Shown: positions 1 to 64,000 of the stretch, one piece after another | Layout: each line of letters begins with the position of its first letter | Numbering within the stretch: the stretch's first letter is position 1 | From: Pagrus major | Taxonomy: Eukaryota > Chordata > Actinopteri > Spariformes > Sparidae | Direction of reading: 5' to 3' | Length of the DNA stretch: 64,000 bases | Assembly: GCF_040436345.1 (NCBI RefSeq) | Contig: NC_133221.1 | Location: forward strand, 22,330,665-22,394,664 | Program-made: the position numbers and the translations under genes | The notes under the pieces: generated by a model | The model's input: the letters and a program-made list of their open reading frames with translations, nothing else | What the model was told of the DNA's origin: nothing | Databases searched by the model: none

Positions 1-600
1 CTGTCTCACAGCACCGTTAATGTGAAAACTCAAGTGATACAGGAGCTGCAGTTTAAACTGTTACCCTCTCATATAGGATCTGAGTCAGAGAACAGAAACA
101 ACACAGTGTTTTGAGTTTTTGTATCTATATGCAAACTATCTTAAATTATTATTTTTGCAACTCTTAATAGTTGATAGAGGACAGTTTGCATTGGCCTATT
201 AGCACAACTGTGAAACCCAGATGGATTTTACACAATGATGTTCCAACTCTTGGTCACTAGAGAGTGCAAAAATCCACATTCAAGCACTATAAACATGGAT
301 TTGGGATCTAGTAGACAGCGCTCTCTGCAGTTTACATGTGATGGAAACTGTGTTCTTTGAAATGTTTACATTTTCTGTCAGGATTGGTTAAAAGATTCTG
401 TATGGATTTGATATTGTGAGATGAAAGTTATTTTAATGGACTGTTTTAAGGGCTCTTGGAATCTTAACTTCTTTGTGTGTCTCTCTGGTGGGATTTGTGT
501 GTGTGCGTGCGTGCGTGTGTGTGCGTGTCAAGATAATCTTGGGTCACAAATGTCATTCTATCCATATGAATTAATAAACGTCCAAAGCTGTCTTGTCTGA
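1..600 (+). other. Possible 3' end of an upstream gene
   Basis: No recognisable protein is encoded here. The first 114 bases stay open in one frame up to a TGA, but the translation resembles nothing I know. A GT-rich stretch at about 494-528 is followed by an AATAAA hexamer at 573-578, so the segment could be the 3' UTR and polyadenylation region of a plus-strand gene lying mostly outside the window. This is inference from the signal alone. Confidence 0.25.
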
Positions 601-2309
601 TTGAAGCGGCTGCCTCTTGTCTTATCTGAGGGATCACACACACTGCACTTCCTGCGCAGGTGTGCTGTGTGTGCTATACTATTGACTATAAACTTACTTT
701 GCGTGTATCACATCCCCCTATTGAGCATATTGTCGTCAACAGTTGGCTGTGGTGGTGACAACTCCTTTCATGCCCTTTCTGCTCGAACTGCTTATCTGCT
801 TGTTCCAGAAAAACTGGTGTCTCTGGTCACTTGATGCTGCAGCCAGACACCAAAATGAAAGTACTCACTGGTTGTAGGGTTGTATATGTTTTATACAAGA
901 AGGAACAGCACGTGTGTCTGGCTTATTTTTATCCTTTCAAAGGTAGATGCTCAGAAGACTGGAGACTCTCCTGCTCTGTAGCTTTCAAAGTAAAAGCATG
1001 TTTATTCTCAGGAGTGGAAAACTTACAAATGTCCCACTGAACCCATTCAAATATGTGGTTTGCTTATTGTTACTTGACTTGTGTTTTCTTAGCTTCACTG
1101 TGCAGAATGATGTATGAACAGAGTTTAACGCTAAAAGAATGTTTTAACATTCGTCTGCTAAAGAGGGAAAGCCTCCTTGTGCTCACTTTAAATCATGTGC
1201 AAGTAGGATTTCTTGCATGATGGTTCAATATTGAATTTACACAAGAGTGATACGGAAACCTGAAATCTCCAGCACATAAACACCTTTTCAGTAATGTAGG
1301 AGACATCTTTTGTCCAGCAGTTAAACATGTGAAATGAAAAATATTTGAATATTCAGAGATTGAGATTTTCAAATAGTGCCCAACTGATACCGGTTTGGAC
1401 GATATTATCGGGCGATCTCAGCCTATCAGAGATATACTGGCATCGGTGTACATGTTGTCCAACATGCACCAATATGAAAACTTTTTTTTTTTTACAAGAA
1501 ATAATGCAGAAAAAGATGCTTTGGGTAATTTACAAGTATTACATTCCCAGTGAAGCTTACCGTTTCAGTGCACTGATGTTATTTTAGACAGAGTTTATTG
1601 TTAGACTGTAAAATATCCTGCATTTTTTACAAGTATTACAAGCATCTTATGTTTGATGACAGTATTTGAGTGATCATTGCAAAAAATGTGTGTTTATCAG
1701 CAGATATAGGCTATTGATATCAGAATCTTTTACTCCCTAAAATTGAGGTCATGCTCTGCTTTCAACAAGTGAAAATTAGTAGATGTGCTTTTAACAAATT
1801 TTAACTAGTTAATGTAACTTTTTTGTTGAAAAAACCTGACCAGAGACGGATAATTATTGCAACACCAAATCTTTTTTTAAGTTGGCAGTAGGAGTGAAGG
1901 ATAAAGCTGCTCATCTGAATCAAATGATGGCAAGAGCAGGATTTCTCAATATTTCTATACATGTAATATTTTAAACACTGTCTATGTTTATGAAAAAGAA
2001 ATTTCAAAAGGAATATATATAAATTAAATCAGTATTTCCAGCTTATAAACTAATATCTATCACTTTGTTTGAGAAGGGTTGTTGGCTAACGTTAGCACAT
2101 CATGTTCATGTCTTGCACAAGAGTGAGTTGACACACATGATTAGCCAAAAGCCGTATTGTCTTTTTTATTAGGTAGCATACAGTAGACCACAAGTCACAT
2201 ACGGTACAAATGTATTAGGTTTTACAAATATGTTATTTCAGATAATATGATGGTTTTCATTTCATTTCTTTCTTCCCTTCTAAGAGTTAGATGGGAAGAT
2301 GGACACCAC

Positions 2310-2640
2310 ATTCGTGTCTGTGCATTAAGCTAACTACAGAGCTGGAGGAAACAGCTAACAGTTCAAAAACATGTCTGTAACACCTCCAAAGCTCACTAAT
2401 AACACAAGTCGTTTCTCTTCTCCTTTGTTTAATGTGTTTTGGAAGTAAAAAAAAAAGAAGTGTTTTAGCAGCCCAGTTAGGCAAGCTGTTTCCCAATAGT
2501 CTATGTTTCAATGCTAAGCTAGGCTAATTGCTTCCTAGCTCCAGCTTCGTAACATTACTAAACACACAGATTGTGGTCTCATCCCATTTTACCCTTGCAA
2601 AGAAAGAAAATGAGCATATTTCCCAAATTGCTGAACAATT
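2310..2640. repeat. Degenerate teleost interspersed repeat
   Basis: Words such as 'gctaagctaggctaattg' and 'gagcatatttcccaaa' match the consensus of a dispersed repeat familiar from percomorph genomes. The same words recur at about 10545-10690 in this window. Identity is from recall of the repeat; limits are approximate. Confidence 0.4.
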
Positions 2641-2932
2641 TTTTAAATACAGGCGTATGTCAAGAGAAATATAAGCTAATGTTAGCACTGTCTTACTAGC
2701 ATTAGGCTACATCAGTTACATTAGCTAGTATGCATGTCTTAATCATCTCCTGTGCACCAAAGATATGCGATCAAGACACAATAACTTCTACTGTTTTTTT
2801 GTTTTTGTTTTGTTTTTTTTTCTAAAAAAGTAGATTAATGTCCAAAAAAGTAAAGGCTACATGTCTTATTTTGAAAGCCAAGAACAGTGCGGAAGTTAAA
2901 TTATTTTGAAGTCTGGACAAACCAGTCCTCTG

Positions 2933-2959
2933 ACACACACACACACACACACACACACA
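2933..2959. repeat. (AC)n microsatellite
   Basis: An uninterrupted AC dinucleotide run of about 27 bases. Confidence 0.9.
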
Positions 2960-4924
2960 GTCACAGTCACAGTCTCCGCCTTATTGTGAAGCTCAGTAAG
3001 TTTGCATCAATGATTCACTCTCTCTCTCTTCAAGTCGACCTTCCTTCGTAAAAACCTGACCTGAGATCAGCTTCAGCAGTGAGCCTCCTGCAGCTGTCTG
3101 CTCTGTGTTGAGACTCTCCTCAGTGTCCTGAGCCGAGCACACTGTCTGCACACTGACACCATCCTCTGTACACAGGTGAGCAAACTGGACTGAGTTCACA
3201 CTGATAACCACGATTATCTGTGCCTGTTTACTCCTGAATTAAAGAGATTGTTTTCACGTTGTTTATGTTGGGGGATAAAACATGTGCAAGCATAGTTGTA
3301 GATTAAAAATTGATCTAATCTAATCACGCTAATCTTATTGTTTGTAGCAGTATTGTGCTGCAGTGGTAAAACGTGAACATCTGGTGTGCTCTTAAAAAGA
3401 GTCTGAGACACTTGAGTTTATAGTGACCTCAGGTTAATGAGCTTCCTGTGATATAACTATTAGTTTATGCAGAGTTCAGGCTGGGATGGCTTTTATAGGA
3501 TTCTCATCACGTTTTGTTGGTCTTTGAATCTGTGCTGAGAAACTTTTTTCACTGCTGTTCAGATCACTAACTTGTAGATTTTATCCCTCATGAAAAGTCA
3601 TGATGTACAGGAGAAGGCTCTGTAGTAACTGATGTGTGAGTTTATATTTAATTTGTGGAGATTTTTGGAGCTGTGAGGAGTAAACCTTTGGACAGAGAGC
3701 AGCTGTTTGAATCAGGAAGTTTCCCCAGAGTGTTGTTGATATTGTAGATTGTAGATTTACTCGCCTTTGGAAGATTACTGTGATTCTCTGTGCCTTTATT
3801 TATTAGCAATCCTTTGCTGTGAGGTATTAAGTATCACATTTTCTGTTTACGTTGTTAATTGAATTTCATATAAATTTAGTCCATATTTGCCCTGTTTCCT
3901 ATGTGGTTCCTATAGATAAGTATTTTGAAAAACTGCTCTGAAGTGGACAATTTATAAATAATATATAGTTTTGCACAGCAGACCACAAGGCTTTTATTCA
4001 TGCAGTATTTCTGTGGGAACAGAAAGCAATCAGCAGTAATATATAATACATGTACATTCATTTGCAACAGGGAGCATCAATTGTTGAAAGCACAGCTCAA
4101 GTTATAAAGTGTTTAGTCAGTCAGTGTTTGATCATGGAGTTCAAACTAAACATACACGTTCATTTGTTGTTAAATTTTGACATAAGGTTCTCCAGATAGT
4201 TATTAATCTCCAAATATTATGAGTGAAAGACAGTTCATTCTGGGATAAAATCGCAGCTGGTTTGATTTAATGTAGATCTGTGCGTGACGACTTTATTAAA
4301 CTACAGGAACTGCAGTCTGACAGAAAAAACTGTTGGAACACAAAACTCCAACACACTGTCCTCGTCACTTTTAATTACAAAGAAATGACACAGATCTTTA
4401 TCAGGTTGTAATCTGTGTACTGAACCGTTGTTTTTTTGTTCTGATTTTGTCGACCCCTGGTCTTCTCCTACACATCGGTCGATCCACAGGTGTGCAAATC
4501 TTTTGCCCTGAGAAAAATCAACCATACCGATACTGGGTTTTTGGGGCTGATGCCAATCAATATATATACGTACATATACTTATAGAGGCAGCATATTTGA
4601 CAATATACTTTATTGTCCAAAATATTATCAGTGGACTGAAACAGTACACTTCAAAATAATAATTATACGTCACCTAAGCATAATTTTTCAAAAGTCCCCA
4701 TAAGGTGAATGATTAAAGTTTAGGTAGAAGGTTGGGGCGATGTTAGCCTTAGATTGGGGTTAGATTAGTTGAGGCTGAGTCTCAGTGAATGTAAGTGAAT
4801 GTAATGTCTTCTGAAGTGATGGAAACACAACTGTGTGTGAGACCTTGGTCAACCCGTATGTTTTGACAGATATGAGAATGACACAACAATATTTACCATG
4901 TAAACGTGCTCACTGTTACACTCC

Positions 4925-4926
<2 letters not shown>

Positions 4927-4999
<73 letters not shown>
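4927..4999. repeat. (AC)n microsatellite
   Basis: An uninterrupted AC dinucleotide run of about 73 bases, roughly 210 bases upstream of the proposed first sgk2 coding exon. Likely polymorphic in length. Confidence 0.95.
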
Positions 5000-5002
<3 letters not shown>

Positions 5003-5257
5003 CACCATGTTGTTCCAGCATCTTGCTCCTAAAAACTAGAACTACCAGCTCTTCTTGTTCCTACTGAGGTCAGCAGCGGACTAGGAAACACACACGCATG
5101 AACACACACACAACGGAAGCTTCTTCTGAGTGCGGGCTCATGAGAGAGTTATCGCCGACATGAGAAAAAGGTTGGCAGGATCCCCTGAACGCCTCCTCTC
5201 CTCTCACAGGTTCGGTCAGACACTGATGCTGGATCTCTGGTGGGAGTGGAATGGTTA

Positions 5258-14190
<8,933 letters not shown>

Positions 14191-16810
14191 GGCGGGAGCT
14201 GACTGTTCAAATGTTTGAACAGGGGGAATGATTTGATAGAGCTCCTTTCGTACCATTGCAGAAATCCCACATGCCGTCTATCGTTTTTGACGACTGAAGG
14301 TATTTCCTGAGGGTCCAGCAGAAAGGGAGCTCGCCTGGAGTGGAGTCAGTTAAGGTTAAAATATGTAATCCTGGAAGTCCCAGGTCTGTTCTTAAAGAGA
14401 TAGAAGAAGTAGGGGCATCTTAAAGATGCAGTTCAAATTATCTTTATTCCATTCATTTGCAATGGAATAAAGAGGCTGGAATTATCTAAAAGATGTGTTT
14501 TATAAGTCTTTTGTGGACGGACATGATCATACTGTGTTTTGTCTGTTTAAAAAGAAAAAGTAAACATAATGTTGTCTTCCTGTGTACATCCAAACTTAGG
14601 GCTCTAATTTCCTGAAATAGTGCACAGATGCAAGCGCAAGAAAAATTTCCGGTCACAAATGCCCTTTTTTGCAATTTTGGTGACCACAGCCATTGAGGCA
14701 AACCTGGCACATCTGAGCACAACATGGGAGCTGGATTCAATACATTATTAGCTGGAGAAACGCAGAATCAGCAGATCGAGTAGTGACGAGCTTCAGTAAT
14801 GACCAATCACATGAGCTTGTCCCTTCTAAATCTTCGTCTCATTTCAAAGCAGCAACAGGTGAAACAGACAGAGAGGATCATCCCAAATGTTAATATACAT
14901 CAACCTAAATATGGCGGCTGATGTTTAATATAGGCTGAATAATAAAACATGTAAACTCTTTGTTATCTTTGTTATTAATTGTAAGAATCTTCCTCAGTCA
15001 CATTGAAAACAGTATTTTGATGCTCATTGATCTGCAGTAGCCTAGCCAATGTGAAACTTGTGATTTCGAAGAGCAATGATGCCATGAAAATTGCCTCACA
15101 TCAGATGCAAAAAAATAGGCTTGTGCCCGAGGAAAATTGCATACAAACTGTGTTTGCTTTCATCCTTCAGGACAATTAAGCCCTTCATGTTGTCTATCTC
15201 ACTATTCTTGTTTAAATAGAAAACAGATCTGAGTGAAAACATTTCTTTTGTGAACACGAACATAATGATAATCTCTGGGTTCACCAGTGCTTTGAAACGG
15301 GTTGACATCCAGAAAGCCAGAATAAAAAGCCTCACACAAACACACTAAACACTTGGTAAAATATACTGCTTAGCAGTACAATGTTTGCATTTTAACATCA
15401 GTCATCAATACACAATGTATGTTTTTGTCACATTGATATGATATGCAGAGGGAAACAGTCCATTAATGAGATGACTGGCAGCCACTAATGGATTTTACAC
15501 TGTTTTTAGGTTTTACAAGGAAACTGCTGCATTTCTGGTGGCAGATAGATTCTTGTGCAGTATCAGTCTCCCAAACTGCATTTTGAAATGTTCGTTATTA
15601 TGTTCGTAAAGTTCATTTCTTTACACTTAAAACAAGATGGCACTGATTTTCAAATTGCAAAGAGAGCTGAAGCTTTCGGTCTGCAGAAGTGTGTGAGGTG
15701 ACAGACTAATGACAAAATCTCGACCAATATGGTTTTTTTTCTTCATTAAGGACTAAAAGAAAAGAAATCACATGAAAAAACAGCTAAAAGTAATATTAAA
15801 AGTAATATGATATATAACATGGTGTTGATGCACCTGGTGTGAGACAGAAGCTCTCCGTCCTCTCAACAGTGGTCTCGTTTGTTTATGGAAACTATACCAA
15901 AGTGTCAAAATGAATGTGTAGATGATGCACTGATGTTAAAATGCTCCATATAGCTCCTTTTGAGAATCAACCTCACCTCAATGTGGACATTATGGCTGTT
16001 TATTCTGTGCACTGTGGTTTTGTTTTCTATATTTGAACTGAGAAACTCCTCCAAGTATGTTCGTCTGTAGATTATTTCAGCCTGTAGATAGCAAACAGTT
16101 ATAGTTATAACATTAGTTTTGTTTCATGCTAAAACAGTTAATGTTTTATTGAAAATATTCTATGCAACATCTGTCAATATACAGTAGCAACTTGTACTGT
16201 ACTAATGTGATTATATGAATGTAAACCATGAAGTGCCTCTCTGCTTTGGAAATGAAGTCTGTGTTTAATGGTGCTTAACACTGGCAATGATGGGTGATAC
16301 ACTTGTACATTTCATTATTACTATCTCATGTATATACATACTTTAAGTCTTGTTTGTACATCGGACATTAATGAAGCTCTTCTCTTCCAATTCCTGAACA
16401 ATGTATGTCCCTATTTATCTCCTTAAAAACGCTGTTGGTTTTGTTTAAGCTTCAAATTGACAGAATACTGTATCAGATGCTTTTCTATAAAAACCAAATA
16501 GGCCTGCAGGGAAATAACTCATCATGTCCTTGAAACAGCAGCTTTAATTTCTTCTTCTCAATGATCTAAATCATTAATGGAAAATGCTGCTCTCACCAAC
16601 CTTGTTCACCATTTGCCTTCTACAACTGTAACCATGCGTGTCAAGCTGTTGTTGCCTGACTGATCCTGTAAACAGAGAGGTTGACATGAAAGACTGTAAG
16701 GTCACGCCGCCCGCAGCAGCGTCTTGGGCTGATGCCAGCTGAAGCAAAAAATCCAGTTCTGAGTACGTGTGTTTGTATGTGTGTACAGAGGAAACGTGTT
16801 AATAAATCAA
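14191..16810 (+). other. sgk2: Probable sgk2 3' UTR and downstream flank
   Basis: Candidate polyadenylation signals are AATAAA at 14466-14471, which sits inside a perfect hairpin (see separate entry), and AATAAA at 16801-16806. Which one is used cannot be told without transcript data. No other gene is visible. Confidence 0.45.
14441..14473 (+). promoter_or_regulatory. Perfect hairpin containing a polyadenylation hexamer
   Basis: TCTTTATTCCATT and AATGGAATAAAGA are exact reverse complements (13 bp) around a 7-base loop. The downstream arm contains AATAAA, and the upstream arm supplies the reverse-strand AATAAA. It starts 250 bases after the sgk2 stop codon. A regulatory role is inference. Confidence 0.55.
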
Positions 16811-19800
16811 AGAGCTGTCAAAACATTTACATGTGCTTTTATGGATGCGCCATTAAACATGTGTACATAACAGAAATAATGTATTTTTTCTTTAATAGAC
16901 CAATTAGTGACCATCTTGTAAATGTTGTAGCTTATCAACAATCACTATATCTCAGTGATGACCTGAGTGAACTTTGCTGACATAGATAGATAGATAGAAA
17001 GTAGATATACATATCAACATAGCAGAGAGAAATATATATCAATAGAAAAATAAACAACTAATAACAGTAATTACAAATTGCTCAATGCAGAATATAAGAA
17101 TAATACATGGCATACAACATACACACACCTAGCAAAAATTTAGATATATAAGATATACATTATATATCTATAGAATAAGCAATACTGATAATTTGGTAAA
17201 CTGTGCTTGTGTGTGTGTTACCAACATAGTTGCAAAACTATATTCGTTTGTATATGCTGCTAACATACATTGGTGGGATTACTGAACCCAAAACAAACAC
17301 ACACTCAGCAGGTAACAGTGCTGTTCATTTTGTGTACAAGAGAGAAGCAGCTTAACTCTTTGATGCTTGCACAGGTTTGTGTGTTTTGTGTGTGTGTGTG
17401 TGTGTGTGTGTGTATTATCATGAATGATAATACAGGCTAAATCTGTGTGCATGTGATGTCAACACTGTGCATCAGTAAATGTGTCCTCGTTTTCATTTAT
17501 GTTTCATTTGGAATCGGTGCTGCATCATTTTAGATCATTATATTTTCCTGTTCCTTAATTTAAAAGCATTCTGGTGAACTGAGCACTACTAAATACAGCA
17601 TTAACCTCTGAGAGATTTCAATAAAGCTGACACAGATTTATACACATCTGACACACAAAGTTGTGCAACTTGGCGGAGGCAACATGCAGACCAGAGGTGA
17701 GCAGACAATCGTTCAAAGTTCCTTTGGCACCGAATTTGTTTCATTGCACAAACACACTGACTCTTCACACTACAGCTCTGCATTTGTCATGCTACTGATG
17801 CCTGCCATCACTGATACATGTTTGACCACTCTGATTTATCTGCAAGGAACATACAGTAATCATGACAGCCCCAAACTTCCAAGTCATCTATTATGCATCT
17901 GTTTGACACATGATATAGTGACAGAGTAGCTGACTGCCACTATCTTTTGGTGTAATGGATTTTTCATCTCTTTTGCGATGGCTGTTTCGTCCCTTTGTCA
18001 TTGAATCTTATCAGTTTTTATCACTTAACCAGCAGAGACTCATTTATTTTAATTTTTCCAAAGCAATCGACAAGTCAATTATTAATCTGAACAGACAAAA
18101 CTGAGGCCAAGAGTTGAGGCCAAATCACCACCAGGTCACCACTCACAATCTACACTACTGCCCCACTTAGTGGTCAAAATTAACACAACACATGATGAGA
18201 AAACTTGGCCTTAGACTTACAATGGGAATATTTTTTCATCAAACTTAGTTTTCATGATATTTTTTTCCTTTACTGGAGTAAATGGGCATCCATAGTTTTA
18301 TGGTGTTTATTTGTAAGATATGAAAGGCAATTAAAGTGTCAGCTTACATTAATCTTCTCTCTTGTACATATCTGACATTGACTTCTGATTTCTTTCTGAT
18401 TAATGTTAGTAACTGTTGACCTTAACACCAGTTTATAAAATCACTTCTTTGTTTAACTGTTGTTGTCATGTGAAGTTGCAGGAGGACAAGATTCTTTGAT
18501 GGCAAAAAACTGATGTATTTCATTCATGTGAGTAAAGATATGCAATTGTGCACACATATTTAATGAATTATACACTGATATTTTTATTGTGCATGTAAGG
18601 GTAAAAAGCATTTAAAGCCGCCCCATTCATTTCTAAACGCTCCTTAAATTCTTATAAAATGTGAACACTGTCTTTAGAGATGCAACTCCCATGTCTAAGT
18701 ATTATTTATTGGTCATTGTGATGGTTTTAATCTATATTCATTATATCTGACATCTGTGGAATTTGTATAAATACACCAAATCTTGAATACAACACGTCAA
18801 ATGCTTCTTTAAAAGTGTCTTTAAAGGTGTTTTTATTCTGAAAAAATTGCTATACATCCATATTTGAAGCTAAAGACAGACGTTGAGAGGCAGATGAATT
18901 GGAAAAAGTCTGAAAACAGAACTTTCGGCTCAGGACTGAAAAGGTTACAGACACCGTGCCTCAAACAGGAGGTTGATCAGAATAGTATTAAAGTATAATG
19001 AAAGGTCTGCTCTAACAAGAGCAGAACAACAGAATATAAAGTGTTTTCATGTAGGAGTCAGAAACCATCAGTAGATGAATAACTTCTCTGTCCTGATCAT
19101 CAGTGTTACACCAAAAGAAGAAGAATATTCTGTGACCACTTGAAAACAAAACCTTAATTTTGTATGGAAGCTGCATGCTGTAATAAAATGAACTTTGTAT
19201 GAGAACTGTCATTTTCAGTACATATCAAACATGGTAACTGTACATGTACCTTTAGGTGCTACAGCTCAGCTGCCTGACTCCAACATGCGACCACTGACTT
19301 AGCTTCATTTCATTCATTAAATTCAACATCAATAGACCACCACTTATAACAAATTATCATATTTCGTGTAATGATTTTGAGGTAAGTTTATATACTTCTT
19401 GGGCCTTCCCATTGGTGACAGTTCTCTGACTGAGATGAATTTTCTGGTCAGCTTAATGTTAGACTGGCTGACAAGCACGTTGACGGGAAAGCATGGAAAA
19501 AATTGCGATAGTACTGGCAATTTCACCCTAATATATACACATGAAGGTCTGCATGATTTATTCTGTAGTGCCTCCAGTCTTCACGATATCAAATTCTTAA
19601 ATCCCTGATCTATGATAGGAACTGCTCATAAATGGAAAATGGACTGACGTCAAAAGATCTGCTCTAGATTTCACAAAGCTATCCAAATAAATAAATTCTC
19701 CTGCTGGAGAAGATGTCTGGATGCATTTTTTTAGTAACAGTGAAGGACAGTTGCTTAGCAACGCTGTTGATGAGTGCGAGGATGGCAATGAGACAGGCAA

Positions 19801-20400
19801 AGTGAAAAAGACAACTTATCATCTGTGAACTCATAGAAGGATACAGGTTACACACACATCAGGCTGGGCAAAATTAACATGCTATGCTATGAATTCTGAC
19901 ATAGACAAGCTAGTTTGTGCCTATATGTGATAAAATAAGTGTCCTCTGACAGAATATTGTGGAAGACAAGCCAGAAAATAAATAAAATGCTTACAATTAA
20001 ATCTACTATGAGTTTTTATTATGACACAATGTTGTAACCACTTGAGAGTCAAAATGAATGAAAAATATTGTAGGATATTTTTACAACGTTGATATAAAAT
20101 GAGATGAGATAAGCTATTTTGCATTAGCCTATAATGGGTAATGTTTTTTAGCGAGCTGTGCCACCATATCATGTTGAAAACTCTTTAAAGGACACATTCC
20201 ATGATTGCTATCTTTATAAGTGTTTAGACCTTCATTAAAGCTCATTATTATGTTATTTGGAGTTGAGCAGTCCCTGTTAGTTTAGCCTATGTTAGCCTAG
20301 CATAAATAAGTGACCCACCAGTGACTTTTTGAAGAGGTGTATTTGGTATAAAAGATCTGTAATGGTGAACTAGTGTCGTTCTTGAGAAGCATTACAGCGT
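16811..20400. other. Gene-free intergenic DNA between sgk2 and the Myb fusion gene
   Basis: No exon with a recognisable product was found on either strand. In human, IFT52 lies between SGK2 and MYBL2 (recalled); no IFT52 coding sequence is evident here. Contents include a short GATA-type run near 16983-17000, a TG microsatellite at about 17384-17413, and AT-rich unique sequence. Confidence 0.5.
17384..17413. repeat. (TG)n microsatellite
   Basis: TG dinucleotide run of about 30 bases. Confidence 0.85.
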
Positions 20401-20403
20401 TCA

Positions 20404-20827
20404 CAACTGTTTGATTGAAACTTTGTTGGTCTTTTGGAGGAGATGTGTAACATTATGCTGAAGGGAACCGTTAGAGGCAGGAGGCAGACCAGTCCACAGT
20501 TGCTTAGCAGCAGCCGTTAGCCGTTAGCGTCGGTTAAAACCGTCACTGACATGCATTGTTTCCGGGGGGCGCGTGCAGTCGTGGGGCCGTGCTGCTCTTG
20601 AACAGACCTCAGAGTTTCAGTCGCGGGTAAATTTCTACTCATACAGTGCAACGAGTTCCTTGACTGTCTCTGTAGTTCAGCGATTAACACAGATTTACTT
20701 CGGCATATGTTTTACAAGCTTTCTTTCTTGTGTCCCTGAAAAGACAGCTTGTTTTGTAGCTACTCCGGCTAACGTTAGCATTTGATAGCCCCGGTCTGCA
20801 TCTCGAGACGAGAGAGACAGAGGAGGG
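20404..20827 (+). promoter_or_regulatory. Putative promoter and 5' UTR of the Myb-hAT gene, with Myb-site cluster
   Basis: A GC-richer segment directly upstream of the first coding exon. Within 123 bases there are five strict matches to the vertebrate Myb recognition hexamer YAAC(G/T)G on either strand: CAACTG at 20404, CCGTTA at 20468, CAGTTG at 20497, CCGTTA at 20514 and CCGTTA at 20521. A near match CGGTTA lies at 20531. Transcription start and function are inferred, not shown. Confidence 0.4.
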
Positions 20828-23800
20828 ATGTCGCGCGGGTAAGTGTGGGGAACATTAACGTTCTTGGATGTTAAAAAAAAATATATATACATGTGTGTTT
20901 GTGTTGTACTCAGGGTGGAAACATCTCACAGGGTAATACTTTAAAAAGCAGTCATCGCTGCAAGTAGTAGTTATGTTGTGTGAGTGAGATGGTTGTTTCC
21001 TCTCCCGTGTCCTTTTAAAGCCGTTGTTCTGTTGTGTCACGGTAGGGAGCTGGGAAAGCTGGACCCTGCTGTATTTCAGAAGCAGTTGCACAAGCTGAAC
21101 TTTAGGTAGGCATTTCCGAGTTCCGCACTGTCATGTCAAGTAACTTTCAGCAACATTGAAATAATCATAAACACCTCACTTTCGCTTATAAAAAATGTTG
21201 TAAGGTGAGCAGGGTTGCTGCATTTGCGTATACGCGCCGCTAGAGGCGCACTACTTTCTGAACTAACAGTCAACGTTTCCTTCAAGCGTGTGCAAGGACC
21301 TGCTAGCCAAGTTTGCTAGCTTTAAGTTGCAGCCAAGTTGGCTTTATAAGTTTGTCTCTAATTCTTTAATCGCAGCAATTTTGTCTTGAGAGTTGCCAAA
21401 TGGACTGTTGAGATATGACGATTTGGCTAAACGCCTTTATGTCGTGGCAACTTACTTGGTTTTCAGCAGCTTATGTTGGCTGCTAAGCTAGCTCAGCTTT
21501 TCTGTGGGCAGTTAGCTAATGGTAGCTTGATGCTGTGGAGTACAACATTCATACTTGTTGAACAGGTTATGGGACAGGAAAGTAAAATACACAGGCTTTA
21601 TACACAAGGAAACGGTTACAAGTTAGCTAAGTAACAAAGTATGATATATCTTGTTTTTATATTTTATATTTTATGTCTTGCATGCCTTAGCTGTCATGGT
21701 AACTTTGTTCCTCTTGGCTTGAACAATTTCTCACATACCTACATCTTTGAACATGCCACATGAAAAGTGTCAAAAGTGTTGCTCTTTGTAAAGGATAGAC
21801 AACTCGTGCTTTGATCTGCCACTAAATCACCAATGGTGCTGAAATAGTTTTTCAGTCTTTGGATTACTTTAAATGTAGCATTTAAACACGCATGTTTGTT
21901 GTTGTTGTTGTTGTTGTCAGGAGATAAAAGAACATGAGGTTTAAAAATGTTTTGACATTTTCAGCTGGGACTTTGTTACAACACCAACACAATGAAAGTC
22001 AATATATATATTTGTTTAATTTATTAAAAATGACATTCAAAAACTCTACAGCATCATTATGAAGTCCACAACTACCATACCATATGTCCATATCCATGGA
22101 GACTTTGTATTCCACAATATCTAAATCTCTGTGTAGTGTCTTTTCACTCTTAATAAGCTCTCGATGCTGAAATCCAGTAATTCATGTTTTATCTTAATTT
22201 TTGGTTATCTCTGTGTTTGCAGCATGGAAGAAGCAGGAGATAGTAATCCGTGCATGGACACAGACTCGGACACAGCAGAAAAGAAGGATGGCACCAGGTG
22301 TTCTGTCAAATGGACCCAGGAAGAGGTGAGTGAAAAGAAGTCTTTAAAGTTACTGTTGTCTGTACAAAATAAGTATACTCATCTGACAACATAATCTGGA
22401 GCAACACACTATAATATCAAGTAGTTTATTATAAAGGTGTCAGTGACTGAAAAGTAATGCTGCATGCTAAGAAGAAGAGCCAACGGAAGCAGAGTTGTGA
22501 GCTAATGCTTAAGAAATTTTGAAGTTTCCAATGATTGGTTGGTTTGCTAGTTAACGTCAAAAGTAGCAACCCGTGTTCATGTTAATTCTGGACCTGAAAG
22601 CTGACCGTAAAGCTCACATTAAATTGTACTGTGTCTCTGAACCGATTTGTTGTTGTTGTGTGTAGGATGACAATTTAAAAATCCTGGTCAACAGCGTTGG
22701 AAAGAAAGACTGGAAAACCATTGCCAGCTTTTTACCAGTAAGTATGTGTATTGTGTCTATCATGCTGTGGAACTTGTAAAATCTCTGAACGCTTTCTAAT
22801 CTCTCCATGTTGAATTATTTAATCTTGGATAATAAAGGCATTTCCTATCACCATGACAGGGGCGTACAGAATTGCAGTGTATGCAACGCTGGAAAAAGCA
22901 CCTGGATCCTGAATTAATCAAAGGCTACTGGTCTAAAGAGGAAGATGAAAAGGTGAAAACAGAACATCTGATATAGACTTTTCTTAAACACAGTCTCTAG
23001 TTAATATTGTCCTATCTCATTTTGTACTCCTGTGTTTGCCAATGCCTTTGCTCTGACAGATAGTAGAGCTGGTGGGCAAGTACGGCACTGGACACTGGTC
23101 CTTGATTGCCAGGCACCTAAAGGGGCGGATGGGTAAACAGTGTCGTGAGCGTTGGCACAACCATCTCGATCCACTGGTCAAAAAGAGCTCCTGGACAGAA
23201 GAAGAAGACATCATTATCTACAAAGCCCACGCCATTTTTGGAAACCGGTGGGCTGAGATTGCCAAGCTGCTTCCTGGAAGGTGAGTTGGCAACCTTAACA
23301 TAACATTAACACTAGGGGTCATTGATTTGCTGAAATTTACCAGAGTGGATTAAAAGCAGTCAAATACATTATTTGTTTTTTATTTTTAAAATGAGTGGGT
23401 GAATGTAGAAACGTATCAGCCTGTTTTAAGCTAGGGATGACACTTTAATATATATTTTTAATTCTTCTTGCAGGACAGACAATTCTGTGAAAAATCACTG
23501 GAACAGCACCATCAGACGCAAAGCAGAGTTGGGCTTGTTCAAGGACGAAGCTGACAGCATTTCCCTTGATATTCAACAGTTTGTGGAAGGAGAGGTACAG
23601 CACTTATTGAGTTTAGCACAAACTGTGAAGGCTCACCATTTTCTGCTTTTACAGATTTCCACAATTTGAACAAAGGTTTTTGTTTTGTTTTGTCAAAGAT
23701 TACTCGGTTAACATTTTTGAATAGCTAGTATTAATTGAAATAGTTAATAGATTAGATATTGATTGTTTATTACTCGTCATAGGGACGAAGCAGGTAATAT

Positions 23801-24656
23801 GCCTGTTACTGTTCTAAAATGATGCAAAGGTAATGCTAAATGATACATATTATGATATTACCATCTGATCAGAAAGAAAGGGAAGAGCTTTGGTGTTTTT
23901 TTCCAATATTTTGCAGCAAAGATATTATTGTGCATTAACATTATATGTTGTGTTACAGGTCGACTTCAAGTGTGATGTTGTGTTAGACACTGAACCAGTA
24001 ATTCCTAAAGTGGTAAGTTTGCCATAGATGAATTTCCTTTATGAATCAGCTGTATTTTCTTTCAAACCTTTATCTAAGGAGAAACATTCAAATTGAACAG
24101 AGCTACGTCAGTTAAATTAGGAGTGGTCTTGGATGGATGACAAAAGAACATTTCTTAGATGCTTTTAGATTTTTTCCATGATGCATCGAGCTGCAGCTTG
24201 GTTTCACTCTTGTACTCTTTGCTTTACTACAGTTCAGGCCAGAGAAAGAGAAGAAACAGAAGGAGCCTCAGAAAGTCAAGCAGAGGGCGTCCATTCAGCT
24301 TCCACAGACTTCAACATCCAGGAGAGAGATCTCCTCCCCCAATCCCTCCTTGCCCCCTAGTTCGAGTTCCAGTCCCAACTCCAACTCAGGGGCTGCACCC
24401 GTAGTGGCACCGGTGGACCAGAAAAAGGTTGTCGACGCAGCACTGAGGATGATTGCTGAGGACATGCTGCCACTCAGGTGACTTGTAGTGTTAGTGGCTG
24501 TTACAGTGTTCATGTTGGGTCAGTGACCTGAGGATTAACAAACTGGGGTATTTTGACAACTTTGGACAAAGGGTTAGGGTGCTCTCATGAGTCTGCTGCA
24601 TGTGGATTATGTCATATAACCATCCAACATCTAATCACCAGTCTAGATCACACAGA

Positions 24657-24712
<56 letters not shown>

Positions 24713-27105
24713 TACACACCATCTGAAAATGTACAATGTCAATGGTTCTTTTCTTTGTTCCCCACAGTTTTGTTGAAGGCACAGGCTTCAGGTCATTCAT
24801 GAGTACCATCAGCCCTGAATACAACAAGCTATCTCAACGAGTCATGGGCCTACAGCTCTATGATGATGTGGAGAGAACCATCAAACCTCAGCTCATCCGT
24901 GACCTTAAAGCCTGCCTTGCCAAAACCAAAGATGGTAAGAGTGCCATCCATGTCACTTTAGACCTGTGGGCAGGTGATCCATCCCATCCAGTGGAGGAGC
25001 CCATTGTTGTCGTGCAGCTCCACTTTGTCAGTGATTCCTGGCAGATCCGCCGTCCCACTGTGGCGTTCCGTCACCTCAGCCACAAAAACCTCAGCACCAC
25101 TGTGGCCAGCGAGCTTGAAGGTGTGCTGCTGAGCTACGGCATCTTTCCTCACAGCATCGGCTACATCCTCGCCAACCAGGCCAAAGAAGCCCTGGCTGGG
25201 AACAACTTATTCTGCGACTACAAGATCATGTGCTCATCCAACAGGGGAGAACCGGATGGAGATGAGATAGTGGCATTTCTGTCAGACCAGATGACTGAAA
25301 CAGAATCCCCCTTTTCAGAGCTGCAGATTGGGACCAGGACCTCCTGTGTGGCCAACACACTGCAGCTTGTGATTAAGGAAGCGCTGAAGAACTCCAGGGT
25401 TGTGGAAAACCTGCTCCTGCAGGCCCACAACGTGGTGGCTTTCTTTAGGAGCAGTGCTTACTGGAGTGAGGTAGGAGAAAAAAATGGCTAAAAACTACTT
25501 GCAACTGTATTGTACACTGCATTACATTGGTTTTTGCAAAGACACATGATAAGGATGGATGATACCAAACTTCTTTTATTCGATATGATTTCAATACTTT
25601 TTGCCACAATTTTAACAATACTGATACAGATACTAATCATTTCTCATTAATTAGGTTTTGATGAAGGAGTGGAACGTGTCCCTATGCCCTTCCTCCAGTA
25701 GCTGTCGCTGGAACTCCATGATGGTATCTTTACGCCGCATGGTGCAGGAGTCCGCCTGGAGTGCAGTCATGACTGTCTTAGCTCAGGCTCGCATAGAGGC
25801 TAACGACACAGCCAGCGCACCGCCTCTGGTCATGGTCAAAAGGGAGCAAGTGATTGACATCCTGGGTCTCCTTGAACCGTTTGAGGAGGCCTTGCAGGTA
25901 ATAGAGAAAGTTAGAAAGAACTTCATTACGGATGTAGTTGATTATGATATTATTCATTGAATTGGCTGTTCTGAGTTGGGTACTTTGGATTACTGAAACT
26001 AAGCAAACAACAAAAAAAGATGAATCCATTAAAGTTGCAGCATGAATGTAGAATAATAGTAATGTGTGATTATTTGTAGACGATTATGTGAGATCATATT
26101 CTTTGAACCTCTTCTAACCCAGGTCCTGCAAGGAAACGGAGTGACCATCTCTATCATCATACCTTCCCTTGTTGGCCTTGATAAGACCTTGGAGAGCCTT
26201 GTCACTAACTACACACACTTCAGCAAGGCCCTGCGTACTGGCCTCCACACACACTTCCAGTCCCTGATCCACCAGAAGGACATGGTCTTAGCTGCTGTGC
26301 TTGACCCCAGGATCAAGCTCCAGGTACTGAGTTATGCCAGAAGCATGGCTGGTTTGTTTTGTCTGTTGGCGTCCTAAGAAGATCTCTGTGTCTCTATTGA
26401 GCTCTATGTTAACGTAGATCAAAGAAGAAAACAAAATGTATATCATACATAACCCACTTTCAGAATCAGAACTCTCACTCTGGCTTGAACTTTTCCTTCC
26501 AGCCATTTTCTGATGCCAAACAGCAGGACCAGACAGATATCCTCACACCCCCATCGAAGCATGAAGCTCGCGCCATCTTGGAAGCCTCATTAAGAAGCAT
26601 GGAGGCCTCAGCATCTCCCTCTGTAGAGGCAGATAAAGACCAGACAAGCACAGAGTTGACAAAGGACCAGAATGGTGAAGAGGAAAGCCAAGCCAATATG
26701 CTGATGGAGACATCTGGTGGCAGCTCAGATGACAACAACTTTGACGGAGTTGACGGAAACAACCTCAAGCGCAAGTCCATCTTTAACTTTCTCCAGCCGC
26801 CTGCAAAGAACATGAAGACGTCTGAGCTTGATGTTTACCTGTCAGAGCCACTGTGGGAAAGCAACTCCAGTGTGGTTTACTGGAAATCTGCTTCTCGGTT
26901 CCCCCAGCTCCAGAGCATCGCCAAGAAGCTGCTAGCAGTACCAGCCACCTCAGGGGGCTTCGACCGGCTATGTCCAATGGCAGCATGTATTGTAAGAGCC
27001 AAGAGGAACCGGCTGCCACCTCACACCACAGAGAGACTGCTTCTGTACAAAAACTCTTTAAAGGCAAAGACTGTTAAAAAGCCCAGTGGGGTTGCTAAAC
27101 ACTGA
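20828..27105 (+). CDS. B-Myb-like R1R2R3 DNA-binding region fused to a hAT transposase-derived domain
   Basis: Thirteen coding exons: 20828-20838, 21046-21105, 22223-22325, 22666-22737, 22860-22952, 23060-23280, 23474-23594, 23959-24012, 24233-24477, 24768-25470, 25655-25897, 26123-26323, 26503-27105. All introns are GT-AG and all phases match, giving 909 aa. Myb repeats carry the regular Trp spacing: R1 W54/W74/W93, R2 W106/W126/W145 with the conserved Cys141, R3 W158/W177/W196 ending TDNSVKNHWNS. The DTDSD acidic stretch before R1 is B-Myb-like, so the Myb half is probably MYBL2-derived. A Lys/Pro/Ser-rich linker (about 246-310) follows. From about 311 the protein resembles ZBED-type hAT transposases: VTLDLW (Asp392), a degenerate CVANTLQLV, CRWNSM, and a C-terminal dimerisation region (about 821-895, YLSEPLWE, SRFPQL, LLAVPATS, KRNRL). 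No BED zinc finger is present. The second catalytic Asp position appears as Asn463, so transposition is unlikely. Predicted role: nuclear DNA-binding regulator. A bad gene model is the main alternative. Confidence 0.85.
21895..21918. repeat. (TTG)n trinucleotide run
   Basis: About eight TTG units in intron 2 of the Myb-hAT gene. Confidence 0.8.
24656..24711. repeat. (ACGC)n tetranucleotide microsatellite
   Basis: About fourteen ACGC units, in the intron that separates the Myb-plus-linker exons from the first large hAT exon. It ends 56 bases before that exon's start. Confidence 0.9.
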
Positions 27106-28680
27106 TCGTTCAGGTGACAATTGATTCTGACTATTCTGTCCTCCATCCAAAATATCCTCCACCCTTGCTTTTCCCTACTTGTCACATTGCATTAAACAGA
27201 AACTCAGCACCATCATCTAATATAAAATGCACTTTTAAACCCATGTGACACCCATCTCCAACTTGATGTCCCTTGATGACATTTCTTTGAACATTAAATT
27301 AAACTCACTGAATTTAGCCTCATTTCTACCCAGAGCTGCAACGATTAATCAATTAGTTTCTTCACTCTTCTCTGACATTAAATCGAATATTTAGGGTTGA
27401 GGACAAGAGACATTTGAGGAAGTCATCATGGGCTTTGGGAAACACTGATCAAAAATATACTTCAAATATATTAAATATGAGCACAATGGCAGCCACCGTC
27501 ATAGAGCTCAAACTGTTGTTATTTGTCTGGGGATTTTTGGTTCAGATGACTGTTATTGTTTAGTGAAAGGCAGATTATCTTTGCCCTTCACACAAAGCAG
27601 CTACACTTCTTGTTTTTGAGTATAAACACTTTTTTAATTCAAAGATTTAAAAATGTAATCTGAAGTGTGAATTAAGATGACTTCGAAAAAGGCTGAACAG
27701 AGGTTTTATGTTTTTCTTTGTAGTTGCCACTACCTTCTCAGAAGAAGGTAATGGCAGGAGAAAAAGAAGCAGTTGTGGTCAAAGTCCAAAATTTTCTGAC
27801 TGACTTGTACTGGTTGTGATAAAACTCTGTCTCAATGTCACTGAAATATAAAAAAAAACAGCGATAGTGGGTATTCAGTGCCTAAAGCAAAAATTTAAGT
27901 GACTGAAAATGTAAAGCTTTGGAAGGTAATTTGTTTCCTTTTCTTGTAATTTATTTGTTTTGTATGCTGTACACTTAAGTGCAGATGGACTGCGTGTTGG
28001 GTCGCTTAACAGTGAATGAAATAAGACTCTGCACCTTTTCAGCTTTTTGTAAAAGCTGTGTTTATTTTATTAGTCTATAACAATTTGTTTATATTTTTCA
28101 TTTTTACTGGTCAGTGATGCTTTACAGTTGATAAATGTCAAGAGCCTTGATGATTAATCGGCTCTTAAATTGATTGATTTAACAGATTATAATGGCGGTT
28201 GATGCTTATTCTACATTTTAGTTTGACTTTATTAGACAGCTAAGCTTTTAAACAAACTGAAGTTCACGATGATTGTTCATATTGTGGTGATAAACACAGA
28301 TGGGAACTTGAGTCCTTTGAGCTGTTGTCTCCACGTGGAAATATCCAGAGAATGTACTTTTATTAAAGAATAAAGCTATTTTTCTGTACAGATTTCTTTA
28401 TCTGTGGCTCAAAGTTTTCATGTCAATCTGTCTTTTTTAACTATCTGGGTTAGAATAAAATTAATATTGTGATCAGCTGCGAGCTGACTTTGTAAAGTGA
28501 AGAAGGATGGACATTATAGTGTTAAGAGTAGTTTATCCTGAGCACCCCAAACAGAGAAGATAAGGAAGAATAACAGCTACCGAAAAAAAATTAGGCCTTG
28601 AACTGAAATACATGAAAACACGTTACCAATGTTTATAAAATGGCGGTGACGTTGCTGTAATTTAAATGTTATAAAAGTAA
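27106..28680 (+). other. 3' UTR of the Myb-hAT gene and intergenic DNA
   Basis: AT-rich, without coding sequence. AATAAA at 28369-28374 is a good candidate polyadenylation signal, implying a 3' UTR of about 1.3 kb. A truncated repeat copy starts at about 27333. Confidence 0.5.
27333..27460. repeat. Truncated 'AGCTGCAACGATTAATC' repeat
   Basis: Begins with 'agctgcaacgattaatcaat' and includes 'gggctttgggaaacactgat', internal words of a teleost inverted-repeat element. Fuller copies are at 50332-50930 and 59290-59599. This copy lacks the right terminus. Confidence 0.6.
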
Positions 28681-31600
<2,920 letters not shown>

Positions 31601-32196
31601 TGAGAAATTAAAGTGGGACTGTTTACAGCATGTTGTCTGGAGGGGATCTATTATTTTGTAACCGAGACATGTGGGGAATGTAAATGAAGAGTAAAGATTA
31701 TTTTTTACTGTATCACGTCTCTGTGCCTCATTATTATGAGCTGTTCTACAAACTCCTGGTTTATTTCAGATGAAGGTTCAGATGTTGTTTCTCCAGAGGA
31801 GGTGACAGTTTTCATCCAGTAGGGGGCAGCAAACCAGCAGCCAGCCTGCTGAAGAAGAAGTTTATTTCCGGCTAAACAGAGCCTCCTATTGGTTGAGACC
31901 ACACTCGTAGCTTTTGTAACGCCTTTACGTAAAATGTTTTGTAACGCGCTGGAGTGATCATCTGTTTGCCGGCGGTGATTCGGGCTCGCGTCAGAAGAGT
32001 AAAGTAGGTGTTTTAATATCCATGTAATTGATATATCATTTATATACAGCTGTACTAAACAGCATGAAGTTTACTGACAAGTCAATAAAATGACGCAACA
32101 AGTAAAAAAACTAAGTGGTCGGCTCTTATCTACCAGGAGATAAAGGAGGTGTGTCCAACCCGCCTGTAGCAGCTCGTCCCCGGCTGTAGCAGCAGG
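31601..32196 (+). other. nsun5 3' UTR and aldo/keto reductase promoter
   Basis: A compact 0.6-kb interval between two plus-strand genes. No perfect AATAAA is near the nsun5 stop. A short fish-repeat word 'ccagtagggggcagca' lies near 31818, and an inverted CCAAT box (ATTGG 31888-31892) lies about 305 bases upstream of the next start codon. Confidence 0.4.
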
Positions 32197-32744
32197 ATGT
32201 CCCCGGTGCCCAAAGTGAGGCTGTCCGGAGGTCTGGAGGTGTGCCGGGTCCTGAACGGGATGTGGCAGGTGTCCGGGGCGCACGGAGCCGTGGATAGAGC
32301 CAAAGCAGGTTAACATGAACCCACATGTCATGGAGATATACCAGTGTAGCACAGCATAACTCATTTGTAGCTTATATGTGGATATGCAGGTCACTGACAA
32401 TAAGTACACCAGGGCCATTTTGCTATATTCACATCACACTTTGTATCAAAGCACACAAGCCACAAAATACATTTTTAAACAGTGGTCAAAGGTCAATTAA
32501 AACAGACACTGAGTTATTTTCACGTTAGTAGTGCAGCGTTGTGATCTTTCAAAGTAGTCTCTAACAACCTGTTGCATTGCCTAACTGTGCTGTTTAATAA
32601 TAATATCAATAATAATAATAACAATATCTGTTTCTCTATCTAGTTGAGGCCATGCAGGCCTATGTAGACGCTGGTCTGACCACATTTGACATGGCAGACA
32701 TCTATGGGCCTGCAGAGGAAATATTTGGACAATTCAACAGCCAG

Positions 32745-32805
<61 letters not shown>
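32745..32805. repeat. (AC)n microsatellite abutting a splice donor
   Basis: The donor of coding exon 2 of the aldo/keto reductase reads CAG|gtacacac, and the dinucleotide run starts within it, continuing for about 60 bases. Confidence 0.9.
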
Positions 32806-32806
<1 letters not shown>

Positions 32807-33317
32807 CATGGTAGTCTTGCCGGCTGTTTTGCTCAGTTTCCCTCTTTCAATACATGACATATAAATATAACAATGATGAGCATTATGCAAAAACCATTGG
32901 ATAAACTTCAGTCTTTTAGTTAGGTTGTGTACTCAAATGATCCTCATAAAAGCTATTTAACTCAGTTTATTCTCATTTAACGAGAGGTGCAATCTGTAAA
33001 GTAATTGACGTGGATGGCATGCAACCATTTCATCTGATTTTAATGTTTAAAATGTGGGATTAATCATCCTACTCCATGGGTTGAAATAATACATATGAAG
33101 TCGAATAGCTAAATATGGTAATGTACAGCTGTGCATGTATAGTTTAGAGAAACAATGTTTTTACCAAATTTAGGAACATATTTCTAAATGAAGTGTAAGA
33201 GCTGGCCTGCTTGTCTGTGCGTGAAATTTTACTGGAGATAGTTTGAGATAGCCGCCTAAAACACAAGAGGGAGCCAATGTGCTGTTTGTAGATTTCCATT
33301 AGAACGTCACAGAGGCC

Positions 33318-33348
<31 letters not shown>
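33318..33348. repeat. (GT)n microsatellite
   Basis: GT dinucleotide run of about 30 bases in intron 2 of the aldo/keto reductase gene. Confidence 0.85.
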
Positions 33349-33570
33349 TTGACATTTACAAGAAAGACACTGAAAGCACGCAAGAGGTAAATACAGAGAA
33401 TAAGAGACGGTTCAAAGAGAAAACGGGCTGCCAGTGGGAAAAACAACAGTATGTTTTGCTTGTAAATCAATGTGAGAGGTTTATAGAAGCTAACACATCC
33501 ACAAAATGTCAGCATTAGGTGCTGTACTGAAGCAGAAGTTAAAAATTCAAAAACAAAGTCTGCACACTTA

Positions 33571-33670
33571 AGCTCAAGCCCTTCTTCAGAAATAAAGCAG
33601 GTGCAGATACACACCATACAACTTCCTGTTCCTCTGCACTTGCTTTATGTCTGTAGAAGGGCCTGAGCCT
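33571..33670. repeat. Long imperfect inverted repeat (hairpin)
   Basis: Left arm 33571-33607 (agctcaagcccttcttcaga onward) and right arm 33633-33670 (ending agaagggcctgagcct) are reverse complements with about four mismatches over 37 bases, around a 25-base loop. The arm sequence resembles a motif often seen at the ends of teleost repeats, so two copies in opposite orientation is the simplest origin. Confidence 0.6.
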
Positions 33671-36399
33671 TGTACCTCAATAATGGTAAAGTAAAGTCAA
33701 AGCTCTGTATTTGTAACACCGTTTTATTGAGCTAAGTGTGATGGACACAGTGGTCATTCATACTGTATTTTCATGTAAGCTCAGTCAGGCCTGGTTATTG
33801 ATTCTTACATCCAGCTGTTAATGTCTGTGTCCTCCACAGAGCTGCAGATACTCAACACAAGCATTAAGAAATGCTCTCACGCTACAAACACACACAGACA
33901 CAGGTCCCAGTGTGGCTCAGATCAGAGTTTTTGAGGCTGATGTGCTGTGACAGTCTAATGGTATCGACCGCAGTGTCAGCCGCTCACCTGGAATAATGTG
34001 CAGAGAGACACAGAGAGCTCTTCTCATCCAACCAGCTTTTCTCATCAGTTCACAAGCTTTCCAGGCTTTTTGTCATTCTTACAATAGCCTGATCATCAAA
34101 ACACATTTCTTATCTCCTGCATCCTTCAAAAATGAAAAACCTGTGCAGAATTTGAGCGATATTTAGCATATCAATAATAGATAATACTACTAAGTGCTAG
34201 CTACAGTAACAAGGCATGGCTAAATTAAAATGTTTGTAATTATAATTTTTTATGACCCTTTGTCTGATCTGTAGCTGAAGTCCAGATCCTCCGGGAATGA
34301 CAGCCCAGCTCTGCAGAGTCTGACCAAATTCGTGCCAAGACCCGGACCAATGGATCGCAAGGTGAGCTGCGGACAGATGTCACACTCAGCCTGCTGTATT
34401 TTACAGTGAGAGCAGTTTATCCACCAGAGAGCAGTGTGTGTCTTTAGAAAGAACCAGGACCTTTCCTCACTGGTCTACTGAACAAATGTAAAGCTACACA
34501 GAAATCTCTTTGTGGTGTTCAGTCTTAAAAGACTCCCACTATGTCTTTTGTTTTATGAGGTCTTTACTTAACAATTCCCAAGTTTCAACTTCACATCACA
34601 CGTGTTTTTATCTCTGGTTTCATGATTGTTCTGTCAACACAGTATCCATCCAAAATGTTGTAAATGCACGCACTGTACAGGATTTTTTGTATCTACAGTA
34701 TCAACAATTTACAAAGATCATGTTCCATTAAATGATTTAGGTCGTCAGATTTACAGCTAAACACAGAAAATGTGTGCATGTGGTATTGGTACAATATCAG
34801 CATATTGACAGGTGGATTTTCCCACTGGAAAATGAACCCGTATGTATGTTGGTCTCAATTTCTTTAAAAAAAAAAAAAAAAAATCTAATGAATCCAAATC
34901 AAGATTGTGTGATTTTTACACCCAAACATCAATATTTGTATCAGCCACAGAAATCCAGTGTCAATCAGGTTATAGTTTGATATTGTTTAGCATTGTATGT
35001 TTGTGTTGGTGTGTGCTGAGAGACTGGAAATTTAGGTGGAATGAAACTTGAATGGGTTTCATGTTGGTATGTTTAAAGGGCCAGAGTGAGTTTTACTGTA
35101 GAAACCAGAAACGGGCTGAAGTGTATCTGTGTGTGTGTCTCAGGTGGTGGAGAAGGCACTGCAGCGCTCCATGAACCGCATGCAGGTGGACAGTCTGGAC
35201 TGTGTGCAGTTCCACTGGTGGGACTACAGAGACAAGAGATATCTGGAAGCACTCGGACACCTGTCCGACCTGCAACAGGAGGGACTTATACGTATGTAGT
35301 ACTATACACAGTATAAACTGTTAACGTATAATGATAAACCACACTGTAAGATTAGGAGACGACAATAACTCAGCACACCCGGACACTTTATGTTCCATTT
35401 ATATCAAGTTAAAGACACAATGATATCGTCAGAACAATATATGAGTGGGCTGATTTTGGCTCATCACAGATATATCAGTATATTGGTATATTCAGTATGT
35501 TGGCTGTATGTTGATGTTTAATAGGCTGCGTGTTAATGTAGACCTCAACCAGGGAGTGGTAATTTGACAAAATCAGATTAACTCAAGGTCCACTTTCTGG
35601 CTTTTTCCTTGCTAACTGCATCTCATCATCTTCATCAGCTGTTAGTCATTATTAATATTAACAAAAGACCCACTTACTTGGTGTTTCTAAAGCTTTTAAC
35701 AACATATCAGCTACAGCAACTGTATGCACTAAGGACGACCATAAGGCGTCTGTGAAAGCCTCAGAAACACCAACAAAGTGGACCTTGTGTTGAGAATTTA
35801 TTTTCTGACAAGCTGCCGTTTCCACTGTCAAAATTGAATGTTCAGGCTCGATTTATTTGAATTATTATTGGATTGGATCAAATAATTGGGTTTTTATTTT
35901 TACTCTGAGAAGGTTTTAAGTTCTCCCATGTTTTCCCTTTTGTCCCTCAGGAGAGCTCTCCCTCACTAACTTTGACACACAGAGGCTAGAGGAGATCACC
36001 AACAGAGGCATCCGCATCTCAAGCAACCAGGTAACACCTCCACCTGCTTCAGATTCCCATGATTCCTCTCTCCACCTTCATCAGTGTGGCTGTTAACTGT
36101 GTACTGTATTGTAATTGTGTGTCGTGCAGGTTCAGTAATCTGTGATTGACCAGCGACCTGTAGCGAAGATGGAGCACTTCTGTCTGGCAAACAACATTCA
36201 GCTCCTCACTTACGGCACTCTGGGTGAGACACAACACATCATTTTAGATTCAGTCATTCTATATTCATGTGTTTATTGTTTGCATTAGTTAAAAACATGA
36301 GCAGTTTAAAATGTTTACTTCCTGTTTGATATAAGCAGCACATTTACCATCATGGTGTAAAGATGTAAAATGGTGGACTTCTAAAATGGAGTCAGTCGA

Positions 36400-36720
36400 C
36401 GTGATGACACACCCTCCTTTTACTTTACTCCTTCCTCTCCATCCGTCTCTGCATCACATCCTCCTTCCGACCTCAACGCCCTCCATCTCTGCCCTCTTTT
36501 TCCTCCACTGCTTCTCCCCTCCCTTCTTGTTTTTTCTCTCTACCATCTCTCACTACACCCGCTTCCTCCTCTCCATCCTTCTCCATCTCATCAATGCTCT
36601 TCTTCCATCCCTTTATTCCTGGCACCTCCTTTTCTTCCTTCCACTTCTCCTCTCACTCCATCTTCCTCGCCATTTTTAACTCCTTCGTCTCTCTCTCCTT
36701 TCTCCTCCATCACTCTCTCA
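36400..36720 (+). repeat. Long polypyrimidine tract before the last exon of the aldo/keto reductase
   Basis: About 300 bases of almost pure C/T on the sense strand, running up to the acceptor at 36722. The 97-codon ORF over it is compositional. It acts at least as an over-long polypyrimidine tract for the 3' splice site. Confidence 0.7.
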
Positions 36721-38025
36721 GCTGGCGGTCTACTCTCAGAGCGTTATCTGGGAAAGGTGGAGCCAAGTTCCAGGGCGGAGCTCAACACTGCCTCCCTCTC
36801 TAAGTACAAGAACATGATCGACACTTGGGGTGGCTGGAGCCTTTTTCAGGACCTCCTTGTCGCCTTGGAGACCGCTGCCAAGAAACACGACTGCTCAGTG
36901 GCTAGCGTGGCGACGCGTTACGTGTTGGATCGCCCTGCGGTGGGCGGGGTCATCGTGGGATGTCGACTAGGCGTCGCAGGGGCGGGGCAACACATCAGCG
37001 ACAGTCTGCATAGCTGCAGCCCTGACCTGAAGCTGCTGCAGGAAGATCTCGCAGCCATCGAAGCAGTGACACGCCGCTCGAAGGACCTCACGGCACTCAT
37101 CGGGGACTGCGGGGATGAATACAGGAGCTAGAGGGGGAGGGCAGGGCGGGGAGGACTGACTGACTGGATGTGACAGATGGGGTGATGAGGAGGAGGAAAC
37201 CTCTCACGAAGAGCAGCCCCACAGTGGAAAAGAATAAAATGCACTTCCTGATGAAATTCAGTTCAAATTTCCAATAGAATTTTTTGCCACTTTTGCTGAT
37301 TTTGATCCATATTAGTTTCTGCACACAAAGACTGAAGCAGCTGTTCTGTTAAACATACTCAGTAACTTTTTAACATACCTGCTCCTTTAATGCAACTTCT
37401 ACAGATTGTATGTGTAGGTGTTTTTATGTCATATTTGATAATATTAAACAGATTGAATACTTTTCTCCTGCAGTGCGTTCTCACACTGCTTTAGTGCTTG
37501 AATACAGAGATGCACAAACACACAGTCATCAGTGTTAACATTTGAGTGTCTAGTTATTCTGTTAGTAGCAGAATAAAGAGAAATCTCAGTGTTGCTTTTT
37601 CAGTTGTTAGCTTGTACTATATAATAAATATAATACTATTTTTTGTGTATAATAACATGGTGTCTGATAAATGGGATTGAGAGCTTTTTTCTGTTGCTCG
37701 TTGAATTAAAACCACCTTTAAGGAGTGTGTTGTGAAGGTAAATAAAACTTTTTTCATCATTTTGCCATTTTTCTGTTCGCTGGTAGCTTGAAAAAGCAGG
37801 ACATTGTTCCTGGAAAGAGATGTTGCTGTCGAGTTATTCTCATGTCACTTGTCTCTGTATTTATCACTATTGGCCCAAATGTCTCAGCAGCAGATATTTC
37901 TAATAAAAAAATAAATATTTATTTTGAAATTTAGATGTATTGAACATTTACATTGATATCATAACAGAACGTACTGTACATTGGTATTCCTTTGTGTCTG
38001 AGAAACTGGCCATGAGGTATATTTT

Positions 38026-38056
<31 letters not shown>
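38026..38056. repeat. (GT)n microsatellite followed by G runs
   Basis: GT dinucleotides immediately followed by GGGGGG and GGGGG blocks. Confidence 0.8.
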
Positions 38057-38316
38057 ATTGGGGGGGTTGGGGGCTCACTGGGGTGGAAGGAAGTGGAGAA
38101 CCCTGTAGCACTGTCTGGCCCTACGTATGACGAGGAAGCGACAGTGTCACACACACATGTTATAGAAATGTTAGGCTCCCATCATTGTATATATGGCTAC
38201 TTTCATGTGCTTGTATGAATGTTGAAGGACCGTGTAGAGTCCCCATGGGTGAGTGCATAATTAGTGTGTATATGTTCAGACTGTATGTAATTAATTTGTG
38301 TGTGTGTGTGTTTGCT

Positions 38317-38333
38317 GGGGGGGGGGGGGGGGG
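38317..38333. repeat. G17 homopolymer
   Basis: Seventeen consecutive G after a GT run. Length may be unreliable, because such runs are error-prone in sequencing. Confidence 0.9.
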
Positions 38334-39454
38334 CATGTTTTGTATGTACATTTTTGCATATTTGCATATACAGTATGTGCGGATTGAGTGCACTGAAGTA
38401 GCAACAATGTAGTTTGACAGGAGGTGTGTGAGCCTCTCCACATGTGTTCATATGCACTATAATGTGTGTGTGTTGGTTTGTGCGTGCATTAGCGGAGAAG
38501 AATCCATACGACAGATTGACAGATATACAGACATATGCAGAGACGGCCGTCAGACAGCCTGTCTGCACTCACAGCTCCTACTGTATTGGGACAGTATGAA
38601 CATACACACATACTGTACATGCACACACACACAGTCTGTCGGTCCATTTTACTTTTGTCCCTCACACACACTCACAGCTGACACACCTCATCCACCTCAA
38701 AGAGCAGACAGACTCCTGCTGCGCTATAGGAGCGAGGTCAAGGGTCGTCCCAAATATCACATCCAATCTTCTGTGACCAGCTGGAGTTCAGTCAGTCACA
38801 GTGTACAAAGGACCCAAGAACAGGAGAATAACACAAAGGACAAAGAGGAGCGTACTGTAATTCTGCATACAGCCGCTTTAAAACAGCTTCTCTGACTGAA
38901 GCTTGCCTGCAGTGTCAGTATATTTTCTGATTACATTCAATAAAGATCAATACAAAAAAATCTGCCAGATTTCTCAGATTCAGAGGATACTTTGCTAAAT
39001 TGCAAAGCCCAGTCTGACTGAATCTGAATGAAAGGACAGATGAATGCCACACACTAAAACACAAACAGCCACTGAGGCACGCTGCAGCCCGTGTGAATCT
39101 TTCAATAGGCTTTTCAATTATTTACACACATTAAATATGCACACCACATGGTGGATGTGGGCCTGTGCGGTCCTATAGACTTCAGCTAGGCACTTAAACA
39201 TCAACTTAACCAATGCACAGACTGTGTAAGGTGGGGCTAAGCTCTACATACTGAACTGTAAATGTTTATATAAGAGGACAGTCTAAAGGACAGACGAGCC
39301 ATTTTCTGCTGATTGTCGCTGAAGATTGGACAGGCATGGTTAGACAAGTCTTCAGGACCGATGATCCCAAACATAAAACCTGTGTTACATTTAATAGACA
39401 TTATTCTTAGTTTTAGGCAATATGCTGTTCTTACTTACTTCTACTTAACTCAAT

Positions 39455-39560
39455 TTCAATTCAAGTCAATTCAATTCAAAGGGGCTTTATTGGCATGAAA
39501 GTTTCAATAACAATGTTGCCAAAACATCAAATCTATGTCTATATCCTCGCATTACCACCA
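39455..39560. repeat. Fragment of a teleost interspersed repeat
   Basis: 'tcaattcaattcaaaggggc' followed by 'tttattggcatgaaagtttc' matches the end of a repeat I recall from fish genomes. Class not determined. Confidence 0.4.
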
Positions 39561-39814
39561 TTATTTTATATTCATTATGTACAATAAGAAGGTGGATGTG
39601 GTGGAGGTATAACATTATTTTCCTTAGCTACTTTTAATGTTCTCATATGCAGTACGCAACCGTAAAATTCATTGTTGTCCAGAATGTGAGCCACTGGGAT
39701 GATGTAAAAATGAATATAGCAGATTTTGTAAAATCTTCCCTGTGAGAGTTGACCCTTGTTTAACACAACCCAGAAGAAAGACCTCAGACACAGATATTGT
39801 GAAGAAACAATCCC

Positions 39815-40397
39815 TTTATTGGTGTGAAGCAGTCCAATCCAAGTCAGGGTCAAAAGGGTTAAAAACAGTCAGTGCTCAAACAGACCAAAAACCAGAGTTT
39901 CTCCACACCCTGCTGGATCTACTGGGGTGGGGATTTACAAAGTTGTACTGGGTGCAGACGAACGAAACGCTGCGTCGAGGAAGTGAGAGGGGTTCCACAG
40001 AAATATATATAAAAAAGACTCCAAACCACGTTCACTGCTTTTACTGAGACACTACAGCAGTACCAGAACTTTCTCTGAGAGGTAGGTGGGGGTGAAAGGG
40101 TGGAGGTGTGGGTGTGTGAAGGGGAGGGGAGGGGAGGGAGGGTGGTTTACTGACCTCACAGACTCATGGGGTAAAAATCTGGGGTTTCAAAAACACATTG
40201 AAGACAGATAAAGAGAAAAATCATGTAATCGTTTTTATTTCTTCAAACTAAAGCTTCAGATTGTTTTGTGAGGAGGAAAGCGTGAGTGGGCCAGAAGTGC
40301 TTCCCCTCCTTCAGTGTTGGTTTATTTGTTTGTCTCCGTGGTGATCCCACGGAGTCCTTTACCATTTGCTGCCACTGCCTCTGCAGCTGCGACGTTC
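39815..40397 (-). other. tkt: tkt 3' UTR
   Basis: Follows the tkt stop codon on the minus strand. Minus-strand AATAAA hexamers occur at 40321-40326, at about 40225, and at 39815-39820; the last would give a 3' UTR of about 0.6 kb. The plus strand has a G-rich segment at 40121-40142. Confidence 0.5.
40121..40142 (+). other. G-quadruplex-type motif
   Basis: GGGGAGGGGAGGGGAGGG followed by AGGG satisfies the four-G-tract pattern with one-base loops. It lies on the template strand of the tkt 3' UTR, so the mRNA would be C-rich. Confidence 0.6.
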
Positions 40398-43300
40398 TTA
40401 CTTGGCGTTGGCGGAGTTGCTGAGCACCTTACGGACCGCCTGAGTGATGGCGTCACGGTCGATGCCGAAGATTCGGAGCAGCTCGTTGGGTTTGCCGCTG
40501 CGCGGCACCTGAGAGACTGCCAGGCGGTGGACGTTGAAGCCGGTCTCATTCACGACCGCTGAGCACACTGCCTCACCCAGACCGCCTGAGGAATCAGGAT
40601 AAAGATCAGTCAGAAATACTGATTAAAGAGTCAGTCCACCCAATTTTTTTCATTCAAGTCTCATTCATTCATTCAAGTCTCTCATATGTTATATTCTCTT
40701 CCATATTTCCTTCTTTTGATTCCCACCCTTCTGTTACACCTCCACGGACGATTGAGCTCTGCAGTGATGTGATGTGGGCTGACAGGAGTGACACCGCCCT
40801 CCCTCTCACTCTTCCTGTCTCACTTACACCTCCTCAAGACTCTTGTCTTGCTCCATCCTCCCCTTCTCTCTCTCTCTCTCATTTTTTTTTTTTTTTTACT
40901 TCTCACTCTAAACTGTCACTCAAACATTTCTGACTGAGTGAACATGAAAGCTGAGGAGTGACAAAGTCATTACAGGTTCATAATCCTTCTCTGCTACCTT
41001 TTGTTCCAGCCTTTGGTTGATGAATTAGCCTGTGGCTGATGAGTGCATGAGAAAGAAAGTGATTGTATATGAATTCTGTCTTTGCGTTGAGTTTGTTTTG
41101 TATTAATATTTGAAAAATGACAGAATTTTACATTTAAAAAAGCCTGTGTGTACATGAGAGTTTCTCAGTTTTTTGTGTGAATTCTTGGATACTGTAGTTT
41201 GAACACGATGGAAATTGAGGAGCTACTCATGGCTAATGAAAACATTTTAAAAAAGTAGTGTAAGGTGGTGGAAAAAGTTCAGAAAAATGTGTTAAGGATA
41301 AAATTTTAAACTGGTTGCAAGTTGCAAACAGCTCAGATCTGGTGTCATCTAAGAAATAAATGTGCCACACCAGTTTGTATAAAATGGCAAAACACTCCAT
41401 TGCTGTAAACATTAGTACAGTAGAATTATAACGTTTGCTTTAAATGGAGTCGCTGATCATTTGGGTCAGGTTTGTGCCAGCTTTCACTAGTGAGTTTATT
41501 CTCTCAAAAAAGGCTTGATATCAACTGATTTTCTAAAAAGCAGAAAAATTAACACTGGTCATCTGTTTATATTCTTACAGAATACCTATACCACTGTACT
41601 AGAGAGCAAAACCTGAACATAATCATGATCAGCGCAAATCTGATGAAGCAATATATGAAAGCGTAGTTCACTCCTTGTTCTTTTTAATGAAATTGTTAAT
41701 AAAATAGTGTCAGTCATGTCCTGGTGTGCGCTGATGTTTTTTTGGTCCACTGTGGTTTGCTCTGTACCGGCTGCACCCAGAAAAGAAACATCGCTGTGCG
41801 CGAGGTATCTTCCGTTTTCTGCCGCCAGGAGGTTTCTTCAGTGGCTCCATCAGACTCTTTAGATATGCTGTCATATACTCTTAGTAAGGGCAAATAATAG
41901 GGCTGCACAATATGGTAAAAAAATCTGTATTGCAATCACTTTGACAGATATTTCTAGTGCGACGTGATTCACAATTCGAGGGAATGATCGTTTCTGCATC
42001 AGAATTTTTATTTTCACATATTTTCTTACATCTGGCGAACATTTGCCTTCATCAAAACATTGCAGTTCCACAATTTGGATATTTCACTTGGTCGTATTGT
42101 GATTTTTAAAATATTTTGATTATTTGTGCAGCCCTATAAATAAATAAAAAAAATCTTCAGGAGAGGGGAGCAGGTCTGGAGAGCCTTTCTGTTGAGAAAG
42201 AAATTACACTTTGCACAACATTTACCCATCTGTACGCCACACAACCCCCCATTCCCTGGATACCACTTGATCCCCCCCCCCCAAGTGCCAACACACAGAT
42301 ACACAACACAAACACAACCACTTAAAATGTTATGTTCTTGGATAGCTTTACTTTACATCTGCAGCTTCCACACACATGGACATATTAACAACTCATCCGC
42401 ACAAAGGTGTGTGAAGCAGCTACATGTAGGGCAACCAAAACATGTACAAAAACAAAAAAAGAGAGAAGGGGAGCGAGAGAGACAAAGAGAAAGAAAGCAA
42501 ATTGTGGACACTCGTTTTTGTCATACTGGTACTGTATGTAGGTCAGCGAGAGCCCAAAGGCCGGAGCTGAAATTAAGAAACACTGACAGGCTCTCCCAGC
42601 TCCTCCCCCTACACCCACCCTCCCTCTCCTCCTCCCCCCTCTACATCCTGTTTTTTCTTTATCCTTTTCAGCTTTTTCTATATCGTCCATCTCTCTCTTC
42701 TCACCCACAACCATCACCCCATTTCTCTGCCACGCACAGAATCCCTACACTTCTGTCCTCCTCCCCTTCAGTCTCCAGCCTTCTCATACCATCTCTATCT
42801 GCAGCTGCTCCAGGCATTTTTATTCATGAGCTGATACACAAGCAGCACAAACACGCAAGCAGCTGCATAGTAATGCTTGTCCTGCTCGTTCAAACTATCC
42901 TGCAAATGCACTAAACTCCACACAGATGCAAGCTGATTTTAATTGGACGTGATCATAAAATTCAGTAGATTTATGCAGTGGAATGGCACTTTAAATTGTT
43001 TAAGGACACGTAACAGGTCAGGTTATGTAGGTAATGTATATACAAGTAAATAATGTCACATCACCTTCATAGTAGTGGTCCTCCACTGTGATGATGCGTC
43101 CTCTGGTGGCCCTGGCGTTGTCGATGATGGTCTTTGAGTCGAGGGGTTTGATGGTGAACGGATCGATCACACGGATGTTAATTCTTTCTGTTGGAGGAGA
43201 GAGGAGAGTGGAGGATGCATCTCAGTCTGATAGATTGAATACTTTTATGCTGACAGGGGTTGGTTTCTTTTGCGTCATGTTTCTTGCGTTCTTTCTCTGT

Positions 43301-46300
43301 ACCTTTCTTCAGCTGTTCAGCAGCGGCGAGAGCCTCGTGGAGGGTCACTCCTGCACCGATCACAGTCACATGGTCATCATTGGTTTTGTACACAACCTGA
43401 GTGGGATGGGAAGATACATTTGTATGTGCACACAGACTAGTCATTTGTGGTAATGATAGTAAGAAATCAAATGAGGAAAATAGGAGCATGAATTGTTTGG
43501 TGTGGGAAAATGATGACCAACCTTAGCCTGACCAACATGGAAGTCCTCATTGGAGTTGTAGATGACGTTGTTCTCTGGGCGGCTCGTTCGGATGAAACAC
43601 AAACCCTGAAAAAACAAAACAAAAACAGAAATGATCTTCATGGTTCTGTACTTTTTAACAAAAAAACCCCAAAAAACTGTGGGAGATTGGATCCCATACA
43701 ACTAGTGTTGTAAATTGTCTCATTTGTAATTTAATATTGATGCTATTGTGTTTAACACACAACTATGAACTTTACCTAACTTGTAAGATCAGTTAATTGG
43801 ATCATTTAATTATTTTAAGTTTTAAATTATTATTTTAATTCATTAAAGCCCTGATGTAGAGAAAATGTTTTCAAAAAAAGAAAAGCTAGCCCCCCCAAAA
43901 AGGAAAAGTTGCAACTCATTGTCAGTGTCATGTTATAGAATTGATATATTTATGTTTAAAAAGGTACAATATGTACAAATTTTAGTTGAAAACATTAAAA
44001 AATGGATTAAAATAATCAACAGAATGTGAAGAATTAGAAGTTTTGACGTCATGACTTCTATGCATTGTGTTGTTGAGATATCTACTGGAGTTAGCACACT
44101 AACCTGCTTGCCTAATGTGTACATTTTTCCCTGTGGTATCGAAATATGGTGTAGAATACAGAAATTTGTCAATACTACATTCAACTGAATATGAATATAT
44201 CTAGCTTTTGTGCTGCTCTAAACCTCCAGAATTTTCCTATCCAGGAACTATTTTGTTGTTATCTTTAATTTGTTATTACAGGTGACTGTAGGTACCTTTG
44301 TGTTGGCAGCAAGCTCCACAGCTTTCTCAGTGGAGACTCCGTCGCTGGGGTAGAAGACGGTTGCAGTGGGGATGGCTCTAAACATGGCCAGATCCTCCAG
44401 ACCCATCTGAGAGGGTCCATCCTCACCTAAATATGCACACACATCAACATGAAACAGACAAAACTCAGGTTGAGTAACACCCACATGTTTGCTGTAGACT
44501 GGAGAAATAAATTCTGGTAAGACTGGCATGCATTCAGTCTGGAAGAGGTGGGCATGCAATGTACCTGCAGAGGTGGAGGAGAAGGAGAGAGGGGAGGAGG
44601 AGGTGAAAGAGAATCAGGCCGCTCTGTCATCACCTCCATGACACAGAGAGACAGGGAGGGGGAGGAAGAGGAGGAGGAGTGCTGATACCAGGAGAGGAAG
44701 ATGGACAACAGAATAACGGAGTAGGTGAGAAGATGTAGGGGAAAAAAGGTTTTTAGGATTCAGTAAAATTAAAACCAGGACATAGAGAGGAGAGGTTCAA
44801 CCCACTGCAGTGAGATTACAGAAGCAACAACATGAAGTCAAATAATCGAGAATGAAATATCTTTCAGAGACGGCTTGTTCAACTATTAAAGATTAGCTTT
44901 GGCTGGTTCATCTGACATGCATTGAGGACATTTAATATTCTTCAGTGGGCTGAATCAATCCAAAAGGCAAGCCAAAGTGGATTTAAGAAAAAGGTGTAGT
45001 GAGAGGAAAGGCGGGTCACAGTGAAGATCATAATGAGTGCAGCTACTTCATATTATGGGTCAAAGGTAGTGAAGCCGTGATTAGTTTCAATTAAAAGAGC
45101 AGTTGAGCTTATTAGAACATTTTAGAAGAATTACAAGTTATAAACACCAGTTACAGCGGCAACCACACAAGATTGTTCACAGTTATGAGTTACAGTTAAC
45201 ATAACTGCATAAATGTACCATATAACAATGATACCAACAAGATGTTGTTGGGGGGAGAAATTCAGAAGATATAAACAGACTTTAAAATCAACCACTGAAA
45301 GGTCAGAGGTCAGTCCATTCAGGTCATGACTGATGAAAGGAGAGACGGGAACTGACCAATAGAAACTCCACAGTGGGAGCCGCAGAGGTTGACGTTGCTC
45401 TCAGAGATGGCGGCCATGCGGAGCTGGTCGTAGGCCCGGCTGAAGAAGGTGGCGAAGGTGCTGGCAAACACCACGTTACGGTCCCGCACAGCACAACCTA
45501 TCGCCACGCTCACCTGCAGGATAGAGGAGAAACAAGAGGGCTGGCTCAGAAACACTGCATTTAACACAGAAAGAAAACATTTTTTTACATGTAAAATGAT
45601 TTGGGTATTTTTATTTGTTTATCAAGAGAGAGGCAGGTAAAGTGGGCAAGGTGGAATGAGGGGAAAACATCTACTACTGTGATGTACAATAGCACCTGAA
45701 CATCTCATCATTCTAACAAAGCAGAACCAGGACTTTATAGTTTGTACTCCGCTATCACTATTCTAGTAATCCCTGGACTTTTCCTCTAGCAGCACCTTGT
45801 GTTTGACATTTTTGTTTTTTAGTGAAATGTCTAAATAACTGTTGCCATGAAATTTGCTTTACGTCTTCAAGTCCCTTCCAGGAACAGTTTGGTGATTCTG
45901 TAACATTTCATCTACAGTATCACCAACATCAGGTCAAAATTTCATTTTGTCTAAACTTTAAAAATGCTTTAAAAATTAATCACACAACTTATATGGAGAA
46001 GAGAAAAATTCTGAAGAGGTCACAACCACAACACCTGTATTATAAAAGGTCTTAATGTAAGTTTTTTGGCCTGTGGCCAGTTGTTCTACTACAAGTGTTG
46101 CTGGAGTTTTGACCTAGTAAAACTAATACTGGTGGCAATTAGCAAATGTTTGAACGTTAACTAATGTGGAGCATATGGTAAACATTAAACCTGCTTGCAT
46201 CAGCATTTTATTATTGTCAGCGTTTAGCTCAAAGTTCAGCCATGAGTGTAGCTGTAGCCTCTTAGTCTCGTGTAAATACGTCCTCAAAAACAAAGACTAT

Positions 46301-49300
46301 TCTATATGTTGTACATCTGCTATTTACTCATTCATGGTGCTTAGAATTAAAGATTTCTTTATGATGTGATCCACCGTGAAGGGGAATTTTAACCAGCAGA
46401 AAATATGTAACATTTTTTAATTGAGAATGCAAATATCAGGATGAATACAATTCTTTTTACTCATTCAAACTATCCCCACTGCAGCACGAGAAGGACCTTT
46501 CATTAGTATAGTATTAATCAGCACACAGTGAGCCCTTCCTGTTATTAAAAACCCCTGAAAGGCCCACAGAGCACAAACACATGATGACACTCATATTTCA
46601 TTATGAGGCAGATATTTAATCCACACAGACGATGACCCGTTTTGATCGGCCTGCTGTTGTGTGGGAGGACCCTTCAAGGATTCATCGCGATGCTGATGTA
46701 AATAAAACTGGGACATGAACACGAGAGGAATGCCGTTAATGCTGCTCAATGGATGATGATGCAACAGCAAAACCACTAACCAATGCAGTTACACCTAAAG
46801 TAAACAGTGACACAGCAAAGGATTAAAGATCAGAGGGGAGAGAAATGGATGCTAATACTTATGATTTAAAATGGACTTGACTTGTTGATTATTGTCAAAA
46901 GAACCAAGTATTGCAGTTGTTTGCCGTTTTTAGTGACACTTTACTTTCATATACTTCTTCACAGTCTGGAAAGTGGTTCAGAACCTCTGCAGACATCTAA
47001 CCGGAGAACTAACGTCTATTTCTTACCATGTTCTGCTCTGCGATGTAGCACTCCACGTAGCGGTTGGGGTGTTCGTTCTTAAAGAGCTCAGAGAAGGTGG
47101 AGTTCTTGGTGTCTCCATCCAGAGCCACCACATGGTCATTGTAACGGCCCAGCTTGGCCAGAGCCATGCCGTACGCCTTCCTTGTAGCAATCTGGTTACA
47201 CAGAGACAAACAGACAACCAATCAATTAACTACGATCGATACAAAACAGATTGTTTATGAACATATAATAGATAACCAAGCAAGGTGTGCTGACTCAAAA
47301 CGTCTGAGCTTGTCTGCCTCCACCGATCATACCTTGTCTCCAGGTTTGTAACTGGGTGCACTTGGCATGCGGATGTTGCGGAGGCTGACAGGTGACGCGT
47401 CCTCATTGGGCGGGGCAGGATAGATGCGCTTGTTACAGCTGACGATGCGGCTCTGCAGCTCCTTCATCACGCTGTCGGCCATGTCTTTGGGCAGGGGTTT
47501 GCCGTGCCAGCCCATCTTATCCTCAGCAGCTGAAAAAGACACAAACACAGACACAAAAAGACACGACTGAGGACAGGAGCAAACAGGTACAGCTGCTATT
47601 GTACAGTGTAATACATGACAATCAGAGGGGAAGTTATAAACTTTTTAGTTACGAGTTAAATAACAGACATTTTCACTGTTTTTGTATAAACTGTGCATGT
47701 GTAATATTGCACGAGTCAAAATTTTGGACCCACCTAAACATATAAACCGAATTCCTGCACACATCCTGCATACTTATCTCTACATACATGTGCTATTTAA
47801 AACATGTATGCAATAAGCCATTGGTCAGCTGTCATACTCATAACAACTGTCCACTTCAGTGGGTCACAAAAGGCAAGTTCAATGGTAAAAAGGTCAGAAT
47901 CCAGAGGCCCCAGGGTTATAACAACACTGACACAGCCTTATTAACACAAAGACACACTCCTCCATACACACACACACACCTTGCTCTTACAACAACTGTC
48001 TTTTTACCTTTCACCAACACACGTGGTCACACACACTCCCCCTCAGAGTTATCACAACACGGGCACAATGGGATGCTGCTGCGAGTGTTTCCTACACATT
48101 CTGAGGGATTACAGAGCAGCAGCAGCTAAAGCACTAAAGCGTTGCCTGGATTACAGCGAGTTAGGGCCTCTGCTCTGATGAAGGGTCCCCGGGGCCGTAA
48201 AGAAAGCTTCTGACGCGAATGCTATTCTCAGCAAGTTGTCACCATTTTACCTTGTCAGGCTTTTGGTGCAATAAAAGCAGGATGTCACATAATAATGACA
48301 GAATTATTGCACAAATCTACACTATACAGGAACTTTTGAGTACTTCTTTATAAGGGCACTATGTTGTTTTTTGGTGAATAAATTCAACCCCAGAATCTTC
48401 ATATTTACAATATTAATGAGGAAATAATGTAAACTTTTGGTCCATAACTGAATAAACAAGCTGTTCTCAGAGGAAAATAAGGTCCCCAGAAAACTGTTTG
48501 AAGCTAGAAAGGTGGCAGGGTCCGCCAACTGTGTTGTCCTTTAAGGGTCAGTTTGTTTATTCAGTTTATTCAATCATGACAACAAAGAATTTGTTTATTT
48601 AGTTTGTTTAGGCATAAAAATAAATCAGTCAGGGCAGATCTTTCTCTTCTGATTAAAATGTCTTCCCCCAAAAATAGTGCACCTTTAAACCAAAAGGAAA
48701 CACAACATGTTAGAACTTCACTTAAACTCCACACAGGATAAACTGCCTCACATACTGTGGATCACTGTGTGTTTGTTGTGATTGTGATTGTGATTGTTGT
48801 ACCTGGGATGCCCTTGCCCTTGATAGTCTTGGCGATGACAGCAAGTGGCTGATGGCGGGGCTGACTCAGCACCTTACACAGCTCCTCCACACTGTGGCCG
48901 TCCACAATGATGGACTGCCAGCTGGGAAAACAGAGGAGATCAAACTTTAAATGCAGTGCTACAGGCGCGTCTCGCTATGAATTCTGGGCCCCTGAATGAA
49001 TGAAACTCTGGAAACTGTTTTTTTTCAGTGCCCTGAATATGTTTCCCTCTCAGCCACCCACCCTCCCTTCTCCTCACACCCTCACCCTCCTACTTCCCCC
49101 TTGCTCACCCAAAGGCCTCACAGCGTCGCTGGTACTTCTCCACATGGTGCTGCAGTGGCGCGGGATCGCTCTGAGCCAGGCGGTTGATGTCCAAGATGGC
49201 CACCAGGTTGTCTAGCTGGTAGTATGAGGCGAAGGCCATGGCCTCCCACACGGAGCCCTCGGACATCTCTCCATCACCCAGCAGGCAGAACACCCGATAG

Positions 49301-50974
49301 CTGCACAGAGAGAGAGATTTTATGTTTAAGTAAACGTGTAAAGACAGATTGATCGACAGAGACAAATGGATACTGGAGCAGCTTATTTTCTATATCAGCC
49401 CGATTTTCCCTTTTGCAACATCCTCCCCATCCTTTGATTCCTCCTATAAGGCTCAATGTGACAGCTGACCCTCACACCTACAACACACACACACACACAC
49501 CTACACACACACACACACACACAAGCACGCAGACACACACTCCACCCTCCCGCTGCGCTCTGATCACCCTCAGTCGTTGCTCCCAGGGCGTAACAACTCC
49601 TGACAGCTTTCCAGTCAAATAGACACATTCTCATTAAAGCTGGAAGATAGGCCGAGACACGCCGCATTACACCACGCATTCCAACCTCGAGCCCAAAGAA
49701 AAAACACACGGCAGAGAGAGAACAGAGAGGAGGAAGGAAAGAAAGAGAAGAGAGGAATTCCACACAGAGGTGGAGACGGAGAGAGGGAGAGAAAAGAAGA
49801 AGAGATTTGAGACTGGAGGGGGGGAGAATAAATGCTACCAGTTAAACTGATCTGTAAACCCTGCAGGTCAGGTTCTGAAATATGTCTGCTCCTCTGAAAA
49901 CTATCCATAATAATATACAGATGCATTGAAGCAAATCTGGAAAAAGTACCAGCTTGTGTTCATTATGAATTGAGTTAATCCTGCCTAAAGAAACTGCAGA
50001 ATCAGGAATGCAAGGCTCCTCTCTGTTCATCTGCATCTTATCCAACTTAACATATCTGAGGGACATACAGTATAAAAACACATCAAAAGAAACAGTGAAA
50101 ATGACAAAGTTTAGGTCATTTTCAGGTCTGTTTAAACGCTAACGCTTTCTTTTCACATTTTTTACTAAATATAGAATACCTGCCCTTTAGCATTTCATTT
50201 TTACTTGTACATTTATGCACATGTTTATGAAGAAGATGTTTCAGTAACTGTGTTAAACACAAAGTAATTTTAGTATCACAGGTAAAAGTTGCAGATTGTG
50301 ATAAACCTGCACGTTCCCTCAAAGGTGATTAGAGCTGCAAGGATTAGATGATTAATTGATTCGTTGACCGAAAGAAAATTAGTTGCCAACTATTTTGATA
50401 AATGGTAAATCATTTCAGTCAGTTATTAGGCAAAAATGCCAAACATCTGCTGGTTCCAGCTGCGTAAATGTAAGGATTCGCTGCTTTTCTTTGTCACTGA
50501 TGAAAGTAAATGAAGAGTCTTTGGGTTTTGGACTGTTGGTTGGACAAAAAAGCAATTTGAAGACGAGACTTTGGGCTCCGGGAAATTGTGATGAGCAAAT
50601 GTAATGGTGGGCCATGGGCCAAAAGCAAACACCTAGTGCATTGTATTGTGAAAATACAAATGGTCCTGTGCCAAGTGTCCGCCCTTCTCAGATCATGACA
50701 AATAATAGTAATTAATCATAATAATAATGGGGATCCTAAATATTTGAAGTGCATTTTACCTCACAAAAATTTATTTATATGATTTTTTATTTTATTTACT
50801 TTTTTCCTCTCTAGAAACACATGCTGGGCCATATTGAACCTTATAGCCGCACATTTGGCAGCCCTGGACTAAAAGATTAATCATGATAACAAGCAGATCG
50901 ATAATTAAAATAATAATTAGTTGCAGCCCGTAAGGTGATACCAACACTGATCAAGAGTAAAGTGATGCTACTGA

Positions 50975-51057
<83 letters not shown>

Positions 51058-54000
51058 AAGGGCATCCAATACAGCTACAGCAGGTGGAGGCAGTTTTTGA
51101 GCTACAGAAGTAAAGTAATCCCCCCGGAGGTGTGAGGTGTGCGTGCTTCTTTGCAGGCTGAGAGCAACAGATCAAGACAAGGTGATACCTCTCCTTGAAA
51201 ATGGCCAAAACCCTTCCAACTGGCACACACACAAACATGCACACACCTACCTCATACCTACTTGTGTCACCCGCACCATTACACCCTGCCAACTCAAAAC
51301 CAACGAAGAAGAAGAAGCTTCCAGTCGATACACTTGGTGCTGAGCTGCATGCTGAACAAGCATGAGGAGGAACGCTGCATGTGTTTGATCCAATAATCTC
51401 ATCTTTACATGTTTACTGAGTATTGAACCAGAGTCTCATACGCATGGATCCATGAACTGCGTCAGTTATTCAGTCTCGTCTCAGTGCTGCTGATAAATGT
51501 ATCTGACGGGTTCATTCATGTATTATATTTTAATAAAACACACCCTCAGAGAGGCTGAGGGTGTGTTTGGTTGTTTGTAGGATTCATTTCCTGCTATAAT
51601 TTGACCACTAATAGACAATAAATATGATATATTCCATTATTTTATGAGTGGTTGATACAGCACCATTCAGCAGTTTTTTGTTATTATGTTATGAAACTGG
51701 TGATGCAGCCTTCTACGTGAGTCGTTATGTTGCAGCGAATTAGTTTGACAAGCTGCTCTGAGCATCGCAGGGGAAACACATGCGCCCTTCTGCATGCACA
51801 AACAATTACATGCATGGTGAAAATGACATTATCTACCGTGTATATATAGATGCAACAGACACACAGCCGTGGATTTTGACATTTTTCGGAGAGAAGATGG
51901 GGGTAAAGGGCGAGGCAAAAAGATGAGGGGGGACTGTGCTCTTGCATGTGTGATTATTAGAGCAGAAACAATCGAGTGCACACAGAATGCAGAGTGAGAG
52001 ATATCAAGGGCAGCCAACTCAGGCTGCAAGTACGCCGTTCCCCGACTGCCTGTTTCAGTGCGTCTGTTGTGTGTAAAAACAACAAAATTGCCTATGAGAC
52101 GATCTCCCACCATTCTGTCCTTTCAGAAATGTGTTCCTGAAATTCAGAGTTCAGCTCGGATGCTTTTGTGTCATATCCATGTTCTGTGAAAATGTGAATA
52201 GGAATGTGTTGCATCTCGCTTTCTCTATTGTTAGACTGAAATCCATGTAGCTCTTTCTAGATCACACTAGAGACTGACCCTGCTCACATTTCAGGCCTGT
52301 TAATCTATTGTGATACAAACACGTTTACAGCTGCAGGACTGTGCACAAAAACAAATTAATCTCAACCTCCGCATTTGGATTTCACCTTTGTGAAGAGACA
52401 CATTAATCCCCATCACTGATTTCTGTAACCAAACTCGTTTCTGAGCAGATGCCCTCGTTCATCCAGATCTGAAGGTGAAACTGATCAGAGGTCAGCTCTC
52501 CTGGCTCTCCTGGAGTGGCTGCCCAAATGTCAACCCAGACCAAGCCTGTCAGGTACAGTTTGATGCAAAGCTGCAGGCTGAAATGTCACATGTCAGCACG
52601 GCTCGCTGCGGCGTACATTATGTCATGCATAATTTCATACCGTCTACCTTAATATGTGCAGATGCAAGCTGAGCCGCTGCGCTGCTTCATGTGTGTTTTG
52701 TGCATGTTGAGGAGTCGCTGCATGAGGTCGTTTTCTTTTATCAGGGACATTTTCTGTGTGTATGCGTGTGTTTGTGTGTGTTTTTGTCTGTTTTTGTGTG
52801 TGTTACCTGGCCTTGTCAAAGTATTTTCCAGTGTAGGCCATTCCACAGGCAGCTCCAAGCCCCTGACCCAAAGATCCAGTGGCCACATCCACAAACTGCT
52901 GCTTCTGTTAGCACACACACACACACACACCAAACATGCATCTTACTCTAAACTCAAGTTTGCAAACACAAAAAGCATGAAGAAGTCATGTTGTCAGGAC
53001 AGTGGCTGCAGTATCCGGGTTTATGTGAACACAGTGTGTCATTAATGTCTGCAGCAGAGGAGAAAGGAGCCGAGGACGGAGCATCTCTGTCACACAAACA
53101 CATCTTTGTCCCTGTGTTCCGGCCTGCATACAGTTTGTCTGTTATGTGTGTATTCATGAATGTGCAGCGAGTGGAACACGCGTTCTGCTCTAAAGTATTT
53201 TAGAGGGAAAAGACAAAGATTACAAAGAGGCTGGAACACATAAGCCTATTTATTTTTATTTATTTTACACTATTCTGTTCATCATAGTCAGATGAAACTC
53301 GTTTGGATGGTCTCATCCTGCTGCTGCATTTTTATAATGTAGTGTGAGAAATATTCAAAGTGTTTCTAGCTGGGAGATGGAGACTATCCTATAATCTATC
53401 CTGCTGACAGGAACATTTTGAATGGCTGCATCCAGTGACATATATTTCCTTGGTCACGTCATATTAATATTTTAAGATTCTTAGATGCTGTCAAAAGGTT
53501 TGCCCAAAGCCTAAATAAGCTCTAAGAAGGTAAAGTCTGACAGATAGCTACATGCAGGAAGTGACTAGAAGCAAAGTCAAGCTTAACCTGAAGCATAAAA
53601 GGTTATGGTATGATGTTTGAGTGGGTAAAAGATACCATTAAACAGCTCAGGGAACTGTCCTTAAGTCAGATCATTCATGTTTATCATAAGTTTATTTACT
53701 GTGAAACTTTCATTAAAATACCCAAAATCAACACACAGAATGGTGGTGTCAGATTTACTCACCGGCACAGGGTGTCCCTCCAGGATGGAGTCGACCTTGC
53801 GGAGGTTGAGGAGCTCGTTCTCCTTCAGATAGCCCGTCTCCGCCCACACGGCGTACAGCACAGGGGCTGCATGACCCTGAGGAGGCGCAGGTGAAAGAAA
53901 GAGGTTAGAGTGTGACACAATTTATTGTTTAACTGATCTGCTAGAAATGCTGAAATGGTTTAGAAAACCCTCATCAATCCTTGGAGCTTTAAGATCCTAT

Positions 54001-54984
54001 TTTTATGTCTCTAATCTATGTTTTTCCTCTGTTTTTCCCCTTCCTGTAATTACCTTTCCTGCACACCTGAAAAAAGAGTTTCCTGCTTAATAAATATTAG
54101 AGAACAAAAAATAAAAATACAAGTCTGGAATTCGCAACTGGCATCTTCTAGATGTCAATTCAGGAGTAAAATCACAGTTAAACATGGGTGAAAAATATAA
54201 TACCATGTGAGCAGGTGGGTAAGGATGCTGAAATAGTGTGCAGAGAAAAAAAAAACCACACTCTCAGGAGCTTCATACATCAAGGCACTGCTCATTACTC
54301 CTTACTATTTGTCTGCACGGGCCTGCTTGCAGATATTGGAGATACTTAAATAACATTTTCCAGTCAAGTTTGAAACTCATCTCAGAGCTCATTTATCAGA
54401 AATCCGTCAACTGCACAACTTTAATTTTGTGGCACATGCAATTTTTTAAAAATATGTGTCTCCTTATAGTTAGTAAGTGAGTTGTCTTCGATGTCCTCTG
54501 CACGTGTAGGTGTTACCTTGGAGAGGACGAAGCGGTCGTTGTTGGGGTTACGGGGGTCTTCAGGTCGGTACTTCATGGTATGAAAGAACAGCACAGACAT
54601 GATCTCTGCCGCGCTGCAACATGATGTGGGATGACTGGAACAAAACGATGGGAGAGAGCAATCAGACACAAAGCAATCAGATTTAAAAAACTGATGTGCC
54701 TCTGGATTCCTTAGCTCAAATCTGTAAGGATGTGTCAGAGCAAACTGTTCACACACAGATGCAGAGGAGGAGGGAGAACAGAGAGACAAAGTGACTCTGT
54801 CACTTTAAATGTAGTGGGTTAAATCATGCCAGACCAACTGTAGTCAGAGAGTTATGTAAGACAGAAAGTAAGCAGGCTGAGTTTATTAGGGTCCAGGCAG
54901 TCAGTAAGTACATACACTGTACATTATCTCTCTCTCTTACAACACACACTCATAAAGAAGTCTGCTCTCTCTCATACATGTGCG

Positions 54985-55023
<39 letters not shown>

Positions 55024-56550
55024 ACATACAGAGACATCATACAAAGTGTCGTCCCAAACTGTTAAAGTCCATTCAATGAAATAACAGGTTAAGATGAGGT
55101 TTGATCTCCTGAACGATATTCCTCCTTTAAATTTCAAACCACATGCCAATAATACCTCACTCAGGCCTCCTCCACTGAAGGCATTTTTCCTTTACTCTCC
55201 TGAAATGTGATCAAATAATCAAAAATGAGCCAAAGCAAACAAAAAACCACCAGTAGGAGATGAATAAACAGGATGAAGGATGTTCAAACAGGAATTTTAA
55301 TTGCAAATATCTTTTGACCACAGGGCAGGTCACATGGTTGCATAGAACAGTATGCGCTTCAGGTTTAAGCGCACTCAGTCGCACAGTCTCACCAGCAGCA
55401 TGTCTGAAATGACTTAAAGAAAGGTAGCATACATAGATATCAGTCGAGACTAATCAATTACAGAGAAAATACAGGTATAACGGGTCTGTCTTTATTAGCT
55501 ACTCTGCCCTGCTAAATATTTTGTGCAGCCTTTGGATGTTGAAAATGCAAAAAAAAATTAAAAAAAATAAAAAATCTTTCATTTACTATCACTCCAAAAA
55601 CATTGCAGCACCTTTGTTAATTCGAGTTTTATTTTGAAATGTCTCACCGGACGTATTCTCCCTAAATTAAAGCCTCTTGACAGTCGTGTGTCAGGCTGCA
55701 TCGGGGCACGCAGGCGCGGAGCGGGGCGGCAGCAGCGCCTCTGTCCATGAGTGTGTGCGTCCTCGGCCGGTTCCATTCTGCCGCCGCCACACACCACGTC
55801 AGCCCACGAGCCGCACCACTGGCTGCACGGGATCACGCATGGACCGACCCGGTCTCTGCTCCTCCTCCGTTACATAACGGAGCACGGAGTACAGAAGGGG
55901 TTAAGGAGGGCGGGCCGCCGAGGCACCTGCAGCGGTTTATAACGCCGAGCCTCCACATCAGACACGATTTAATAAATGTATTACGATTTGAAGGGGCGGT
56001 TCTGCAAAACATTACACGCCTGTTACTTAAATGCATGGCTCTCAGACACTTGGCGCGTTTGTGCATTGGAGTCCTGGCACGAAAACGCAAATTAACTCTT
56101 TACGCGGAGCAGCTCTCCATTCTGGGGGAAGTGCGTAAATTGCGCGCGACGCATGTTTGCAAAACAAGATAAGAAAATGTAAAGTTCATCAATTTTTGCA
56201 CAAATATTCTGTATCTGCACAACAATTAACTGTAGCGTTATGTGTCTGCTCTGCTGTCAGTCCATCAGGACAGGCTTCATGTTCTCCATTTATAAATTCG
56301 AGCCCACGTTTCTACTTTTTCCACCTTGTAGTTTGTCCTCTAAACAGACAGGTGCATGAATCACACGCCGACTGGCTCAGGACAGTAGTCACACTACTCT
56401 CTGCCTCCAGCGCGGTTTAATCTCATCGCACTCATCCTCTTACCCGCTGCCCGCTGCAGTTGTCGCCTTGATGGAGTTGATCCGGAGCCGGGTGGCGATG
56501 TTCCTGAGCGCCTGCACGGTCTGCTGGTCCGGTTTATGGTAGTCCTCCAT
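40398..56550 (-). CDS. tkt: Transketolase
   Basis: Thiamine-diphosphate enzyme of the non-oxidative pentose phosphate pathway that moves two-carbon ketol units between sugar phosphates in the cytosol. Fourteen coding exons on the minus strand: 56550-56444, 54634-54517, 53876-53763, 52904-52807, 49300-49109, 48921-48803, 47529-47333, 47191-47027, 45513-45357, 44426-44296, 43605-43522, 43396-43303, 43187-43065, 40585-40398. All donors and acceptors are GT-AG and phases agree, giving 628 aa (human TKT 623). It starts [10 protein letters not shown], close to human MESYHKPDQQ. Visible sites: His37 in GSGHPTS, the ThDP/Mg motif GDGE (Asp155) through DINRL, GWHGKP, the catalytic Glu in AEQN (about Glu367), [17 protein letters not shown], and [14 protein letters not shown] near the end. 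Teleosts often have two tkt copies; which one this is cannot be told. Adjacent dcp1a on the same strand matches the human neighbourhood. Confidence 0.96.
41898..42136. mobile_element. Short inverted-repeat element (MITE) in the last tkt intron
   Basis: Ends read TAGGGCTGCACAATA on the left and, reversed, TAGGGCTGCACAAATA on the right. About 240 bases long, no coding capacity. The termini fit a hAT-like non-autonomous family by resemblance only. Confidence 0.65.
42560..42790. repeat. C/T-rich low-complexity tract
   Basis: Plus-strand pyrimidine-rich block (purine-rich on the tkt sense strand) in the last tkt intron. The long ORF across it is compositional. Confidence 0.55.
44565..44700. repeat. 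GA-rich low-complexity tract
   Basis: Purine-rich on the plus strand, hence polypyrimidine in the tkt pre-mRNA, in the intron between exons 9 and 10, about 140 bases upstream of the exon 10 acceptor. Confidence 0.55.
45760..46265. repeat. Decayed teleost interspersed repeat
   Basis: Words such as 'cttttcctctagcagcacct', 'gttgccatgaaattt' and 'catatggtaaacattaaacc' match the element at about 12470-12940 with many changes. In tkt intron 8. Confidence 0.45.
49480..49540. repeat. CA-rich microsatellite block
   Basis: Interrupted CA dinucleotide tract in the tkt intron between exons 4 and 5. Confidence 0.75.
50332..50930. mobile_element. 'AGCTGCAA...TTGCAGCCC' inverted-repeat element, interrupted
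   Basis: Left end 'gagctgcaaggattagatga', right end 'ataataattagttgcagccc'. Internal words 'caaacatctgctggttccag' and 'gggttttggactgttggttg' identify a widespread teleost non-autonomous element. Sequence from about 50640 to 50860 looks unrelated and may be a later insertion or a diverged centre. Confidence 0.65.
50976..51053. repeat. (CA)n microsatellite
   Basis: Uninterrupted CA run of about 78 bases in the tkt intron between exons 4 and 5, close to the end of the preceding inverted-repeat element. Confidence 0.95.
51536..51568. repeat. Perfect 14-bp hairpin in tkt intron
   Basis: AAACACACCCTCAG and CTGAGGGTGTGTTT are exact reverse complements around the loop AGAGG. An AATAAA hexamer overlaps its left edge (51532-51537). 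Function unknown. Confidence 0.6.
54986..55021. repeat. (AC)n microsatellite
   Basis: AC run of about 36 bases in tkt intron 1. Confidence 0.9.
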
Positions 56551-56950
56551 CTGTCCGATGCAACGAAGGAGAGCACACACACGCACACACAAGTAGGGTT
56601 AAATGGAGTTAAGAGTTAAAGTCCCTGGTCCGATGTCCCAGGAATGAAGGCGGTGAGTGTGCAGCGGACGATGGCAGGGGTTAAAAAGAGACGGACGGTG
56701 GTGCTGAACCTGACAGACACAGGAGGGAGGGAGGGAGGGAGGGAGGGAGGGGGCGTGTTCGCAGGCAAAGCCTATGAATATGGCTAATCTCGGGCTAAAA
56801 GGAGCCTACAGTTACCCCACGCACGAGCACAGCCAATAGTTGGAAGGCTTTGGGCTGGAGACCAAGGCCACACGCACGCTCGCACGCTCACAGAGAGTAA
56901 GGCACACTGTGGACAGGGACACACAGGTTACACTTTATAACACGGGTACA
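56551..56950 (-). promoter_or_regulatory. tkt: tkt promoter region
   Basis: Directly upstream of the tkt start codon on the minus strand. The first exon and the adjacent intron 1 (about 55680-56550) are CpG-rich. A CCAAT box is present in inverted orientation relative to the gene (plus-strand CCAAT 56833-56837). A GGGA tandem at 56723-56753 provides a G-quadruplex-type motif. The exact transcription start is not visible. Confidence 0.45.
56723..56753 (+). repeat. (GGGA)n tandem repeat upstream of tkt
   Basis: About seven GGGA units ending in a GGGGG block, roughly 175 bases upstream of the tkt ATG, on the strand opposite to the gene's sense strand. Confidence 0.85.
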
Positions 56951-57099
56951 AATCATATACTCAAATAAAGCTTAAGATATTATTTAAAAGCATGAAACGT
57001 TATCATTAACTCCTGAGCATTAATACATGAGAACAAAATTAAACTGGATTTCACATAAAACTTCAGTTCAGACCCATGTCCCATGCAGAACCTTCTCTC

Positions 57100-57625
57100 C
57101 AGTAATGGAATGTAACTAAGTAATTTTACCAAAGTATTGCACTAAAGTACAATTTTTAGGTAATGTGAGTATTTATATTTTCTGCTACTTTATACTTCAA
57201 CTCCTCTACATTTTGGGGGCAAATATTGTCCTTTTTACTCCCCTACCTTTATTTGATAGTTACTTTGCAGATTGCATGCTGCACCAGAACCAAAGTAACT
57301 AAGTAATTTTTAAATACAATTTTTAAAGACAATTTGAAAAAACAAAACAAACAAACAAAAAGCCCTATTCTAATCAGTAAAATGCTGAATATTGGATCCA
57401 GTAATCTGACCCACAGTACACAGTCAATACATACATATAAATCTGTCTATAATTTACTTTTACTTGTACTTTCGATACTTAAGTAAATTTATTTTTAGAT
57501 ATTTTAAGACTTTTACTCAAGTAACATTCATATGTGTGACTTTCACTTTTAGTAAAGTAATATTTTAACACCATATTTGTACTTCGACTCAAGTATGACT
57601 TCAGGGTACATTTTACAACACCGCT
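57100..57625. mobile_element. Teleost non-autonomous element of the 'AAGTAACTAAGTA...ACTCAAGTA' type
   Basis: Contains 'tgtaactaagtaatttta', 'ctgctactttatacttcaac', 'ctctacattttgggggc' and 'gacttttactcaagtaac', typical of a very common percomorph DNA element. No ORF; limits approximate. Confidence 0.6.
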
Positions 57626-59289
57626 TTTCTCATAGAAATATGAGCCTGTTTCTTAATTAAACTGGTTGTCAGATGCAAACATTTACATATTGAACATAAA
57701 TACAGTTACATAACATTTTATGGTGCTAAAATCCAGCTAATTTAGGTGCATATCAATTCATTCCTTGTGTGTGTGAACTAATCACATAAAGTCAGAGTAT
57801 AACTTCATTTAATAGTGGGCAACAGGAATTCATGATACCTTGTACATTAATCACATTAAATCATAATGAGTCAGACATTAGTTAAGTATATGATTTGTGC
57901 CCTTATTATAAAGTGTTAGCCATTTTTATTTGAGAGAAACATCTGGTAAAATAAACAATTGCACACAGCGTTGTGACCGTGACATTAAATATTATAATGA
58001 CCATGCATGTGGCTGCACAGTTAAGGCATAATTTGACTGCCATAGAACAAAATTCAGCTCATTATTTCTGTATTTTGGTTGACCTTTCCATTGAATGACA
58101 AAGGTTCTTATATTGTTACTGTCGCCTCCCTCAATCACTGCATGCAACTACAGTATAAAACCTATAAATATGCTCTTAGATGCTCTCACTTCCCTCTAAT
58201 GGACTTTCCTTGTAGTTGCACAATGTGGCAGTATGGGTATGAAACTGAAAACTGTAATATGACTGCAGTACTATCACTAAGAAACCTCCTGTAGATTTAA
58301 AAAGTGGAGGATATGGCATGGAAATTTAGGCTGTTAGGTTGAGGCCAATGTCAGAAAGGATGAATGAAATTAATGCAGAATAAGCAGCTACACAGGGGCT
58401 GAGCATCACGTAAAAGCAGGTGTTTGATGTGGATCCAACCATGTTCAACTGGCTTTTTCAGGAAAAACCTTTCCTTGTGTCCTGGTCCGACTGAAATGAA
58501 AATGTTTAGCAAAGAATTAACAAACATATCAAGACACAGTTGCAGGTTCTCTCTATAAACAACCAAGTGCATCTGTGAAGGTAGCGTGAGTAGAGAGGAA
58601 GGAAGGGTGACATGTAAAAGGAAGGATCACAGATAACAGTAATCTTACCTTAATGACATTTCCTTCAGAGGGTGACCCGATTGGCTGCAGCACAAACAAG
58701 CTTTACCTGCAACATGCACTTAACGCCATTCAAGTTAGTAGTAGGCAGATTTTTTTTAACACCACAAGTAGAGTGTAATTTTGTCTTTTATAAAGGTTAA
58801 TTTTATGATTATGAGAACTCTAAAAGGCTGGGTGACTCCACCTGCAGAGACACACTTGCACATTTGGCCAGGAGGAAACATGAGGAGGTAGATTAATAAC
58901 ATTCTCCGGGACAATCTACCAAGTTAATCAAGATCTCCCTGTGTATGAGGAGAAAGACGTGTTTTGTCACATAAACCCAGAACGACTCCCAGATCTCAGA
59001 TGAAATAAATCCTTGCATGGGCCTGAAACCAACTGATTACAATTTAATGTTGACAGTTACAACAGTTAGCACATAGCGACATCTGGTGGCCAAGCAGCGA
59101 AACTGCACCAGCCTCTTCTACTTCTGAAAATGAAGGAAACGTCACAGGTTCAAGGAAACCAGAACAAAACAGAACTATATACCATTTAGTTACATTGATA
59201 CAGACTATTTCAAAACTGTCAGAAAAAGTAAAGAATAAATTAGGAAATTTCTTTAGATAAAATCCCAGTCCTGTGTTATCTTTAAAGCA

Positions 59290-59599
59290 AAGCTGCAAAG
59301 ATTAATTGATTAGTTGTCAACTATAAATTAACCACCAACTATTTTGAGAATGGTTTAATTGATTTGAGTAACTTTTTTAAGAAAAAAGGGACAAAATTCT
59401 CTGCTTCCAGCTTTTTGTACGTGAATATTTTCTGTTTTCTTTACTCCTCTATGACAGTAAACATCTGTGTTATGGAAAAAACAAGATTTGAGGAGGCTTT
59501 GGGAAACACTTTTCACTATTTCTAACATATACAGACCAAAGGAATAATAGATTAATCAAGAAGATAACACAATGAAAATAATCATTAGTTGCAGCCCTA
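59290..59599. mobile_element. 'AGCTGCAA...TTGCAGCCC' inverted-repeat element
   Basis: Left end 'agctgcaaagattaattgat' and right end 'aataatcattagttgcagcc' are inverted relative to each other. About 310 bases, the most complete copy of the family in this window. Non-coding. Confidence 0.7.
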
Positions 59600-62500
59600 C
59601 TTTAAAAGCTCATCTTCACAGCCGACAGAAACACAGCAGCTCCTCCCAGCAGCAAACAAAAATAGACAACCCTATTTTCAAATCTTTAATATCACAAAAT
59701 AGTTAAGATAAACCAAATTATCCACAGTGACAACAATCTTAGAAAATTAATGTAATTTGCAAAGACTTTCCCAAAATCTTATCTGGCCGATAAGATAAAT
59801 TATTCCAAAGCGTAAAATAACCTTAAAATCTTAAATATGTGAGCGGGATTAAAAAAATCTACATTTCCAATCATTCTTCCTGCGTCTGTTTATTTAACCA
59901 ACACATGCCACAAGTGTTGGCAGGATGACCTCTGAAATTAAACATTATAACAGGACAATGCAGTGTACAAATTATTTGCTCCCTAGCTGCTGATGTGTCC
60001 TTTTTTCATTATAATTCAAATTTTGGCAAAATAAAAAAGGGAAAGAAAAAAATGTTTAACTGCTGGTACTGAAAGCATGTGGTTCTGAATTCAACTTAAA
60101 TATGCAGGACAGAGAGAAAAAAGAAACAATACTGGCACATACTGTGAGTTTACATCAAATACATTCAAATAGATGCTGTATCACAATCAAGACAGATATT
60201 TATGCAGAAATTCATATCACTCCTTAAGTTATATCCAACTGTTGATTACATGATTTCCAACATGTTACACAAAAACTTAAGAAAAGAGCCGTAATCTCTG
60301 CATTTCATGTTGTTTGCAAAACATCTCCTGCCAACATATATTTCCATCTGACTTGGTATGTTGCTTCGAGAACTATATTATAGACTTCTGAACGGTAACA
60401 TAAAAATGGAGCCTGATCATCCATCAACTGATGTCAAACATCCCTGTACCATGTGATGGAAAAACAACAAAAATCTTCATGCTTGATGGTCTTGAATGTG
60501 CTAGACAACAAATTAACCCTGTTGTGTATGTTAAATGCACACATGGCACATAATTAACCTTTTTAAAAAAAATCTGAACCTTGATTTTCTGATGTACATA
60601 TTACATTAATTGTCTTTATCAATGAAAAGGAGGATAAAACAGATGTGCTACTTCTAGTTTTTACTGGGATCTGCAGGGCTAACGGTTCTGTGATGCAGTA
60701 GCCTTTTACTGCAAAAAAAGCCAAATTACCACAATTTGTTCCGTCTTTAAGTCTTTGTAACTGAAGATTTAACTGTGACCTGGAGAAATAGACAGGGAAG
60801 GAGGTAGTTTATATTATTTATAGGGCTGCCCCCTAAAAGTCTATGATTTGAGTCATCAGTTGAGAAGACCCAGAGTCAACTCATATTTTGTCAGCATTGT
60901 ATACAGAGCAACAGCGTGGCAGACTAAACTTTTAGTTTGAGTTTTAAAATGACCACAAACCATAAAACTAACTGTGATGGAAGCGGAGATGGGTGATAAA
61001 AACGCTAGACACACACTTTCACTTTCTGTGTCTGTGTGGAAAATCTAATGTTTTCACATCACAGATGATGAAGAAAGGCGTTAAACCTCGAGTCTTACGG
61101 GTAAAACATGAGACTTGTGGGCTGATACTGATGAGCAGATATTCTATATGAATAAGAAAAACAAACAGAACTAATAGTAGGGGTGGCACGATCTGCTGAT
61201 TTTGTGTCCACAATCCACTTTTCAGGCTAACTGTAGAAATTAAATGTCCTCCTTCTTTTGTTTCCAAAAATCACATAACCCTTAACCCGAGGATATACTT
61301 GCTTTTAACAATGCATGAGGCTATGCATGATGGTGGCTCCTGTATCCTGTCCGTTTGGAGCTCTCAGAAATCAACTCTACGCATCTGCAAGATGCAATAT
61401 ACATATGAGCGGTAGGAGCAAGGTAGCACGAGTATGGGGAAGTAAAAGAGACAGGAGTCAACAAAAGCAGGGACAAGCTGCCGTCTAGTGGTATTCTCCA
61501 GTACCACACGGAGTGTAAATAGGCAAGTATGTGAACAAGTATGTGAACATCTACGTTCACAACGCAGCCAGTTGTCTACTTAAACGTGTGGTTCAAAAGA
61601 AAGTATATCTCCAATCTTTTTTACAAGCAGATCAGCGTTACGTAACCATACCAACAGAGGGACAGAGCCAAACAGATGTCTCTTCCTTGGTTGACGTCTT
61701 GTAAGCAAAGCAACATGCGTTGAAGCCACCGATACTGTGTGCAAAAAAATAATTATCTTCAATGTTATATTGTGTTTTAATGGTGCAAATGAAGAAGTTC
61801 AGGACCATGACTGTACTTAAATAGATTGTGATATTATTTTTAGGCCACATCTCTGACCCCAAATGACTAATCCAATCTCCATATTGAGAAGCCAATATTG
61901 GTTCAACTGACAAAATTCTGTCTGCAGCCCTAAATTCTTTTATCATAATTTGGATTACGTGTATAAATTCGACTGGTTTGAAACATACTGAAGCTATAAA
62001 AAGCATATCAGTCATCAGTTGGCCTTATTTTCTCAGCAATTTAATATTAAAATAATGATTGTAAACAATAATCCAAAGTTAATAGCATTTTTTCTGTTTT
62101 TTTTTGCTCATGTTTAAACTATAGCTCAGTTGTACAACCAGAACCCAGAGGTTCAGATAAACTTAACTCTACTGTACCATCATAAAATATACCAAAATAC
62201 TGGTATCCCTAAAGGCATTGCGACTGTTGTCTATTGCACATTCCCCTCCAAGGTTGTCAAGTACTGTGAGCTCAGCTGGTGGAGGAGAGATGAATAACAA
62301 AATGGAGGAGAAGGACAAAGAGGGGGAGAGCAAAGATAAGGAGAAAAGTGGAGAGAGAAAAGGTAGCAAAGAAGCAGGTTTGTGCATTCGTCTGTGTGTC
62401 TTTATGAACATGTCACAGTCTATAACAAAACATTTAAAACGCAGCCGAGAGGAACTGATTCTTAGCTTGAGCTCAAAGCTGCAAGTGCTTCGTCTGACAA

Positions 62501-63343
62501 TAACAAAGTTTTTTATCTTCCTTTGACAAAGATGGAAAAAATCCTCCATCTCCTCCTTACAAACACAGAATGCCACAAAAACTGAATGAAAGTTTGGTGT
62601 CTCTGTGGCGTTACAAAAATATACAGGCCTCAGAATTGCTTGACGGGAGGAGGTTCAATAAGTGAAGAAAGGAAAAGGAGTCCTTTTTAATGCCACACAG
62701 TGGGACTGTTTGTCTGTAGAAACAGTTCTGAAGTCCCAAGCACAGTGGTCTTTTTCCTAATTAGCAGTAGGAGTGTAAGTGTTTTATCATCACTGTTCCA
62801 ATACTCCAATACTACGAAAACTCTGATAACGTGGGATGAGTTAGAGAAACAGCGTCTTGTAAATTTTCAAGCTGCAAAATCATCCATCCCAAGGTCAAAA
62901 GTGAAATTATCTGAGATCACAGAAGCTCCGAATTGTGGTCCCGTCCTCAAGTGAATTAAACCAGCAGCAGCCAGACTTTACCAGCCCATGGCCGACAGTT
63001 TTATTATAATTATAAAGTAAAAAAGAAAGCTCAAGGCCACACTGGGAAGTTTTATCTCATTCATCTCTCCTGCAGTAGTTCTGGCTTGACATCAGCTGAC
63101 AAAAAGTCGATCCATGATTATTAAGTAGCTGGGACAGCATCAGTGTTCAGGCGAGGACTCAAAAAGTTCTGGATTAGGATTAAATGGTGCGCTGCATGAG
63201 TATAATAACCTTCAGGAAACAGACTAGTTCTGAGGAGTTGTGGTGTTATCTTCTTTTATCTCCCGTTAACTTCTGGATTCTTCACAGGTCATGAAGGGCT
63301 TGTAGCACTGACAATACCAGCTGTGGTGGTTGAAGTGGTTAAA

Positions 63344-63959
63344 CTAAAGCTTCATGTTGCTGAAGTCCTTGGACAGAGTCTGCAGGTAAGCGTCATGAAT
63401 GGCTCCGAGGAAGTCCGGGTCGTTCTGGACAGGAAGGAAGTAAACGATAGAGTGAACAAACCACACCTGAGAGCGCGCACGTGTGTGTACAGACGATTAG
63501 ATGACAGGAAATCAGTATCTACACTGGTAAAATACAAATTGTAAAACTTAATATTTTGAAGGTGGTACTTCAAAGTTAACACATTGCAATTTTCTTATTT
63601 ATCCTTTTTTTGTTATTTGGATGAACAGACCCTTAAACTTCACAGTAGAGTCTGGAGAAAAGCTTTAGCTTAGACATGTTCACCTACAATGAACCAACAG
63701 TACTGCTTGTATGTATCTTATGCTCTTGCTCTACCTTTATGAGATGTATCAGAGTCTCCTGTAGCTGTGTTTTGCTGCAGGGAGCTTGTAGGGGCTCTGC
63801 AGCTCCTACAGAGGTGGTGGAGGGCTCGGAGGGGGCAGGAGGAACCACTGATGCTGCTGCTGTTGTTGTCTTATTGACTGACTTCTGGAAGGCGCTGGGG
63901 GAGAGAAGCACAGAAATCTCTGGCCCTGGAACAGTAAGACCAGGACTCATGGGGACAGC
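63344..63959 (-). CDS. dcp1a: mRNA-decapping enzyme 1A, C-terminal two exons (partial)
   Basis: DCP1 is the activating partner of the DCP2 decapping enzyme in cytoplasmic P-bodies. Two minus-strand coding exons are seen, 63959-63735 and 63424-63344, joined in phase 0; the rest of the gene lies beyond the window. The first carries LLSPSAFQKS, a conserved short motif of vertebrate DCP1, then a Thr/Ala/Pro-rich stretch and SKTQLQETLIHLIK. The second continues NDPDFLGAIHDAYLQ and ends SNMKL. Together these form the C-terminal trimerisation helix region of DCP1. ETLIHLIKND favours DCP1A over DCP1B, as does the neighbouring tkt gene, since TKT and DCP1A adjoin in human (recalled). Confidence 0.87.
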
Positions 63960-64000
63960 CTGAGAATAGAAAAGGAAAGACGGGAAGAGAAAAAGAAGAA

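Follow-up and report, generated by a model that had tools for sequence, protein, structure and literature searches.

A Pagrus major gene predicted to join MYBL2-type Myb repeats to a domesticated hAT transposase

The window is the whole stretch of Pagrus major DNA that was analyzed, 64,000 nucleotides long, and all positions refer to it. At 20828-27105 on the + strand, we rebuilt a gene model of 13 exons in which 12 of 12 introns are GT-AG. The coding sequence of 2730 nt yields 909 amino acids in a single frame and ends with a TGA stop codon at 27103-27105. This model agrees with the original prediction, which had described 13 exons with GT-AG introns, agreeing phases, and one 909-aa open reading frame. 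The features are as follows.

7855..13808, + strand: exons of a neighboring kinase, which we take to be SGK-type; Pfam protein kinase domain in one exon
20500..20999, no strand assigned: CpG-rich stretch (CpG observed/expected 0.97), likely promoter of the fusion gene
20828-20838 and 21046-21105, + strand: exons 1 and 2, start codon and short N-terminus, placed by phase and splice signals
22223-22325, 22666-22737, and 22860-22952, + strand: exons 3, 4, and 5, which together with exons 6 and 7 encode a MYBL2-like acidic segment and the Myb repeats
23060-23280 and 23474-23594, + strand: exons 6 and 7, with exons 3 to 5 encoding Myb R1, R2, and R3 (Pfam, PDB, introns, tree)
23959..24012, + strand: exon 8, linker, placed by phase and splice signals
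24233..24477, + strand: exon 9, remaining linker, then hAT homology from about residue 310-318
24768..25470, + strand: exon 10, first part of the hAT body, with D392 as the first catalytic Asp and N463 at the second position
25655-25897 and 26123-26323, + strand: exons 11 and 12, middle of the hAT body with RWNS, PSLV, and LDPR motifs
26503..27105, + strand: exon 13, hAT C-terminal dimerization region (residues 817-893), D863 at the catalytic Glu position, stop codon
27191..27303, + strand: ATTAAA hexamers at 27191, 27293, and 27298, possible poly(A) signals
28985..29944, + strand: exon of a neighboring NSUN5 methyltransferase gene (NSUN5_N, E = 4.1e-37)

Exons 1 and 2 are the least certain part of the model and are based on splice signals, phase, and the CpG-rich start region. 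Because exon 2 has 60 nt and phase 2 at both ends, it could be skipped with the frame intact. After the likely promoter, the following CpG observed/expected peak is 1.17, at 28500-28999.

Pfam revealed three Myb repeats (E = 8.2e-53), and the best relative by sequence among solved structures was c-Myb R1R2R3, matched by residues 52-203 (E = 5.4e-71). In line with this, Myb repeats had been predicted at residues 50-205. An acidic DTDSD segment precedes R1, as in MYBL2, and the recognition helices of R2 and R3 resemble those of Myb proteins. In a seven-row tree, where the fusion is a long branch, it grouped with B-Myb rather than with A-Myb or c-Myb (support 97/95), and with the C6 gene (94/91); the small size of the tree and the long branch count against our best explanation. 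The introns of this half are positioned as in other Myb genes of the same genome, and since they were kept at the same places, a retro-copy was ruled out. Judged by its sequence, the Myb half is of the MYBL2 (B-Myb) type and lacks a recognizable Myb C-terminal domain: Cmyb_C was absent at the fusion locus (C7), and its six matches in the genome all lie on C6, C19, and C22. Furthermore, the fusion gene adjoins an MBT gene and the SGK-type gene. These surroundings resemble the human gene order L3MBTL1-SGK2-MYBL2.

The two halves could belong to two adjacent genes, namely a mybl2 duplicate cut short after exon 7 or 8 and an independent domesticated hAT gene. Translation continued past exon 7 or exon 8 does run into a stop, so that a short Myb-only product is possible, which weighs against the best explanation, and the hAT part might have a distant first exon, for example within a Myb intron. 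We nevertheless consider two genes improbable: exons 8 and 9 are separated by only 220 bp, the phases agree across the exons, and in the frame of exon 9 no ATG precedes MIAEDM and the hAT homology. Moreover, CpG observed/expected was 0.31-0.60 in the windows covering 23750-24999, with no promoter-like peak, and no AATAAA or ATTAAA was found between 23355 and 26027. At the sequence level, there is strong support for reading this locus as one in-frame Myb-hAT gene.

In the second half, Pfam detected Dimer_Tnp_hAT at residues 817-893 (E = 1.1e-8; 35.2 bits versus a cut-off of 21.4). By sequence comparison with solved structures, Hermes transposase matched residues 816-894 or 807-894 (E = 9.5e-11 to 1.5e-10). 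A match to hAT-like_RNase-H at 649-709 was suggestive but below the cut-off (E = 0.041; 14.6 bits versus 27) and was counted against the best explanation. The closest genomic match to the hAT body elsewhere covered query residues 1-366 of 383 with 26% identity (E = 2.8e-18). In the alignment, conserved hAT motifs continue in frame over exon junctions 9/10, 10/11, 11/12, and 12/13, and the MIAEDM-LPLSFVEGTGF motif of exon 9 runs on into exon 10. Homology along the transposase body thus points to hAT descent. The region had been described as a ZBED-type hAT transposase at residues about 311-895. The body and dimerization region were borne out by Pfam, Hermes, and the motifs, but "ZBED-type" is inexact because the BED finger is absent: Pfam gave no zf-BED match in the 909-aa protein, and residues 206-317 contain one Cys and no His. 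Membership in the ZBED family was rejected for the same reason.

The alignment also covered the catalytic positions. The second Asp is present in 5/5 relatives with letters there and the Glu in 6/6; the fusion has neither, with N463 and D863 at these positions. The first catalytic Asp, D392, is still present, an observation that counts against the best explanation. Both the architecture and the changed catalytic positions are established by the sequence itself. The transposase probably cannot cut DNA, while its chains may still pair up.

When the bases of the 592-codon hAT part were shuffled, the frame stayed open in 0/2000 cases, and its openness thus exceeds chance. In a neutral simulation of the same part, it stayed open in 6/2000 runs at an assumed 0.1 substitutions per site and in 0/2000 at an assumed 0.2. 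These numbers, together with 909 open codons, make a decaying duplicate without function very improbable, even though the long branch of the Myb half would suit such decay. A hAT element that acquired Myb exons and still moves would be in keeping with the abundance of hAT copies in the genome (at least 150, all 150 scored candidates of 1151 being above the cut-off). However, exon 10 is single copy at the DNA level, catalytic positions are replaced, the gene neighborhood is retained, and no convincing terminal inverted repeats of at least 12 nt were found over 23595-27600, where shorter ones would escape the search. A mobile element was rejected on these grounds, and we assign it the lowest probability of all readings. 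Domestication of the hAT half is well supported by the single copy and the replaced catalytic residues.

With moderate confidence, we favor an immobile host-transposase fusion, a dimerizing Myb protein without the usual Myb C-terminus that would rival or redirect B-Myb. Myb proteins bind AACNG sites, and the C-terminus of B-Myb binds the MuvB complex. Transcription as one unit, how and when the capture took place, and the DNA binding, dimerization, and antagonism of B-Myb by the protein are inferred as follows. A second mybl2 (B-Myb) copy, probably a remnant of the fish whole-genome duplication, would have remained beside the MBT- and SGK-type genes and retained its promoter and the exons through the third Myb repeat. 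A hAT transposase would then have been acquired by splicing, replacing the C-terminal half. With its BED finger gone and only one of the three catalytic acids left, the captured transposase is expected neither to cut DNA nor to move it. Recognition of Myb sites would still be provided by the Myb repeats, and two or more chains would be joined through the hAT C-terminus. Such a dimer would occupy paired Myb sites or B-Myb target sites without recruiting MuvB, and would thereby compete with or redirect B-Myb. ZBED1 reportedly self-associates through the same C-terminal domain (PMC6179265).

Alternatively, the same fused gene could be an independent regulator, an activator, a repressor, or a hAT silencer, that does not act via B-Myb targets. 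Regulatory roles are common in domesticated transposases (PMC3606216, PMC8616336), and at least 150 hAT copies are present in the genome. We regard this as less likely: element ends are improbable targets because the BED finger, which binds transposons, is missing, and the recognition helices of R2 and R3 have a Myb-like look.

The product of the favored fusion would be a DNA-binding protein of an apparently new kind. No Myb-hAT animal fusion was among the matches listed in our literature search, the scope of which excluded the main survey (Cosby et al. 2021). Scans for relatives of the fusion gave 3 and 12 pattern matches in viral_contigs and 35 in genome_contigs, none of them confirmed, and no match in plasmids; as these collections hold viral, prokaryotic, or plasmid sequences, they have no bearing on fish orthologues. 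For tetrapods, a survey of transposase capture exists, and there the transposase usually supplies the DNA-binding part (PMC8616336, section 4.5). Here a DNA-binding domain that is well studied comes from the host and assembly appears to come from the transposase, so that target choice and multimer state could be separable in the test tube. More tentatively, this could be an inverted host-transposase fusion in which the MuvB-binding half of a fish-lineage mybl2 duplicate was permanently swapped for an inactive dimerizing transposase and Myb repeats replaced the lost finger; it could be a built-in rival of the Myb-MuvB switch of the cell cycle and be common to many fishes. If it is conserved in fishes, a cell-cycle regulator gained a relative that is probably unable to recruit the usual partner complex, and the contribution of the B-Myb C-terminus would be put to a natural test.

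Compared with known systems, the fusion resembles MYBL2/B-Myb in its three Myb repeats, the acidic DTDSD before R1, intron places, and SGK-type and MBT neighbors. It differs in that the locus has a hAT transposase body instead of Cmyb_C. With ZBED1/DREF, ZBED4, and ZBED6, it shares a single-copy domesticated hAT body with a C-terminal dimerization region, but it bears Myb repeats, lacks the BED finger, and has two of three DDE positions changed. The DDE triad is reported as conserved across ZBEDs (PMC3606216), but the ZBED4-like locus L042 of the same genome has Ser at the first catalytic position. Hermes and active hAT transposases match the C-terminus (E about 1e-10), whereas the fusion has no BED finger or convincing terminal repeats, and its catalytic residues are changed. 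As in KRABINER and SETMAR, a host domain appears to be spliced in frame to a transposase, and the one open frame shared by both domains marks the gene as a candidate host-transposase fusion (HTF). The HTFs described in section 4.5 of PMC8616336 mostly pair a transposase DNA-binding domain with a host effector domain; in the fish fusion, the DNA-binding domain is the host part and that of the transposase is missing.

The fusion gene of the window (20828-27105) could be rebuilt from the sequence as 13 exons ending at 27105, with all introns of the GT-AG type (12/12) and compatible phases, giving the same 909-aa product as in the original prediction. The three Myb repeats assigned there were recovered as three Myb_DNA-binding stretches in Pfam (E 8.2e-53), and when solved structures were compared by sequence, c-Myb R1R2R3 was the top match (5.4e-71). 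The remainder had been described as a ZBED-type hAT transposase with a dimerization region. This region was supported by a Dimer_Tnp_hAT match at residues 817-893 (E 1.1e-8) and by similarity of residues 807-894 to the Hermes transposase structure (~1e-10), but the linker (residues 206-317) contains one Cys and no His, and thus the BED finger is gone. The match to hAT-like_RNase-H (E 0.041) was under its cutoff. An open frame was seen in 0/2000 base-shuffled versions of the hAT part. We conclude that the fusion is real as sequence.

Several features bear on the alternative of two separate transcription units. Exons 8 and 9 are separated by a gap of 220 bp (24012 to 24233). Over 20500-20999 the CpG observed/expected ratio is 0.97, and over 28500-28999, ahead of an NSUN5 exon, it is 1.17; in windows spanning 23750-24999 it is 0.31-0.60, with the upper values partly accounted for by a CACG repeat in intron 9. 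This tandem repeat occupies 24651-24722, between exons 9 and 10. In a scan of 20500-29000, no AATAAA or ATTAAA hexamer was detected between 23355 and 26027; such hexamers lie inside introns (22023, 22618, 22831, 23349, and 26028) and past the stop codon (27191, 27293, and others beyond). Furthermore, no ATG precedes the M of MIAEDM in the exon 9 frame, and MIAEDM sits already within the hAT homology. Were either exon 7 or exon 8 read through, translation would run into a stop, and therefore a short Myb-only product could also be made. Judged by these signals, a single transcription unit is far more probable than two, and we hold the single fused gene, taken alone, with high confidence.

Scanning the genome (785.9 Mb, 25 contigs) revealed 13 Myb exon matches at five places, the fusion on contig C7 and genes on C6, C22, C19, and C21. 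By eye and as far as exons were readable, introns within the Myb repeats fall at identical codons across these genes. The Myb half was therefore derived from a genomic copy, and a retrocopied origin is ruled out by the same intron positions. In a Myb tree (7 rows, 156 columns), in which the program flagged the fusion and C21 branches as long, the fusion grouped with B-MYB (PDB 1a5j) and the C6 gene (97/95), the latter being closest (94/91). Identity of the fusion was 114/157 to the C6 gene, 65/85 to 1a5j, 105/152 to c-MYB (1h88), 103/149 and 101/149 to the C22 and C19 genes (by eye, MYB and MYBL1, respectively), and 76/124 to the C21 gene. An acidic DTDSD segment ahead of R1 is, by eye, common to the fusion and the C6 gene. 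The genome scan detected six matches to the Myb C-terminal domain Cmyb_C (two on C6, three on C19, and one on C22) and none at C7 or C21; thus, the fusion has no recognizable Myb C-terminal domain. The gene at C21:30754740-30754973 (stretch L051) is a fifth, divergent Myb-repeat gene without a Cmyb_C match, and its introns hold long minisatellites and a run of N.

In the hAT half, the first catalytic Asp is retained (D392); this position is Asp in 5/6 well-aligned relatives and Ser in the ZBED4-like stretch L042. At the second position the fusion has ANQ (N463), whereas 5/5 relatives with letters there have a D-N pair, and the catalytic Glu of 6/6 relatives is Asp (D863). The His of the C-x-x-H motif, kept in 7/7 relatives, is Asn. 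In neutral simulations that ignore indels (2000 runs each at 0.02, 0.05, 0.1, and 0.2 substitutions/site), the 592-codon frame was left open in 608, 102, 6, and 0 runs, respectively. Should the hAT half be far diverged from its source, its open frame must have been maintained by selection.

At the DNA level, the genome contains a single copy of exon 10. With the exon 10-12 residues as query, the best-scoring other places, on C11, C12, and C8, were hAT copies near-identical to one another. They match residues 1-366 of the 383 in the query at 26% identity (E 2.8e-18 to 5.7e-15), and certain short stretches showed 29-35% identity. A small protein-level comparison took in 19 stretches of the genome; L041 (21.7% over 603) and L053 (22.8% over 434) scored highest in it, above L042, which has two BED fingers and a ZBED4-like appearance. 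The hAT family motifs continue across the exon junctions, and none of the four junctions within the hAT part (9/10 to 12/13) coincides with a break in the L053 and L041 frames; these introns are therefore either later gains or a legacy of a different hAT lineage. Near-identical copies of one apparently recently active hAT element lie at L053 4095-6080, L054 4712-6331, and L055 4871-5869, and the long L053 frame seems to include an unspliced intron near the C-terminus. A search of 23595-27600, which terminal repeats under 12 nt escape, yielded two inverted repeat pairs of at least 12 nt, one of 15 nt (87%) and one of 12 nt (100%). In both pairs, one arm lies within exon 10 or within intron 12 and its partner is past the stop, and thus neither pair frames the hAT part.

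The fusion has the following neighbors (window positions unless C7 is given):
C7:22323260-22327427, directly upstream of the window, MBT repeats (5/45 MBT matches in the genome)
7855-13808, between the MBT repeats and the fusion, SGK-type kinase gene
28985-29944, + strand, after the fusion, NSUN5 (Pfam)
36385-37131, + strand, aldo/keto reductase (Pfam)
44248-54804, - strand, transketolase exons (Pfam, some exons by eye)

A Pfam protein kinase domain was detected in 1/3 scanned pieces of the kinase gene. We take the kinase and MBT neighbors at C7 to be SGK and L3MBTL1, and the human gene order to be L3MBTL1-SGK2-IFT52-MYBL2. The strongest SGK matches are at four places (C7, C22, C19, and C16), and the SGK-to-Myb distance is 7 kb on C7, 119 kb on C22, and 15 kb on C19. 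The linkage on these three chromosomes looks ancient. At least two SGK-Myb links within 125 kb occurred in 0 of 200,000 random placements, the limit having been chosen once the distances were known and the model ignoring chromosomes and the blocks' shared descent. Among the matches listed, no SGK or MBT match lies within 125 kb of the C6 Myb gene; elsewhere on C6, there are MBT matches ~3.9 Mb from it, as well as a single weak SGK match. A neighbor of the C6 Myb gene resembles RPN2 by eye. In the simplest history, C6 and C7 would carry two mybl2 copies from the fish genome duplication, and the C7 copy would have acquired the transposase in place.

The R2 and R3 recognition helices of the fusion resemble those of c-Myb and B-Myb, which makes binding to Myb sites likely. 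Recruitment of the MuvB complex depends on the B-Myb C-terminus, and the fusion, without it, should fail to recruit MuvB. Human ZBED1 is reported to self-associate via its C-terminal hAT domain, which is required for DNA binding (PMC6179265); this analogy would make the fusion a Myb protein that dimerizes. Given a real fusion, competition with B-Myb would be our tentative first choice, with an independent role as the main rival. The full explanation, whose later steps we infer, is held with moderate confidence.

Host-transposase fusions are an established kind: a review counts 106 in tetrapods from 94 events, mainly joining transposase DNA-binding domains to host domains, e.g., KRAB, SCAN, and SET (PMC8616336). 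ZBED genes, which were domesticated from hAT genes, are described as carrying BED fingers and conserving the DDE triad (PMC3606216), and the accessible portion of a metazoan survey mentions Myb solely as the MADF/PIF type (PMC10027918). No Myb-hAT animal gene was among the matches listed in full-text literature, a collection without most subscription papers, and automatic annotation of fish genomes may already have given the fusion a name. Probably one gene, the fusion is most likely a domesticated host-transposase fusion whose division of labor is inverted compared with that of most other host-transposase fusions.
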